A stretch of DNA of 64,000 nucleotides from a gamma proteobacterium L18 (GTDB lineage: Bacteria > Pseudomonadota > Gammaproteobacteria > Pseudomonadales > Pseudomonadaceae). Shown here piece after piece: positions 1 through 64,000 of the stretch. The stretch covers positions 230,616 to 294,615 of the forward strand of contig KI547169.1 in the NCBI GenBank assembly GCA_000497835.1, in the 5' to 3' direction. The notes beneath the pieces are model-generated. The model had not been told where the DNA came from and ran no database searches. It saw only the letters and a list, made by a program, of their open reading frames with translations. The translations under genes were made by a program, and so were the position numbers. The number at the start of each line of letters is the position of its first letter. Position 1 is the stretch's first letter.

Positions 1-110
1 GAACCCGCTCCCACAACGACAGTTGCTGCTAGAGGCCGGCGGCGTCTGCATCGCGGCCAAGGCCGGCCCCTACCACGCACGGCATAGGGGACACCGCCAA
101 GCGGCGTCAC
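1..110. repeat. REP-like repeat remnants at window edge
   Basis: This stretch holds no gene. It contains fragments typical of Pseudomonas REP elements: CCCGCTCCCAC near position 4, and a GCGGCCAAGGCCGGCCCCTA block around 52-72. No intact paired inverted copy is visible, so it is either a single REP or a decayed pair. It lies downstream of the LPS operon, where REPs commonly accumulate. Confidence 0.5.
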
Positions 111-125
111 GGACGGCGCGCGTTT

Positions 126-1559
126 TCAGCGCGGCAGACGCTGGTCCAGCATCTGGTACAGGGCGCTGTCGGCTGGCCAGTTGCGCAAGAAGCGCGCACG
201 GTCACGGGCGTGGGCCGGGGCGAAGCTGGCTGGCGTGGGGTGCTGAACCATCGCGTCCAGATCGATCAGCGACCAGCGGCCGTTGTCCCAGAACAGGTTA
301 TGCCCCTTGAAATCGCCATGGCTGATGCGCTCGCGAATCAGGTCGGCAAACAACTGATCCAGCGCCGTCAGCTCGGCTTCAGGCACTGCCGCATTATCGA
401 CGTAGGGCGCGAAGCGCTCGATCAGGTCCGGCCCGGCCAAATGCTCAGTGACCAGATAGGCACTGCGCCGCAACCACAGGAACCGCTTCTCCAGCACCGC
501 CAACGGCTTGGGTGTGGCAATGCCCAGAAACGCCAGGCGGTTGCCCTGTACCCATGAATGCCAGGCACGGCTGGGGCGCCAGAAGCGCTTGAGCCAATGG
601 GCGAAATGCTTGATGTTGTAGCGTTTGATCACCAGGGTACGGCCTTCGACCTGCACTTGGCCGACGCTGGCAGCCCCGCCCGTCTTGTACAGATGCCCTT
701 GGTCGAGCAACGCGTCAGCCTGGGCCAGCACCGGCAGCATGGTCGGCTCTTCTTCACGGCGAATCGCACGCAGCATGAACGCCCCGCGCTTGACCGCAAA
801 CAGGCTGCACTCACGCCCCACCTTGGCCAGAAAGTCTTTCAGCCGCCATGCACGTACCTTGTCGACCTGCTTGAGCAGCGCTTCCAGCGGCAGCGCGTGC
901 TCGCCGTTGGCCAGCAGGTAATACACCAGCAGCTCTTCGATGAAGGGCTCGAAGGTTTTCGGCAACTGGGCAAAGAACACCCCCAGGTTCTGCAGCACGC
1001 GCTGGCGGGACAGGGGCTTGCCGGGCTCCTCCTCGCACACGCCAGCGCCATCGATCAGGTACAACTGCCCGCCGTGGCGCAGCAGGTTGTCCAGGTGCAG
1101 GTCTTCCTGCCACAGGCCCTTGGCGTGCATCTGCGCCACCGCGGCCAGTGCCTCGGCCAACACTTCGCCCTGCTCATCGGCCAGGACCGGCAATTGCTCC
1201 ACCGCCGCCCAGGCCTGGGCCAGGCTTTGCGCACCTTCCAGGTATTCGAACAGCAACCAGCCGCCCTCACCGTCCTGCAAGCCTTCGGCCAGCAATAGTG
1301 GTGTGGTCAGGCCCTGATCGGCCAGGCGCTTGACGCCGTCACGCTCACGCTGAAAATGCCGCGCAGCCTTGGGCCCGACCAACAACTTGGCCAGCACCGT
1401 GCGCCCGCGCCATACCCCGGCGCCCACGTAGCGCTGGCCCGGCAGCACGCGCAGCAGGCTGAGCAGCTGCAGTTCGCCACTGCCCGCCGCATCGGCCAGG
1501 CTCAGGGTTAGCGGCAAGGCCGGGGTACGCCCGGCATTTCTCAACTCGGACAGACGCAT
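126..1559 (-). CDS. LPS core kinase-like protein with two kinase-fold halves
   Basis: The 477-residue protein is last in the LPS core operon and resembles the lipopolysaccharide kinase (InaA/WaaP) superfamily. Two kinase-like halves can be seen. The first has a catalytic-loop-like LHLDNLL near residues 154-160 followed by LIDGAG. The second has HGDFKGHN near residue 415 followed by LIDLDAM. The likely role is phosphorylation of inner-core heptose or another sugar at the inner face of the membrane. I chose the ATG at 1559 because it overlaps the stop of the upstream gene by one base, as throughout this operon; a longer reading up to 1682 would run into that gene. From memory, the positional equivalent in P. 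aeruginosa is PA5006. The substrate is unknown. Confidence 0.8.
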   Translation of the reverse strand: MRLSELRNAGRTPALPLTLSLADAAGSGELQLLSLLRVLPGQRYVGAGVWRGRTVLAKLLVGPKAARHFQRERDGVKRLADQGLTTPLLLAEGLQDGEGGWLLFEYLEGAQSLAQAWAAVEQLPVLADEQGEVLAEALAAVAQMHAKGLWQEDLHLDNLLRHGGQLYLIDGAGVCEEEPGKPLSRQRVLQNLGVFFAQLPKTFEPFIEELLVYYLLANGEHALPLEALLKQVDKVRAWRLKDFLAKVGRECSLFAVKRGAFMLRAIRREEEPTMLPVLAQADALLDQGHLYKTGGAASVGQVQVEGRTLVIKRYNIKHFAHWLKRFWRPSRAWHSWVQGNRLAFLGIATPKPLAVLEKRFLWLRRSAYLVTEHLAGPDLIERFAPYVDNAAVPEAELTALDQLFADLIRERISHGDFKGHNLFWDNGRWSLIDLDAMVQHPTPASFAPAHARDRARFLRNWPADSALYQMLDQRLPR

Positions 1560-2311
1560 CAGCGGCCCTCCTTGTGGCTGCGACGGCGCGTAAGACGCTG
1601 CAACCAGTCCTGTACCACCGGGCTGGTGCCGTCCTGATTCAGGTAGGCCGCCAGAAACAAGCGAATATCGCCCTCGCCCCACATCGGCGCCCGGCGCAGC
1701 AGGGGCTCCAGGTCGCGGACACGGTCACGACGGCCGAACAGGGCGGGCCGGGTTTTCTCCAGGTCGATCAGTTGCGCCTGATAGCCATGGGCACCCTGAC
1801 GCAGGAAAATATGCTTGGGGTAGAAGCAACCATGCACCTGGCCAGCGCCGTGCAGCGTGCGCGCCAAAGTACCGCAGGCGGTCAGGATGGCCTGGCGCCG
1901 CGAGGCGGTGGAGGCGCTCCACTCCTGCAACAGCGCGTCCAGATCGGTCCAGCCATCCAGTGCGCGAGTCATGAGGATTGCGCACTGGTCGCCGTCCAGC
2001 TTGCGCTGCCCGTAATAGGCCGCCTGCAAGGCCGGTATCGCCATCTGCTGGTAGCGACGGATATTACGAAATTCGCGGGAAAACGTCGGCTCACCCAACG
2101 GGTGATGCAGGGTACGCGTCAGGTAACCGCGCTGCCGCTTGAGGTAATAGCCTTTGCCTTCCAGCTCCAGACGGAACACCTGGCTGTAGCCACCGCGTGC
2201 GGTGTTGGGCTCATCCACGGGGGCCAGTTGCAGTGTCCACAGGGCGTCGAAACTGTCCAGGCCATGACGCTGCAGCAAGCTGCGCTCGGCGTCGGCGATG
2301 AAGTCGCTCAT
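1559..2311 (-). CDS. wapQ: LPS core kinase-like protein, WapQ/InaA type
   Basis: The 250-residue protein belongs to the InaA/lipopolysaccharide kinase family and is third in the run of four kinase-like genes. A nucleotide-binding lysine region (YYLKRQRG, residues 56-62) and an HGCFYPKHIF segment (160-169) followed by LIDLEKTR are visible. The usual catalytic aspartate of an HxD loop is replaced by Cys162, so classical kinase activity is doubtful unless another residue serves. Its start overlaps the upstream wapP-like stop by four bases, implying translational coupling. By position it matches wapQ of P. aeruginosa, implicated in core phosphorylation; the symbol is assigned by family and synteny only. 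Confidence 0.78.
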   Translation of the reverse strand: MSDFIADAERSLLQRHGLDSFDALWTLQLAPVDEPNTARGGYSQVFRLELEGKGYYLKRQRGYLTRTLHHPLGEPTFSREFRNIRRYQQMAIPALQAAYYGQRKLDGDQCAILMTRALDGWTDLDALLQEWSASTASRRQAILTACGTLARTLHGAGQVHGCFYPKHIFLRQGAHGYQAQLIDLEKTRPALFGRRDRVRDLEPLLRRAPMWGEGDIRLFLAAYLNQDGTSPVVQDWLQRLTRRRSHKEGR

Positions 2312-3042
2312 TCGCGGCCCTCGAAAAACGTGATGATGTGACGAATACGGCGCTTGTCGGAAGCGTTCAGGCGCTGGCGACGGCGGTATTGCAAGTAAAA
2401 GCGCAGGCGCTGGGTGCTGGACAGTTGGTACTTGGCAACCTTGTCCAGGCAGGCCAGGTCCTTGGTGATGCGGTAGCGCAGCCAGAAGCTGATCCAGAAC
2501 GCACCGTTGGGGCAGTCAATGAAGAACAGTGTGTTCTTGTCGTCCACCAGCAGGTTGCGCCACTTCAGATCGTTGTGAGTGAAATGCTGGTCATGCATGG
2601 TTCGTGTAGCGCGCGCCAGCTGCTGGCTGATGCCATCCACCCAGGCACGGTCTTTGAGACGCGAATCGCGGCTGCTGACCAGCGCCGACAGGTCTTCGGT
2701 GTTGGGCAGCTCACGGGTGATCAGCGCGCCACGATCAAAGGCCGCGCCACGACGCTCCAGGCCCCAACCGACGATCTCGGCCGTCGGGATGCCCCACTTG
2801 GCGAAGCGCTTGAGGTTCTGCCACTCGGACTTGACCCGCGGCCGGCCCAGGTAACGCCGCAGCCCTTTGCCAGCGCCGGTGTAGCGCTTGACGTAGTAGT
2901 TGACCCCGTCACGCTTGACGCGGATGACCTCGGACAACGGGTCGCGCGTCAACTGCTCACCTTGCAGCGCGAATACCGCGTCCAGCGTGCCGAAGTCAGC
3001 GTGCAGGTGCGCATAGCCAGGTTCGAGTTTCCAACCAGCCAT
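2308..3042 (-). CDS. wapP: LPS core heptose kinase, WapP-like
   Basis: The 244-residue protein is a small eukaryotic-like kinase of the LPS core family. K52 in NYYVKRY is the likely ATP lysine, and THNDLKWRNLL (about 155-165) is the catalytic loop with D158 as the probable base, followed by FFIDCPNG as the metal-binding segment. In P. aeruginosa the gene in this position acts with WaaP in phosphorylating inner-core heptose, which is needed for LPS export. Its ATG overlaps the waaP stop by one base. The C-terminus is rich in Arg and Lys, consistent with contact with anionic membrane or LPS. Assignment of the exact phosphorylation site is inference. Confidence 0.82.
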   Translation of the reverse strand: MAGWKLEPGYAHLHADFGTLDAVFALQGEQLTRDPLSEVIRVKRDGVNYYVKRYTGAGKGLRRYLGRPRVKSEWQNLKRFAKWGIPTAEIVGWGLERRGAAFDRGALITRELPNTEDLSALVSSRDSRLKDRAWVDGISQQLARATRTMHDQHFTHNDLKWRNLLVDDKNTLFFIDCPNGAFWISFWLRYRITKDLACLDKVAKYQLSSTQRLRFYLQYRRRQRLNASDKRRIRHIITFFEGRE

Positions 3043-3848
3043 CAGAGCGCATCCCCATAGCGAAGCTTGCGGGCGTACAGTTTTTCCGCCTTGCCTTCCA
3101 GCCAGGCCAGCAGGCGCGCTTCTTCCTTGAGGATCTGGCGCAGCGGCTGCTGAAAGTAGCCACGCAGGAAGCGCAGCTTGTCACGGCGGGTCAGGCCGAT
3201 GTCCAGCGCCGAAAAGTACAGTGCGGCCAAGTCCTTGTTACGCCAGCGACGGGTGATGGCCGGCCGGGTCTGGGCGCGGTGCAGGTCGATCACCGACAGC
3301 TTGAAGTCGTCCGGCGTCACCGGCTTGTCGGTGTGCAGCAGGAAATGGCAGATGTAGCAGTCGCGGTGGTTGACGCCTGCACGGTGCATCATGCCAACCA
3401 TGCGCGCCACCTCGGCGATCAGCGCCCGCTTGAGGCGCGGCGCCGGCGGTTCGTTGCGCCAGTTGATGCTCAAATCTTCGAGGCTGACGGTCGGCGCCAG
3501 CTCTTGAGTGATGATGAACGAATGCTGGTCGGCCGGATTGCTGTTGCGCTCGCCGTACGCCACACCGGTCATGGTCGCCACACCCGCTTGCTGCAGGCGC
3601 TCGATGGCCTGCCATTCCTGGCCGGCACCCAGCACTGGCAGTTTGGCGGTGACCAGGTTCTTGACGATCTCGCCCCAGCCGATGCCACGGTGGATCTTGA
3701 CGAAATAGCCGCGCCCGTCAACTTCGGTGCGCAGTGTGCGCCGCGCTTCCAGCTCGCGATACACCTCGCCCTGCAACGCTTCAACGGCCTCGAAGGGATC
3801 GCGCCCGGCCCACAGCGTCTTGAACGGCTCGGCAAGGATCAGCTTCAT
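3042..3848 (-). CDS. waaP: LPS core heptose (I) kinase WaaP
   Basis: WaaP (RfaP) transfers phosphate from ATP to heptose I of the inner core at the cytoplasmic face of the inner membrane. The 268-residue protein has K51 in GYFVKIHRG and the catalytic loop NHRDCYICHFLL with D163, followed by LSVIDLHRAQ as the metal-binding segment. The length fits the Pseudomonas family. WaaP is essential in P. aeruginosa, so this gene is likely essential here. The ATG overlaps the waaG stop by four bases (ATGA), and its stop overlaps the wapP-like start, so all kinases are probably translated in a coupled way with the glycosyltransferases. Confidence 0.93.
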   Translation of the reverse strand: MKLILAEPFKTLWAGRDPFEAVEALQGEVYRELEARRTLRTEVDGRGYFVKIHRGIGWGEIVKNLVTAKLPVLGAGQEWQAIERLQQAGVATMTGVAYGERNSNPADQHSFIITQELAPTVSLEDLSINWRNEPPAPRLKRALIAEVARMVGMMHRAGVNHRDCYICHFLLHTDKPVTPDDFKLSVIDLHRAQTRPAITRRWRNKDLAALYFSALDIGLTRRDKLRFLRGYFQQPLRQILKEEARLLAWLEGKAEKLYARKLRYGDAL

Positions 3849-4969
3849 GACGCCGCTCCCGCCAGGATCACATCAGTGGCGTGCTGCGGCATGCTGTACA
3901 GGTCCGCCGTGTCGGCGAACGCCAGGCCATTGCGGCCCCAGTCGGCACGGGCCTGATCATCGGCCAGCATGCGCGACAGGTACTGGTTCAGTTGCGCCTG
4001 CTCGAACGGCTCGTCCAGCACCAGGCCACAGTCGGCCTCGGCAATGTAGTGGGCATAGCCGCACACCGCCGACACCAGCACCGGCAGGCCGGCCACGGCC
4101 GCTTCCAGCAGCACAGTGCCAGTGTTCTCGTTGTAGGCTGGGTGAATCAGCAGGTCGGCGCCCAGCAGGAAGCGCGGGATATCACTGCGACCTTTCATGA
4201 TGTCCACCTGATCGCTGAGGCCCAGTGCCGCGGCCTGCAACTGGAAGAACTTGGGCTCGTCCTGGCCGATGACGAACAGCCGGGTGCGTTTCTTCAGGTC
4301 TGCCGGCAAGGCCGCGAGGGCCTTGAGACTGCGGTCCACGCCCTTGGTCTTGAAGCCCGAACCGATTTGCACCATCAACAGGTCATCGTCCGCCAGCTTG
4401 AACTCGGCGCGGAACTCGGCGCGGATCTGCGCGGCGTTGGCCGGCGCCCGGCGGTCCAGGGAGATGCCCGGCGGCAGCAGGTGAAAGCGCTCGATCGGGG
4501 TGTGGTAATGCTTGATGAACAGCGGCTGCTGCACTTCGGAAATCATCAGGATTTCGGTCTTGGCATCGGGTGCGAACACCGCACGCTCGAACTCGGCAAA
4601 GTGCTGGTAGCGCCCCCAGAAACGGTACATGGGGTTGCGCAGGGTCTGGGCCTTATCCTCGTAGCAGCCGTCGGCGGCGTAGTACACATCAAGGCCGGGC
4701 AGCTTGTTGAAGCCAATCACGCGATCAACCGGGCGCTTGGCCAGGTCCTTGTCCATCCAGGCGCTGAACTTGATGTTGCGGCGGTGGTTGGAGAAGGCCT
4801 TGACCGGCCCCACCAGCACCTCGAAACCGGGCGGCACGTCGCCTTCCCAGATCAGCGTGTAGACGCGGATCTGGTGCCCACGCTTCTGGCACTCCAGGGC
4901 AATGCGCATGAAGTCGCGCTGCAGCCCGCCAAAAGGGAAATACTTGTATAGAACAAACGCCAGTTGCAT
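3845..4969 (-). CDS. waaG: LPS core glycosyltransferase WaaG
   Basis: WaaG is a family 4 glycosyltransferase that adds the first outer-core hexose to heptose II; in Pseudomonas the sugar is usually galactosamine, in enterics glucose. The 374-residue protein starts LAFVLYKYFPFGGLQRD, the typical glycine-rich N-terminal acceptor loop, and near residues 280-295 shows HPAYNENTGTVLLEAAVAG, the EX7E-like nucleotide-sugar site. I chose the ATG at 4969, which overlaps the waaC TGA by one base, over a TTG one codon upstream. It lies between waaC and waaP in one tightly overlapping operon. Confidence 0.92.
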   Translation of the reverse strand: MQLAFVLYKYFPFGGLQRDFMRIALECQKRGHQIRVYTLIWEGDVPPGFEVLVGPVKAFSNHRRNIKFSAWMDKDLAKRPVDRVIGFNKLPGLDVYYAADGCYEDKAQTLRNPMYRFWGRYQHFAEFERAVFAPDAKTEILMISEVQQPLFIKHYHTPIERFHLLPPGISLDRRAPANAAQIRAEFRAEFKLADDDLLMVQIGSGFKTKGVDRSLKALAALPADLKKRTRLFVIGQDEPKFFQLQAAALGLSDQVDIMKGRSDIPRFLLGADLLIHPAYNENTGTVLLEAAVAGLPVLVSAVCGYAHYIAEADCGLVLDEPFEQAQLNQYLSRMLADDQARADWGRNGLAFADTADLYSMPQHATDVILAGAAS

Positions 4970-6030
4970 CAACGAAGATCCTCAGCCAGTAACAATGCGC
5001 TTAGTCGGCTCGCCACACGCTCGGGATTCAGGCGAGTGAAGCACAGGGGCCACTCGCGTTTCAGGTCGAACCGACGCTGATCTTCCGGCGTCGGTTGATA
5101 TTTACAGGTCTTGGACAGGCACGGCGCACAGGCAAAATCGCTGGCCAGGTGTTCCTGGTCGCGGCCATAGGCACCGGTCAGCCCCGGGTTGGTGGGGCCG
5201 AACAGGGAAATGGTCGGCACGTCCAGCGCGGCCGCCAAGTGGCCAAGGCCGGTGTCCACCGCCACGCAGGCGCGGGCAGCAACCAGCACTTTGGCCACGC
5301 CCGCCAGGTTCAATTTGGGGAGCACCACGGCGTTTTTCAAGCCTGCGGCGATCCGCTGGGCACGCTCATGCTCGGCCGGGTTACCCCAGGGCAGGTGCAC
5401 CTGGATACCCGCATGGCCCAGGCGCTCGGCCATTTCGCGCCAGTACACTTCGGGCCAGTGCTTGGTGTCCCATGTGGTGCCGTGCAGGAACACCACGTAC
5501 GGCACGCGGGACTTGCCATGGCCCAGGCGTTCGGCGGCCAGGCCGTATTCACCATGGCCAGGTGGCAGGTCGTAGCCCAACGCCAGGGCAAACAGCCGAC
5601 GCAGGCGCTCCACCGCATGCTGGCCACGGCCCACGGCCAGGCGCCGGTCATAGAAGCGGCTGGCCAGGGACTCGCGTGCAGACTCCCGATCAAGGCCAGC
5701 GATGGGCGCTTTCACGTAACGGGTCAGCAACGCGCTTTTCAGCAGCCCCTGGGCGTCAATCACCAGGTCGTACTTGCGCTCGCCCAGGGTTTGCTTGAAA
5801 CGCCGCCATTGGCCGGTCTTGATGGTTTCCCAGACATTCTTGCGCCAGCGGCGGATAGCCACCGGAATGACTTTATCCACCGCCGGGTGCCAGGTCGGAA
5901 TTTCGGCAAAGCCTTCTTCCACCACCCAGTCAAAGCGGATGCCAGGGACGGCATGGGCCGCATCGGTCAGCGCCGGCAGCGCATGAATGACATCGCCCAG
6001 GGACGACGTCTTGATCAACAGTACGCGCAA
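4969..6030 (-). CDS. waaC: LPS heptosyltransferase I
   Basis: WaaC adds the first L-glycero-D-manno-heptose to Kdo2-lipid A at the cytoplasmic membrane face. The 353-residue protein is a family 9 glycosyltransferase: N-terminal LLIKTSSLGDVIHALPAL, and near the C-terminal half VAVDTGLGHLAAALDVPTISLFGPTNP, the ADP-heptose-binding region. The start is a TTG at 6028-6030, two bases from the waaF stop; the N-terminal sequence begins directly with the family's conserved strand, so no upstream start is needed. The ribosome-binding site is weak, consistent with reinitiation after waaF. Confidence 0.93.
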   Translation of the reverse strand: MRVLLIKTSSLGDVIHALPALTDAAHAVPGIRFDWVVEEGFAEIPTWHPAVDKVIPVAIRRWRKNVWETIKTGQWRRFKQTLGERKYDLVIDAQGLLKSALLTRYVKAPIAGLDRESARESLASRFYDRRLAVGRGQHAVERLRRLFALALGYDLPPGHGEYGLAAERLGHGKSRVPYVVFLHGTTWDTKHWPEVYWREMAERLGHAGIQVHLPWGNPAEHERAQRIAAGLKNAVVLPKLNLAGVAKVLVAARACVAVDTGLGHLAAALDVPTISLFGPTNPGLTGAYGRDQEHLASDFACAPCLSKTCKYQPTPEDQRRFDLKREWPLCFTRLNPERVASRLSALLLAEDLR

Positions 6031-6031
6031 C

Positions 6032-7081
6032 TTAATCGACCCCGACCGTCAGTTCGACCGTGGCCGGCCCATCGAGCTTCTGCAGGGCATCAGACACCCT
6101 TTGCGGCTCCAGCAGGCGCAGGCAGTTGTAGTGGCCGAAGCGGCAGGTGCGGTCAAAGCACGGGCTGCAGTCCAGCCCCAGGCGCACCACTTCCACCTGG
6201 TCGGCCAGCGGCGGGGTGAAGCCTGGCGAAGTCGAGCCGTACACCGCCACCAGCGGGCGGTTTAGCGCAGCAGCCACGTGCATCAAGCCTGAATCGTTGG
6301 ACACCACCGCGTCAGCGCAGCTCATCAGGTCGATGGCCTCGGCCAGCGAGGTCTCGCCGCTGAGGTTCACCGACTCTTCGCGCAAGCCCGGAATCAGGCG
6401 GCCACGGATCTGCTCGCCCACGGCGTGGTCGTTCTTGGAGCCGAACAGCCACACCTGCCAGCCTTCGCGGATCTTCAGCTCGGCAACCTTGGCGTAATGC
6501 TCGGACGGCCAGCGCTTGGCCTCGCCGAACTCGGCGCCCGGGCACAGCGCCAGCACCGGACGGTCCAGCGCCAGGCCGAACTTGGCCAGGGCGGCGTCGC
6601 GACTGGCCGGCTCGATGCGCAGCGTGGGGCGCGGGTACGGCTTGGGCAGCTCGGCGCCCGGCTCGAAGGCCAGGGCCATGAAGCGTTCGATCATCAACGG
6701 GTACTGCGTCTTGTCCAGGCGCCGCACATCATTGAGCAGGCCATAGCGGAATTCGCCACGCCAGCCGGTGCGCTGGGGAATATCGGCAAAAAACGGCACC
6801 AGCGCCGACTTCAGCGAGTTGGGCAGCAGGATCGCCTGGTCATACTGACCCTTGAGCGACTTGCCGATCTTGCGTCGCGTGGCCAGCTCCAGCGCGCCAT
6901 GGCCGAGCGGGAAGCTCAAGGCCTGACGCACTTCGGGCATGCGTTCCAGGATCGGCCGGCTCCATTCGGGGGCGAGAACGTCGATCACACAGTCGGGATG
7001 GCGAACCTTGAGGCACTGGAACAGTGTCTGCGCCATCACCATGTCGCCGACCCAGCTGGGTCCAATGATCAGAATTTTCAT
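6032..7081 (-). CDS. waaF: LPS heptosyltransferase II
   Basis: WaaF adds the second heptose to the inner core. The 349-residue family 9 glycosyltransferase starts MKILIIGPSWVGDMVMAQ and carries LALCPGAEFGEAKRWP (about 180-196) and SNDSGLMHVAAALNRPLVAVYG (about 260-281), the conserved donor site. It is the first gene of the seven-gene LPS core operon on the minus strand, so the operon promoter should lie in the 138 bases before 7220, unless transcription reads through from glnE. No ilvE gene lies between it and glnE, unlike my recollection of P. aeruginosa. Confidence 0.94.
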   Translation of the reverse strand: MKILIIGPSWVGDMVMAQTLFQCLKVRHPDCVIDVLAPEWSRPILERMPEVRQALSFPLGHGALELATRRKIGKSLKGQYDQAILLPNSLKSALVPFFADIPQRTGWRGEFRYGLLNDVRRLDKTQYPLMIERFMALAFEPGAELPKPYPRPTLRIEPASRDAALAKFGLALDRPVLALCPGAEFGEAKRWPSEHYAKVAELKIREGWQVWLFGSKNDHAVGEQIRGRLIPGLREESVNLSGETSLAEAIDLMSCADAVVSNDSGLMHVAAALNRPLVAVYGSTSPGFTPPLADQVEVVRLGLDCSPCFDRTCRFGHYNCLRLLEPQRVSDALQKLDGPATVELTVGVD

Positions 7082-7219
7082 GCTCTTTCCAGAAACGACC
7101 GAGGAGGCAACAGACCGTTGTAGTACAGCCTGGCCTCCCCGTCTTGTCTTTTGGTCAGGCGCGGTTTGACCGTCCGCGCCCCTTGTCGATCTCAGGCTCC
7201 CAGCCCGAAACCTGCTACA

Positions 7220-10159
7220 TCAACTCAAGCCCAACCCGGCCCAAATGCGCAGCACTTCCCTACGCTGGGCGACAAACTGATCACCGGCGATCACCCCGGC
7301 CTGCTTTTGCAGGGCCTGGCGGTGGGCGGCCGAACGATAGGCCTTGTAGGCTTCACGCAACAGGCCCGCGTCCTCGGCCGGTATCAACCCGGCCTGCTCG
7401 AGCCCTTCCAGAATGCGGATATTATCGGTGTATTTGAGCAACGCCGGATAATCCCTGGACCACGCCAGGGCCGCGTATTGCACCATAAATTCAATATCGA
7501 CGATACCACCGGCGTCCTGCTTGATATCGAACGGCGCCGTGGCATCGAAGGCATTGGCCCCGGTACCGGCGGCCGTGGCCTTGCTGCCCAGGTTGTCGCG
7601 CATCTTGGCGCGCATCTCGCTGACCTCGGCGCGCAGCGTGGCCAAATCGCGCTCGCGGCCCAGCACTTGGGCGCGAACGGCCTGGAAACCGGCGGCTACG
7701 TGATTGCAGCCCACCACCACACGGGCACGCACCAGGGCCTGGTGCTCCCAGGTCCAGGCTTCGTTTTCCTGATAGCGGGCAAAGGCATTCAGCGAGCTGA
7801 CCAGCAGGCCCGATGCGCCCGAAGGCCGCAGGCGCATGTCCACTTCGTACAGCTGGCCGGAGTTGGTCTGGGTCGCCAGCAGGTGGATGATGCGCTGGCC
7901 CAGGCGGTTGAAGAACTGCGCGCCGTCGATGGGCTTGGCGCCGTCGGTCTCGGCGCTGGGGTCGCCATCGTGGATGAATACCAGGTCCAGGTCCGAGCCG
8001 TGGCCCAACTCGATGCCGCCCACCTTGCCATAGCCGACGATGATAAAGCCGGGGTCGCAGGCGCTGCCGTCGGCGCGCTGGGGCAAGCCGTGGCGGGTCA
8101 CGGTCTGGCGCCAGGCCAACATAAAGACTTGTTCAAGAATGGCTTCGGCCAGCCAGGTCAGGTAGTCGCTGACCTTCATCAACGGCAGGCTGCCGACGAT
8201 TTCCGAGGCGGCCACACGCAGGCTGTGGGCCAGCTTGAAGTGGCGCAGGGCCTCCATCTGCTGCTCCAGGTCATCCTCGGGGATGCGGGTCAGGCGTTCG
8301 CGCAGTTCGGCGGCCAGCTCGGGCGCCAGCGGCGGGCTGAACAGACGGCCCTCGTTAAGCAGCTCATCGAGCAGCAGCGGATAGCGGGCGATCTGCTCGG
8401 CAATCCATGGGCTGGCGGCACATAGCGTCAACAAGCGGCGCAAGGCACCGGGGTTTTCGGTCAGCAATACCAGGTAGGCAGAGCGACGGGCCACGGCTTC
8501 CACCAGCGGCAGCACGCGCTCCAGCACCAAGTCCGGGTTCTCGTGTTCCACGGCCTGGGCCAGCAGACGCGGGATAAAGGCGTCCAGCCGCTCACGGCCG
8601 ATGCGCTGCATGGCACGCAATTGCGGGCTGGCGCGCAGGCCGGCCAGTTGCCGCAAGGCTTTGCTGGCGTCGGTGAAACCGGCGTCCTGCAGTTGGCGAC
8701 AGGCTGCTTCCTCGTCCTGCACGTCCTCCCACAGGGGCAGCCATTCGCCGCCCACCACCACCTCACCTTCGTCGCCCTCTTCTTCGTCGGGGTCGGCGAT
8801 CACCTGGCGGAAGTGCCAGTCGATGCGGCCCCGCCAGTGCATCAGGCGTTCGTGGAAACTGGGCCAATCAGCAAAGCCGAGCATGAAGGCGATGCGCGCC
8901 TGGTCTGCCTCGCCGCCGGGCAGCATCTGCGTCTGGCGGTCGGCGATGGCCTGGATGGCGTGCTCGGTGTAGCGCAGAAACTCGTAACCCTCGCGCAGCT
9001 CGGCAATCACCGCCGGCGGCAGATAGCCCTGGCCCTCCAGGGTTGCCAGCACTTTGAGCAGTGGGCGTTGCTGCAGGCTGAGGTCGCGGCCGCCGTGAAT
9101 CAGCTGGAAGGCCTGGGCGATGAACTCCACCTCGCGGATGCCACCGGCGCCCAGCTTGATGTTCTCGGCCATGCCCTTGCGCCGCACTTCCTGCTGGATC
9201 AACTGCTTCATGGTGCGCAGCGCTTCGATGGCGGAAAAGTCCAGGTAGCGGCGGTAAACGAAGGGCCGCAGCATGTCCAGCAACTGCGCGCCGGCTTGCT
9301 GGTCGCCGGCCACCACCCGCGCCTTGATCATGGCGTAGCGTTCCCAGTCACGGCCCTGGTCCTGGTAGTACTGTTCCAGGGCATTGAAGCTGAGCACCAG
9401 GGCGCCGGCCGAACCGTAGGGGCGAAGGCGCATGTCGACACGGAACACGAAGCCGTCGACGGTGACCGGGTCCAGCGCCTTGATCAGCCGCTGGCCCAGG
9501 CGGATGAAGAACTCCTGGTTGTCCAGCGAGCGCTTCACGCCCTCGGTTTCGCCGCCTTCGGGGTAGGCAAAAATCAGGTCGATGTCCGAGGACAGGTTCA
9601 ACTCAACCGCCCCCAGCTTGCCCATGCCGAGGATGACCATCTGCTGCGGTTCGCCGCTGCGGCGACCCATCGGCGTGCCGAACTGATCGCAGTGACGTCT
9701 ATACAACCATTTATATGCTTCATCTATTGCAGCGTCGGCCATGTCCGACAGATCGCGACAGGTTTGCACCAGGTCAGCCTGGCGCGTCAGGTCGCGCCAG
9801 ATGATGCGCACTTGTTGGCGCGCGCGCTGGCGGCGCAGTTGGCGGCCCAGTTCATCTTCGGTGGTGGCGGCCTGCACGGCATTGGCGATGTGCCCGCGCA
9901 TTTCGCCGGCGGCGAAGCTGCGTTCAAGCTCGCCGCTGGTCACCAGGTCCAGCAGCAGGTCGGCGGTGGCGCTCGATTGCTGGATGACAAAGTCGCTGGC
10001 GGCGCACACCCGGTCAAAGGCTTCCCAGGTGGGTGCGGGCCATTTGGCCAACTCGTCACTGCGCTGCAGCACCGCAACGGCGGCTTCGAAGGTCTGGCGA
10101 TTGCGCGCAACAAGTGGCGTCAAAATGGCCGGCAATTGCACAGGCGTTGGCAGGCTCAT
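7220..10159 (-). CDS. glnE: Bifunctional glutamine synthetase adenylyltransferase/deadenylylase
   Basis: GlnE (ATase) adenylylates and deadenylylates glutamine synthetase in response to PII and glutamine, switching nitrogen assimilation on and off. The 979-residue protein has two nucleotidyltransferase domains, each with the GS-x-DxD-type site: SSDIDLIFAYPEGG in the N-terminal deadenylylase half (about residues 192-205) and GSDLDLVFIHDGDP in the C-terminal adenylylase half (about 723-736). The family length in Pseudomonas is about 980. It sits divergent from aceE, separated by 380 bases, and upstream of the LPS operon. A functional link exists with gltBD at the other end of this window, since both serve ammonium assimilation. 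Confidence 0.96.
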   Translation of the reverse strand: MSLPTPVQLPAILTPLVARNRQTFEAAVAVLQRSDELAKWPAPTWEAFDRVCAASDFVIQQSSATADLLLDLVTSGELERSFAAGEMRGHIANAVQAATTEDELGRQLRRQRARQQVRIIWRDLTRQADLVQTCRDLSDMADAAIDEAYKWLYRRHCDQFGTPMGRRSGEPQQMVILGMGKLGAVELNLSSDIDLIFAYPEGGETEGVKRSLDNQEFFIRLGQRLIKALDPVTVDGFVFRVDMRLRPYGSAGALVLSFNALEQYYQDQGRDWERYAMIKARVVAGDQQAGAQLLDMLRPFVYRRYLDFSAIEALRTMKQLIQQEVRRKGMAENIKLGAGGIREVEFIAQAFQLIHGGRDLSLQQRPLLKVLATLEGQGYLPPAVIAELREGYEFLRYTEHAIQAIADRQTQMLPGGEADQARIAFMLGFADWPSFHERLMHWRGRIDWHFRQVIADPDEEEGDEGEVVVGGEWLPLWEDVQDEEAACRQLQDAGFTDASKALRQLAGLRASPQLRAMQRIGRERLDAFIPRLLAQAVEHENPDLVLERVLPLVEAVARRSAYLVLLTENPGALRRLLTLCAASPWIAEQIARYPLLLDELLNEGRLFSPPLAPELAAELRERLTRIPEDDLEQQMEALRHFKLAHSLRVAASEIVGSLPLMKVSDYLTWLAEAILEQVFMLAWRQTVTRHGLPQRADGSACDPGFIIVGYGKVGGIELGHGSDLDLVFIHDGDPSAETDGAKPIDGAQFFNRLGQRIIHLLATQTNSGQLYEVDMRLRPSGASGLLVSSLNAFARYQENEAWTWEHQALVRARVVVGCNHVAAGFQAVRAQVLGRERDLATLRAEVSEMRAKMRDNLGSKATAAGTGANAFDATAPFDIKQDAGGIVDIEFMVQYAALAWSRDYPALLKYTDNIRILEGLEQAGLIPAEDAGLLREAYKAYRSAAHRQALQKQAGVIAGDQFVAQRREVLRIWAGLGLS

Positions 10160-10365
10160 GGTCTATCCTTGATCGGCGTGCGAAGGGGGTTGTACGACGC
10201 CAGGCGAATGATTCGCGCCGGTTGGACTGTCGTACAAAAGTTAGAAATAGCTGAAATTGGATATTTCTTGGCAGAAAGCATCGCACCCGACCTTTTGAGG
10301 ACTTATTTTTAACCCACGTTAACGATTTTTCTCACAACGAGACAGGTGGCCAAAAGCCCTCTGCC

Positions 10366-10432
10366 TGTAGTTTTACTACGATGGTCGTAATGTCAACGCA
10401 TGAAATGACCAACGATTTGTAGTAAAACTACA
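10366..10432. promoter_or_regulatory. Paired 15-bp palindromes in aceE promoter (RccR/HexR-type operators)
   Basis: Two near-identical palindromes lie between glnE and aceE: TGTAGTTTTACTACG at 10366-10380 and TGTAGTAAAACTACA at 10418-10432. Their centres are 52 bp apart, about five helical turns, so both would face the same side of the DNA. The TGTAGT-N3-ACTACA form matches what I recall of RpiR-family regulators HexR and RccR in Pseudomonas; RccR is reported to control aceE in response to KDPG. They sit 108-174 bases before the aceE start. The remaining sequence of this 380-base gap (10160-10539) shows no other clear feature. Confidence 0.7.
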
Positions 10433-10539
10433 CGACCCCGGCACAACCCCCGGTAATCCAAGAATCTATATCGTCTGCCCACAAGGCCGTCGCAAACTCT
10501 GGCTTCGATTCTGGAAGCCTTTCCGCCCTGGAGCAAGCC

Positions 10540-13185
10540 ATGCAAGACCTCGATCCCGTCGAAACCCAGGAATGGCTGGACGCCCTGGAGTCGGTTCTCG
10601 ACAAAGAAGGCGAAGACCGCGCTCACTACCTGATGACTCGCATGGGCGAGTTGGCCACCCGCAGTGGTTCGCAACTCCCCTACGCAATCACTACGCCGTA
10701 CCGCAATACCATCCCCGTTACCCACGAAGCACGCATGCCTGGCGACCTGTTCATGGAACGCCGCATTCGCTCGCTGGTACGCTGGAACGCCATGGCGATG
10801 GTAATGCGCACGAACCTGAAGGATTCGGACCTGGGCGGTCACATCTCCAGCTTCGCTTCCAGTGCGACCCTGTACGACATCGGCTTCAACTACTTCTTCC
10901 AGGCCCCGACCGACGAACACGGCGGCGACCTGATCTACTTCCAGGGCCACACCTCGCCAGGCGTCTACGCCCGTGCGTTCATGGAAGGCCGCATCACCGA
11001 AGACCAGATGAACAACTTCCGCCAGGAAGTGGACGGTCAGGGCCTGTCGTCCTACCCGCACCCTTGGCTGATGCCTGATTTCTGGCAGTTCCCGACTGTA
11101 TCCATGGGCCTGGGCCCGATTCAGGCGATCTACCAGGCACGCTTCATGAAGTACCTGGAACACCGTGGCTTCATCCAGCCAGGCAAGCAGAAAGTGTGGT
11201 GCTTCCTGGGCGACGGCGAGTGCGACGAGCCTGAATCCCTGGGCGCCATCTCCCTGGCCGGCCGCGAGAAGCTGGACAACCTGATCTTCGTCATCAACTG
11301 CAACCTGCAGCGCCTCGACGGCCCGGTTCGCGGCAACGGCAAGATCATCCAGGAACTGGAAGGCGTATTCCGCGGCGCCCAGTGGAACGTCACCAAAGTC
11401 ATCTGGGGCCGTTTCTGGGACCCACTGCTGGCCAAGGACGTCGACGGCATCCTGCAACGTCGCATGGACGAAGTCATCGACGGCGAGTACCAGAACTACA
11501 AGGCCAAAGACGGCGCCTTCGTACGTGAGCACTTCTTCAACACGCCTGAACTCAAGGCGATGGTTGCCGACCTGTCCGACGACGAAATCTGGAAGCTCAA
11601 CCGTGGCGGCCACGACCCGTACAAGGTCTACGCGGCGTACCACGAAGCGGTCAACCACAAAGAACAGCCTACCGTCATCCTGGCCAAGACCATCAAGGGT
11701 TACGGTACCGGTGCGGGCGAAGCGAAGAACACTGCGCACAACACCAAGAAGGTCGACGTCGACAGCCTGAAGCTGTTCCGTGACCGCTTCGACATCCCGG
11801 TCAAGGATGAAGAGCTGGAAAACCTGCCGTTCTTCAAGCCAGAGCCCAACAGCGCCGAGGCCCGTTACCTGGCCGACCGTCGTCAGGCCCTGGGCGGTTT
11901 CGTGCCACAGCGTCGCGCCAACAGCTTCAGCGTGCCGACCCCGCCACTGGACACGCTGAAAGCGATCCTGGACGGCTCGGGCGACCGTGAAATCTCCACC
12001 ACCATGGCTTTCGTGCGCATCCTGGCGCAGCTGGTCAAGGACAAGGAAATCGGCCCGCGCATCGTCCCGATCATCCCGGACGAAGCCCGTACCTTCGGTA
12101 TGGAAGGCATGTTCCGTCAGTTGGGCATCTACTCCTCCGTAGGCCAACTGTACGAGCCAGTCGATAAAGACCAGGTGATGTTCTACAAGGAAGACCAGAA
12201 AGGTCAGATCCTTGAAGAAGGCATCAACGAAGCGGGCGCCATGAGCTCGTTCATCGCTGCCGGTACTTCGTACTCCAGCCACAACCAGCCAATGCTGCCG
12301 TTCTACATCTTCTACTCGATGTTCGGCTTCCAGCGTATCGGCGACCTGGCCTGGGCCGCTGGCGACAGCCGCACCCGTGGTTTCCTGATCGGCGGCACCG
12401 CCGGCCGTACCACCCTGAACGGTGAAGGCCTGCAGCACGAAGACGGTCACAGCCACATCCTGGCTGGCACCATCCCGAACTGCCGCACCTATGATCCTAC
12501 CTACGGCTACGAGCTGGCGGTGATCATCCAGGACGGCATGAAGAAGATGACCGAAGAGCAGCAGGACGTCTTCTACTACATCACCGTGATGAACGAGTCC
12601 TACCAGCAACCTGCCATGCCGGCCGGTGTCGAGGAAGGCATCGTCAAGGGCATGTACCTGCTGGAAGAAGACAAGAAAGAAGCGGCCCACCACGTACAAC
12701 TGCTGGGTTCGGGCACCATCCTGCGCGAAGTCCGCGAGGCGGCGAAGATCCTGCGCGAGCAGTTCAACGTCGGCGCCGATGTATGGAGCGTCACCAGCTT
12801 CAACGAACTGCGTCGCGACGGCCTGGCCGCCGAGCGCTTCAACCGCCTGCACCCAGGCCAGAAGCCTCGCGCCACCTACGTCGAAGAGTGCCTGACTGGC
12901 CGCAAGGGCCCGGTCATCGCTTCCACCGACTACATGAAGCTGTTCGCCGAGCAGATCCGTCAGTGGGTTCCTTCCAAGGAATTCAAAGTCCTGGGTACCG
13001 ATGGCTTCGGTCGCAGCGACAGCCGCAAGAAGCTGCGTCACTTCTTCGAAGTCGACCGTCACTTCGTTGTGCTGGCCGCCCTGGAAGCCTTGGCTGATCG
13101 TGGCGACATCGAACCTAAAGTGGTGGCCGAGGCCATCGTGAAGTTCGGTATCGACCCCGAGAAACGCAACCCACTGGACTGCTGA
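10540..13185 (+). CDS. aceE: Pyruvate dehydrogenase E1 component
   Basis: AceE is the homodimeric thiamine diphosphate-dependent E1 of the pyruvate dehydrogenase complex and decarboxylates pyruvate before acetyl transfer to AceF. The 881-residue protein has the N-terminal motif QDLDPVETQEWLDAL that docks E2, and the ThDP/Mg site GDGECDEPES followed by NLIFVINCNLQRLDGPV (about residues 223-265). The start ATG has GGAG six bases upstream. aceF follows after 11 bases, forming a two-gene operon; no E3 (lpd) gene is present, so E3 is encoded elsewhere. Codon use is highly biased, as expected of an abundant enzyme. Confidence 0.97.
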   Translation: MQDLDPVETQEWLDALESVLDKEGEDRAHYLMTRMGELATRSGSQLPYAITTPYRNTIPVTHEARMPGDLFMERRIRSLVRWNAMAMVMRTNLKDSDLGGHISSFASSATLYDIGFNYFFQAPTDEHGGDLIYFQGHTSPGVYARAFMEGRITEDQMNNFRQEVDGQGLSSYPHPWLMPDFWQFPTVSMGLGPIQAIYQARFMKYLEHRGFIQPGKQKVWCFLGDGECDEPESLGAISLAGREKLDNLIFVINCNLQRLDGPVRGNGKIIQELEGVFRGAQWNVTKVIWGRFWDPLLAKDVDGILQRRMDEVIDGEYQNYKAKDGAFVREHFFNTPELKAMVADLSDDEIWKLNRGGHDPYKVYAAYHEAVNHKEQPTVILAKTIKGYGTGAGEAKNTAHNTKKVDVDSLKLFRDRFDIPVKDEELENLPFFKPEPNSAEARYLADRRQALGGFVPQRRANSFSVPTPPLDTLKAILDGSGDREISTTMAFVRILAQLVKDKEIGPRIVPIIPDEARTFGMEGMFRQLGIYSSVGQLYEPVDKDQVMFYKEDQKGQILEEGINEAGAMSSFIAAGTSYSSHNQPMLPFYIFYSMFGFQRIGDLAWAAGDSRTRGFLIGGTAGRTTLNGEGLQHEDGHSHILAGTIPNCRTYDPTYGYELAVIIQDGMKKMTEEQQDVFYYITVMNESYQQPAMPAGVEEGIVKGMYLLEEDKKEAAHHVQLLGSGTILREVREAAKILREQFNVGADVWSVTSFNELRRDGLAAERFNRLHPGQKPRATYVEECLTGRKGPVIASTDYMKLFAEQIRQWVPSKEFKVLGTDGFGRSDSRKKLRHFFEVDRHFVVLAALEALADRGDIEPKVVAEAIVKFGIDPEKRNPLDC

Positions 13186-13196
13186 GGAGTATTTTC

Positions 13197-15158
13197 GTGA
13201 GCGAGATCATTCGCGTACCTGACATCGGCAGCGGTGAGGGTGAAGTAATTGAATTGCTGGTCAAGGTCGGCGACCGTATCGAAGCCGACCAGAGCCTGCT
13301 GACCCTGGAATCGGACAAGGCGAGCATGGAAATCCCTGCTCCCAAGGCCGGTGTGGTCAAGGCCATCAAGGTCAAGCTGGGCGACCGCCTGAAAGAAGGC
13401 GACGACGTGCTGGAGCTGGAAGTCGAGGGCGCTGCCGCAGCCCCCGCGGCGCCTGCGCCTGCCGCTGCTGCCCCTGCTGCTGCACCACAAGCCGCAGCGC
13501 CTGCTCCCGCTGCAGCACCGGCCCCGGCCGCTGCTGCCGCCAGCAAGGACGTGCACGTGCCGGACATCGGTTCGTCGGGCAAGGCCCAGATCATCGAGAT
13601 CTCGGTCAAGGTCGGCGACACCGTCGAGGCTGATCAGTCGCTGATCACCCTGGAATCCGACAAGGCCAGCATGGAAATCCCGTCGCCGGAAGCCGGCGTG
13701 GTCGAAAGCATCAGCGTCAAACTGAACGACGAAGTGGGTACTGGCGACCTGATCCTGGTGCTGAAGGTTGCGGGCGCAGCCCCTGCCGCCGCACCGGCCC
13801 AGGCTGCCGCGCCTGCTGCTGCCGCCCCGGCACCTGCTGCTGCACCGGCGCCTGCCGCTGCCGCCGCTGCGCCTAGCGTGCAGGACATCCACGTGCCGGA
13901 CATCGGCTCGTCGGGCAAGGCCAAGATCATCGAGCTGTCGGTCAAGGTCGGCGACAACGTCGAAGTCGATCAATCGCTGATCACCCTGGAATCGGACAAG
14001 GCCAGCATGGAGATCCCGTCTCCTGCTGCTGGCGTGGTCGAGAGCATCAGCGTCAAGCTGGACGACGAAGTCGGCACGGGCGATCTGATCCTCAAGCTGA
14101 AAGTCGCTGGCGCAGCCCCTGCTGCCGCCCCGGCTCAAGCTGCCGCCCCGGCCGCCGCTGCGCCTGCCGCAGCCCCGGCTGCCAAGGCGCCAGCCGCCCC
14201 AGCCCCTGCCGCTGCCGCCCCGGCTGCAGCTTCGGGTGCCAAGGTTCACGCAGGCCCGGCGGTTCGCCAGCTGGCCCGCGAGTTCGGCGTAGAGCTGAGC
14301 GCCGTCAGCGCCACCGGTCCGCACGGCCGTATCCTGAAAGAAGACGTTCAGGCCTACGTGAAGTCGATCATGACCAAGGCCAAGGAAGCCCCTGCTGCCG
14401 CAGCAGGCGCTACCGGCGGCGCTGGCATCCCGCCGATCCCGGTCGTGGACTTCAGCCGCTTCGGTGAAATCGAAGAAGTGCCGATGACCCGCCTGATGCA
14501 GGCCGGTGCCACCAACCTGCACCGCAGCTGGCTGAACGTGCCGCACGTTACCCAGTTCGACCAGGCTGACATCACCGAGCTGGAAGCTTTCCGCGTCGCG
14601 CAGAAAGCCGTGGCCGAGAAGGCTGGCGTGAAGCTGACCGTGCTGCCGTTGCTGCTCAAGGCGTGCGCCCACCTGCTCAAGGAGCTGCCGGACTTCAATG
14701 CGTCCCTGGCCCCGAGCGGCAAGGCCATCATCCGCAAGAAGTACGTCAACGTCGGCTTCGCGGTAGACACCCCTGACGGCCTGCTGGTACCGGTCATCAA
14801 GAACGTCGACCAGAAGAGCCTGCTGCAACTGGCTGCAGAAGCGGCGGCCCTGGCTGAAAAAGCCCGGACCAAAAAGCTTTCGGCAGACGACATGCAGGGT
14901 GCGTGCTTCACGATCTCCAGCCTCGGCCACATTGGCGGCACCGGCTTCACGCCGATCGTCAACGCGCCGGAAGTGGCGATCCTGGGTGTGTCCAAGGCCA
15001 CCATCCAGCCTGTGTGGGACGGCAAAGCCTTCCAACCCAAGCTGATGCTGCCGCTGTCGCTGTCCTACGATCACCGCGTGATCAACGGCGCCGCCGCCGC
15101 GCGCTTCACCAAGCGCCTGGGCGACCTGCTGGCCGACATCCGCACCATGCTGCTGTAA
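13197..15158 (+). CDS. aceF: Pyruvate dehydrogenase E2, dihydrolipoamide acetyltransferase with three lipoyl domains
   Basis: AceF is the core acetyltransferase of the pyruvate dehydrogenase complex. The 653-residue protein has three tandem lipoyl domains, each with the ESDKASMEIP lipoylation motif, at Lys41, Lys156 and Lys268. They are joined by long Ala/Pro linkers. An E3/E1-binding domain follows (about 350-390, PAVRQLAREFGVELSAV), then the catalytic domain ending with the SYDHRVINGAAAARF motif. From memory, P. aeruginosa AceF has two lipoyl domains and about 547 residues, so this is a long form like that of Azotobacter vinelandii. The start is GTG with GAGGAGT upstream. Two terminators follow. 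Confidence 0.96.
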   Translation: MSEIIRVPDIGSGEGEVIELLVKVGDRIEADQSLLTLESDKASMEIPAPKAGVVKAIKVKLGDRLKEGDDVLELEVEGAAAAPAAPAPAAAAPAAAPQAAAPAPAAAPAPAAAAASKDVHVPDIGSSGKAQIIEISVKVGDTVEADQSLITLESDKASMEIPSPEAGVVESISVKLNDEVGTGDLILVLKVAGAAPAAAPAQAAAPAAAAPAPAAAPAPAAAAAAPSVQDIHVPDIGSSGKAKIIELSVKVGDNVEVDQSLITLESDKASMEIPSPAAGVVESISVKLDDEVGTGDLILKLKVAGAAPAAAPAQAAAPAAAAPAAAPAAKAPAAPAPAAAAPAAASGAKVHAGPAVRQLAREFGVELSAVSATGPHGRILKEDVQAYVKSIMTKAKEAPAAAAGATGGAGIPPIPVVDFSRFGEIEEVPMTRLMQAGATNLHRSWLNVPHVTQFDQADITELEAFRVAQKAVAEKAGVKLTVLPLLLKACAHLLKELPDFNASLAPSGKAIIRKKYVNVGFAVDTPDGLLVPVIKNVDQKSLLQLAAEAAALAEKARTKKLSADDMQGACFTISSLGHIGGTGFTPIVNAPEVAILGVSKATIQPVWDGKAFQPKLMLPLSLSYDHRVINGAAAARFTKRLGDLLADIRTMLL

Positions 15159-15168
15159 ACCGCTGTTC

Positions 15169-15203
15169 GCTGCCTCCCCTTGCGGGGGGCAGCCTGTTTT
15201 TTT
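15169..15203 (+). terminator. Rho-independent terminator 1 after aceF
   Basis: A G+C-rich hairpin begins 11 bases after the aceF stop: left arm GCTGCCTCCCC and right arm GGGGGGCAGC around a TTGC loop, followed by CTG and a run of seven T. It fits the end of the aceEF transcript. Confidence 0.85.
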
Positions 15204-15226
15204 CGAGCGCCACGCTCGTACCTCAA

Positions 15227-15254
15227 CCCCGCCAATTTGGCGGGGCTTTTTTTT
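15227..15254 (+). terminator. Rho-independent terminator 2 after aceF
   Basis: A second strong terminator: CCCCGCC, loop AATTT, GGCGGGG, then C and eight T. Having two in tandem would insulate dipA from the very active aceEF transcription. Confidence 0.9.
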
Positions 15255-15297
15255 GCTTTTAAAACGGCGCGCCACCCATCCAATGGCGAACAAACAA

Positions 15298-15358
15298 GGC
15301 GCCAGATTGGGGTTGCCCCAAGTGATTTCGTTTTAAAAACCACCCGGTCACTGGCGCC
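15298..15358 (+). ncRNA. Candidate three-way-junction RNA upstream of dipA-like gene
   Basis: A compact fold can be drawn. The outer stem GGCGCCA (15298-15304) pairs with TGGCGCC (15352-15358). Inside, TTGGGG pairs with CCCCAA (15307-15321) and, directly adjoining, GTGA (15322-15325) pairs with TCAC (15348-15351). It lies after the aceF terminators and about 190 bases before a GGDEF-EAL gene. It could be a cis-regulatory leader of that gene; I recall a published pseudomon-GGDEF RNA motif but cannot confirm that this is it. The rest of the 392-base gap (15159-15550) shows nothing else clear. Confidence 0.4.
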
Positions 15359-15550
15359 AACAAACCCACCATAAACACTGATTTTCGCCCGAAATTGAAG
15401 TATCGACTCGCCCTGCCGATAACGATACAGGCACGGAGCCACTGTATTGCTTGTCAGCCTGAGCGCCATGATGCAACCTTGCCATATGCGCCCGGTTCCA
15501 CAGGGTTTTGACCCGCCGCGCACGACCAGCACTCTTGAAGCGAGCTCTCC

Positions 15551-18241
15551 ATGAAAAGCCAACCCGATGCCGCCAGCCGTATGGCGGCCGAGGTAGTGAC
15601 GCAATTACCGGTGCCTTCGCGCCTCGGTATGCTGCGTTTCGAACGGCTGAATGAAGCCAATTGGGCTCTGCTGTTCCTGGACCCCAACTGCGAGCGCCAA
15701 TTCGGCCTGCCCGCAGCGGAGCTGTGCGCGCTGGTCGGCTCGCCCTACGCCAGCCTCATGGAGCCGGAAGCTCGCTATCAGTTGCATGATTCCATCCAAC
15801 TGCAACTGGCCAACAAGCCCCATTACCTGGTGCGCTACACCTTGCACACATCAAGCGGCCCGTTGTCGCTGCTGGAGTTGGGCGAGCCTTACAAGCAACA
15901 CAATCGCCAGCTATTGCGTGGCTACCTGCTGGTGGTCGAATCCCTGGTCGGTGAGCTGCTGCCGGACGACGGCGATCTGGAGACCCAGAACAATCGCCTG
16001 CAGGCCGCCCTGGAACTGAACCAGCGCGCCCAGCAGGAACAGCTGCAACACCTGGAGCGCGTGCGCGCCCAGCAAGACCTGATCCTGCGCCTGGCGCGCC
16101 AGCGCTACAGCACCAACAACCCGCTGCAGGAAGCCGGGCAACTGATTACCCGCAGCGCCTGCGAGATCTATGGCATCAGCGGCGCCCGGTTGTGGAACCT
16201 GGTGGGCCAGCGCCTGGAATCCATCGCCGCCTACGACGTGGCCAGCGATGAATACCGCCAGCCCTCCCCCATCGATATCAGCCAGTACCCCAACTACCTC
16301 GAAGCCCTGCACACCAGCCGCGCCGTGGACGTCAACGATACCGCCAGCGACCCGCGCACCCTGGAAATGGCCGACATGCTGCAGGCCCAAGGCATCAACG
16401 CCGTACTCGACGCCAGTATCCGCATCGACGGCCAGGTGGTGGGCGTGCTGTGCCTGGAGCAGACCGGGGCCACGCGCCCGTGGCAGTCCGACGAGATCGC
16501 CTTCGCTGGCGAGTTGGCCGATCAGTTCGCTCAGGTCATCAACAACCATAACCGCCGCACCGCCACCAGTGCCCTGCACTTGTTCCAGCGCGCGGTGGAG
16601 CAAAGCGCCAACGCCTTCCTGCTGGTGAATTGCGATGGCGTGGTGGAGTACGTGAACCCCAGCTTCACCGCGATCACCCAGTACAGCACCGAGGAAGTCC
16701 ACGGCCAGCGCCTGTCGCAACTGCCGGCCCTGGAAAACCTCAGCGAGATCCTCTTCGACGCCCCCTCCAGCCTGGCCAACAGCAACAGCTGGCAGGGCGA
16801 ATTCAAGAGCCGGCGCAAGAACCTGGAACCCTACTGGGGCCAGCTGTCGATTTCCAAGGTGTACGGCGACAACCGCGAACTGACTCACTACATCGGCATC
16901 TACGAAGACATCACCCAGAGCAAGCTGGCCCAGCAGCGCATCGAGCGCTTGGCCTACACCGACAACCTGACCAGCCTGGGCAACCGCCCGGCGTTCATCC
17001 GCAACCTGGACGAGCGCTTTGCCCGTGATAGCAACACACCCATCAGCCTGCTGCTGGTGGACATCGACAACTTCAAGCGCATCAACGACAGCCTCGGCCA
17101 CCAGACCGGCGACAAGCTGTTGATCAGCCTGGCCCGCCGCCTGCGCAACAGCCTGAGCCCCAGCGGCAGCCTGGCGCGCTTCGCCAGTAACGAATTCGCG
17201 GTCCTGCTGGACAACACCGACCTTGAGACCGGCCACCAGACCGCCGTGCAGGTGCTCAAGACCCTCGACAAGCCGATGTTCGTCGACAACCAGCTGATCA
17301 ACGTTACCGGCTCCGTGGGCCTGGCCTGCGCGCCGCTGCATGGCCGCGACCCGCAGACCCTGATGAAAAACGCAGGCCTGGCCCTGCACAAGGCCAAGGC
17401 CAACGGCAAACACCAGGTGCAGGTGTTCACCGAGGCGCTGAACGCCGAGGCCAGCTACAAGCTTTTCGTGGAAAACAACCTGCGCCGCGCCCTGACCCAG
17501 AACGAGCTGGAAGTGTTCTACCAGCCCAAACTGTGCCTGCGCACCGGTCGCCTGCTGGGCATGGAAGCCCTGCTGCGCTGGAACCACCCGGAAAAGGGCA
17601 TGATCCGCCCCGACCAGTTCATCAGCGTGGCGGAAGAAACCGGCCTGATCATTCCCATCGGCAAGTGGATCGCGCGCCAGGCCTGCCGCATGACCAAAAC
17701 CCTGAGCGCCGCTGGCCTGGGTCAGTTACAGGTGGCCATCAACCTGTCGCCCAAGCAGTTCTCCGACCCCGACCTGGTGGCGTCCATCGCCCACATCCTC
17801 AAGGAAGAAGCCCTGGACCCGGCGCTGCTGGAGCTGGAACTGACCGAAGGCCTGCTGCTGGAGGCCACCGACGACACCCACCAGCAACTCGACCAGCTCA
17901 AGGCCCTGGGCCTGACCCTGGCCATGGACGACTTTGGTACCGGCTATTCGTCGCTCAGCTACCTGAAGAAATTCCCGATCGACATCATCAAGATCGATCG
18001 CAGCTTCATCCACGAGATACCGGACAACCAGGACGACATGGAGATCACCTCGGCAGTGATCGCCATGGCCCACAACCTGAAACTCAAGGTGGTGGCCGAA
18101 GGTATCGAGACCGCCGAACAGCTGAGTTTCCTGCGCCGCCACCGCTGCGACGTGGGCCAGGGCTACCTGTTCGACCGCCCCATCCCCAGCCATGAGCTGC
18201 TGCGCAAGCTCAAACGCTATCCGCGCGGCCCGGTGGCCTGA
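15551..18241 (+). CDS. dipA: GAF-PAS-GGDEF-EAL cyclic-di-GMP phosphodiesterase, DipA-like
   Basis: The 896-residue protein probably hydrolyses c-di-GMP. In order: an N-terminal PAS-like region (to about 130), a short coiled segment rich in Gln/Glu (about 140-175), a GAF domain (about 180-335), a PAS domain (about 345-460), a GGDEF domain (about 465-630) and an EAL domain (about 640-890). The GGDEF active site is replaced by ASNEF (545-549), so cyclase activity is unlikely, while the EAL motif at 671-673 and DDFGTGYSSL are intact. In P. aeruginosa the homologue beside msrA (PA5017, DipA/Pch) is a phosphodiesterase needed for biofilm dispersion and chemotactic heterogeneity. No transmembrane helix is evident, so it is cytoplasmic. 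Confidence 0.9.
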   Translation: MKSQPDAASRMAAEVVTQLPVPSRLGMLRFERLNEANWALLFLDPNCERQFGLPAAELCALVGSPYASLMEPEARYQLHDSIQLQLANKPHYLVRYTLHTSSGPLSLLELGEPYKQHNRQLLRGYLLVVESLVGELLPDDGDLETQNNRLQAALELNQRAQQEQLQHLERVRAQQDLILRLARQRYSTNNPLQEAGQLITRSACEIYGISGARLWNLVGQRLESIAAYDVASDEYRQPSPIDISQYPNYLEALHTSRAVDVNDTASDPRTLEMADMLQAQGINAVLDASIRIDGQVVGVLCLEQTGATRPWQSDEIAFAGELADQFAQVINNHNRRTATSALHLFQRAVEQSANAFLLVNCDGVVEYVNPSFTAITQYSTEEVHGQRLSQLPALENLSEILFDAPSSLANSNSWQGEFKSRRKNLEPYWGQLSISKVYGDNRELTHYIGIYEDITQSKLAQQRIERLAYTDNLTSLGNRPAFIRNLDERFARDSNTPISLLLVDIDNFKRINDSLGHQTGDKLLISLARRLRNSLSPSGSLARFASNEFAVLLDNTDLETGHQTAVQVLKTLDKPMFVDNQLINVTGSVGLACAPLHGRDPQTLMKNAGLALHKAKANGKHQVQVFTEALNAEASYKLFVENNLRRALTQNELEVFYQPKLCLRTGRLLGMEALLRWNHPEKGMIRPDQFISVAEETGLIIPIGKWIARQACRMTKTLSAAGLGQLQVAINLSPKQFSDPDLVASIAHILKEEALDPALLELELTEGLLLEATDDTHQQLDQLKALGLTLAMDDFGTGYSSLSYLKKFPIDIIKIDRSFIHEIPDNQDDMEITSAVIAMAHNLKLKVVAEGIETAEQLSFLRRHRCDVGQGYLFDRPIPSHELLRKLKRYPRGPVA

Positions 18242-18295
18242 CAGCGGCGCGACTCTCGGGCAAACTGTGGGGCTATCAATAGATGACCACCCAGG

Positions 18296-18304
18296 TTATC
18301 CACA
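18296..18304 (+). promoter_or_regulatory. Perfect DnaA-box 9-mer before msrA
   Basis: TTATCCACA, the strongest DnaA-box sequence, lies 22 bases before the msrA start. A single 9-mer is expected by chance roughly once in two windows of this size, so its meaning is uncertain. It could link msrA expression to DnaA or be coincidental. Confidence 0.3.
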
Positions 18305-18326
18305 CCTGCATTAAGGGGAATGGGAC

Positions 18327-18986
18327 ATGGTTCTGCGCTCGGAGATTCTTGTGAACAAAAACGTCTTGCCCACTGCGGCCCAGGCACTGCCTGGCCGCGA
18401 AACCCCGATGAGCGTGCCGGCCGAGCACTTCGTCAACGGCCGCCCGCTGACCGGGCCGTTCCCGGAGGGCCTGGAAGTGGCCATTCTGGGCATGGGCTGC
18501 TTCTGGGGCGCCGAGCGCCTGCTGTGGCAACAGCCGGGCGTGTACACCACCGCCGTAGGTTACGCCGGCGGCATGACGCCCAACCCTACCTATGAAGAAA
18601 CCTGCTCGGGCCTGACCGGCCACAGCGAAGTGGTACTGGTGGTGTTCGACCCCAAGGAAACCAGCTACGAAGCGCTGCTCAAACCGTTCTGGGAATCCCA
18701 CAACCCGACCCAGGGCATGCGCCAGGGCGGCGACATTGGCACCCAGTACCGTTCGGTGATCTTTGCGACCACGCCTGAGCAATTGGCGAAAGCCGAGGCC
18801 AGCAAGGCGGCGTACCAAGAAGAGCTGACCAAGGCCGGCGAAGGTGAAATCACCACCGAAATCGCCGAAGCACCGGCGTTCTACTATGCCGAGGCGTACC
18901 ACCAGCAATACCTGGCCAAGAACCCCGAGGGTTACTGTGGCCTGGGCGGCACCGGCGTGTGCATGCCGCCGTGGTTGAATCGCTGA
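18327..18986 (+). CDS. msrA: Peptide-methionine (S)-S-oxide reductase
   Basis: MsrA reduces the S-epimer of methionine sulfoxide, free or in proteins, and repairs oxidative damage in the cytoplasm. The 219-residue protein carries the GCFWG catalytic motif with Cys58, plus [22 protein letters not shown] and the [12 protein letters not shown] segment typical of the family, and ends with a resolving cysteine region ([12 protein letters not shown]). The N-terminal extension of about 50 residues before the catalytic Cys is usual for proteobacterial MsrA. An AGGGGAA ribosome-binding site precedes the ATG. It converges on rlmJ, with a REPIN hairpin in between. Confidence 0.96.
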
Positions 18987-19015
18987 TCAAGCTCCCTGCC
19001 TGACTCAAGGGCCTA

Positions 19016-19099
19016 ATCGCGAGCAAGCTTTGCTCCCACAGTGTTGAGCTCTACGCCTGTATACGGCTCAACACTGTGGGAGCAAAGCTTGCTCGCGAT
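19016..19099. repeat. REPIN (type A): perfect 33-bp inverted repeat
   Basis: Arms 19016-19048 and 19067-19099 are perfect reverse complements around an 18-base loop. The core word is GCGAGCAAGCTTTGCTCCCA, a common Pseudomonas REP. It lies between the convergent msrA and rlmJ genes, where it can also stop transcription from both sides. A second member is at 28685-28768. Confidence 0.92.
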
Positions 19100-19143
19100 G
19101 AGGCCAGCACAGGCAACCCACTACCCAGGGATCTGCCGCCAGC

Positions 19144-19980
19144 TTATTCGGCGATCAACCAATCCATCCGCCAGCTACCTTGAGTCTGCCCCAGCTTCAC
19201 TGCCAGCCATGGCAGCAGCTGACGCAATTCCTCTTCCAGCCCCCAAGGCGGGTTGGCAATCGCCAGGCCCGAGCCGTTCAGGCTGTCAGGCCGCTCAAGG
19301 GAGTGCACCAGCAGCTCCACGCGCAACAGCTTCGGCGCGCCGCTGCCGGCCAAGTCCTGGTAGAAACGCTTGAGCGCACGCTGGTCTTTCACCGGGTACC
19401 ACACGGCCGCCACGGTCTGGCGCATACGCCCTACCGCTTCCTTCAGCGCCTTGGCGCAACGCTGCATTTCATCCAGCTGCTCGAACGGCGGGTCAATCAG
19501 CATCACTGCACGCTTTTCCGGCACCGGCAGCAGGGCACGCGGCACATGCCACCCCTCACCCAGGTGCACGGCCACGCGGCGGTCCCACTTCATGTTTTCC
19601 TTGAGCAGCAAACCATCCTCAGGATGCTTTTCGTTGAGCTGAACGCGGTCCTGAGGGCGCGTCAGGCGGCGCGCCACTTCCGGGGAACCGGGGTAGTAAC
19701 GCAGCTCGCCGTCAGGGTTCATGTCGCGGATCATGCCCATGTAGTCGGCCGTCAGCGCGGGCAGGTCATCGGCCTGCCACAGGCGGGCGATGCCTTCCAG
19801 AAACTCGCCGGTGCGGCTGGCCTGGTCGCCGCGCAGGTCGTACAGACCAATGCCGGCGTGGGTGTCCAGGTACGCAAAGGGCTGCTCCTTGCGCGACATC
19901 AGCGCAAGCAGACGGCTCAGGACCAGGTGTTTGAAGACGTCGGCGTGGTTGCCGGCGTGGTAGGCGTGACGATAGTTCAT
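19144..19980 (-). CDS. rlmJ: 23S rRNA (adenine-N6) methyltransferase RlmJ
   Basis: RlmJ methylates A2030 of 23S rRNA. The 278-residue protein starts MNYRHAYHAGNHADVFKHL, the signature N-terminus, and contains LDTHAGIGLYDL (about 42-53, S-adenosylmethionine site) and LIDPPFEQ, the DPPF form of the N6-adenine methyltransferase catalytic motif, near residues 162-169. I chose the ATG at 19980 because the family begins at exactly this sequence; the open frame continues upstream into putP but that part has no family resemblance. It is downstream of putP on the same strand, separated by 73 bases that include a hairpin. Confidence 0.94.
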   Translation of the reverse strand: MNYRHAYHAGNHADVFKHLVLSRLLALMSRKEQPFAYLDTHAGIGLYDLRGDQASRTGEFLEGIARLWQADDLPALTADYMGMIRDMNPDGELRYYPGSPEVARRLTRPQDRVQLNEKHPEDGLLLKENMKWDRRVAVHLGEGWHVPRALLPVPEKRAVMLIDPPFEQLDEMQRCAKALKEAVGRMRQTVAAVWYPVKDQRALKRFYQDLAGSGAPKLLRVELLVHSLERPDSLNGSGLAIANPPWGLEEELRQLLPWLAVKLGQTQGSWRMDWLIAE

Positions 19981-20014
19981 GGCAACTCCTGCAAGGCCGG
20001 GGAGTTTACCTTGA

Positions 20015-20046
20015 GCCGGCCCCACAACCCAAGTTGCAGGGCCGGC
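20015..20046 (-). terminator. Hairpin after putP
   Basis: GCCGGCCC (20015-20022) and GGGCCGGC (20039-20046) form an eight-pair stem just after the putP stop. There is no clear U-run, so it may act as a weak or Rho-assisted terminator or as an mRNA-stabilising structure before rlmJ. Confidence 0.45.
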
Positions 20047-20053
20047 GATCCGA

Positions 20054-21541
20054 TCACTTGCCGGCGTGATAGGCGGCGCGCGAGACCTCGAAGCGTGCCT
20101 GGATGGCCCCGGAAGGCCGCTTGCCCAGCACGCTGACCAGCCAGATGGCCAGGGCCGCGAGCACGAAGCCCGGGATAATTTCATACAGCTCGATGGGGCT
20201 GAAGTTTTTCCACAGCACCACGGTGACCGCCCCGGTGACAATACCGGCCAGAGCGCCGTTGCGGGTCATGCCCTTCCACAGCACCGACAGCAGCACCACC
20301 GGCCCGAATGCCGCGCCAAAGCCTGCCCAGGCGTAGCTGACCAGCCCCAGCACACGGTTTTCCGGGTTCGCAGCCAAGGCAATCGCCACCAGCGCCACCA
20401 CCAGTACCATCGCCCGGCCCACCCAGACCAGCTCGCGCTGACCGGCGCCCTTGCGCAGGAACGCCTTGTAGAAGTCTTCGGTCAGCGCGCTGGAACACAC
20501 CAGCAGCTGGCAACTGAGCGTGCTCATCACGGCCGCCAGGATGGCCGACAGCAACACGCCGGCGATCCACGGGTTGAACAGGATCTTGGCCAGTTCGATA
20601 AACACCCGCTCATGGTTTTCAGTCACCGCACCCGCGTGATCCGGGTGCGCCGCAAAATAGGCAATGCCGAAAAAACCCACCGCCACGGTGCCGCCCAGGC
20701 ACAGGATCATCCAGGCCATGGAGATGCGCCGCGCCTTGGCGATCGACTTCACCGAATCCGCTGCCATGAAGCGCGCCAGAATGTGCGGCTGGCCAAAGTA
20801 GCCCAGGCCCCAACCCAACAGCGAGACGATGCCGATGAAGCTGGTGTTGCGCAGCATGTCGAAGTTGGCCGGGCTGTTCGCCTCAATCGCCATGAACGTG
20901 GTGTCCACGCCGCCGGTAGCCAGCATCACCACGATGGGCGTGAGGATCAGGGCAAAGATCATCAGCGTGGCCTGCACCGTGTCGGTCCAGCTCACGGCCA
21001 GGAAACCGCCGACGAAGGTGTAGGCAATGGTGGCCGCCGCGCCGGCCCACAGCGCCGTTTCGTAGCTCATGCCGAACGTGCTTTCGAACAACCGCGCCCC
21101 GGCGACGATGCCCGACGCGCAGTAAATGGTGAAGAACAGCAGGATGACCACCGCCGAAATGATGCGCAGCATCCCGCTTTTATCCTCGAAACGGCTGGCA
21201 AAGTAATCCGGCAGGGTCAGTGCGTCGCCACAATGCTCGGTCTGCACCCGCAGGCGCCCGGCCACGAACAGCCAATTCAGATAGGCCCCGATGATCAAAC
21301 CGATGGCGATCCAGCTTTCCGACAGCCCCGACAGATAGATCGCACCCGGCAAACCCATCAGCAGCCAGCCGCTCATGTCCGAGGCGCCGGCCGACAGGGC
21401 GGTGACCACGCTGCCCAGGCTGCGACCACCGAGGATGTAGTCCGACAGGTTGTTGGTGCTGCGGTAGGCCATCAGGCCAATCAGCACCATGACAGCGATG
21501 TAGATCACGAAGGTGATCAATGTGGGATTGCTCACACCCAT
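20054..21541 (-). CDS. putP: Sodium/proline symporter PutP
   Basis: PutP imports proline with Na+ across the inner membrane. The 495-residue protein is a sodium-solute symporter (SSS family) with about 13 hydrophobic helices. Visible family segments are GGRSLGSVVTALSAGASDMSGWLLMGLPG (about 38-66, including the Na+ site region) and GWGLGYFGQPHILARFMA near residue 245. It is divergent from putA, and the shared intergenic region is full of PutA-type operators, so proline should induce both genes by moving PutA to the membrane. Confidence 0.96.
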   Translation of the reverse strand: MGVSNPTLITFVIYIAVMVLIGLMAYRSTNNLSDYILGGRSLGSVVTALSAGASDMSGWLLMGLPGAIYLSGLSESWIAIGLIIGAYLNWLFVAGRLRVQTEHCGDALTLPDYFASRFEDKSGMLRIISAVVILLFFTIYCASGIVAGARLFESTFGMSYETALWAGAAATIAYTFVGGFLAVSWTDTVQATLMIFALILTPIVVMLATGGVDTTFMAIEANSPANFDMLRNTSFIGIVSLLGWGLGYFGQPHILARFMAADSVKSIAKARRISMAWMILCLGGTVAVGFFGIAYFAAHPDHAGAVTENHERVFIELAKILFNPWIAGVLLSAILAAVMSTLSCQLLVCSSALTEDFYKAFLRKGAGQRELVWVGRAMVLVVALVAIALAANPENRVLGLVSYAWAGFGAAFGPVVLLSVLWKGMTRNGALAGIVTGAVTVVLWKNFSPIELYEIIPGFVLAALAIWLVSVLGKRPSGAIQARFEVSRAAYHAGK

Positions 21542-21570
21542 GGCAAACGTCCTTTTCTAGTTGTTGTTGT

Positions 21571-21860
21571 GTTGCAACCATCGGGTTGCACCTTTCTGTA
21601 CGACGGCCGGCGCCACGAAAACGGGTTGCACCATCGAAGTGCATTTTGGTGCGATCAGCGGACAGGGCGCAACCGATATGGCCTGCAAGTTGCACCTTGT
21701 TACAGAACAGTCGGCAAATGGCGGCAAAGCCCTGATTCTGCTTCTTTCGGGAGCATTGCTAGCGATTCTCGCACCCCATTTGTGCAGATTCCCCACACCC
21801 GATGGGCGACCCGATGACAGGTGCAACTTTTCTTCAAAATACGGGTTGCACCTAGTTGCA
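21571..21860. promoter_or_regulatory. putP-putA control region with GTTGCA operator array
   Basis: GTTGCA, or its complement TGCAAC, occurs at 21571-21576 (overlapping palindromic GTTGCAAC), 21585-21590, 21625-21630, 21689-21694, 21822-21827, 21845-21850 and 21855-21860. Several share the longer word GGTTGCACC. GTTGCA is the operator hexamer recognised by the ribbon-helix-helix domain of E. coli PutA. Clusters at both ends suggest binding over both divergent promoters with possible looping of the middle. No gene is supported between the two coding regions. Confidence 0.85.
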
Positions 21861-21935
21861 CCTTACCGTGAGCAACGGCTAATCTTGCCGCCGGCTTTAT
21901 TGCCACACCCACGTGGCCTTGATGAGGACAAGAAA

Positions 21936-24900
21936 TTGGCGACGACCACCCTGGGGGTCAAACTTGACGACCCTACCCGCGAGCGACTGAAAACGGCTGC
22001 GCAATCGATCGACCGCACCCCGCACTGGTTGATCAAGCAGGCGATTTTCAATTACCTGGAAAAGCTCGAGGGTGGCGCCACCCTGCCTGAACTCAATGGC
22101 CACGCGCACTCGGCCAACGACGACGCCGGCGAACTGCAGGCCGACCACGCCCACCAGTGCTTCCTGGAATTTGCCGAAAGCATCCTGCCGCAGTCGGTGC
22201 TGCGCGCCGCCATCACCGGCGCCTACCGCCGCCCGGAACCTGAAGTGGTGCCGATGCTGCTGGAACAGGCGCGCCTGCCGGCCGCCATGGCCGAAGCCAC
22301 CAACAAGCTGGCCGCCGGCATTGCCGAAAAACTGCGTAACCAGAAGAGCGCCGGTGGCCGTGCCGGCATCGTCCAGGGCCTGCTGCAGGAATTTTCCCTG
22401 AGCTCCCAGGAAGGTGTGGCGCTGATGTGCCTGGCCGAAGCGCTGCTGCGCATCCCCGACAAAGGCACCCGCGACGCGCTGATCCGCGACAAGATCAGCA
22501 ACGGCAACTGGCAGCCGCACCTGGGCAACAGCCCGTCGCTGTTCGTCAACGCCGCCACCTGGGGCCTGCTGCTGACCGGCAAACTGGTGTCCACGCACAA
22601 CGAAGCGGGCCTGACTTCGTCCCTGAGCCGTATCATCGGCAAGAGCGGCGAGCCGATGATCCGCAAGGGCGTCGACATGGCCATGCGCCTGATGGGCGAG
22701 CAGTTCGTTACCGGCGAAACCATCGCCGAGGCCCTGGCCAACGCCAGCAAGTTCGAAGCCAAGGGCTTCCGCTACTCCTACGACATGCTGGGTGAAGCGG
22801 CGCTGACCGAGCACGACGCGCAGAAATACCTGGCGTCCTACGAGCAGGCCATCCACTCCATCGGCAAGGCCTCCCACGGCCGCGGCATCTATGAAGGCCC
22901 GGGCATCTCCATCAAGCTGTCGGCGCTGCACCCGCGCTACAGCCGCGCCCAGTACGAGCGCGTGATGGACGAGCTGTACCCGCGTCTGCTGTCGCTGACC
23001 CTGCTGGCCAAGCAGTACGACATCGGCCTGAACATCGACGCCGAGGAAGCCGATCGCCTGGAGCTGTCCCTGGACCTGCTCGAGCGCCTGTGCTTCGAGC
23101 CGCAACTGACCGGCTGGAACGGCATCGGCTTCGTGATCCAGGCCTACCAGAAGCGCTGCCCGTACGTGATTGACTACGTCATCGACCTGGCACGCCGCAG
23201 CCGTCACCGCCTGATGATCCGCCTGGTGAAGGGCGCTTACTGGGACAGCGAGATCAAACGCGCCCAGGTCGAGGGACTGGAAGGCTACCCGGTTTACACC
23301 CGCAAGGTGTACACCGACGTGTCCTACATCGCCTGCGCGCGCAAGCTGCTGTCGGTGCCGGAAGTCATCTACCCGCAGTTCGCCACCCACAACGCCCACA
23401 CCCTGTCGGCCATCTACCACATCGCCGGTCAGAACTATTACCCCGGCCAGTACGAGTTCCAGTGCCTGCACGGCATGGGCGAACCGCTGTACGAACAGGT
23501 TGTAGGCAAGGTCGCCGACGGCAAGCTGAACCGTCCGTGCCGCGTGTACGCACCGGTAGGCACCCATGAAACGCTGCTGGCCTACCTGGTACGCCGCCTG
23601 CTGGAAAACGGCGCCAACACCTCGTTCGTCAACCGCATCGCCGACACCTCCATTTCCATCCAGGAACTGGTGGCCGACCCGGTCAGCACCATCGAGCGCA
23701 TGGCCACCCAGGAAGGCAACACCGGCCTGCCGCATCCGCGCATCCCGCTGCCACGCGACCTGTACGGCAGCGAACGCGCCAACTCGGCCGGCATCGACAT
23801 GGCCAACGAACACCGCCTGGCGTCGTTGTCGTGCGCCTTACTGAGCACCGCCCACACTGACTGGAAAGCCGTGCCAATGCTGGGCTGCGACGCCAGCAAC
23901 GAAACAGCCCAGGCCGTGCTGAACCCGTCCGATCATCGCGACATCGTCGGCCATGTGCAGGAAGCCACTGTCGCGGACGTCGACAACGCCATCCTCTGCG
24001 CCATGAGCAACGGCCCGATCTGGCAGGCCACCCCACCAGCCGAGCGCGCTGCCATCCTGGAACGCGCCGCCGACCTGATGGAAGCCGAGATCCAGCCACT
24101 GATGGGCCTGCTGGCCCGCGAAGCCGGCAAGACCTTCGCCAACGCCATCGCCGAAGTACGCGAAGCCGTGGACTTCCTGCGCTACTACGCGGTGCAGGCG
24201 CGCAACGACTTCAGCAACGACGCCCACCGCCCGCTGGGCCCGGTGGTGTGCATCAGCCCGTGGAACTTCCCGCTGGCGATCTTCACCGGCCAGGTAGCCG
24301 CAGCACTGGCCGCCGGCAACCCGGTACTGGCCAAGCCGGCCGAACAGACCCCGCTGGTAGCGGCCCAGGCCGTGCGCCTGCTGCTGGAAGCCGGCATCCC
24401 CGAGGGCGTGGTGCAACTACTGCCAGGCCGCGGCGAAACCGTGGGTGCACGCCTGGTAGGCGATGATCGCGTCAAGGGCGTGATGTTCACCGGCTCCACC
24501 GAGGTGGCGCGCCTGCTGCAACGCAACATCGCCGGGCGCCTGGACAGCCAGGGTCGTCCGATCCCGCTGATCGCCGAAACCGGCGGCCAGAACGCGATGA
24601 TTGTCGATTCGTCGGCGCTGACCGAACAAGTGGTCATCGACGTGGTGTCCTCGGCCTTCGACTCGGCCGGCCAGCGTTGCTCGGCCCTGCGCGTGCTGTG
24701 CCTGCAGGAAGACTCCGCCGACCGCGTGATCGAAATGCTCAAGGGCGCCATGGCCGAATCGCGCCTGGGCAACCCCGAGCGCCTGTCCGTGGACATCGGC
24801 CCGGTGATCGACGCCGAGGCCAAGGCGGGCATCGAGAAGCACATCCAGGGCATGCGCGACAAAGGCCGCGCCGTGTACCAGGTGGCCATCGCCGATGCCG

Positions 24901-25889
24901 ACGAAGTGAAACGCGGCACCTTCGTGATGCCGACGCTGATCGAGCTGGAAAGCTTCGACGAACTGCAGCGCGAGATCTTCGGCCCGGTGCTGCACGTGGT
25001 GCGCTACAGCCGCAAGAACCTGGACCAGTTGATCGAGCAGATCAACGCTTCCGGCTATGGCCTGACCCTGGGCGTACACACCCGCATCGACGAGACCATC
25101 GCCAAGGTGATCGACAACGTCAACGCCGGTAACGTCTACGTCAACCGCAACATCGTCGGCGCCGTGGTCGGCGTGCAGCCGTTCGGCGGCGAAGGCCTGT
25201 CGGGCACCGGCCCGAAAGCCGGTGGACCGCTGTACCTGTACCGCCTGTTGTCCACTCGCCCTGAAGATGCCATCGAGCACACCTTCAAGCGCGCCGACGG
25301 CGAAACTGCCCCGGACGTGCGCCTGCGCGACGCCATGGCCAAGCCCCTGCAAGCCTTGCAAGCCTGGGCCGGCAGCAACCAGCACGCTGAACTGGCCGCC
25401 GTGTGCGCCCAGTACGCCTTGCAGTCGCAAAGCGGCGTGACCCGCCAACTGGTGGGCCCGACCGGCGAGCGCAACAGCTACAGCATCCTGCCGCGCGAGC
25501 ACATCCTGTGCCTGGCCGACCAGGAAGCCGACCTGCTGGTGCAACTGGCCGCCGCCCTGGCCGTGGGCAGCACCGCCGTGTGGCCCGAAGCCGAGCTGAG
25601 CAAGGCCCTGCGTGGCCGCCTGCCGAAGGAAGTGCAGGCACGCATCCAGCTGGTTGCCGATTGGAACAAGGACGACGTGGTGTTCGACGCCGTTCTGCAC
25701 CATGGCGACTGCGACCAGCTGCGCGCCGTGTGCCAGCAGGTGGCCAAGCGGGCCGGTGCCATTGTTGGCGTACAGGGGCTGTCCCATGGCGAAAGCAACA
25801 TTGCCTTGGAGCGGTTGGTGATCGAGCGGGCGTTGAGCGTCAACACCGCGGCGGCAGGCGGTAACGCCAGCCTGATGACCATCGGCTGA
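21936..25889 (+). CDS. putA: Trifunctional PutA: proline dehydrogenase, P5C dehydrogenase and put repressor
   Basis: PutA oxidises proline to glutamate in two steps and represses the put genes when proline is absent. The 1317-residue protein starts LATTTLGVKLDDPTRERLK, a ribbon-helix-helix DNA-binding domain (residues 1-47). The FAD-dependent proline dehydrogenase domain (about 250-610) includes LMIRLVKGAYWDSEIKRA. The aldehyde dehydrogenase domain (about 640-1130) has its catalytic Cys915 in SAGQRCSALR. A C-terminal domain follows. I chose the TTG at 21936: GAGG lies eight bases upstream, the sequence aligns with the family from there, and the open frame further upstream only covers the operator region. 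Confidence 0.95.
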   Translation: MATTTLGVKLDDPTRERLKTAAQSIDRTPHWLIKQAIFNYLEKLEGGATLPELNGHAHSANDDAGELQADHAHQCFLEFAESILPQSVLRAAITGAYRRPEPEVVPMLLEQARLPAAMAEATNKLAAGIAEKLRNQKSAGGRAGIVQGLLQEFSLSSQEGVALMCLAEALLRIPDKGTRDALIRDKISNGNWQPHLGNSPSLFVNAATWGLLLTGKLVSTHNEAGLTSSLSRIIGKSGEPMIRKGVDMAMRLMGEQFVTGETIAEALANASKFEAKGFRYSYDMLGEAALTEHDAQKYLASYEQAIHSIGKASHGRGIYEGPGISIKLSALHPRYSRAQYERVMDELYPRLLSLTLLAKQYDIGLNIDAEEADRLELSLDLLERLCFEPQLTGWNGIGFVIQAYQKRCPYVIDYVIDLARRSRHRLMIRLVKGAYWDSEIKRAQVEGLEGYPVYTRKVYTDVSYIACARKLLSVPEVIYPQFATHNAHTLSAIYHIAGQNYYPGQYEFQCLHGMGEPLYEQVVGKVADGKLNRPCRVYAPVGTHETLLAYLVRRLLENGANTSFVNRIADTSISIQELVADPVSTIERMATQEGNTGLPHPRIPLPRDLYGSERANSAGIDMANEHRLASLSCALLSTAHTDWKAVPMLGCDASNETAQAVLNPSDHRDIVGHVQEATVADVDNAILCAMSNGPIWQATPPAERAAILERAADLMEAEIQPLMGLLAREAGKTFANAIAEVREAVDFLRYYAVQARNDFSNDAHRPLGPVVCISPWNFPLAIFTGQVAAALAAGNPVLAKPAEQTPLVAAQAVRLLLEAGIPEGVVQLLPGRGETVGARLVGDDRVKGVMFTGSTEVARLLQRNIAGRLDSQGRPIPLIAETGGQNAMIVDSSALTEQVVIDVVSSAFDSAGQRCSALRVLCLQEDSADRVIEMLKGAMAESRLGNPERLSVDIGPVIDAEAKAGIEKHIQGMRDKGRAVYQVAIADADEVKRGTFVMPTLIELESFDELQREIFGPVLHVVRYSRKNLDQLIEQINASGYGLTLGVHTRIDETIAKVIDNVNAGNVYVNRNIVGAVVGVQPFGGEGLSGTGPKAGGPLYLYRLLSTRPEDAIEHTFKRADGETAPDVRLRDAMAKPLQALQAWAGSNQHAELAAVCAQYALQSQSGVTRQLVGPTGERNSYSILPREHILCLADQEADLLVQLAAALAVGSTAVWPEAELSKALRGRLPKEVQARIQLVADWNKDDVVFDAVLHHGDCDQLRAVCQQVAKRAGAIVGVQGLSHGESNIALERLVIERALSVNTAAAGGNASLMTIG

Positions 25890-25924
25890 TTGCAGCCCCC
25901 CCTGAAAGCACGCAGCGCCTGTGA

Positions 25925-26090
25925 CGCGGCCGGCTCCTACCACGGACGGTGTAGGAGCCGACTTTAGTCGCGATGCAGACGACGCGGTTTCAAGACGCTC
26001 CCCCCATGTAGCAGCGGCCGCCAGGCCGCGTCACAGGCACTGCGGACCACCTGATACACCGCGTGCGCCAGACGCAGCCTTCGGCAACTG
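25925..26090. repeat. Composite REP cluster
   Basis: The gap between convergent putA and the next minus-strand gene holds REP fragments of two types. Type C: CGGCTCCTAC (25931-25940) facing GTAGGAGCCG (25951-25960), extended on the right by ACTTTAGTCGCGATGC. The second type runs from TGTAGCAGCGGCCGCCAGGC at about 26009 to CAGCCTTCGGCAACTGCTAC at about 26095. The type C left arm has diverged compared with the intact copy at 44955-45013. Confidence 0.7.
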
Positions 26091-26648
26091 CTACAAGGTG
26101 GGTGTCAGCCAGCCTTGCAGGGTGTCGGGCATCAACGCCAGCGCCACCGTGAATTCGATCGTCATCCAGCTCACACCCAACGTCATCCACACCCCGTTCA
26201 CCCAGGTCATGCCGCTGTTGCTTGCCCCGAGCGGGTCGCCACCGGCCGCGTTGACGGTCTTCTGGATGCACAACAGTATCCAGGTCTGGATACCTACCCA
26301 TATCGGCGCTATAGCCGTGCATAACGTGGTGCTGACGAAAAACGCGGCGTACACCGGCCCTATGCCCACCAGGATGAACAGCACAGTCATGGCCAACGGC
26401 GACCAGCCCATGGCCACCCCTCTGGCCTGAGCCCCTCCCCTGATCTTGGAAAACAGCGAGTACGCGAAGAACACTGCAAATGCCGCCCGAATCACCGGCC
26501 AGACCGGTTTGCCCGTGACACGACGGTAGGCATGCCAGTGCTGGTAGAACCAGGCCAGCATGTACAGCCCTGCGCTCAGCACCGACAGCAGGATGAGTTT
26601 TCGAGACGATACGATGTAGAAGTCAGGGCGCGCGATTGCTTCGTTCAA
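26091..26648 (-). CDS. Small integral membrane protein of unknown function
   Basis: I do not recognise this gene. The start is taken as the TTG at 26648, because GGAG lies eight bases before it and no in-frame ATG has a good site. The 185-residue product has about four hydrophobic helices: roughly 18-35 (LILLSVLSAGLYMLAWFYQHW), 52-68, 85-110 and 150-172. The pattern of a helix ending in WFYQHWHAYRR followed by a second helix resembles small DUF4234-like membrane proteins, but this is weak. It is monocistronic, convergent with putA and divergent from the acyl-CoA dehydrogenase. Nothing indicates a substrate. Confidence 0.7.
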   Translation of the reverse strand: MNEAIARPDFYIVSSRKLILLSVLSAGLYMLAWFYQHWHAYRRVTGKPVWPVIRAAFAVFFAYSLFSKIRGGAQARGVAMGWSPLAMTVLFILVGIGPVYAAFFVSTTLCTAIAPIWVGIQTWILLCIQKTVNAAGGDPLGASNSGMTWVNGVWMTLGVSWMTIEFTVALALMPDTLQGWLTPTL

Positions 26649-26857
26649 GGAAGTAACTCCAGGGGAATTGATGACCAACAAGGCGCCTTTGTACCGACAA
26701 CGCACAGGGGTCCGCTGCCAGCGCATTCCGACATCAACGTCAGACCGGTCCGAGTTTTTTCGCGCATCCGCCACCGCCATCATCACCGTGATCTATCTTG
26801 CTGTTCCCGCCCCGCGCCCGCTTCTACACTCGGCGCATCACTAACAGGGATGCCGCC

Positions 26858-28660
26858 ATGTCCGAGACACTCCTCAGCGCCCGCAACCTGGCCTTCGAGC
26901 TCTACGAAGTGCTCGACGCCGAAAGCCTCACCCAGCGCGAACGCTTCGCCGAGCACAACCGCGAAACCTTCGACGCCGCCATCGGCACCGCCCGCAGCAT
27001 CGCCGAGAAGTACTTTGCGCCGCACAACCGCAAGGCCGACGAAAACGAACCGCGCTACGAAAACGGCGCTGCGGTGTTGATCCCCGAGGTGAAGCCGGCG
27101 GTCGACGCGTTCCTGCAGGCCGGCTTTCTCAACGCCGCACGCTCGTTCGAAGACGGCGGCATGCAACTGCCCACCCTGTTGTCCCAGGCCTGCTTCGCTC
27201 ATTTTCAGGCCGCCAACGCCGGCAGTACTTCGTATCCGTTCCTGACCATGGGCGCCGCCAACCTGATCGAAAGCTTCGGCAGCGATGAGCAGAAACAGCG
27301 TTTTCTGCAGCCGATGATCGAGGGGCGATTCTTCGGCACCATGGCCCTCACCGAGCCCCATGCCGGCTCGTCGCTGTCGGACATCCGCACCCGGGCCGAG
27401 CCAGCCGCCGACGGCAGCTACCGGCTCAAGGGCAACAAGATCTTCATTTCCGGCGGCGATCACCCGCTGTCGGAGAACATAGTGCACCTGGTACTGGCCA
27501 AACTGCCGGACGCGCCGCCCGGCGTGAAGGGCATCTCGCTGTTCATCGTGCCCAAGTTCCTGGTCAACGACGACGGCAGCCTGGGCCCGCGCAATGACGT
27601 GCTGCTGGCCGGGCTGTTTCACAAGATGGGCTGGCGCGGCACCACATCAACGGCGCTCAACTTCGGCGATAACGGCAACTGCGTTGGCTATCTGGTAGGC
27701 AAGCCGCACCACGGTCTGAGCTACATGTTCCAGATGATGAACGAGGCGCGCATCGGCGTGGGCATGGGCGCGGTAATGCTCGGCTACGCCGGCTACCTGT
27801 ACTCGCTGGACTACGCCCGCGAACGCCCGCAAGGCCGCCTGCCCGACGCCAAGGATCCCACCGCAGCGCCAGTGGCGATCATCAACCACGCCGATGTGCG
27901 GCGCATGCTGCTGACCCAGAAAGCCTACGTGGAAGGTGCATTCGACCTGGGCCTGTATGCGGCGCGACTGTTTGACGACACCCTCACCGGGGAGACCGAT
28001 GAGGTGCGCCGGCAGGCCCATGAACTGCTCGACTTGCTGACGCCTATCGTCAAATCCTGGCCATCGGAGTTCTGCCTGAAAGCCAACGAATTGGCCATCC
28101 AGATTCTGGGCGGGCACGGGTATACGCGTGAATACCCGGTGGAGCAGTACTACCGCGACAACCGCCTGAACCCTATCCACGAAGGCACCCACGGCATCCA
28201 GTCCCTGGACTTGCTGGGCCGCAAGCTGGCGCAGAATGGCGGTGCTGGGCTCAAGCAGTTGATGCGACTGATCAGCGAGACCTGCGAGCGCGCCCAGCCC
28301 CACGCATCCCTGAGCGCGCTACGCCAACCGCTTGAGCAGATGCTGACGGCCCTGCAGGGGGTGACGCTGAGCCTGCTGGGTGATCTGGCCAAGGGCCAAA
28401 TCACTGCCACTTTGGCCAACTCGGCGCTGTACCTGAAAGTGTTCGGCCATACCGTGATCGGCTGGCGCTGGCTGGAGCAGGCGATTCGGGCGCAGGAGGG
28501 TTTGGACAAGGGTAATGCGGCCGATAGCGAGTTTTATCAGGGCAAGTTGCAAGCGGCGCGGTACTTCCTGGCCTGGGAGCTGCCAGCCTGTCATCACGAC
28601 CTGCATCTGTTGCAGAGCCGTGATGACACTTGTCTGGCGATGGATGACGCCTGGTTCTAG
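26858..28660 (+). CDS. Acyl-CoA dehydrogenase with C-terminal extension
   Basis: The 600-residue flavoenzyme should desaturate acyl-CoA at the alpha-beta position in fatty acid or related catabolism. Family segments are MALTEPHAGSSLSDIRTRAEP (about 167-187, FAD binding), KIFISGGDH, and ILGGHGYTREYPVEQYYRDNRLNPIHEGTHGIQSLDLLGRK (about 416-456, C-terminal four-helix domain). Beyond the roughly 400-residue core lies the acyl-CoA dehydrogenase C-terminal domain found in the ~600-residue subfamily of Pseudomonas. The ATG at 26858 follows CAGGGATGCCGCC; the frame is open further upstream but without family sequence. A homologue, PA5020 as I recall, occupies the same position in P. aeruginosa. Chain-length preference cannot be told. 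Confidence 0.9.
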   Translation: MSETLLSARNLAFELYEVLDAESLTQRERFAEHNRETFDAAIGTARSIAEKYFAPHNRKADENEPRYENGAAVLIPEVKPAVDAFLQAGFLNAARSFEDGGMQLPTLLSQACFAHFQAANAGSTSYPFLTMGAANLIESFGSDEQKQRFLQPMIEGRFFGTMALTEPHAGSSLSDIRTRAEPAADGSYRLKGNKIFISGGDHPLSENIVHLVLAKLPDAPPGVKGISLFIVPKFLVNDDGSLGPRNDVLLAGLFHKMGWRGTTSTALNFGDNGNCVGYLVGKPHHGLSYMFQMMNEARIGVGMGAVMLGYAGYLYSLDYARERPQGRLPDAKDPTAAPVAIINHADVRRMLLTQKAYVEGAFDLGLYAARLFDDTLTGETDEVRRQAHELLDLLTPIVKSWPSEFCLKANELAIQILGGHGYTREYPVEQYYRDNRLNPIHEGTHGIQSLDLLGRKLAQNGGAGLKQLMRLISETCERAQPHASLSALRQPLEQMLTALQGVTLSLLGDLAKGQITATLANSALYLKVFGHTVIGWRWLEQAIRAQEGLDKGNAADSEFYQGKLQAARYFLAWELPACHHDLHLLQSRDDTCLAMDDAWF

Positions 28661-28684
28661 TTCATTCGTTGGCCTTGAGGGCCT

Positions 28685-28768
28685 CTCGCGAGCAAGCTTT
28701 GCTCCCACAGTGGTGCGGCTTACATCGGTGGTTGCTTCCCCACTGTGGGAGCAAAGCTTGCTCGCGAG
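28685..28768. repeat. REPIN (type A), perfect 29-bp inverted repeat
   Basis: Arms 28685-28713 and 28740-28768 are perfect reverse complements with a 26-base loop. The core is the same GCGAGCAAGCTTTGCTCCCA word as at 19016-19099, but the loop is unrelated. It sits 24 bases after the acyl-CoA dehydrogenase stop and can serve as its terminator. Confidence 0.92.
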
Positions 28769-28800
28769 GGGCCCGCAAAAGCGACAACCAGCGAAGCTTT

Positions 28801-28831
28801 TTGACATAGGTACATTTGCACAGGTTAGAAT
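28801..28831 (+). promoter_or_regulatory. Probable sigma70 promoter of nhaP2
   Basis: TTGACA at 28801-28806 and TTAGAAT at 28825-28831 form a -35/-10 pair with an 18-19 base spacer. The predicted transcript would have a leader of about 58 bases. This leader contains the imperfect palindrome GCAGCCTGCATGATGCACGC before the GGGAG ribosome-binding site. Confidence 0.6.
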
Positions 28832-28895
28832 CCCTTGGCACGCAGCCTGCATGATGCACGCTGCTTCGCCACCTCAGTTTTAGGGAGTACTGCCT

Positions 28896-30638
28896 TTGAA
28901 TGCGACGACCATCAACAGCCTGTTCTTGATCGGCGCGTTGCTGGTAGGCGCTAGTATTCTGGTCAGCTCTCTGTCCTCGCGCCTGGGCATCCCCATTCTG
29001 GTGATCATCCTGGCCGTGGGCATGGCCGCCGGTGTCGACGGCGGCGGTATCATTTTCGACAACTACCCCACGGCCTATCTGGTCGGCAACCTGGCACTGG
29101 CGGTGATCCTGCTCGACGGCGGCTTGCGAACGCGGGTGGCCAGTTTCCGCGTGGCGCTATGGCCGGCCTTGTCGCTGGCCACGGTGGGCGTGCTGATTAC
29201 CACGGGCCTTACCGGCGTACTGGCCGCGTGGCTGTTCAACCTCAACATCATCCAGGGCCTGCTGATCGGCGCCATCGTCGGCTCCACGGACGCTGCGGCG
29301 GTGTTCTCGCTGCTGGGCGGCAAGGGCCTGAACGAACGGGTAACGGCGAGCCTCGAGATCGAATCGGGCAGCAACGACCCCATGGCGGTGTTCCTCACCG
29401 TGACCTTGATCGACATGCTGGCCAGCCACCAGACCGGCCTGCACTGGAGCCTGCTGGGCCATCTGATCCAGGAGTTCGGCATCGGCGCCATCATTGGCCT
29501 GGGCGGCGGATGGCTGATGCTGCAACTGGTCAACCGCATCCACCTGGCCGGCGGCCTGTACCCCATCCTGGTCATCGCCGGCGGGCTGGTGGTGTTCGCC
29601 CTGACCAACGCCCTGCACGGCAGCGGCTTCCTGGCCGTGTACCTGTGCGGCCTGGTGATGGGCAACAAGCCGATCCGCAGCCGCCACGGCATCCTGCACA
29701 TGCTCGATGGCATGGCCTGGCTGGCGCAGATCGGCATGTTCCTGGTGCTGGGCCTTTTGGTCACGCCCCACGACCTGCTGCCCATCGCCCTGCCGGCCCT
29801 GGTCCTGGCTCTGGGTATGATCCTGGTGGCGCGCCCATTGTCGGTGTTTGTCGGCCTGCTGCCGTTCAAGGCCTTCCATGGCCGTGAGAAAGCCTTTATT
29901 TCATGGGTAGGCCTGCGCGGTGCGGTACCGATCATTCTGGCGGTGTTCCCGCTGATGGCCGGCCTGCCCGATGCACAGCTGTACTTCAACCTGGCCTTCT
30001 TCATCGTTCTGGTGTCGCTGTTGGTGCAAGGCACCAGCCTGCCGTGGATGGCCAAGCTGCTGAAGGTCACCGTACCGCCGGATCCGGCACCCATCTCCCG
30101 CTCGGCGCTGGAGGTGCACGTCACCAGCGAGTGGGAGCTGTTCGTCTACAAGCTGGGCGCCGAAAAGTGGTGCATTGGATCCCCGCTGCGCGAGCTGAAA
30201 ATGCCCGACGGCACCCGTATCGCGGCCCTGTTTCGCGGTCAGGAACTGCTCCATCCGTCGGGTAGTACGGTATTGGAAGTGGACGATCTGCTGTGCGTGA
30301 TCGGCCACGAGCACAACTTGCCAGCACTCGGAAAGCTGTTCAGCCAGGCGCCGCAACGGGGTCTGGATTTGCGCTTCTTCGGCGACTTCGTGCTCGAAGG
30401 GGACGCAGAACTGGGGCCTGTAGCCGCGTTGTACGGTTTGCAGCTCGATGGCCAGGATCCGCAAACGCCACTCAGCCAGTTCATCATGCAGAAGGTTGGC
30501 GGCGCGCCAGTGGTCGGCGACCACGTGGTGTGGAACAACACAATCTGGACCGTGGCCGTGATGGACGGGAACAAGATCCAGAAAGTGGGCGTCAAACTGC
30601 CCGAAGGAAGTGCACCGGGTCCCGGACTCTTCCTCTAA
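28896..30638 (+). CDS. nhaP2: Potassium/proton antiporter, NhaP2/CvrA type
   Basis: The 580-residue protein belongs to the CPA1 cation/proton antiporters. Residues 1-395 contain about 12-13 hydrophobic helices, including [37 protein letters not shown], the conserved ion-binding Asp region. It is followed by a TrkA-C-like domain (about 400-485) and a C-terminal CorC-like domain ending near 575. NhaP2-type proteins expel K+ to control cell K+ and volume at low osmolarity or alkaline pH. The start is TTG with GGAG eight bases before; the nearby ATG is out of frame. Its neighbour mscK also handles osmotic downshock, so the two may form a functional pair. Confidence 0.92.
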
Positions 30639-30676
30639 ACTGCCATTCTCTTTCGAGCTGTAACGACTTTTCTACT

Positions 30677-33600
30677 ATGCCCTCACTGCGCTCATTGTTC
30701 TCCGCAGCCCTGCTTGGGCTGTGCCTGACTGTCACTGCCGTTCACGCAGCCGACCCGCCCACCAGTGAATCGGTGCAGCAAAGCATCGACAAGATCGCCG
30801 ACCGCAAGCTGTCCGACGCCGATCAGAAAGCACTGCAGCAGGTGCTGGAACAGACCCTCGCCTTCCTGTCCAACCGAGACGACAGCAACAACCAATTGCC
30901 CGCCCTCAAGAAGCAATTGGCCGAAGCCCCCCAAGTGATCGCCGAGAATCAGCACGAGCTGACCAAACTCAAGGCCACCAAGGTGATCCCGGTGGCCCAG
31001 CGCTACGCGAACCTGTCGGTGCCGCAGCTCGAACAGCTGCTCAACGACCGCGGTGCGCAGCAGGGCGACCTGCAAAAGCAGCTGACCGAGGCGAACACCC
31101 TGAGCATCACCGCCCAGACCCGCCCGGAACGGGCGCAGACCGAAATCAGCAACAGCCAGGCGCGCATCACCCAGATCAACGGCATCCTCAAGGCCGGTAA
31201 GGACAACGGCAAAGTGGTGTCCGCCGACCAGCGCAACCAGCTGCTGGCCGAACAAGCCTCGCTCAATGCCCTGATCGCCTTGCGCCGCCAGGAACTGGCC
31301 GGCAACACCCTGCTGCAAGACCTGGGCAACAGCCAGCACGACCTGGTGTTCGAGAAAATCGCGCGCATCAGCCAGGAAATCCAGGACCTGCAGTCGCTGA
31401 TCAACGAAAAGCGCCTGGCCCAGTCCCAGGAGACGGTCACCCAGCAGTCCATCGAAGCCCAGAAGGCTGGCGGCAGCAGTGTGCTGGCCACCGAGAGCGC
31501 CACCAATCTGAAGCTGTCGGACTACCTGCTCAAAAGCACCGACCGCCTCAATGACCTGACCCAGCAGAACCTGCGTACCCAGCAGCAACTGGACAGCCTG
31601 ACCCAGAGCGACCAGGCCCTGGACGAACAGATCAACGTGCTCAAGGGCAGCCTTCTGCTGTCCAAGATCCTCTACAAACAGAAGCAGGCCCTGCCGCACC
31701 TGAAGGTGGACCGCAACCTGGCGGACGAGATCGCCGATATCCGCCTTTACCAGTTCGAGGTCAACCAGCAGCGCGAAGCCCTGAGCAGCCCCACCGCCTA
31801 CGTCGACGGCCTGATCGCCGCGCAACCGGCCGAGCAGGTTACCCCGCAACTGCGCAAGCAACTGCTGGACCTGGCCGTGACCCGCAGCGACCTGCTGGAA
31901 CGCCTGAACCGCGAACTGAGCGCCCTGCTCAACGAATCCATCACGCTGCAGTTGAACCAGAAACAACTGCTCAGCACCGCCCTGAGCCTGCGCGCCACCC
32001 TGGACGAGCAGATGTTCTGGATCCCCAGCAACAAACCGCTGGACCCGGACTGGCTGGAAGGCGCGCCGTCGCACCTGAGCAAACAGCTGACCACCCTGCC
32101 CTGGGCCTCCAGCCTCAGCGAGCTGGCCGACGGCCTGGTGCAGCGCCCGCTGTTCTTCGTGCCGCTGTTGTTGCTGATCGGCGTGTTGCTGTGGCGGCGC
32201 AGCTACCTGCACGACCGCCTCAACCGCGTGCACAAGGACATCGGCCACTTCAAGCGTGACAGCCAGTGGCACACGCCCCAGGCGTTGCTGGTCAACGTAT
32301 TGCTGGCCATCCCCGTTGGACTTGGCCTGGCGCTGTGCGGCCTGGCCCTGCAAATCGACGCCCGCGGCCAGAACGCCAGCCTGGGTTCGGCCTTGCTGCA
32401 GATGGCCCAGGCCTGGCTGGTGTTCTACACCGCCTACCGGATTTTGGCGCCGGGCGGTGTGGCCGAGGTGCACTTCCGCTGGCAGAAGCCGCAGGTAGAG
32501 TTCCTGCGCAATTGGATACGCCGCCTGGGCATCGTGGTGATGGCGCTGGTGGCGGTGGTGGCGATCGCCGAACTGCAGCCTTCGGCCCTGGCCGACGACG
32601 TGATCGGCATTGTCGTGGTGCTGACCTGCTACGCGCTGATGGCCTGGCTGCTCAGCCGCCTGCTGATCAGCAGCCCCACCCACCGCAACACCTCGCTGTT
32701 CCGCAAGGCGGTGGGCGTGGCCTTCACCGCGCTGCCGGTGGCGCTGTTCATGGCTGTGTGCTTTGGCTATTACTACACCGCCCTCAAGCTGACCGACCGG
32801 CTGATCGACACCCTTTACCTGCTGATGTTGTGGCTGGTCATCGAAGCGGCTTTTGTGCGCGGTCTCAGCGTGGCAGCGCGGCGACTGGCCTACCAGCGGG
32901 CGCTGAGCAAGCGCCAGGCCGCCAAGGAAAGCGGCGACGGCGAAATCCCCATCGAAGAACCGACCCTGGACATCGAACAGGTCAACCAACAGTCGCTGCG
33001 CCTGATCCGCCTGGCACTGATGGGCGTGTTCATCGCCGGCCTGTACTGGGTGTGGTCGGACCTGATCAGCGTATTCGCCTACCTGGACAACATCACCCTC
33101 TACGAATACACCAGCGGCACCGGCGCCACCATGAGCATGGTGCCGATCAGCCTCGGCGACCTGCTGGGCGCGCTGATCATCGTCGGTATCACCGTGGCTT
33201 TGGCCGGCAACTTGCCCGGCCTGCTGGAAGTACTGGTGCTGTCGCGCCTCAACCTGGCCCAGGGCAGCGCCTACGCCACCACCACGTTGCTGTCCTACGT
33301 GATCATCGGCATCGGCTTCGTCTCGGCGCTGTCTACCCTGGGCGTGAGCTGGGACAAGCTGCAATGGCTGGTGGCGGCGCTGTCGGTAGGCCTGGGTTTC
33401 GGCATGCAGGAGATCTTCGCCAACTTCATCTCCGGCATCATGATCCTGTTCGAGCGCCCGGTGCGTATCGGTGACACCATCACCATCGGCAGCCTGTCGG
33501 GCACGGTCAGCAAGATTCGCATCCGCGCCACCACCATCACCGACTTTGACCGCAAGGACATCATCGTCCCGAACAAGACGTTCATCACCGGGCAACTGAT

Positions 33601-34033
33601 CAACTGGTCGCTGACCGACACCATCACCCGCGTCACCCTGAAACTGGGCGTGGACTACGGCTCGGACCTGGACCTGGTGCGCTCGCTGCTGCTCAAGGGC
33701 GCCCAGGAAAACTCGCGGGTACTCAAGGATCCGTCCCCCAGCGTGTATTTCCTCAACTTCGGCGAAAGCACTCTGGACCACGAGCTGCGCATGCACGTGC
33801 GTGACCTCGGCGACCGCAACCCGGTGCTCGACGAGATGAACCGCTACATCAACCGCGAGTTCAAGAAGAACAACATCAACATCTCGTTCCGGCAGATGGA
33901 GGTGTACCTCAAGAACACCCAGGGCCAGGAATTCAAGATGGTGCCCATGGAGAAGGTCGACGAGCAGTTGCTGCCCAACGTGCAGCCGCAGCCCAAGACC
34001 CGCCCCGAGCCGCCCGACACTCATCTGGACTGA
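30677..34033 (+). CDS. mscK: Mechanosensitive channel MscK (KefA)
   Basis: The 1118-residue protein is a large MscS-family channel that releases solutes on osmotic downshift and may respond to external K+. The N-terminus MPSLRSLFSAALLGLCLTVTAVHA is a signal peptide, followed by a long Gln-rich coiled-coil periplasmic region (about 25-470). Around 11 membrane helices follow (about 490-960). The C-terminal MscS core has the pore helix YVIIGIGFVSALSTLGVS and the beta-domain ISGIMILFERPVRIGDTITIG (about 917-937). The start is the ATG at 30677; an upstream in-frame extension overlaps nhaP2 and lacks family sequence. The gene begins 38 bases after nhaP2, so the two are likely co-transcribed. Confidence 0.94.
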   Translation: MPSLRSLFSAALLGLCLTVTAVHAADPPTSESVQQSIDKIADRKLSDADQKALQQVLEQTLAFLSNRDDSNNQLPALKKQLAEAPQVIAENQHELTKLKATKVIPVAQRYANLSVPQLEQLLNDRGAQQGDLQKQLTEANTLSITAQTRPERAQTEISNSQARITQINGILKAGKDNGKVVSADQRNQLLAEQASLNALIALRRQELAGNTLLQDLGNSQHDLVFEKIARISQEIQDLQSLINEKRLAQSQETVTQQSIEAQKAGGSSVLATESATNLKLSDYLLKSTDRLNDLTQQNLRTQQQLDSLTQSDQALDEQINVLKGSLLLSKILYKQKQALPHLKVDRNLADEIADIRLYQFEVNQQREALSSPTAYVDGLIAAQPAEQVTPQLRKQLLDLAVTRSDLLERLNRELSALLNESITLQLNQKQLLSTALSLRATLDEQMFWIPSNKPLDPDWLEGAPSHLSKQLTTLPWASSLSELADGLVQRPLFFVPLLLLIGVLLWRRSYLHDRLNRVHKDIGHFKRDSQWHTPQALLVNVLLAIPVGLGLALCGLALQIDARGQNASLGSALLQMAQAWLVFYTAYRILAPGGVAEVHFRWQKPQVEFLRNWIRRLGIVVMALVAVVAIAELQPSALADDVIGIVVVLTCYALMAWLLSRLLISSPTHRNTSLFRKAVGVAFTALPVALFMAVCFGYYYTALKLTDRLIDTLYLLMLWLVIEAAFVRGLSVAARRLAYQRALSKRQAAKESGDGEIPIEEPTLDIEQVNQQSLRLIRLALMGVFIAGLYWVWSDLISVFAYLDNITLYEYTSGTGATMSMVPISLGDLLGALIIVGITVALAGNLPGLLEVLVLSRLNLAQGSAYATTTLLSYVIIGIGFVSALSTLGVSWDKLQWLVAALSVGLGFGMQEIFANFISGIMILFERPVRIGDTITIGSLSGTVSKIRIRATTITDFDRKDIIVPNKTFITGQLINWSLTDTITRVTLKLGVDYGSDLDLVRSLLLKGAQENSRVLKDPSPSVYFLNFGESTLDHELRMHVRDLGDRNPVLDEMNRYINREFKKNNINISFRQMEVYLKNTQGQEFKMVPMEKVDEQLLPNVQPQPKTRPEPPDTHLD

Positions 34034-35545
<1,512 letters not shown>

Positions 35546-35611
35546 GGCAGATTGGCATTGGCTTATCGATTCTGTACCACTCGGCTCGATAAGCCACGCC
35601 ACTCAGGCAGG

Positions 35612-36046
35612 TCAGCGTCTCGATTGGGGAAAGTATCCTGCCCCGTTGGGGATTCTGATTGTCGAGGCCTGATCCGCAGTTTCGGCGACTATATCGAGCA
35701 GCTTGAATCGGGCGGGGCCATGGGGCGAGGTATATTCCTGGACTTCGATTATCCCCGAGACAAAAGAGTAATGCTTGCCATCTGCCAAACTGTTCAAGGA
35801 GCCTCCGAAGTCCGAATCAATGATGGAATGCGCACCCACTTTACTCGGGAAGCTAAAGAAAAAAGACCATATCGTTACTCGATCACCATCAGGTGGGTAG
35901 ATGTGTCGCTGCCCGCTCGCCAAGCCAAGGTCTTTGTAGCCTGTAAAATTGGAGTTAGGAAAGTCCACCCGATAGACTGTGCCGCTAAGCGCCAGATCAA
36001 GCCAAACATCGCCATCCGCGTGTATTGCTGCTTTAGCCTTACTCAT
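35612..36046 (-). CDS. Orphan hypothetical protein in AT-richer segment
   Basis: I do not recognise this gene. The ATG at 36046 has a strong GGAGG six bases upstream, which decides the start over a GTG at 36142 with no such site. The 144-residue product has no signal peptide or membrane helix. It is rich in aromatic and beta-strand-like segments (AIHADGDVWLDLALSG, TIWSFFFSFPSK, HYSFVSGIIEVQEY) and has a charged C-terminus, suggesting a small beta-rich soluble protein. Its DNA is visibly less GC-rich than its neighbours, a sign of recent acquisition. It is convergent with selO. A perfect palindrome lies about 90 bases before the start. Confidence 0.65.
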   Translation of the reverse strand: MSKAKAAIHADGDVWLDLALSGTVYRVDFPNSNFTGYKDLGLASGQRHIYPPDGDRVTIWSFFFSFPSKVGAHSIIDSDFGGSLNSLADGKHYSFVSGIIEVQEYTSPHGPARFKLLDIVAETADQASTIRIPNGAGYFPQSRR

Positions 36047-36131
36047 AATCCCTCCGCCGGCGTTAATTTGAACGCAATGTGCCGGAGATAAACTTTCAGA
36101 CAACGGCAGGGCTCCCGCAACTGTCAGAAGT

Positions 36132-36146
36132 AACAGTGACACTGTT
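36132..36146. promoter_or_regulatory. Perfect 15-bp palindrome AACAGTGACACTGTT
   Basis: AACAGTG-A-CACTGTT lies upstream of the orphan minus-strand gene, next to a TATAAA-like box on that strand. It has the size and symmetry of a dimeric repressor operator. No regulator gene is adjacent. Confidence 0.5.
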
Positions 36147-36216
36147 TATAAATACTCATGACAAGTGCACCCGATAATGATATTTCATGGCTGCCGGGGC
36201 TTTTAAAATATCCACC

Positions 36217-36246
36217 CGTAGCCGCTTCCGCCAGGCGGCGCTGCCC
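36217..36246. repeat. Single REP-like element
   Basis: GCCGCTTCCGCCAGGCGGCG is an imperfect palindrome resembling the type F REP seen as an intact pair at 38462-38543. It lies in the divergent gap between the orphan gene and trxC. Confidence 0.5.
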
Positions 36247-36314
36247 CCCGCTACACCGGAAATCTCCTGTGTACGGGTTAGAATGATCGGCAACTGACCT
36301 ATCGAGCAAACACC

Positions 36315-36749
36315 ATGTCCGAACCCCTGGTTATCCCCTGCCCCCACTGCAATGGCCTGAACCGCATACCCGCCGACCGCCTGGCCGACAGCCCCAAATG
36401 CGGGCGTTGCAAGGGTGAAGTGATCCTGGCCAAGCCCTTCGACCTGACCCAAGGCGACTACGCCAGCCAGATCAAGGGCGACCTGCCCTTGCTGGTGGAT
36501 GTGTGGGCCGAATGGTGCGGGCCGTGCAAGTCGTTCGCACCGACTTTCCAGCAGGCTGCCGCACAATTGAGCGGGCGCTGCCGCCTGGCCAAGCTGGACA
36601 GCGAGGCCAATCAGCAACTGGCCGGGCAGTTGAACATTCGTTCGATTCCCAGCTTGATCCTGTTCAGGAACGGTCGCGAAGTGGCGCGCCAGAGCGGCGC
36701 GTTTCCGTTGCCGCAGCTACTGGGTTGGTTGAGTTCGCAGGGCATCTAA
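36315..36749 (+). CDS. trxC: Thioredoxin 2 (zinc-binding)
   Basis: TrxC is a cytoplasmic disulfide reductase, usually part of the oxidative-stress response. The 144-residue protein has an N-terminal zinc site with Cys9, Cys12, Cys29 and Cys32 (CPHC and CGRC) and the thioredoxin active site WCGPC with Cys68 and Cys71, preceded by LLVDVWAE and followed by the cis-Pro segment SIPSLILF. The length is standard for thioredoxin 2. It is a single gene followed by a 240-base palindromic repeat element. No OxyR site was recognised by eye. Confidence 0.95.
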   Translation: MSEPLVIPCPHCNGLNRIPADRLADSPKCGRCKGEVILAKPFDLTQGDYASQIKGDLPLLVDVWAEWCGPCKSFAPTFQQAAAQLSGRCRLAKLDSEANQQLAGQLNIRSIPSLILFRNGREVARQSGAFPLPQLLGWLSSQGI

Positions 36750-36805
36750 AGCGGGCGAACAGGGCTGACAACGCCGATCCCGCAGGCCATGGCGCGTTGC
36801 AACAA

Positions 36806-37045
36806 ATGTGGGACCGAGCGAAGCTCGGGAAGCGCCGCGCGGGCGGCGCTCGGTCTCAAGAGCGCCGAAAAAACATCGACATGCACCTTCAAGCCTTGAT
36901 GCAGGCTCATGGCAGGCACATCGGGTTTGAAAGGTTCGGCTGGAGATCGCGGCATGGCCGCCAGGTGCCAGTCGATGGTTTTCTGTCGTTTTCGAGATCG
37001 AGCGCCGCCCGCGCGGCGCTTCCCGAGCTTCGCCCGGTCCCACAT
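36806..37045. repeat. REPIN (type E) with long 146-base centre
   Basis: Arms 36806-36852 and 36999-37045 (47 bases each) are reverse complements with a single mismatch. Core words are GTGGGACCGAGCGAAGCTCG and GAAGCGCCGCGCGGGCGGCG. The 146-base centre is also partly self-complementary near its ends but not in its middle, and it encodes nothing convincing. This fills the 372-base gap between trxC and the ParA-like gene (convergent), so it may also end transcription. A short relative is at 57755-57843. Confidence 0.88.
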
Positions 37046-37121
37046 CTGTTTCGGGCCAATTTTGTCTGGGGGATTCCCTGGTCCGCTTGTGTGTTCGACA
37101 CCAAAGCGGTGTGGGCCAGAT

Positions 37122-37898
37122 TCAGGCCGCGCTGTTCTCCAGCAAATGGTGCAGTTCCACAAACTGCAACGTCAGCTTGTGGCGCGGGTCCAGGTGTATC
37201 AGCGGCAGGCTGGCCTGGTGCGACTCGCGCATGCGCACCGAGCTGCTCAGGTACACCGGCAACACCGGCAGCCCCTCGGCAATCAATTCGTCCAGCATCT
37301 GCTGTGGCAGGCTGGCACGTGACTGGAACTGGTTGACGACAATGCCCTCCACTTCCAGGTCTTCGTTATGATCGTCGCGCAAGTCGCCGATCTCGGCGAT
37401 CAGGCCATACAGCGCCTGGCGCGAGAAGCTGTCGCAGTCGAAAGGGATCAACACGCGGTCAGCGGCAATCAGGGCGGACACCGCATAGAAATTCAGCGCC
37501 GGCGGCGTGTCGATGTAGATGCGGTCGTAGTCATCGGCCAGCTCATCAAGCAGCTTTCGCAGTTTGTTGATCTTGTGCTTGGCTTCAAGCTTGGGCTGCA
37601 GGTCGGCCAGCTCCGCCGTGGCGGTCACCACGTGCAGGTTGTCGAAGGGCGTTTCATAGATGTCCACGGTGTTCTTCTTGGCAAACGGCCCCGAGGCCAG
37701 GGTCTGCTTGAAGAAATCGGCGATCCCCATGGGGATGTCCTCGCCCGTCAACCCGGTCAGGTACTGGGTCGAGTTGGCTTGTGCATCCAGATCGATCAAA
37801 AGCGTTCGATAGCCTTCCTGGGCGCTGACGGCCGCCAGGTTGCAGGCAATGCTGGACTTGCCTACGCCACCTTTCTGATTGAACACCACACGCCGCAT
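37122..37898 (-). CDS. ParA-family ATPase without a ParB partner
   Basis: The 258-residue protein is a MinD/ParA ATPase. It begins RRVVFNQKGGVGKSS, a deviant Walker A with Lys9 and Lys14, followed by LLIDLDAQANSTQYL (Walker A' region) and IYIDTPPALNF (Walker B, about 131-141). Such proteins form ATP-dependent dimers that bind DNA non-specifically and position cargo. No parB, parS-like palindrome or chemotaxis/flagellar partner is adjacent, so it is not the main chromosome-partition gene. A similar orphan (PA5028, as I recall) lies in the same syntenic place in P. aeruginosa. Its cargo is unknown. Confidence 0.88.
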   Translation of the reverse strand: MRRVVFNQKGGVGKSSIACNLAAVSAQEGYRTLLIDLDAQANSTQYLTGLTGEDIPMGIADFFKQTLASGPFAKKNTVDIYETPFDNLHVVTATAELADLQPKLEAKHKINKLRKLLDELADDYDRIYIDTPPALNFYAVSALIAADRVLIPFDCDSFSRQALYGLIAEIGDLRDDHNEDLEVEGIVVNQFQSRASLPQQMLDELIAEGLPVLPVYLSSSVRMRESHQASLPLIHLDPRHKLTLQFVELHHLLENSAA

Positions 37899-38086
37899 GG
37901 GTAAACCTCCGTGTACCAGTGAATGGGCCAGTGTAGATGGCCGCGCTGCGCATTAGCCAGCACCTTTGGATCAGAGGGGTCCTACAGCCGTTTCGGAAGT
38001 GGTCGTCTGTGAAGATTGTGCCTCAGGCCCTAAGGTTCGCGGCCAGCCTGCCGACTTAAAAACAGGCCTTTTGACATCATTCACGA

Positions 38087-38449
38087 TTGTTGCCAAAAAA
38101 TGACACCCGGGCGCAGATGACCAGCGAAGGCAAGATTGACGGTAGCGTGAAGTTTTACCTGGCCGGCAACACACCACGCGGCACGGTCACCGTGGTCAGC
38201 CCCAACGCCGTCACCAACAAGAAGACCAACGCCTTCAACAAGTCTGACGTCGAGGCCTGCGAATGGGCCTTGCAGTCGGCCATCCTGACCCTGGATGCTG
38301 CGGCGAAGAAGGTCGGCGCCAACGCCGTGACCAACATCGTCAGCTACTACAAAGCCAACGCCCACGCCGACGCAACCAACTATGAATGCCACGCTGGCGC
38401 GTTCATTGGCGGTGTGGCACTGAAGGGTGATCTGAGCAAGGTGCAGTAG
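38087..38449 (+). pseudogene. N-terminally truncated small secreted-protein family member ("excinuclease ATPase subunit"-annotated family)
   Basis: The readable frame (up to 120 residues) matches the C-terminal two thirds of a small Pseudomonas family often annotated as excinuclease ATPase subunit although it has no such domain: TNKKTNAFNKSDVEACEWALQSAILTL, VGANAVTNIVSYYK, and YECHAGAFIGGVALKGDL. Complete members begin with a signal peptide of about 20 residues and some 20 further residues. Here the sequence before residue 12 does not fit, no signal peptide is found in any frame upstream, and no good ribosome-binding site precedes the candidate starts. A 5' deletion is the simplest reading. 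Confidence 0.6.
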
Positions 38450-38461
38450 CACTGCATGTAA

Positions 38462-38543
38462 CCGCTGCCGCCAGGCTGCGCTGGCCCTGCCACCCGCTGA
38501 AGATCTGCAGGGTTCAAAGGCCAGCGCAGCCTGGCGGCAGCGG
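38462..38543. repeat. REPIN (type F), perfect 25-bp inverted repeat
   Basis: Arms 38462-38486 and 38519-38543 are perfect reverse complements. The core is CCGCTGCCGCCAGGCTGCGC. It lies between the truncated gene and the toxin-antitoxin pair. Confidence 0.9.
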
Positions 38544-38612
38544 CTACTCGGTAACGCGCCCACGATCCAGAACATTCCTACAAGCAATTCAGAAACTGGT
38601 ATCATCCCTTCA

Positions 38613-38630
38613 TGTAGCATATAAGCTACA
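38613..38630. promoter_or_regulatory. Operator-like repeat before the toxin-antitoxin pair
   Basis: TGTAGC and GCTACA flank ATATAA, eight bases before the toxin start. The AT-rich centre looks like a -10 box, so a repressor bound here would block transcription. Autoregulation by the antitoxin with the toxin is usual for this type of module. Confidence 0.6.
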
Positions 38631-38638
38631 TTCGATCC

Positions 38639-38962
38639 ATGATCGAATTGACTCATTACCTCTCACCACACGGGCAAGACTTGTTCCAGCAATGGTTCAG
38701 CAGGCTCAAGGACCCGATAGCGAAAGCACGGGTAGCTACCCGTCTCAACCGTCTTGCGCTTGGCAACATGGGCGATTGCAAGCCGGTGGGGCAAGGTGTG
38801 TGGGAACTACGCATCGACCACGGCCCGGGTTATAGGGTCTATTACGCACAAGTGGGTAGCGCCCTGATCCTGCTGTTATTGGGTGCGGACAAGAGACGCC
38901 AGCAACAGGATATCGACAGAGCCATCGAATGCTGGGCCGATTATCAGCGGAGGGCACCATGA
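38639..38962 (+). CDS. RelE/ParE-superfamily toxin of a type II TA pair (HigB-like)
   Basis: The 107-residue protein belongs to the addiction-module killer family related to RelE/HigB: RLKDPIAKARVATRLNRLALGNMGDCKPVGQGVWELRIDHGPGYRVYY is characteristic, with the terminal part LLLLGADKRRQQQDIDRA. Such toxins usually cleave mRNA at the ribosome. The toxin gene comes before the antitoxin, as in higBA-type modules, and its TGA overlaps the antitoxin ATG (ATGA), coupling translation. No better start than the ATG at 38639 is seen. Confidence 0.88.
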   Translation: MIELTHYLSPHGQDLFQQWFSRLKDPIAKARVATRLNRLALGNMGDCKPVGQGVWELRIDHGPGYRVYYAQVGSALILLLLGADKRRQQQDIDRAIECWADYQRRAP

Positions 38963-39261
38963 ATCGAACCCGCAGCCATGACGAAAGCATCATCGAAATG
39001 ATCCGCAACGATCACGAGTTCGCGGCTGAATATCTCAAGGCAGCCTTTGAAGAGCTTGATCTGGAAGGCGGCGAGTCAGCGTTCTTGATTGCCCTGCGCC
39101 ATATCGTGGAAGCAAAGGGGGGTATGACGGAGATTGCAGAGAAAGCGGGACTGTCTCGCGAAAGCCTCTACCGCGCACTATCCCCCAAAGGCAATCCGAC
39201 CCTGCGCACCATGTGCAGGGTCGTCCACGCCGCCGGTCTGACGTTTGCTTCGTTAGCCTGA
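38959..39261 (+). CDS. Helix-turn-helix antitoxin of the type II TA pair
   Basis: The 100-residue protein is a putative addiction-module antidote. Its C-terminal half holds a helix-turn-helix: GGMTEIAEKAGLSRESLYRALSPKGNPTLRTMCRVVHAAGL. The N-terminal part is acidic and likely wraps the toxin. The ATG at 38959 lies inside the end of the toxin gene with AGCGGAGGG just upstream. It should neutralise the toxin and repress the operon through the palindrome at 38613-38630. Confidence 0.88.
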   Translation: MNRTRSHDESIIEMIRNDHEFAAEYLKAAFEELDLEGGESAFLIALRHIVEAKGGMTEIAEKAGLSRESLYRALSPKGNPTLRTMCRVVHAAGLTFASLA

Positions 39262-39264
39262 CGA

Positions 39265-40887
39265 TCAGAGCTGGAACCGGCCAACCATATTCTTCAGGTC
39301 ATGGGACAAGCCCGACAACGACTGGCTGGCCTCATCGATCTGCCCGGCGCCTTCGGAGGTCTGGATCGACAGGTCGCGGATGTTGACCAGGTTGCGATCG
39401 ATCTCGCGGGCGACCTGGGCCTGTTCTTCCGAAGCGCTGGCGATGACCATATTGCGTTCATGGATCAGCGAGATCGCCGCGCTGATTTCGTCCAGCGCGG
39501 TGCCGGCGGTCTTGGCCGCGTCCAGGGTCGATAGCGCCTGGTCGTTGTTGGCCTGCATGGTCTCCACCACTTTGGCGGTGCCTTGCTGGATGGCGGCGAC
39601 CATTTGCTCGATTTCCTGGGTGGAGGTCTGGGTGCGACCGGCCAGGGCACGGACTTCGTCGGCTACCACGGCAAAGCCACGGCCCGCTTCACCGGCACGG
39701 GCCGCTTCGATGGCCGCGTTCAGGGCCAGCAGGTTGGTCTGTTCAGCGACGCCACGAATCACGTCGAGGATCTTGCCGATGTCCTGGGAGTGGGCAGCCA
39801 GCTCCTTGACCTGGTCGGAGGCATCCTCGACACGCTCACCCATGCGCTGGATGGCGATGATGGTGGTGTCGACGCGCTGGCGTCCCAGTTGTGCGGCCTT
39901 GGTCGACTCGCTGGACGCATCGGCGGTGGATACGGCGTTGCGCGCCACTTCCTCGACCGCTGCGGTCATTTCGTTGACCGCCGTGGCGGCCTGCTGGATC
40001 TCGGCGTTCTGGTTGTTCAGATCGCCCGAGGTCTGGTTGGTGATGGCCGTCATTTCTTCCGAAGCGGCCGCCAGTTGATGCGACGAGTCGCCGATCAGAC
40101 GCAGGGTGTCGATCAGGCTCTTCTGCATGTTGACCAGCGAGTGCAGCAGTTCGGCCGCCTCGTCCTGGCCTTCGACGTTGATACGGCCAGTGAGATCGCC
40201 CTTGGCGATGCGGCCGGCGGCGGTCACCGCTTCTTCCAGCGGTTTGACGATGCTGCGGGTCAACATCCAGGCCAGCGCCACGGTCAGCAGGAACACGACC
40301 ACCAGGACCACGATGGTGGTCTGGATAGCAGTGTCATAACTGCCCTTGGCGGCAGCGGTGTACAGCGCCGATTCCTGCAGGTTGATTTTCACCAGTTCGT
40401 TGAACAGGTCACCCGTCTGGTTGGACAAATCCTGAATCGGGCCGTTGAGCAGCGCCAGCATGCCTTGGGTGTCGCCCTGATCAGACAGCGTCTGGTAGCG
40501 CGACAGTTGTTCCTGGTAACGGCTGACCACGCTCTGCATCTGGCTGAACGCCGAACGCGCCGCCTCAGGCACGATCGGGGTGTAGCCCTGAATGGCCTTG
40601 TCGAGTTCGCCACGCAGGAAGGTCATGCGGTCCAGCGCCGGGCGCAGTTGCGCCGGGTCACGGTTGAGCATCAGGCGGAACGTCAACACACGGATGCCCA
40701 GCGAGTTGTCGCGGATGCTGCCCAGCCAGCGCGTACCGGCATGGGAAACCTCTTCGGTATGAATCACCGCCTCGCGCATGTGCGTGATCTGGTTCATGGA
40801 GAAGAAGCCAAAGCCCAGCATGAGCAGGCTGATCAGGCCAAAGCTGAGAAAAGCACGGGTCGAGATGCGCAGCTGACGGACGTTCAT
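39265..40887 (-). CDS. Methyl-accepting chemotaxis protein with four-helix-bundle sensor
   Basis: The 540-residue chemoreceptor has a first membrane helix at about 13-33, a periplasmic region of about 155 residues with a helical-bundle pattern (4HB_MCP-like), a second helix at about 188-210, a HAMP domain (212-265) and a cytoplasmic signalling domain with the hairpin tip [38 protein letters not shown] (about 380-417). The C-terminus lacks a CheR-docking pentapeptide. The ATG at 40887 follows CTGGAG. The ligand cannot be read from the sequence; no chemotaxis genes are adjacent. Its stop lies three bases from the convergent antitoxin stop. Confidence 0.93.
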
Positions 40888-40966
40888 AGGGACTCCAGGG
40901 GGATAACTCGCTCTGTAGTCATCGGCCTGGGGTGCGACAACTTGAACGTACCGTTTCGACCATTTT

Positions 40967-41860
40967 TCAAGTACTTGACTGACGCGTCACCATATCGACA
41001 AACGCCTGGGCCATGGCCGAGGTGTTGGCCTTGCGCTGTACCAGCCACACCGAGGTGATGGCTTCCGGGTCGAGAAGCCTGCGGTAGACCACTCCGTCGA
41101 TGCGCATTGACTGGTAGGAAGCCGGCAGCACCGACACACCCAGGCCCGCCGACACCAGGCCGATGATGGTCATGGCCTCGCCAGCCTCTTGGGCAAAATG
41201 CGGGCTGAACCCGGCCTGGGTCGCCAGGCTGATCAGTTGGGCGTACAAGCCGCTGCCGTAGCTGCGAGGGAAGAATACGAAAGGCTCCTGTGCCAGCGCC
41301 GCCATGTACAACCCGCCCTCACTGCCTTGCGCCAGGGGGTGATCGGCATTGAGCACCGCCACCAGCGGCTCGCTGAAAAGCTCTGTCCAGGTCAGTGAGT
41401 CAGGCAGGGGCAGCGGGCGGATCAGCCCCACTTCGATGGTTTCATCCACCAGGGCATCGGCCACGCCCTTGCTGCTCATCTCCTCAAGGTTCAGGTGCAC
41501 TGCCGGGAAGGCCTGGCGGAAGGCATAGATAGCCTTGGGAATCCCGGAGTTGAACGGCGCCGATGAGGTGAAGCCAATCTTCATTTCACCCAACTCGCCC
41601 AACTGCGCGCGGCGGGCCACGTCGGCGGCCTTGTCCACTTGCGCCAGCACCAGACGCGCCTCTTCCAGAAACAGCCGCCCAGCCTCGCTCAGCGCCACCC
41701 GACGATTGGTACGCTCGAACAGCCGTGCGCCCAGTTCCTGTTCCAGCGCCTGGATCTGCTGGCTCAGCGGCGGCTGCGAGATGCCCAGCAGCTCTGCAGC
41801 GCGGCCAAAGTGCAGCTCTTCGGCCACGGCAATGAAGTAACGCAGGTGTCGCAGTTCCAT
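40967..41860 (-). CDS. LysR-family regulator of the divergent MFS gene
   Basis: The 297-residue protein has the LysR helix-turn-helix at residues 1-60 ([36 protein letters not shown]) and a periplasmic-binding-like effector domain from about 90 on, beginning [14 protein letters not shown]. The ATG at 41860 starts the family's usual N-terminus. The open frame continues 55 codons upstream without resemblance. It is divergent from an MFS transporter with a 121-base AT-rich gap, the classic layout for a regulator and its target. The effector is unknown. Confidence 0.92.
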
Positions 41861-41981
41861 GGGGCCCTCGATTAGGTCGTAAAAGCTATCAAATGGGTCG
41901 AACAATATATTGGAAAGAATAATTAGCCAGCTATATGCTTTTTTCCACTGACTCCTTTCTGCTGCCCCTTCGAGGCCCCGC

Positions 41982-43259
41982 GTGAAAACTGCCGCTGCAC
42001 CCCAGCACCAGGAAATACCCCCCACCTCCCTTGCCGACGTTGCCGCGCACCTGAGCGAGGCCTACATCGAGAAAGGCACGCCGCTGTTCATGCGCACCGT
42101 ACTGGCGCTGTTCTCCGGCGGCTTCGCCACCTTTGCCCTGCTGTACTGCGTGCAACCGATGATGCCGATCCTGTCGAAAGAGTTCGCCATCAACGCCGCA
42201 CAAAGCAGCCTGATCCTGTCGGTGTCCACTGGCATGCTGGCCATCGGCTTGTTGATCACCGGCCCCATAAGCGACGCCATCGGCCGCAAGCCGGTGATGG
42301 TCTTCGCCCTGTTCGCCGCCGCCCTGTGTACCCTGGCCAGCGCCATGATGCCCACGTGGCAAGGCGTGCTGGTGATGCGCGCGCTCACCGGTCTGTCCCT
42401 GAGCGGCCTGGCCGCCGTGGCCATGACCTACCTGAGCGAAGAGATCCACCCGCAGCACATCGGCCTGGCCATGGGGCTGTACATCGGCGGCAACGCGATT
42501 GGCGGCATGAGCGGCCGGCTAATCAGCGGCGTACTGATCGACTTCGTCAGCTGGCACACGGCGATGCTGGTCATCGGCGGCCTGGCGCTGATCGCGGCCA
42601 CGGTGTTCGTGAAAATCCTGCCCGAATCACGCAATTTCCGCCCCCGCAGAATGAACCCGCGCGGCCTGCTGGAAGGCTTCACCATGCACTTCAAGGACGC
42701 CGGCCTGCCGTGGCTGTTCCTGGAAGCCTTCCTGCTGATGGGCGCCTTCGTCACCCTGTTCAACTACATCGGCTACCGCTTGCTGGACGCCCCGTACCAC
42801 ATGAGCCAGGCGCTGGTGGGCCTGCTGTCGGTGGTGTACCTGGCCGGCATCTACAGCTCGGCCAAGGTCGGCGCCCTGGCTGACCAACACGGCCGCCGCA
42901 GAGTGTTCTGGATGAGCATCACCCTGATGTTCGCCGGCCTGCTGGCCACCCTGCTCAGCCCGTTGCCGGTAATCATCGTCGGCATGCTGATGTTCACCTT
43001 CGGCTTCTTCGGCGCGCACTCGGTGGCCAGCAGCTGGATCGGGCGGCGGGCGACCAAGGCCAAGGGGCAGGCTTCTTCGCTGTATCTGTTCAGTTATTAC
43101 GTGGGGTCCAGTGTGGCAGGGACCTTGGGCGGGGTGGCGTGGAACTATGCGGGGTGGAACGGGGTTGGGGTGTTTATTGGCGGGTTGTTGGTGGTGGCGT
43201 TGATGGTGGCGGCGCGGTTGGCCAGGTTGGCGCCGTTGGGGGTGGTGGGTAAGGGCTAA
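41982..43259 (+). CDS. MFS transporter, YnfM-like drug/arabinose efflux type
   Basis: The 425-residue protein is a 12-helix major facilitator. Visible motifs are GPISDAIGRKPVM (about 87-99, motif A after helix 2) and RALTGLSLSGLAAVAMTYLSEEI (about 131-153). The N-terminal 35 residues are cytoplasmic. YnfM-type proteins are taken to export sugars or small aromatic compounds, but no substrate is proven. The start is GTG with GAGG six bases upstream. The last 55 codons change composition sharply: they are loaded with G and T and end codons in G, quite unlike the C-rich codons before. Confidence 0.9.
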   Translation: MKTAAAPQHQEIPPTSLADVAAHLSEAYIEKGTPLFMRTVLALFSGGFATFALLYCVQPMMPILSKEFAINAAQSSLILSVSTGMLAIGLLITGPISDAIGRKPVMVFALFAAALCTLASAMMPTWQGVLVMRALTGLSLSGLAAVAMTYLSEEIHPQHIGLAMGLYIGGNAIGGMSGRLISGVLIDFVSWHTAMLVIGGLALIAATVFVKILPESRNFRPRRMNPRGLLEGFTMHFKDAGLPWLFLEAFLLMGAFVTLFNYIGYRLLDAPYHMSQALVGLLSVVYLAGIYSSAKVGALADQHGRRRVFWMSITLMFAGLLATLLSPLPVIIVGMLMFTFGFFGAHSVASSWIGRRATKAKGQASSLYLFSYYVGSSVAGTLGGVAWNYAGWNGVGVFIGGLLVVALMVAARLARLAPLGVVGKG

Positions 43260-43441
43260 GGAGCCGACCTTCGGGGTTGACTCACAGGCCTGCACTGCGC
43301 AAAATAAACGCAGAGCGCGAAATCAGCGGCCTTGCAGGGCGATGGCTGACGTAGGTACCTCGGCGATACTGCTATATCGGCGCAAGGTGAGACCTCTCAT
43401 CCCATTTCCTGAGGATGCTAATATCAGGATTCAAATATTTG

Positions 43442-43470
43442 AAAGGGCAGCCTCACCGCTGCCCTTTTTC
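43442..43470. terminator. Intrinsic terminator between convergent genes
   Basis: AAAGGGCAGC and GCTGCCCTTT form a ten-pair stem with a six-base loop, followed on the plus strand by TTCTTT. It ends transcription from the plus strand and, with a weaker U tract, from the nuclease gene on the minus strand. The 180 bases between the MFS stop and this hairpin contain no credible gene. Confidence 0.75.
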
Positions 43471-43482
43471 TTTGCCCTCAAA

Positions 43483-44052
43483 TTAGTAGCGTTTGAAGAT
43501 CAGCTCCCCTTGCCTGTGTTTGTTGACCGAGCGCGACGGGGCATGGAAGAAATTCCAAAGCACATTCCCATTCTGAATATCGACGACCACGATCATGTCG
43601 TTCTTCGCTTCGTAGACATTGATAAACACCCATCGAAAACAGCCGTTTGTATAGGCAACACTCCATATCTCGAATGGCCCTGTAAGGGTATCAATCGCAT
43701 GCCTGACATAACGCTCTCGCGAATCGGCGCGCTTTTCAACAATGTGTGGCAGGCTCGCCCTCGGGATTCGGATAGCCCCTATCGGCGTCATGAATGAGAC
43801 CTCTGAAACAGATGGCTCACTCAGCCCGAAATGCTCAAAAAGAATGAGCAATGCGCCCTCTGCGTCGTCTGCTCGCGGAACCTCCTGGATTGCGGGTGAG
43901 CGCAGTTCACGGGCCAAAGTCCGAAGGTCTGGCAAATGCAGGTCGTGCCATTTGATCTGCCCGGCGTGTTCTCTGACCGGGGATTGATTGAGATCTGCGG
44001 ATAGTGTCGAGAGCGTGTCACAAGTTTGCGAAAGCAGCGTTTGCCATACCAT
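43483..44052 (-). CDS. PBECR2-type nuclease-fold protein, likely toxin or phage-head protein fragment
   Basis: The 189-residue protein ends in what reads as a PBECR2 domain (phage-Barnase-EndoU-ColicinE5/D-RelE-like nuclease). The segments are LPHIVEKRADSRERYVRHAIDTLTGPFEIW (about 100-129), a strand pair RWVFINVYEAKNDMIVVVDIQ, and LWNFFHAPSRSVNKHRQGELIFKRY to the C-terminus. Such domains are predicted RNases at the C-terminus of polymorphic toxins and of Mu-type head proteins. No ribosome-binding site precedes the ATG at 44052, and coding-like sequence continues upstream in another frame. The protein is probably the C-terminal part of a broken longer gene. No immunity gene is obvious. Confidence 0.65.
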   Translation of the reverse strand: MVWQTLLSQTCDTLSTLSADLNQSPVREHAGQIKWHDLHLPDLRTLARELRSPAIQEVPRADDAEGALLILFEHFGLSEPSVSEVSFMTPIGAIRIPRASLPHIVEKRADSRERYVRHAIDTLTGPFEIWSVAYTNGCFRWVFINVYEAKNDMIVVVDIQNGNVLWNFFHAPSRSVNKHRQGELIFKRY

Positions 44053-44243
44053 TTGGCCAAGCGTCCCAGGGCGAGATTCGGCGCCATGGTAACGGCCCGC
44101 AAGGCATTTTCGACGGCAAAGGCAGATTGCAGCTGTTTCAAGATATTTGAAGCAGATTCACTTCTTGCATTCTCCTGTAGCGTTGCAGTTCTGCCCAAGC
44201 ACTTTTCCCTGCATTGCTGGGTCTTCCTGTCTCTGACTCCCAT
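44041..44243 (-). pseudogene. Frame-shifted upstream remnant of the PBECR2 gene
   Basis: In a second minus-strand frame, sequence such as ASNILKQLQSAFAVENALR and MAPNLALGRLAKWYGKR looks like real protein and runs directly into the region where the PBECR2 frame begins. A single frameshift near 44040-44055 would fuse the two. I do not recognise the family of the upstream part. The open frame runs on to 43821, but beyond about 44040 it is overlapped by the better-supported nuclease frame. Confidence 0.4.
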
Positions 44244-44405
44244 CCGCTCGCCGACTTCATCACGGTCATCGGCGCTGCCGCAGAGCGCTTGGGTTACATC
44301 TGCTCACGCTTGGGGCGCGTTGGTCCTACAAATTCTTTATAGAATCCGAAAGTCTTGAAGGACATTTCCCAAAGGCCGGAAGTGGGGTTGTTGAGGGGGA
44401 AGGGT

Positions 44406-44607
44406 GGCCGCATAGTCCGGCGGTCGCGTTTTCAGCGGCCTGGATTTAGCAGTCCGGCTCACTCCCCATGCAGCTCGTCGTTGGACCGAGGCGTTTCGTA
44501 TCGCCCTCAGTTTATGGCTACTGCACATGGGGCATCTTCGGATGCGCCGGGGTGGGAGTAACCCGGTCTGCTAATCCGTGTGCAGTTGCCACCTGATCGT
44601 TTAGCAG
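44406..44607 (+). ncRNA. Multi-branched structured leader with alternative pairing
   Basis: Several helices can be drawn. P0: GGCCGC (44406-44411) with GCGGCC (44435-44440). P1, interrupted: GGAT 44442-44445 with ATCC 44574-44577, TAGCAG 44447-44452 with CTGCTA 44568-44573, CCGG 44454-44457 with CCGG 44563-44566, and ACTCCC 44461-44466 with GGGAGT 44554-44559. Inside P1: GCAG 44470-44473 with CTGC 44521-44524, GAGGCG with CGCCCTC (44488-44508), and a UUCG-capped hairpin GCATC/GATGC (44532-44545). A second TTAGCAG at 44601-44607 could compete for CTGCTAA at 44568-44574. It precedes a small gene whose ATG is at 44647, so a cis-regulatory switch is likely. The stretch 44244-44405 shows nothing else. 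Confidence 0.55.
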
Positions 44608-44646
44608 CGACGCGTGGCCAATCAACTCCTGACAGAAGGCTTAACC

Positions 44647-44922
44647 ATGACCCGTTTCGTACCAATAGCATCCAACTTCACCTCGCACCCCATCCTCCAC
44701 CTCGACGCCCAAGCCCCCATGGCCGACCTGCTGGAGTTCACCGACGTGCGCATGCGCGCCGCCAACAATATGCTCAAGAGCCTGGCATGCCTGAACGCCA
44801 ACGCCACTGAAGACTCGGACCTCAGCCACTTTGCCCTCGCGGCCTATCTGCTGCTGGAGCCGGGCTGCGCGGCGCTGAACATCCTTGACCAGCGCAGCCA
44901 TGCCGGGGAGGCGCTGCGCTAG
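44647..44922 (+). CDS. Small Pseudomonas protein, DUF3077/DUF6124-like
   Basis: The 91-residue protein resembles the small cytoplasmic proteins of Pseudomonas grouped under DUF3077/DUF6124: a short N-terminus, a segment like LDAQAPMADLLEFTDVRMRAANNML, and a C-terminal helix AAYLLLEPGCAALNILDQ. They occur in many copies per genome and have no known function. The ATG at 44647 has AGAAGG upstream; an in-frame start 11 codons earlier would begin inside the structured leader. Its long folded leader suggests regulated expression. Confidence 0.6.
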   Translation: MTRFVPIASNFTSHPILHLDAQAPMADLLEFTDVRMRAANNMLKSLACLNANATEDSDLSHFALAAYLLLEPGCAALNILDQRSHAGEALR

Positions 44923-44954
44923 CGGCGGCACATAGGCGATGCTGCTTCTGACGC

Positions 44955-45013
44955 CATCGCGACTAAAGTCGGCTCCTACGCGGACAGCGTAGGAGCCGAC
45001 TTTAGTCGCGATG
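44955..45013. repeat. REPIN (type C), perfect 27-bp inverted repeat
   Basis: Arms 44955-44981 and 44987-45013 are perfect reverse complements around a five-base loop. The core is GCGACTAAAGTCGGCTCCTA. It lies between two convergent genes and could serve as a bidirectional terminator. A degenerate copy is at 25931-25975. Confidence 0.92.
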
Positions 45014-45045
45014 CAGGCGACGCGGTTCGAGGACAGCACACCCTG

Positions 45046-45555
45046 TCAGCGCGCCACCCACATCCGCCGCAACACCGGCTTGCCCACCACCTGATGCTTC
45101 ACCACCGCCAGCACATGCAGCGCCACCAGCATCCCCAGCAACCCATTGCACCCGGCATGCAGGGTATGGAAACGATGATCCCACACCGGGTCCGTAATCG
45201 GCTGCGGCAGGGTCACCCAGTCGAACACCTGGATGGGCCGGTCCATCATCAGCACGCCCGTCAGCAGCACCAAGGCGGTGACGGCGTAGATGACGTTGTG
45301 GATAACCCCGGCCAGCCGCTCACCCGGCCGATGGCCGTGGTCGCGCAAGTGGCGCAGGCGCAGCCAGGTGCGCACGGCGAACACGGGGATGAACAGAATC
45401 GACAGGGATACGTTGAGGCCGGCGATGGTGGCCTTGAAGGTGGGGGTAACGTCGAGCAGCATCACCGAGAAACCCATCACCAATGCCCAGATGATGAAGG
45501 CTGCGGACAGCCAATGCAGGATTAGCTGGGCGGGGGTGTAGTGGGCTGGTTTCAT
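45046..45555 (-). CDS. Cytochrome b561 family protein (downstream of T2SS)
   Basis: The 169-residue protein is a four-helix di-heme cytochrome b561 of the inner membrane that carries electrons between quinol and acceptors. Candidate heme ligands are His14 (LILHWLS), the His in VIHNVIYAVTALVLLTG, and the two His in FHTLHAGCNGLLGMLVALHVLAVV. The C-terminus ends VLRRMW. It is a clear paralogue of the b561 at 54465-54974: same length, the same YTPxQ-x2-LHWLSAA start, and shared MMDR-QI-x-FD and PVLRRMW segments. It follows gspM by 87 bases of AT-rich sequence that may hold its own promoter. Confidence 0.9.
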   Translation of the reverse strand: MKPAHYTPAQLILHWLSAAFIIWALVMGFSVMLLDVTPTFKATIAGLNVSLSILFIPVFAVRTWLRLRHLRDHGHRPGERLAGVIHNVIYAVTALVLLTGVLMMDRPIQVFDWVTLPQPITDPVWDHRFHTLHAGCNGLLGMLVALHVLAVVKHQVVGKPVLRRMWVAR

Positions 45556-45642
45556 GGCGGCTGGCTGGCAATCAGAATGATAGCGAAACAATATTATCGC
45601 ACGAAATGGAATGGTAACTCTTTGCATTTCAAAATCAACGGG

Positions 45643-46062
45643 TCACCCGTCGGCCATGCGCAGGCGCACCACCAACTCGTCCTCCTGGCGCAGTATTTCC
45701 AGGCTTTGCCAACGGTTACCCATGTGTTCCAGGGTTGCCAGCCAACGCAGCAGTGCCAATGCCTCGCCGCTTGCCAACAGGCGCAAGCGGCCGCTCTCGA
45801 CGGTCAGCTCTCGCAGGGTCACGTTGCCCCGCTCGGCGCTCTCGCGCAGCCGGTCGGCCAGCGGCATTCCCCCTGGATGATCGATAGCGGCCAGGGCATG
45901 CTGCAAATGCAGCTGTTGCTGGTGCTCGATGCGCACCTGGGCCAGGTATTCGCGCGCGGGTAACCAGGCGCCGACATAGCCGATGACCACAGCGAGGAAT
46001 ATTCCCAGGCCCTGCAACCCTCGTCGCTCGCGAACGGAGCGCTGCTGCCAGTAGCCTCTCAT
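45643..46062 (-). CDS. gspM: Type II secretion inner-membrane protein GspM
   Basis: GspM is a bitopic inner-membrane protein that stabilises GspL and the assembly platform. The 139-residue product has one N-terminal helix at about 18-37 (LQGLGIFLAVVIGYVGAWLP), followed by a periplasmic ferredoxin-like domain (LADRLRESAERGNVTLRELTVESGRLRL). The ATG at 46062 overlaps the gspL stop by four bases. It is the last gene of the gsp run. The assignment rests on position and topology because GspM sequences are poorly conserved. Confidence 0.82.
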   Translation of the reverse strand: MRGYWQQRSVRERRGLQGLGIFLAVVIGYVGAWLPAREYLAQVRIEHQQQLHLQHALAAIDHPGGMPLADRLRESAERGNVTLRELTVESGRLRLLASGEALALLRWLATLEHMGNRWQSLEILRQEDELVVRLRMADG

Positions 46063-47096
46063 GGCGGGTCTCCGGCCCACACCACGGTAGCGATGCTTCG
46101 TCCGTCGGCCGATGTACCGGGCTGTACCTGGAGTGGCGGTTGCAGCAATGCCAGGGCCTGCGGGTGCACCGTGCTGACGTCGACCGCCCAGCCTTCGGGA
46201 GGGCGCCAGGCAATGCGCTCTACCTCCAGGTGCGGGCTGGCCGCGATCATTGTCACCAGCTGTGCCAGGCGATCCATTTCTGTGTTTTGCGGGGATTGGC
46301 GCGGACGTTGGGCGAGGCGTAGCCGAGTCGCCACGTCCACCACATGCCGTTGTTGCGGGAAAAGGTGCTCGAAACGCGAGGTGTTGGCCTGCGACAGTGC
46401 CTGGGCTTGCTGATCAATATGCTGGGCACGGGCCAGGGTGAACACGCTTGCCAGCAAGCCCATCGCCATGGCACTGGCCGCCACGCTGCGCCAGGGCAAC
46501 CGCCAGGCCCGCGATCCGCCGGCCAGCAGGTCCAGGCCCGGGCGGGTCGGCTGCCAGCCGGCCTCTTCCCCGAGCCATTGCATATCGTCCGGCAGGCGTT
46601 CTTTCAGCAGCGCCAAGCCCTCCGTTGAAAGTGCCAGCCGCGCAGGCAAGGTACCGCCCAGCAACCAGCGGCCACCCCACCAGAGCCCACAGGGAAGCTG
46701 GCTCGGCAGCAGGTCGGCATCAATGTGCACAGCCAGCAGCTTTATCCGTTGCAGCAAGCCCATCACCGAGGCGAAGCGCTCGCGCTCGGTGAACCACAGG
46801 CAGTAGCGCCGGGAACGGTCGGCGCCGGTCACGAACAGCTGTAAAGCCTCAAGGTCGCCGGCCATCTGCTCCTCCAGCGCGTAGGCAATCGCCAGAGTTG
46901 AAGGACGACGCCCAGGCCACGGCTCGGTGCGCAGCCAGCCGAACAGTTCCATGGGCAGCACCACGCGCACAGGCTCGACGCCCACCGCATCCAGCGCCAT
47001 GGCACGCGCCGGCTCACCTGGCCGGTACAACAGGCAAGGCCACTGCGCACCGGGCTTATCGAGGCCCTCGGGCAACAAGTACAACCAGGCAGTCAT
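46059..47096 (-). CDS. gspL: Type II secretion platform protein GspL
   Basis: GspL links the cytoplasmic ATPase GspE to the inner-membrane platform. The 345-residue protein has a cytoplasmic actin-like N-terminal domain (about 1-195), one membrane helix near 205-222 (SVAASAMAMGLLASVFTLA) and a periplasmic C-terminal domain with the segment MDRLAQLVTMIAASPHLEVERIAW. The start ATG overlaps the gspK stop by two bases. It is somewhat shorter than GspL of the Xcp system but has the full domain order. Confidence 0.87.
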   Translation of the reverse strand: MTAWLYLLPEGLDKPGAQWPCLLYRPGEPARAMALDAVGVEPVRVVLPMELFGWLRTEPWPGRRPSTLAIAYALEEQMAGDLEALQLFVTGADRSRRYCLWFTERERFASVMGLLQRIKLLAVHIDADLLPSQLPCGLWWGGRWLLGGTLPARLALSTEGLALLKERLPDDMQWLGEEAGWQPTRPGLDLLAGGSRAWRLPWRSVAASAMAMGLLASVFTLARAQHIDQQAQALSQANTSRFEHLFPQQRHVVDVATRLRLAQRPRQSPQNTEMDRLAQLVTMIAASPHLEVERIAWRPPEGWAVDVSTVHPQALALLQPPLQVQPGTSADGRSIATVVWAGDPP

Positions 47097-47782
47097 GGCC
47101 AGTGTTCTCCCGTTTCGCTGAACGGCAACAAGCGCCGCTGCCGCAGCGCTGGGCGACGGCTGTTGCGCTCAAGTTCAAAGTCGCTGATCAACTGCACACC
47201 ACGTCCGCCAAGAGAGGCACGCGCCCGCACCTGAAACCAGCGGCTGGACACGCTAAGCACCGGGGTTGCCGGTGCCTGTCCGCCCAAGGCGGCGGTGAGG
47301 CTGCCGTATCCCTGGGCGGGGCGATTGGCGATGATCTGCCGGGCAAGCTCCGGCGCCAGCCCAGCGGTCTGCATGGCGGCCAGCCCTGCGGTGTTGATGT
47401 TCAATCCGGCATGAGCTGGCAAGTGGGCCACAGCGGTTGAGGCCTCACTCGTCAGGCCCGGGTGGCCTGGAGCAGGTTGATTGGCACGCCCCGCCAGATC
47501 CTCGATCACGACCTCCAATTGGCCACCTGCCGGTATCCAGGGCGCCTGCACCTGTGCCCAGGGCTGATCGAGCGTCACCGGCCCAGCCTGGCGCGGCAAC
47601 TGGCCCTGTGCCCATTGTTCGGCGCTCAGCACCCACTGGCGCAACTGCAGTGCCTGTAGTTGCCAGGCGCTGCTGCGCACCAGCAAACGGTGCTCGCGTA
47701 CCATACCGGCCGTGATCAACAGTGCCAGGGTCATGACCAGCAGCACGCTGATCAGCGCGATCCCCCTTTGATGATGCGGCAT
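47093..47782 (-). CDS. gspK: Type II secretion minor pseudopilin GspK, short form
   Basis: GspK caps the pseudopilus. The 229-residue protein has a prepilin-type start: a basic leader MPHHQRG followed by IALISVLLVMTLALLITAG, with cleavage expected after Gly7. As in other GspK proteins, Glu5 of the mature chain is absent. The helix-hairpin-like segment LNINTAGLAAMQTAGLAPELARQIIANRP is the GspK/ComEA-like signature. It is about 100 residues shorter than typical GspK (around 330), so the inserted alpha-domain appears reduced. The ATG at 47782 overlaps the gspJ stop by one base. Confidence 0.85.
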   Translation of the reverse strand: MPHHQRGIALISVLLVMTLALLITAGMVREHRLLVRSSAWQLQALQLRQWVLSAEQWAQGQLPRQAGPVTLDQPWAQVQAPWIPAGGQLEVVIEDLAGRANQPAPGHPGLTSEASTAVAHLPAHAGLNINTAGLAAMQTAGLAPELARQIIANRPAQGYGSLTAALGGQAPATPVLSVSSRWFQVRARASLGGRGVQLISDFELERNSRRPALRQRRLLPFSETGEHWP

Positions 47783-48303
47783 CAGCGGCCGTCCGACAGT
47801 AGCCATACACGGCGCACATGCGGGTAACGCGCCGTGGACAGGCTCAGCTCAAGGGCCACCGCGCGACGCGTACCATTGGGCCAACGCAGGTGCCAGTCAC
47901 CTTCCTGGTCGCGCACGCGCCATTGCAGTTGCTGCACCCCGTCCAGCAAACGCTGATGGTGTGCCGCCCCCTGCCCTTCACGGCGCCAGACCGACGACAC
48001 CAGATCATGCCTGACCTGCTGATACTCGCTGCGCGGCTGCCCCGGCGGGTTGCGCCAGTTGCCGCGCAGCAATTGCAAACCACCAGGGGTCAGGCGTAAT
48101 GAGCGCGGCAGAAGGTGCAGAACGTCACGTTCCACGACTGCCAGCGACCGTTGCAGGCTGCGCAAGCCCTGCGCCTGTTCGGCCGCGATGCGCTGGGCCC
48201 GGACCACGGTGTCGAACAACTGCCAGCAGCCCAGGCCCAGCAAGGCGAACAGCGCCAGGGCAATCAGCAGTTCCAGCAAGGTGAAACCGTGCTGCCTATC
48301 CAC
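47782..48303 (-). CDS. gspJ: Type II secretion minor pseudopilin GspJ
   Basis: GspJ is a pseudopilus-tip subunit. The 173-residue protein starts at GTG 48303 with the short leader VDRQHG and the prepilin motif G-FTLLELLIALALFALLG, with Glu5 present. It contains VERDVLHLLPR and a C-terminal WLLSDG typical of GspJ. The start overlaps gspI by eight bases. A much longer upstream reading exists in the same frame but runs antiparallel to no family sequence and only overlaps gspI. Confidence 0.88.
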   Translation of the reverse strand: MDRQHGFTLLELLIALALFALLGLGCWQLFDTVVRAQRIAAEQAQGLRSLQRSLAVVERDVLHLLPRSLRLTPGGLQLLRGNWRNPPGQPRSEYQQVRHDLVSSVWRREGQGAAHHQRLLDGVQQLQWRVRDQEGDWHLRWPNGTRRAVALELSLSTARYPHVRRVWLLSDGR

Positions 48304-48640
48304 CCCAAGTCCTCCAGGCATCAAGGGTGTGCACGCGACTACCGGCGGCCTCCAACCGCAGTTGCATCCGAACCGTGTCGCCCTGCCGGGCTTGCTGCAA
48401 TAGCCAGCGACGGCCGCCAAAATCGATGGTTTGAGACTCGCGACTGCGAAAGCGATCAGGTTCGAACTGCAGGTGGGCAAGATGATTGTCCAGGATCCAT
48501 AGTGCGAACTGCCGCTCTTGCAACTGCTCGGCCTGGCGCAGCACGAACTGGCTGGCGCCCAGCACCGCAGCCGCCATGACCGCGAACACCGCCAGCGCCA
48601 CCATCATTTCCAGCAGGGTGAAGCCACGCTCACGCTTCAT
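48296..48640 (-). CDS. gspI: Type II secretion minor pseudopilin GspI
   Basis: GspI initiates the pseudopilus tip complex with GspJ and GspK. The 114-residue protein has the leader MKRERG followed by FTLLEMMVALAVFAVMAAAVLG, including Glu5, and the family segment ERQFALWILDNHLAHLQF. The length matches GspI proteins. It overlaps gspH by 11 bases and gspJ by eight. Confidence 0.9.
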   Translation of the reverse strand: MKRERGFTLLEMMVALAVFAVMAAAVLGASQFVLRQAEQLQERQFALWILDNHLAHLQFEPDRFRSRESQTIDFGGRRWLLQQARQGDTVRMQLRLEAAGSRVHTLDAWRTWGG

Positions 48641-49088
48641 GCCAGACCGGCTCGTTCAAACCATCACCTTCAACGATCAGCAGCGCCTTGCCCTGCGCCT
48701 GCAGATGCAGTTCAAACGGGCTGTATTCATCGCTGCTCCACACGGTTATCTGCGGCACCGTGGCATCGGCACCAAGGGCGCCCTGCCGCCACCACCAGGC
48801 CAGGCCGCCGCTGCGTTGAAACGCGCCCACAGGCTGCCAGCCACCTGCCTCAAGCCGCAGCAGGCGATAACCCTCAACGTTGAACAGCAATCCGTATTCA
48901 CGCCCCTCCAGCACGGCGCTTTCCCTGACGGCCTGGATCAGACGGACGACGCCATCTGCCTGCTCGCGTGCTTCACGCCCAGGCGTTGGACCGGCGACCA
49001 GGCTGACCATGCCCACCAGCACACCGATCAGCACCATCACCAGCAGTGTCTCCAGCAACGTAAAGCCGTGCATGCCTGGCGCGTTCAT
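48630..49088 (-). CDS. gspH: Type II secretion minor pseudopilin GspH
   Basis: GspH bridges the pseudopilus tip and the major pseudopilin. The 152-residue protein has the prepilin motif MHG-FTLLETLLVMVLIGVLVGMVSL with Glu5, followed by VRLIQAVRESAVLEGREYGLLF, typical of GspH. I place the start at the ATG at 49088, which overlaps the gspG stop (ATGA); an inner ATG five codons later would give a shorter leader. An open frame continues upstream over gspG but is not credible. Confidence 0.88.
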   Translation of the reverse strand: MNAPGMHGFTLLETLLVMVLIGVLVGMVSLVAGPTPGREAREQADGVVRLIQAVRESAVLEGREYGLLFNVEGYRLLRLEAGGWQPVGAFQRSGGLAWWWRQGALGADATVPQITVWSSDEYSPFELHLQAQGKALLIVEGDGLNEPVWHEA

Positions 49089-49519
49089 GGTTGCTGCCAG
49101 TTGCCGATATCCGCGGCAACCCCCTCCCCATCGGGCAAGCCGTCGGCCCCCAGGGAGTACAGATCGTAATGGCCAGGAGAGCGCTCGCCGGGGTTGACGT
49201 ACTGGTAGGCCGTGCCCCACGGATCCACGGGCACACGGCGCAAATAACCCTGAGGGTTCCAGGCCCGCGCCTCGGGCAACCCCACGGGCCGCTGCACCAG
49301 GGCTTGCAGCCCTTGCTGGCTGGAGGGATAGGCATGGTTGTCGAGCCGGTACATCTCCAGCGCGGTGGCGATGGCTTGCAGGTCGCTGCGCGCGGCGGTG
49401 ACCTTGGCCTGGTCGGGCCGGCTCATGAATTGCGGCACCACCAGCGCGCCCAGCACGCCGATGATCACCACCACGATCATGATCTCGATCAGGGTAAAAC
49501 CACGTTGCGGCATGTCCAT
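49085..49519 (-). CDS. gspG: Type II secretion major pseudopilin GspG
   Basis: GspG polymerises into the pseudopilus that pushes substrates through the secretin. The 144-residue protein has a short leader MDMPQRG and FTLIEIMIVVVIIGVLGALVVP with Glu5. It also has the strongly conserved GspG regions MYRLDNHAYPSSQQGLQALV, PVDPWGTAYQY and the calcium-loop end YDLYSLGADGLPDGEG. The ATG at 49519 overlaps the gspF TGA by one base. It needs cleavage by a prepilin peptidase; none is encoded here, so PilD/XcpA from elsewhere must serve. Confidence 0.95.
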   Translation of the reverse strand: MDMPQRGFTLIEIMIVVVIIGVLGALVVPQFMSRPDQAKVTAARSDLQAIATALEMYRLDNHAYPSSQQGLQALVQRPVGLPEARAWNPQGYLRRVPVDPWGTAYQYVNPGERSPGHYDLYSLGADGLPDGEGVAADIGNWQQP

Positions 49520-50709
49520 CAAGTCACCAATTGGTTGAGGCTGAGAATGGGCAGCAGGATGGCCAGGACGATCAGCAACACCACGCCCCCCATCACCACC
49601 AGCATCAAGGGTTCGAACAGGCTGACCAGCAGCGCGACCTGGGCAGCGAGGGTCTTTTCCTGCTGCTGGGCGGCGCGCTCAAGCATCGGGTTGAGTTCGC
49701 CTACCCGTTCGCCGCAGGCGATCAGGTGCAACATCATCGGCGGCATATCACCGGCCTGGGTCAGCGCGTGGGTGAGGCTGCTGCCCTGGCGCACCGCCTC
49801 GGCCGCCTGCAGCAGGCGGGTGCGGATGCCGAGGTTGCCCACCACGCTGGCGGCAATGTGCAAGGCGTCCAGCAGCGGCACCGCGCTGTGCCCCAGGATG
49901 GCCAAGGTGCTGGCAAAACGCGCCGCGTCCATGGCCCGAACGGTTCGCCCCAGCAGCGGCAGACGCAGCAGCGTGCCATGCCAGCGCAGGCGCAGGGCCG
50001 GTCGGCGCAAGGCGGCGCGCGCGGCTATGCCAGCCAGCGCAAACATCCCCAGCCCCCACAGGCCATGGCCGCTGACCCCGTCGCTGAGCACGATCAACGC
50101 CTGGGTCAGCCACGGCAGGGCCTGCCCGCTGTCGGCGAACATCCCCACCACATCGGGCACCACGAAGCCCAGCAGGAACCCGACGATCCCCGTGCACGCC
50201 ACAAACAGTATCAGGGGGTACACCAATGCCATCTGAATGCGCTGACGCGCCTGCTGGCGAGCCTGGGTGTAATCGGCCAATTGCTCCAGGACCAGGCCAA
50301 GATGGCCACTGCTTTCACCGGCAGCCACGGTGGCGCGATACAACTCAGGGAAGCTGTTGGGGTGCTCCCCAAGGGCATCGGCCAACCGATGGCCTTCGAC
50401 CACCCGCAGGCGCAGCGCCTGGATCAACGCGGCCACGGCTGGCCGGGCGGTTTGGCCGGCAACCGCGCCCAAGGCCTCCTCCAGCGGCAGGGCAGCCTGC
50501 ACCAACGTGGCCAATTGGCAGGTAAACAATGCCAGCTGCGCACTGCCCAGCCTGACGCCGCCAGGGCCTTGATGGCTGGCCACCATCGACTCCACGACCA
50601 GCCCGCGGTCACGCAATGCCTGCCGGGCAACACGGGCACTGTCCGCCGTTTGCACACCTCGCAGCATGCGACCCTCGGCGTTGCGGGCGCGATAGCGAAA
50701 ATGCGCCAT
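49519..50709 (-). CDS. gspF: Type II secretion inner-membrane platform protein GspF
   Basis: GspF is the polytopic platform protein thought to couple GspE motion to pseudopilus assembly. The 396-residue protein starts MAHFRYRARNAEGRMLRGV, has two repeated cytoplasmic T2SSF domains (about 65-190 and 265-390) and three membrane helices (about 165-190, 215-235 and 370-392). The length and N-terminus match the family. It is separated from gspE by two bases. Confidence 0.94.
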   Translation of the reverse strand: MAHFRYRARNAEGRMLRGVQTADSARVARQALRDRGLVVESMVASHQGPGGVRLGSAQLALFTCQLATLVQAALPLEEALGAVAGQTARPAVAALIQALRLRVVEGHRLADALGEHPNSFPELYRATVAAGESSGHLGLVLEQLADYTQARQQARQRIQMALVYPLILFVACTGIVGFLLGFVVPDVVGMFADSGQALPWLTQALIVLSDGVSGHGLWGLGMFALAGIAARAALRRPALRLRWHGTLLRLPLLGRTVRAMDAARFASTLAILGHSAVPLLDALHIAASVVGNLGIRTRLLQAAEAVRQGSSLTHALTQAGDMPPMMLHLIACGERVGELNPMLERAAQQQEKTLAAQVALLVSLFEPLMLVVMGGVVLLIVLAILLPILSLNQLVT

Positions 50710-50711
50710 GC

Positions 50712-52160
50712 CTAGGTCGCCCCAGTGACGCGCAACAGCTCGTCGATGCTGGTCTGCCCAGCCAGCACCAGCCGCAGGCCATCTTCGAACAGGCCGGTGC
50801 CGGCCTGGCGGGCAACCTTCAGCAAGTCACCCTCTGCGGCGCCGGCATGCACCATCGCGGCGAGCGCGGGGTCCATGACTACCAGCTCGTAAATGCCCTG
50901 GCGTCCGCGATAGCCCTGCAGGCAGTGCTCGCAACCTGCCGCGCGGTACAGCGGCGTGGGGGGCGCAACGGCCAGACCCAGGCGCCGCAGGTCCTGCGCA
51001 CCCACGTCATGGGCCACCTTGCAGACGCTGCACAGCGTGCGCACCAGCCGTTGCGCCAGCACGGCCGTCAACGAAGAGGCCAGCAGGTACGCATCCACCC
51101 CCATGTCCAACAGACGGGTGATGGCGCTGACCGCGCTGTTGGTGTGCAGCGTGGACAGCACCAGATGCCCCGTCAGCGATGCCTGGACCGCCACCTGCGC
51201 GGTTTCGCCATCGCGGATTTCACCGACCATGACCACGTCCGGGTCCTGGCGAAGTATCGCCCGCAGGCCACGGGCAAAGGTCATGTCCACCCGTGGATTG
51301 ACCGGAATCTGGCCAATCCCGGGCAGGTGGTATTCCACGGGGTCCTCGACGGTGAGGATATTGCGCGAACTGTCGTTGAGCCGCTCCAGCGCCGCATACA
51401 GGCTGGTGGTCTTGCCTGAACCCGTGGGGCCGGTCACCAGCACGATGCCATGGGGCCGGGCCAGCACGTCGCGCCAGCGGCTCAGTGTGTCGCTGGCCAT
51501 GCCCAGCGCCGCCAGATCGAAACGGCCGGCCTGCTTGTCCAACAGCCTCAGCACCACCCGTTCGCCGTGGGCAGAGGGCAAGGTCGAGACGCGCACGTCC
51601 ACCTCATGCCCTGCCAGGCGCAGGGCCATGCGGCCATCCTGCGGCAGGCGCCGTTCGGCGATGTCCAGGCGTGCCATGACCTTGATCCGCGACACCAGCA
51701 GCCCCGCCAGTTCGCGGCGTGGCCGCAGCACCTCGCGCAATTGGCCATCAATGCGCAGGCGCACCACCATGCTGTGCTCGAACGTCTCCAGGTGTACGTC
51801 CGAGGCTTTTTCGCGCACGGCCTGGCCAAGCAAGGCATTGATCAGACGAATGATCGGCGCATCACCCTCCTGCTCCAGCAAATCAGCGGTACGCGGCAAC
51901 TGCTCGGCCACTTGCAACAAGTCCAGGTCGCCATCCAGCCCCTGGGCCATCTGCTCGGCCGCGCTGTGACCCTCCTGATAACAGCGAGCCAGCTGGCTGG
52001 CAAATTCCGCCGCGCCGAGCACCTGCAGTGACGCCTGCGGCGGCATCAGGCGCAGCCCCTCGGTCACGGCTGTCAGGGGTGCATCCTCGCGCACCCATAG
52101 GCAACCCTGATCCAACAGCACACCGAAGCGCTGGGCGAATGCGAACGGCAAGGCGCTCAT
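50712..52160 (-). CDS. gspE: Type II secretion ATPase GspE
   Basis: GspE is the cytoplasmic hexameric ATPase that powers pseudopilus extension. The 482-residue protein has the Walker A GPTGSGKTTSLYAAL (about 243-257), the Asp box ILTVEDPVEYHLPGI, Walker B VVMVGEIRDGETAQ, the His box TGHLVLSTLHTN, and the tetracysteine zinc motif (CSVC and CEHCLQGY). It starts four bases inside the end of gspD. The N1E-type N-terminal domain appears short, in keeping with a length slightly below the usual ~500. Confidence 0.95.
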   Translation of the reverse strand: MSALPFAFAQRFGVLLDQGCLWVREDAPLTAVTEGLRLMPPQASLQVLGAAEFASQLARCYQEGHSAAEQMAQGLDGDLDLLQVAEQLPRTADLLEQEGDAPIIRLINALLGQAVREKASDVHLETFEHSMVVRLRIDGQLREVLRPRRELAGLLVSRIKVMARLDIAERRLPQDGRMALRLAGHEVDVRVSTLPSAHGERVVLRLLDKQAGRFDLAALGMASDTLSRWRDVLARPHGIVLVTGPTGSGKTTSLYAALERLNDSSRNILTVEDPVEYHLPGIGQIPVNPRVDMTFARGLRAILRQDPDVVMVGEIRDGETAQVAVQASLTGHLVLSTLHTNSAVSAITRLLDMGVDAYLLASSLTAVLAQRLVRTLCSVCKVAHDVGAQDLRRLGLAVAPPTPLYRAAGCEHCLQGYRGRQGIYELVVMDPALAAMVHAGAAEGDLLKVARQAGTGLFEDGLRLVLAGQTSIDELLRVTGAT

Positions 52161-53998
52161 GGTTCCTTCCCTCCAGTACGACGCATATCGACCGTCGGCC
52201 CATCGAACACCTGCTCCAGGCGGGGGCGCAGCAAAGGCGCGCGGCCATCCGCGCCACGCAACCGTTCATAGCTGCCTTCGCTCATCCCCTGCAAAGCGGC
52301 CTGTCCACGGACAATGGTGGGTCGCAGGAACACCATGAGATTGGTCTTCTCCTGCACCTCGCTGCGCCAGCGAAACAGGCCACCCAGCCACGGGATATTG
52401 CGCAGCAGCGGCACGCCCGACGCCTGGTGGCGAACGCTGTCCTTCATCAGGCCACCGATGACGATGATCTCGCCGTCATCCACCAGGATGGTGCTTTTGA
52501 GCGACCGCTTGTTGGTGATCAGGTCTTTGGTGCCGGCCGACGCGGCGGCAATCTCCGAGCTCTCCTGCTCCACTTCCAGGCGCAGCGTGGCACCTTCATT
52601 GATGTGCGGCAGAATCTTCAGGCTGATGCCCACATCCTTGCGCTCCACGGTGGTGAAGGGGTTGTCGGCGCCGTTGCCCGAGGTGGTGTAGGAACCCGTC
52701 TGGAACGGCACGTTCTGACCCACCAGGATTTCCGCTGGCTGATTGTCCAGGGTCAGCAGGCTGGGCGTGGACAGCAGGTTGTTATGGCTGCTGCTGGCCA
52801 GGGCACTGACCAGCACACCGAAGCGGTCACTGCCGGCGCCCAGCACCACGCCCTCGGGCAAACTCAGTTCGCCTTTGCCCAGCAACGAGCCGATGCTGAT
52901 ACCGGTGCCCGGAAAATTGATCGCACCGCCTGCATTGCCGCTGTTGAAGGCCCACTGCACGCCCAGCGCCTCTTTGACATCGCCGGACATTTCAACGATG
53001 GCAGCGTGAATCAGCACTTGGGCGCGAGGCAGGTCCAGTTGCTCGACAATGCGCGCCAACATGTTCAGCTGTGCGGGTTCGGCGATCAGCACCAGCGCAT
53101 TCTGGCTCTGGTCGGCCCGCACCAGCACCTCACCCGCCGCCTTCATGGTGGCCTTGCCTGCGCCGGCCGGTACGGCCTGGCCCATCTGCTGGGCAATGCC
53201 ATCCAGCACCTGCGCCAATTGCGTCGCGTCGCCATGGCGCAGCCGCACCACCCGCGAGTTGTCGGTCTTGTGGCTGGCATCGGTGTCCAGTGAGCGTGCC
53301 AGCCGTGCCAGACGCTCACGCGCAGGCGCCGTGCCGATGATGATCAAGCGGTTGCTGCGCGGGTCGGCGATCACCTGGCTGCCGGCCTCCCCAGCCGCCT
53401 TGGTCAAGGACTGCTCCATGACCTTGGCCACATCGGTCGCCAGCCCCAGCCGCAGTTCGATCACGTCATGAGCCAGATGCTCGCCCGTGTCCAGGCGCTG
53501 GACGATGCCTACCAGGCGCTCCACGTTACGCGCCGCGTCGGTGATCACCAGGGCATTGGCCGAAGCCGAAGGGCCGAGGTAGCCGTTGGCGGAGATCAAC
53601 GGGCGCAGCAAGCTGCTTAAGTCGGCGGCACTGGCCGCACCCAAGGGCACCACGCGGGTGACGAACTGGCTACGGGCCCCGCTGCCGGAGCGCGCCTTGG
53701 CCTCGGCGGCGGGCACGATCAGCAGTTGCTGGCCGTCGGCGACAGCGGCAAAGCCGTGGGTATCGAGCACTGAATAGAACAGTTCGCGCACCCCGGCCCG
53801 GTCAAGCTCGCGGTCGGAGTGCACGGTAATACGCCCTTTGACTCGCGCGTCGAGCACCACCGTGGTCCCCAGGATGGTCGACATTTCCTGCACCACGTCA
53901 CGCAACTCGGCATCCTGCATGCTCAGGTACCAGCGCTCTTCATCGGCCATGCACCAGGGGGCGATGCTCAGCGCGGCCGCGCAGATCCAGCGCCTCAT
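52157..53998 (-). CDS. gspD: Type II secretion secretin GspD
   Basis: GspD forms the outer-membrane secretin. The 613-residue precursor has a signal peptide MRRWICAAALSIAPWCMA, cleaved before DEERW. The N0 and KH-like N1-N3 domains follow (about 25-320), then the secretin core: VGQNVPFQTGSYTTSGN, TLRLEVEQESSEIA and SLKSTILVDDGEIIVIGGLM near 505-525, and NIPWLGGLFR. No GspS pilotin is encoded nearby, and the C-terminal tail after the core is short. The ATG at 53998 overlaps the gspC stop (ATGA); an upstream extension would overlap gspC without adding family sequence. Confidence 0.95.
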   Translation of the reverse strand: MRRWICAAALSIAPWCMADEERWYLSMQDAELRDVVQEMSTILGTTVVLDARVKGRITVHSDRELDRAGVRELFYSVLDTHGFAAVADGQQLLIVPAAEAKARSGSGARSQFVTRVVPLGAASAADLSSLLRPLISANGYLGPSASANALVITDAARNVERLVGIVQRLDTGEHLAHDVIELRLGLATDVAKVMEQSLTKAAGEAGSQVIADPRSNRLIIIGTAPARERLARLARSLDTDASHKTDNSRVVRLRHGDATQLAQVLDGIAQQMGQAVPAGAGKATMKAAGEVLVRADQSQNALVLIAEPAQLNMLARIVEQLDLPRAQVLIHAAIVEMSGDVKEALGVQWAFNSGNAGGAINFPGTGISIGSLLGKGELSLPEGVVLGAGSDRFGVLVSALASSSHNNLLSTPSLLTLDNQPAEILVGQNVPFQTGSYTTSGNGADNPFTTVERKDVGISLKILPHINEGATLRLEVEQESSEIAAASAGTKDLITNKRSLKSTILVDDGEIIVIGGLMKDSVRHQASGVPLLRNIPWLGGLFRWRSEVQEKTNLMVFLRPTIVRGQAALQGMSEGSYERLRGADGRAPLLRPRLEQVFDGPTVDMRRTGGKEP

Positions 53999-54465
53999 GG
54001 TGGCGGCCCTGGGTGCAGGTGACGCTGGGGTGGCAGGCCGGGCGCGCGGGCAGCAAGCCAGGGTGGCGCGCTGGCCAGGCTCAGCACCTGCTCCCGACGG
54101 CCGTGCCACAGCACCGCCCGTCCAGGCTCGACGCGACGCAGTATCGCGCCCGATGGCAGCCTGTCCCCTACCCGGTAGAAGCCTTCATGACCGTTGCCGC
54201 TGATCAGCGCACGGCCCTGACCAGAACGTTCGGCCACTATCGCCCGCACCACATGGGGGGCGCTGCCTGCCGCAGGTACAGGGCCCAGGCCAAACAGCGT
54301 GGCGATGCCGGCGCCGTCAAAGGCACTGGACGCAGGTACAGGCGCTGGCAACGCCGTCGAGATCGGCCGCTGACGCAACCGGTACTCCTGACTGGCTTGC
54401 CACCCGGCCCAGATCAGCACCAGCAGCGGGGCCAGCCACTTGAGCAACACCTGCGGCCAGGCCAT
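53995..54465 (-). CDS. gspC: Type II secretion inner-membrane protein GspC, short form
   Basis: GspC links the inner-membrane platform to the secretin and helps choose substrates. The 156-residue protein has one membrane helix at about 9-22 (KWLAPLLVLIWAGWQASQ) and a homology-region domain (ATLFGLGPVPA, VRAIVAERSGQGRALISG, YRVGDRLPSGAILRRVEPGRAVL). It ends soon after, without the PDZ or coiled-coil region of larger GspC proteins. Its ATG overlaps the stop of the upstream cytochrome b561 gene by one base, so that cytochrome belongs to the operon. Confidence 0.87.
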   Translation of the reverse strand: MAWPQVLLKWLAPLLVLIWAGWQASQEYRLRQRPISTALPAPVPASSAFDGAGIATLFGLGPVPAAGSAPHVVRAIVAERSGQGRALISGNGHEGFYRVGDRLPSGAILRRVEPGRAVLWHGRREQVLSLASAPPWLAARAPGLPPQRHLHPGPPP

Positions 54466-54974
54466 CAGTACCACATCCTCCGCAGCACCGGGGTGCGGCG
54501 CCACTGGTGGAACAGGACGGCGGCCACATGCAGCGTCACCAGGAGGCCTAGCACCACGCAGGCATATCGATGAATGCCGTGAAACAGCGTCAACAGCGCA
54601 GGATCGGTCACCGGTTGGGCAAAGCTGATGACGTCGAATATCCGGATCTGGCGATCCATCATGATGATGCCGGTCAGCAGTACCAGCGCACTGACGGCGT
54701 ACAGGCCCAGATGGGCATGGCGCGCCAGCGCCCCCTTCAGGCCAGGCGCGTGCAGGCGCTGGTGACGATGACGCCAGGCCAGCAGCATGCGCAACGCGAA
54801 CAGGGGTGTCAGCAGCGCCGTCAGCGATACGTTGAGGGCGCTGATACGCGCCTCGGTCGCCACTGCCAGGTCCGCGAAAGCGACCAGAAAGCCGCTGCAC
54901 AGCGCCCAGACAATGACGGCTGCAGACAGCCAATGCAGCGTTATCTGCAGGGGGGTATAGGAGCGTGCGTTCAT
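54465..54974 (-). CDS. Cytochrome b561 family protein (coupled to gspC)
   Basis: The 169-residue protein is a four-helix di-heme b561-type inner-membrane cytochrome. Likely heme ligands are His14 (TLHWLSAAVIVWALC), a His in LARHAHLGLYAVSALVLLTG, and the pair in LFHGIHRYACVVLGLLVTLHVAAVLFH. It is paralogous to the gene at 45046-45555. I chose the ATG at 54974, which gives the same length and N-terminus as the paralogue; a TTG six codons earlier is possible. Its TGA overlaps the gspC ATG. Placement between an LPMO gene and the secretion genes hints at a redox role linked to the secreted enzyme, which is inference. Confidence 0.9.
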   Translation of the reverse strand: MNARSYTPLQITLHWLSAAVIVWALCSGFLVAFADLAVATEARISALNVSLTALLTPLFALRMLLAWRHRHQRLHAPGLKGALARHAHLGLYAVSALVLLTGIIMMDRQIRIFDVISFAQPVTDPALLTLFHGIHRYACVVLGLLVTLHVAAVLFHQWRRTPVLRRMWY

Positions 54975-55032
54975 CAGGTTCGACTCAGACAAGAGCCGGG
55001 CGAACCATCGCCCGGCGATTCAGCGATCACGA

Positions 55033-56490
55033 TCAGAGCATTTCCCAGGCGGACTGCCAGGCATGCCCGACACCCGGCGCGTAGTGCACGGGGGAAGTGT
55101 TCCGACACCACGGTGCGACCTGGTCTGACAGGCAGCGATAGACCTTGCCGTCTGTCTGCAGCACCGTGGTGCCACCTTTGTAGTGCTCCACGCCCTCGCC
55201 GTAGACATACTCGTAATCCCCGCCACCGGCCTCACCGGTCAGGGTCACGTCCTGCAGGGCCTGCAGGTTGATGCGGCCGTCATCACTGCGCGCCAGCAAC
55301 TTGACCTGGTGCGGGCCGGGCGCCGAACGCACGGCGATACTCAGCGGCGCCGTGGTGCCGTCGACGATCTGCCGGGCAGTGCCGACGGCCTTGTGCTGGG
55401 CATCGAAAACCGTGACTTCGACATTCAGCGTGCGGTTGGTGGCCACCTTCAGGTCGACATCGACGCGGCCCTGCTGCAGTTCGTACTCGGGCAGCAGGTC
55501 CTCAAGGCGCGCGTAGGCTCCCGGGTCCCCTACCAGCTGGAAGTCCATCTGATAGCTGACCACGCCGCTTTCGGGCTGGGCATAGAACAGGTTCATGCCA
55601 CGCTGGGCCTCGATCTGCCCTTCAGCGTTGCGCTGACCCGCACGCACCAGTGGCTGCGCGGCGTTGAGCTTGTGCGCCAGCGCCAGGCTCCAGTTGTCCT
55701 GGTGACCCAGCTCATTACTGTCGATGGCCAGGGAGACCGAGTACGGCGCGCTTTCGCCGCTGTCGGTGAATGCCCGTGCGGTCACCACGTCACCGGCGAT
55801 CAACGACGGCAGCGGCGCGAAGGAGCCGACGTTTTTCCAGCCATCGTCGTAGGGGTCGGTCTGGATATCCACGTCCACCGCGTTGTAGAACGCATTGGCG
55901 GTGTCGTTGACGGTCCACACGCCATAGATCACGTGGTAGCCCTGGCGGTCGGCAGGCAGGGTGCACTGATGTTTCTGCGCCAGGTCCCCGGGGTTGGCGT
56001 TTGAACCTCCGGTGGGGAAGCCGCCATCGAATGCCACGGTACAGAAGGGTGTCAGGTCGAAGCTGGCACGAGTGAGAGGTTCATTGGGGTTCCAGCCCAC
56101 CCGGGTGATGAAGTATTCCCAGCCGGTGGTGGAATGCGCGGTGGTGAAACGCCAGTCGAAGGCGATCTCACGCTCGGTGATCTCGGTTTTGTGCCAACGG
56201 GTTGCCGATTGGGCATCCATGGCACCGAAACGCTCGATGCCGCTGGCCAGTTTGCCGTCCGCCGGGCCGGTGGCCGGGAAGCCCTTGAGTGTCTCGCCGA
56301 CGCTGTGCGGCTCGTACTGGGCGCCACCGCAATCGGTGTTGAGGCGGTCCTGGCAAAGCTTGGCACGCGAAGGTGGGAAACTCATGTAGCCGTGAGCGGC
56401 GGCTTGTTGGCTGGCCAGCAGCGCAGTGCAGGCAGTGGCCAGGAGAGCCGCGCCAACCAGCGCGGCCCTGGGTTGCAAGGCGAATTTCAT
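55033..56490 (-). CDS. GbpA-like chitin-binding lytic polysaccharide monooxygenase (AA10)
   Basis: The 485-residue precursor is a secreted copper enzyme that should cleave chitin or bind N-acetylglucosamine surfaces. The signal peptide ends at AAA-HGYMSFPPSR, so His33 becomes the N-terminal copper ligand; His119 in FTTAHSTTGWEYF is the second. The AA10 domain (33 to about 215) is followed by two GbpA-type middle domains (about 225-425) and a C-terminal CBM5/12 module (about 432-485) with VYRCLSDQVAPWC and aromatic residues. P. aeruginosa CbpD and Vibrio GbpA are T2SS substrates, so this is the likely cargo of the adjoining gsp system. A strong ribosome site GGGAGG is buried in a hairpin. Confidence 0.93.
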   Translation of the reverse strand: MKFALQPRAALVGAALLATACTALLASQQAAAHGYMSFPPSRAKLCQDRLNTDCGGAQYEPHSVGETLKGFPATGPADGKLASGIERFGAMDAQSATRWHKTEITEREIAFDWRFTTAHSTTGWEYFITRVGWNPNEPLTRASFDLTPFCTVAFDGGFPTGGSNANPGDLAQKHQCTLPADRQGYHVIYGVWTVNDTANAFYNAVDVDIQTDPYDDGWKNVGSFAPLPSLIAGDVVTARAFTDSGESAPYSVSLAIDSNELGHQDNWSLALAHKLNAAQPLVRAGQRNAEGQIEAQRGMNLFYAQPESGVVSYQMDFQLVGDPGAYARLEDLLPEYELQQGRVDVDLKVATNRTLNVEVTVFDAQHKAVGTARQIVDGTTAPLSIAVRSAPGPHQVKLLARSDDGRINLQALQDVTLTGEAGGGDYEYVYGEGVEHYKGGTTVLQTDGKVYRCLSDQVAPWCRNTSPVHYAPGVGHAWQSAWEML

Positions 56491-56497
56491 TTTCGTA

Positions 56498-56525
56498 CCT
56501 CCCTGTTCAAATCTGAAGAGGGAGG
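56498..56525 (-). promoter_or_regulatory. Hairpin sequestering the LPMO ribosome-binding site
   Basis: Read on the minus strand, CCTCCCT pairs with AGGGAGG (seven pairs). After a C-C mismatch, TTCA pairs with TGAA around a GATT tetraloop. The right arm is the Shine-Dalgarno itself, seven bases before the ATG. The symmetry suggests selection for control of translation, by temperature, a small RNA or an RNA-binding protein such as Rsm or Hfq. Confidence 0.7.
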
Positions 56526-56598
56526 AGTCTAAGAAACGCTGTAGGAACAGGCTGTCAGACGATTCCTAAAATACAGGTGGAATCTTCTGAAGCCATGC

Positions 56599-57663
56599 TT
56601 ACTGGTGGTACTGCGCCGAGAACTCATGCACGGCGTTGATGAACGCGCCCGCATGCTCCGGGTCCACTTCCGGGGTGATGCCATGGCCCAGGTTGAACAC
56701 ATGGCCGGTGCCATTACCGTAGCTGGCCAGGATGCGCGCCACTTCAGCACGGATGGCTTCGGGCTTGGCGTACAGCACGGTCGGGTCCATGTTGCCCTGC
56801 AGGGCCACCTTGTTGCCCACGCGGCGACGGGCTTCGCCCAGGTCGCACGTCCAGTCCAGGCCCAGCGCGTCGGCGCCGGCGTCGGCGATGCTTTCCAGCC
56901 ACAGGCCGCCGTTCTTGGTGAACAGGATGACCGGCACTTTGCGGCCTTCGTGTTCGCGGATCAGGCCGCTGACGATTTTCTTCATGTAGGCCAGCGAGAA
57001 CTCCTGGTACGCCGCGGCCGACAGGTTGCCGCCCCAGGTATCGAAGATCTGCACGGCCTGGGCGCCAGCCAGGATCTGACCGTTGAGGTAGCTGGTGACC
57101 GACTGGGCCAGCTTGTCCAGCAGCAGGTGCATGGCGTGCGGGTTGTCGTAGAGCATGGCCTTGGTCTTGCGGAAGTCTTTCGACGAGCCGCCTTCCACCA
57201 TGTAGGTGGCCAGGGTCCACGGGCTGCCCGAGAAGCCGATCAGCGGCACGCGGCCGTTGAGCTCGCGGCGGATGGTGCTGACGGCGTCCATCACGTAGCC
57301 CAGGTCCTTTTGCGGATCAGGGATCGGCAGGGCTTCGATGTCGGCCAGGGTGCTGACCACTTTCTTGAAGCGCGGGCCTTCGCCGGTCTCGAAGTACAGG
57401 CCCTGGCCCATGGCGTCGGGGATGGTGAGGATGTCGGAGAACAGGATGGCAGCATCCAGCGGGTAGCGTTCCAGCGGTTGCATCGTGACTTCGCAGGCGA
57501 ACGCCGGGTTCATGCACAGGCTCATGAAATCACCGGCCTTGGCGCGGCTGGCGCGGTATTCAGGCAGGTAGCGACCGGCCTGACGCATCATCCAAACGGG
57601 GGTGACGTCGACGGGTTGCTTGAGCAGGGCACGAAGGAAACGGTCGTTCTTCAGGGCAGTCAT
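56599..57663 (-). CDS. hemE: Uroporphyrinogen decarboxylase
   Basis: HemE decarboxylates the four acetate side chains of uroporphyrinogen III to give coproporphyrinogen III in heme synthesis, in the cytoplasm. The 354-residue protein shows the family signatures [16 protein letters not shown] (about 22-37) and [17 protein letters not shown] (about 140-156). The ATG at 57663 gives the standard length; the frame is open further upstream through the REPIN but without homology. It lies downstream of gltBD on the same strand, separated by a terminator and a REPIN, so it is probably transcribed on its own. Confidence 0.96.
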
Positions 57664-57710
57664 GGGAGCATCCGGCAGATAAGTGCCAGCATTTTCCCAG
57701 ACTGGAACGC

Positions 57711-57738
57711 AAAAGGCACGGCGTGCGCCGTGCCTTTT
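57711..57738 (-). terminator. Terminator after gltBD
   Basis: AAAAGGCACGGCG (57711-57723) and CGCCGTGCCTTTT (57726-57738) form a perfect 13-pair stem with a two-base loop. On the minus strand the stem ends in a T run. It separates gltBD from hemE and could act in both directions. Confidence 0.85.
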
Positions 57739-57754
57739 ATCTATCGGGGCGATT

Positions 57755-57843
57755 TGTGGGACCGGGCAAAGCTCGGGAAGGCCGCACCGCGTAGTCACTG
57801 GGACTGCGCGGTGCCTGTTTCCCGAGCTTCGCCCGGTCCCACA
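57755..57843. repeat. REPIN (type E), short form
   Basis: Outer arms TGTGGGACCGGGC and GCCCGGTCCCACA, each running on into AAGCTCGGGA or its complement with one mismatch, enclose an inner inverted repeat GCACCGCG/CGCGGTGC. It is the same family as 36806-37045 but with an 89-base span. It lies directly after the gltD stop. Confidence 0.9.
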
Positions 57844-57851
57844 GGGGGGTA

Positions 57852-59279
<1,428 letters not shown>

Positions 59280-59302
59280 TCATCAACTTCTTCAGGCGCA
59301 TA

Positions 59303-63751
<4,449 letters not shown>

Positions 63752-64000
63752 AGACACTTTCTCACCAGGCTGCCCCCTTGGGGGACAAATTTCTTTTCAA
63801 TTCAACCGCTTACCAACCGCGCCGAACGTACGCCAGCTTTGCAGGGGCAAAAGGGAGGTCATTGTACACAGCGACAGGGTCGCCCACAAATTTGCGCGGC
63901 GACTCCGCACAAAATCATGTCGCAATTCTATAAGTTTTAAGCAAGGTGTTGTGGTAGCAACGATGCTTGAGTCTGAAGCTTATCAGCCTGGACTGCAATG
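63752..64000 (-). other. gltB upstream region and possible end of the next minus-strand gene
   Basis: The 250 bases before gltB hold its leader with a CCCCC/GGGGG palindrome at about 63773-63784, near the ribosome-binding site. At the window edge a minus-strand frame is open from 64000 to a TAA at 63937-63939 (ending QADKLQTQASLLPQHLA). It could be the tail of an upstream gene, but 20 codons are too few to decide. Confidence 0.3.

Follow-up and report, generated by a model that had tools for sequence, protein, structure and literature searches.

An optional cytochrome b561 gene at LPMO-linked type II secretion loci of Pseudomonas

Described systems and organization of the locus

The Txc type II secretion system (T2SS) of Pseudomonas aeruginosa PA7 (P. 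paraeruginosa) is, in the accessible part of its description, a complete accessory T2SS adjoining the gene of a chitin-binding protein, CbpE (PMC12369383), and the Yts1 T2SS of Yersinia enterocolitica is likewise linked to a GbpA-like secreted protein, ChiY. A 2012 review placed a cytochrome b561 gene at such T2SS clusters in P. aeruginosa (the cluster of the Txc kind) and P. putida, reported that cytochrome linkage at these T2SSs had been seen several times (section 11), and left open whether b561 beside the T2SS represents an insertion or a function (PMC3521999). The premise of the original prediction that no described T2SS contains b561 is contradicted by that report. A b561 gene co-transcribed with the gene of an exported protein is also described, in the available text, for LcoA-BcnA of Burkholderia cenocepacia, with a role against oxidative damage; the partner there is a lipocalin, that text mentions neither a T2SS nor an LPMO, and the likeness is one of description (PMC9113575). 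A literature search found no paper joining b561 with an LPMO, the sole match being, from the portion available, an unrelated house dust mite transcriptome (PMC12105342).

The window, a stretch of 64,000 nucleotides, carries on its minus strand, in this order, hemE, an AA10 LPMO gene, a first b561 gene (b561a), gspC-gspM and a second b561 gene (b561b) (table 1); the predicted gene order and strand were confirmed from the open reading frames (ORFs) and their translations. A GbpA/CbpD/ChiY-type gene thus lies beside a T2SS here as well, but the surroundings differ from the described cases. According to the available account, Txc belongs to island RGP69, which also holds the two-component genes PSPA7_1420-21, whereas the window's block lies at hemE. 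Yts1 has a PclR-like regulator 5' and ChiY at its 3' end, whereas in the window the LPMO gene is 5' and is followed by b561a. Neither a TtsS/TtsR two-component pair nor a PclR-like regulator adjoins the block among the flanking ORFs, which are hemE, gltD and gltB on one side (identities read from translations), while the opposite flank has a PBECR2 ORF and a small ORF.

Table 1. Features of the block and its margins, with positions in the window.
Feature	Position	Strand	Evidence
hemE (uroporphyrinogen decarboxylase)	56599..57678	-	translation; block adjoins at this flank
AA10 LPMO, GbpA/CbpD type, 485 aa	55033..56490	-	PF03067 E=1e-41; GbpA_2 E=2.7e-17
LPMO-b561a gap	54975..55032	-	9-bp G+C-rich stem GCCGGGCGA/TCGCCCGGC
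b561a, four-helix cytochrome b561, Asn45 subfamily	54465..54974	-	PF01292 E=2.5e-21
gspC, short, about 156 aa	53995..54465	-	PF11356 25.1 bits (cut-off 27 not reached); position
gspD, secretin	52157..53998	-	PF00263, PF03958, type_II_gspD_N0; start judged from translation
gspE, ATPase	50712..52160	-	PF00437 E=9.4e-150
gspF	49519..50709	-	PF00482 E=1.6e-53
gspG, major pseudopilin, approximate start	49085..49522	-	PF08334 E=2.3e-38
gspH, approximate start	48630..49085	-	N-methylation motif only; position and homologues in other loci
gspI	48296..48640	-	PF02501 and N-methylation motif
gspJ, approximate start	47782..48300	-	PF11612 E=1.3e-12
gspK	47093..47806	-	PF03934 24.7 bits (just above cut-off 24.2)
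gspL	46059..47096	-	PF12693; TIGR01709 70.6 (cut-off 65)
gspM	45643..46080	-	PF04612 E=6.2e-13
b561b, second Asn45 b561	45046..45555	-	PF01292 E=2.6e-18

By domain content gspC-gspM make up a T2SS that includes the secretin, the ATPase, the platform and the pseudopilins. Against the Pfam cut-offs gspD and gspM are clear and gspE, gspF, gspG, gspI and gspJ score above; gspD also exceeds the TIGR02517 cut-off (504 bits, cut-off 351), gspL lies above the cut-off of the GspL_C model and below that of T2SSL, and gspC and gspH have weak model scores yet the right position and homologues in other loci. The longest ORF of b561b spans 45046-45627, and the start that resembles the family is at 45555. 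Within the block no gspO/pilD prepilin peptidase gene was found and no regulatory RNA exceeded the Rfam cut-offs (the sole match is a C4 RNA outside it), and the ORF translations between hemE and b561b contain no periplasmic or extracellular carrier gene. The LPMO_10 domain (PF03067) starts at residue 33 with HGYMSFPPSR directly after the signal peptide (cleavage site judged by eye), so that it opens with the mature N-terminal histidine of an AA10 enzyme. The protein scores 458 bits against the NCBIfam GbpA model (cut-off 481, not reached) and is the single LPMO_10 match in the whole genome.

The predicted overlap of b561a and gspC was confirmed as a TGATG in which the b561a TGA (54467-54465) and the gspC ATG (54465-54463) share one base. 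As judged from gene starts, this coupling is recurrent and no quirk of the window: among the best 80 of 173 GspE loci, 39 of the 45 with an intact b561 before gspC have a possible gspC start at most 20 nt from the b561 stop, a count in which short distances are favored because the start nearest to the stop was picked. A hairpin in the LPMO-b561a gap of the window folds with -23.1 kcal/mol (z -1.9, single-base shuffles), and an LPMO-side hairpin with z<-2 by the same shuffles was found in 43 of 45 loci with b561 and 21 of 28 without it (best 80 of 173 GspE loci).

Association of LPMO, T2SS and b561

Two overlapping samples were surveyed: 149 genomes of the same genus, for which the counts of 35 and 22 genomes below were made by hand from coordinate lists, and 80 Pseudomonas loci found through GspE, which are the best 80 of 173 matches and hence biased towards near relatives. 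An LPMO gene lies beside a block-type T2SS in 35 of the 149 genomes, and in 24 of these 35 b561 is located between the LPMO gene and gspC. A sister GspE (61-64% identity) without an LPMO gene nearby occurs in 22 of the 149 genomes, none of which has a strong b561 match (the L102 and L103 loci were read); the difference between 24/35 and 0/22 corresponds to a Fisher p of about 6e-8, uncorrected for relatedness. Among the best 80 of 173 GspE loci, the LPMO gene is present in 79, and b561 is intact before gspC in 45, broken in three, located after gspM in three (L130, L135, L154) and absent from 29, including 28 of the 79 LPMO-bearing loci. An apparent distal b561 in nearly every one of these loci was spurious: the frames of queries L066 and L068 overran the gene, and only the three loci named above retained it after trimming.

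In gene content and order, the LPMO and the T2SS form a conserved unit of which b561 is a recurrent, start-coupled member. The linkage extends across Pseudomonas instead of being confined to the window's genome, the outcome that the original prediction had named against itself; b561 stands before gspC in 24/35 genomes and 45/80 loci and is lacking in 29 loci of the best 80 of 173. An obligatory b561 subunit of the T2SS is ruled out by these 29 loci and by the GspE tree, on which the state "b561 before gspC" changes 20 times (at least 11 changes are forced by starred branches).

A hemE homologue is present in the fetched stretch of 74 of the best 80 of 173 GspE loci. The order LPMO-b561-gspC is found without hemE in the stretch at three of the six remaining loci (L145, L148, L202) and also at L049 and L060. 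Since the slot is kept in five hemE-less loci, the linkage is more than a shared hemE insertion site, and a pure insertion-site effect is ruled out.

The Asn45 subfamily and the history of the second b561

With PF01292 and a four-helix fold, b561a is a prokaryotic cytochrome b561. The best PDB match of its AlphaFold model (pLDDT 86.5) is 5oc0, the superoxide oxidase CybB of Escherichia coli (Foldseek E=3.2e-5, TMq 0.77), to which the sequence is 22% identical (phmmer E=1.5e-4). In an alignment of 93 rows (88 different sequences), the position of CybB His45 is Asn in 93/93, H13, H87, H137 and H151 are kept in 93/93, and H158 is kept in 92/93 with one gap. Position 45 is His in all 19 readable sequences of 20 ordinary paralogs of the genus, hand-picked from the weaker b561 rows of the 149-genome search, and in 28 of 29 other controls. 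The b561s of the block type are, on this alignment, a subfamily of their own marked by Asn45. From the fold, we take H45 and H137 to be the outer-haem ligand pair; with Asn45 this is not a bis-His pair, and because only H137 and Asn45 remain, an open coordination site is expected, or the haem is absent. The haem 1 pair H13/H151 and the quinone-site pair H87/H158 are as in CybB, for which the accessible part of PMC11869295 gives the ligand and quinone-site roles. A literature search found no paper on an asparagine as b561 haem ligand together with quinone.

Most charges of the CybB superoxide site are not retained. Among 42 rows, R30 is found in none, R35 is R/K in two, R38 is K/R in 30, R108 falls in a gap in all 42 and K134 is K in four, and D164 is missing from the subfamily. 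The 20 ordinary paralogs also vary here (R30 in one, R108 in none, K134 in four), so that these charges discriminate poorly and are weak evidence. The 42-row and 93-row counts leave out L037 and L038, which are copies of the window's genes, and L099, the b561 of G085 with a broken frame. Against the NCBIfam b561 equivalog b561a reaches 21.8 bits (cut-off 170), and b561b gives no match.

Beyond the genus, a search of 368 genomes from the class found Asn45 members in two, and a set of 398 genomes of the phylum added only one match, the distant L225, which rules out a wide occurrence. Of 11 matching plasmid records, two neighborhoods (Duffyella and Pantoea) were examined, and no T2SS is annotated in the 26 kb shown. 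Matches in Vibrio, Photobacterium and Caballeronia have 25-33% identity and stand outside the Asn45 counts. Within the genus, b561 occurs without a block-type LPMO-T2SS in 14 of the 149 genomes, 10 of which have no LPMO_10 match at all.

In two close relatives, L048 (G086) and L050 (G051), hemE is directly followed by a b561 gene to which b561b shows 94% and 85% DNA identity, respectively (95% and 85% in the locus survey). The three genes form a clade on the b561 tree (support 100, starred), with dN/dS of 0.12 and 0.18 for the b561b pairs. The window's 11-kb LPMO-b561a-gspC-M block sits between hemE and b561b, which are adjacent in both relatives, and the arrangement hemE-b561 without a T2SS recurs in 8 of 41 fetched strong-match loci. 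These comparisons show b561b to be the counterpart of the relatives' solitary hemE-side gene, outside the inserted block. The two b561 genes had been predicted to belong to one accessory block; both are present, but they have separate histories, and a matched pair is ruled out. Two strong b561 matches within 10 kb of each other were seen in no further genome of the 149, and none of the best 80 of 173 GspE loci has two full b561 genes.

On these quick trees, where gain and loss are not distinguishable, the label "hemE-side b561 without T2SS" changes six times on the b561 tree (at least five changes forced), and the T2SS-linked b561s cluster (six changes against 22 in shuffles). The L048 and L050 genes have a dN/dS of 0.14 and both genomes lack an LPMO_10 match; by this measure b561 is under purifying selection in genomes without an AA10 match. 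Two T2SS-linked pairs that share L061 have dN/dS values of 0.28-0.31 and seven other pairs 0.12-0.23, and the higher values hint at a possibly weaker constraint on b561 within the T2SS operon. One of the seven, L075-L079, compares a solitary with a T2SS-linked gene.

Possible roles of b561

The comparisons establish an LPMO-T2SS unit, a recurrent b561 before gspC, its frequent absence, its occurrence without LPMO or T2SS, and a separate history of b561b. A tentative reading, somewhat short of an even chance, is that b561 acts as an optional, quinone-linked periplasmic redox helper for the LPMO-T2SS. The locus would comprise a chitin-active LPMO, the predicted cargo, with its own T2SS of the Txc/Yts1-like kind, and an inner-membrane b561 that would be made together with the machinery through the start coupled to gspC. 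Retaining the CybB inner haem (H13/H151) and the quinone-site residues H87 and H158, and having an open coordination site or no haem at H137 and Asn45, b561 might handle a small periplasmic oxidant or ligand such as H2O2, superoxide or perhaps Cu(II). It would act while the copper oxidase crosses the periplasm, as protection or conditioning and not as a wire to the secreted enzyme, and b561b may play a comparable part without a tie to the T2SS.

The original prediction envisaged a dedicated export-and-reduction system in which di-heme b561 proteins pass quinol electrons outward, directly or through a carrier, to the secreted LPMO. The available part of a study of CbpD reports no product without ascorbate (PMC7902821), the quinone-site and inner-haem histidines are kept, and b561 is coupled to gspC and adjoins the LPMO gene. 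What stands is the conserved LPMO-T2SS unit with its recurrent, start-coupled cytochrome; an obligatory electron path is not supported: the outer haem lacks one canonical histidine (His45) and no carrier gene was seen in the block. LPMOs act outside the cell and b561 is located in the inner membrane. The repeated absence of b561 from LPMO-T2SS loci (28/79 in the best 80 of 173 GspE loci) and selection on it in genomes without AA10 make an obligatory wire unlikely, and electron delivery to the LPMO, direct or through a carrier, appears very unlikely. A canonical CybB-like superoxide oxidase that passes electrons from superoxide to quinone and shields the export route is quite unlikely: 5oc0 is the best structural match and the inner-haem and quinone-site histidines are conserved, but position 45 is Asn throughout, the equivalog score is far below its cut-off, and the missing superoxide-site charges, although variable in paralogs too, together with D164 weaken this role.

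Frequent absence of b561 also fits a passenger gene that has its own function and rides in the T2SS operon by descent, with no functional tie to the LPMO. That b561 and the LPMO-T2SS each occur without the other, the solitary hemE-b561 loci, the plasmid members and the higher dN/dS of the two T2SS-linked pairs are consistent with it; the clustering of T2SS-linked b561s on the tree, the slot and tight spacing kept genus-wide, also without hemE, and the 22 sister-T2SS genomes without a strong b561 match make it unlikely. It is highly improbable that b561 reduces periplasmic Cu(II) so that the LPMO is copper-loaded before export. The predicted cargo is a copper enzyme, and three solitary b561 genes have suggestive neighbors: CopD 0.9 kb upstream (L077), a di-haem MauG-like gene nearby (L104), and an adjoining pair of a TonB receptor and DUF2946, which is presumably tied to copper (L105). 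These are three loci only, however; five other Pseudomonas solitary loci offer nothing similar among the neighbors that were scanned, the L105 receptor is below all NCBIfam cut-offs so that its identity as a copper receptor is not supported, and many species carry the LPMO-T2SS without b561. The copper-operon theme was set aside for its few loci. In favor of copper loading, azurin activated copper-free CbpD according to the accessible text of PMC7902821. A long shot is that b561 of the Asn45 type works as a membrane oxidase fed by quinol, its outer haem being open and faced by His and Asn. It would then make periplasmic H2O2 or superoxide, or reduce copper, and so prime the LPMO or supply it; the LPMO export operon would contain a bacterial counterpart of NOX, which some lineages with another source of reductant or peroxide would have dropped.

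The survey partly answers the question left by the 2012 review (PMC3521999): the slot is kept without hemE, and b561 accompanies the LPMO-linked and not the sister T2SSs. At the LPMO-T2SS b561 is dispensable, and it also exists alone. The Asn45 signature warns against naming such proteins di-haem superoxide oxidases and makes the role of b561 experimentally tractable.

Block structure and origin of the second cytochrome

Gene reading together with Pfam and NCBIfam bore out the originally predicted minus-strand arrangement, LPMO, b561a (the first cytochrome b561 gene), gspC to gspM and b561b (the second), with a one-base overlap between b561a and gspC; hemE precedes the LPMO on that strand. The LPMO (with GbpA_2), both cytochromes and the T2SS genes were recognised by Pfam, with gspC below the cut-off and gspH known by its N-methylation motif only. 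Both gspD and gspL scored above NCBIfam cut-offs and the LPMO came near to GbpA (458 bits vs 481 required). The G+C content is 66.1% in the block and 63.3% in the window, and the L18 genome contains one LPMO_10, eight PF01292 and eight secretin-domain matches. The long branch (1.14) of the window GspE on a tree with 80 Pseudomonas loci suggests a divergent T2SS lineage.

Two cytochromes are present as predicted, but b561b is the hemE-side b561 of related genomes and not part of the accessory block. Its protein shares 95% and 85% identity with the b561 encoded next to hemE in comparison loci L048 and L050, whose genomes lack an LPMO_10 match in a search of 149 same-genus genomes. DNA alignment with L048 extends to 56599 (the hemE stop) and resumes at 45543, just inside b561b; alignment with L050 extends to 56597 and resumes at 45534, with a further short match between the L050 b561 and b561a. 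The b561 tree unites b561b with L048 and L050 (100*) and puts b561a elsewhere, near L049, with weak support. Mobile-element remnants, an antisense RNA and a nuclease ORF, lie beside b561b.

Positions of individual features in the window
Feature	Position	Strand	Remark
C4 antisense RNA (RF01695)	44510-44596	+	66.7 bits; just downstream of b561b
PBECR2 phage-type nuclease ORF	43483-44052		near the C4 antisense RNA
gspE	50712-52160	-	
Hairpin after the LPMO stop	54975-55032		z -1.9

Distribution and coupling of b561 at LPMO-T2SS loci

The b561a query matched 90 of the 149 genomes (E<=1e-3), with 43 strong rows (E<=4.5e-19, the window's two rows counted) in 38 genomes and the weaker rest from 7.5e-10 up. 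For each of the 41 strong rows that do not come from the window, up to 20 kb of surrounding sequence were fetched: 23 loci have the LPMO-b561-gspC order, 8 carry b561 beside hemE without a complete LPMO or a T2SS, and 10 lie elsewhere without a T2SS. Searches independent of b561 found LPMO_10 in 80 genomes and GspE (E<=1e-100) in 138, and the LPMO adjoins the closest GspE in 35 (a hand count from coordinates). A b561 lies between LPMO and T2SS in 24 of the 35 and is missing from 11, the gene order being inspected for all 11. A sister T2SS (GspE 61-64% identity; loci L102 and L103 fetched) occurs in 22 genomes, with neither an LPMO within 10 kb nor a strong b561 row. The survey of b561, gspC and AA10 proposed with the original prediction yields an association (24/35 vs 0/22, Fisher 6e-8, kinship ignored), as does the count of any b561 with Asn at position 45 of E. 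coli CybB (24/35 vs 14/114, Fisher 3e-10, kinship ignored). Tandem LPMO pairs precede the T2SS in L060, which has a b561, and L093, which has none.

The GspE alignment against GTDB genomes used the best 80 of 173 matches, all titled Pseudomonas (including P. batumici, P. gingeri, P. fuscovaginae, P. putida strains, P. syringae and P. lundensis). Among these best 80, an LPMO lies upstream in 79 (exception L139) and hemE was found in 74; b561 is intact before gspC in 45, broken in 3 (L132, L143, L163), positioned after gspM in 3 (L130, L135, L154) and absent from 29, 28 of them with an LPMO. The b561-before-gspC state requires 20 changes on the GspE tree, at least 11 forced by starred branches (a quick tree with a long window branch); this tree by itself does not distinguish gain from loss, and the remnants in the three broken loci indicate loss. 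In L139 (P. bubulae) the T2SS is near hemE, and neither LPMO nor b561 was found in the fetched stretch.

In 39 of the 45 loci no more than 20 nt separate the b561 stop from a possible gspC start (the start nearest the stop being chosen), and the LPMO-to-b561 spacing is 49-109 nt. Strong hairpins (z<-2, single-base shuffles) occupy this gap in 43/45 loci and follow the LPMO stop in 21/28 loci lacking b561 (64/73 named loci in total). The hairpin is possibly an attenuator or a 3'-end stabiliser. Given the close gspC start and the hairpin-bearing gap, it would separate abundant cargo from scarce machinery, with b561 in the machinery cistron.

The Asn45 subfamily

The AlphaFold model of b561a (pLDDT 86.5) best matches the E. 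coli superoxide oxidase CybB (5oc0, E=3.2e-5), the second match, hydrogenase-1 cytochrome b, not being significant. According to PMC11869295, CybB haem 1, with H151 as a ligand and H13 in the modelled haem-1 region, lies close to the quinone site, to which H87 and H158 belong; haem 2 is placed towards the periplasm near R30, R35, R38, R108 and K134. In the alignment to CybB, H13, H87, H137, H151 and Asn at position 45 are present in every one of the 93 rows (88 different), and H158 in 92. We take haem 2 of CybB to be held by H45 and H137, in agreement with their position in the fold. His45 occurs in 19/19 readable rows of 20 weak-match genus paralogs (D164 in 20/20) and in 28 of 29 other b561 matches (E<=1e-20, class and phylum). 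The exception, L225, scores between the Asn45 group and the other b561s; it is a distant Asn45 b561 from another family of the class, and no T2SS gene was recognised by eye among the ORFs of its 1.5-kb flanks.

The subfamily looks narrow. Outside the genus it occurs in 2/368 other genomes of the class, with no T2SS match in either fetched stretch, and, in the two of 11 plasmid records covered, as a solitary gene on a plasmid of Duffyella and of Pantoea. Solitary members lie near CopD (L077), a di-haem MauG-like gene (L104) and a TonB receptor-DUF2946 pair (L105). Within the genus, 14/149 genomes have b561 but not this LPMO-T2SS, 10 of them without an LPMO_10 match. On the b561 tree, the hemE-side state without T2SS requires 6 changes, and starred branches force at least 5 of these. 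One such locus, L075, pairs with the T2SS-bearing L079 (96*) and still has an LPMO match of 49 residues next to hemE, the kind of trace expected of a deletion remnant.

Possible roles of the cytochrome

The original prediction knew of no described T2SS with a b561, yet PMC3521999 already reports that in P. aeruginosa and P. putida a putative b561 gene stands ahead of a T2SS with a ChiY-like gene, its authors there not knowing whether insertion or function accounts for the linkage. PMC12369383 describes Txc and CbpE; PSPA7_1418, numbered between txc and cbpE, is probably the b561 of that P. aeruginosa cluster. Among the papers covered by our literature search, none treated b561 together with an LPMO, the one match being an unrelated mite transcriptome.

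The proposed passage of electrons from b561 to the LPMO seems quite improbable, since it would need a substitute in 28 of the 79 LPMO-bearing loci (best 80 of 173). Pyocyanin and azurin raise CbpD activity (PMC7902821), so other partners exist. A dN/dS of 0.14 between L048 and L050 indicates selection on b561 in cells without an LPMO_10 match. Values of 0.28 and 0.31 in two T2SS-linked pairs sharing L061 (loci L061, L064, L070), above the 0.12-0.23 of the seven remaining pairs, speak against a close functional tie of b561 to the T2SS operon. That b561 is a passenger without any tie to the LPMO is rather unlikely. A superoxide oxidase proper, as in the structural match, is less probable again, and copper loading of the LPMO is the role we credit least.

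Our tentative preference, held at somewhat below an even chance, is a periplasmic redox helper. Its electron transfer would be linked to quinone, because the quinone site is kept, and its outer haem may be open or missing, because one His remains there. Its partner may be a small molecule and not a protein, because no carrier gene was seen in the block and b561 occurs without the LPMO.
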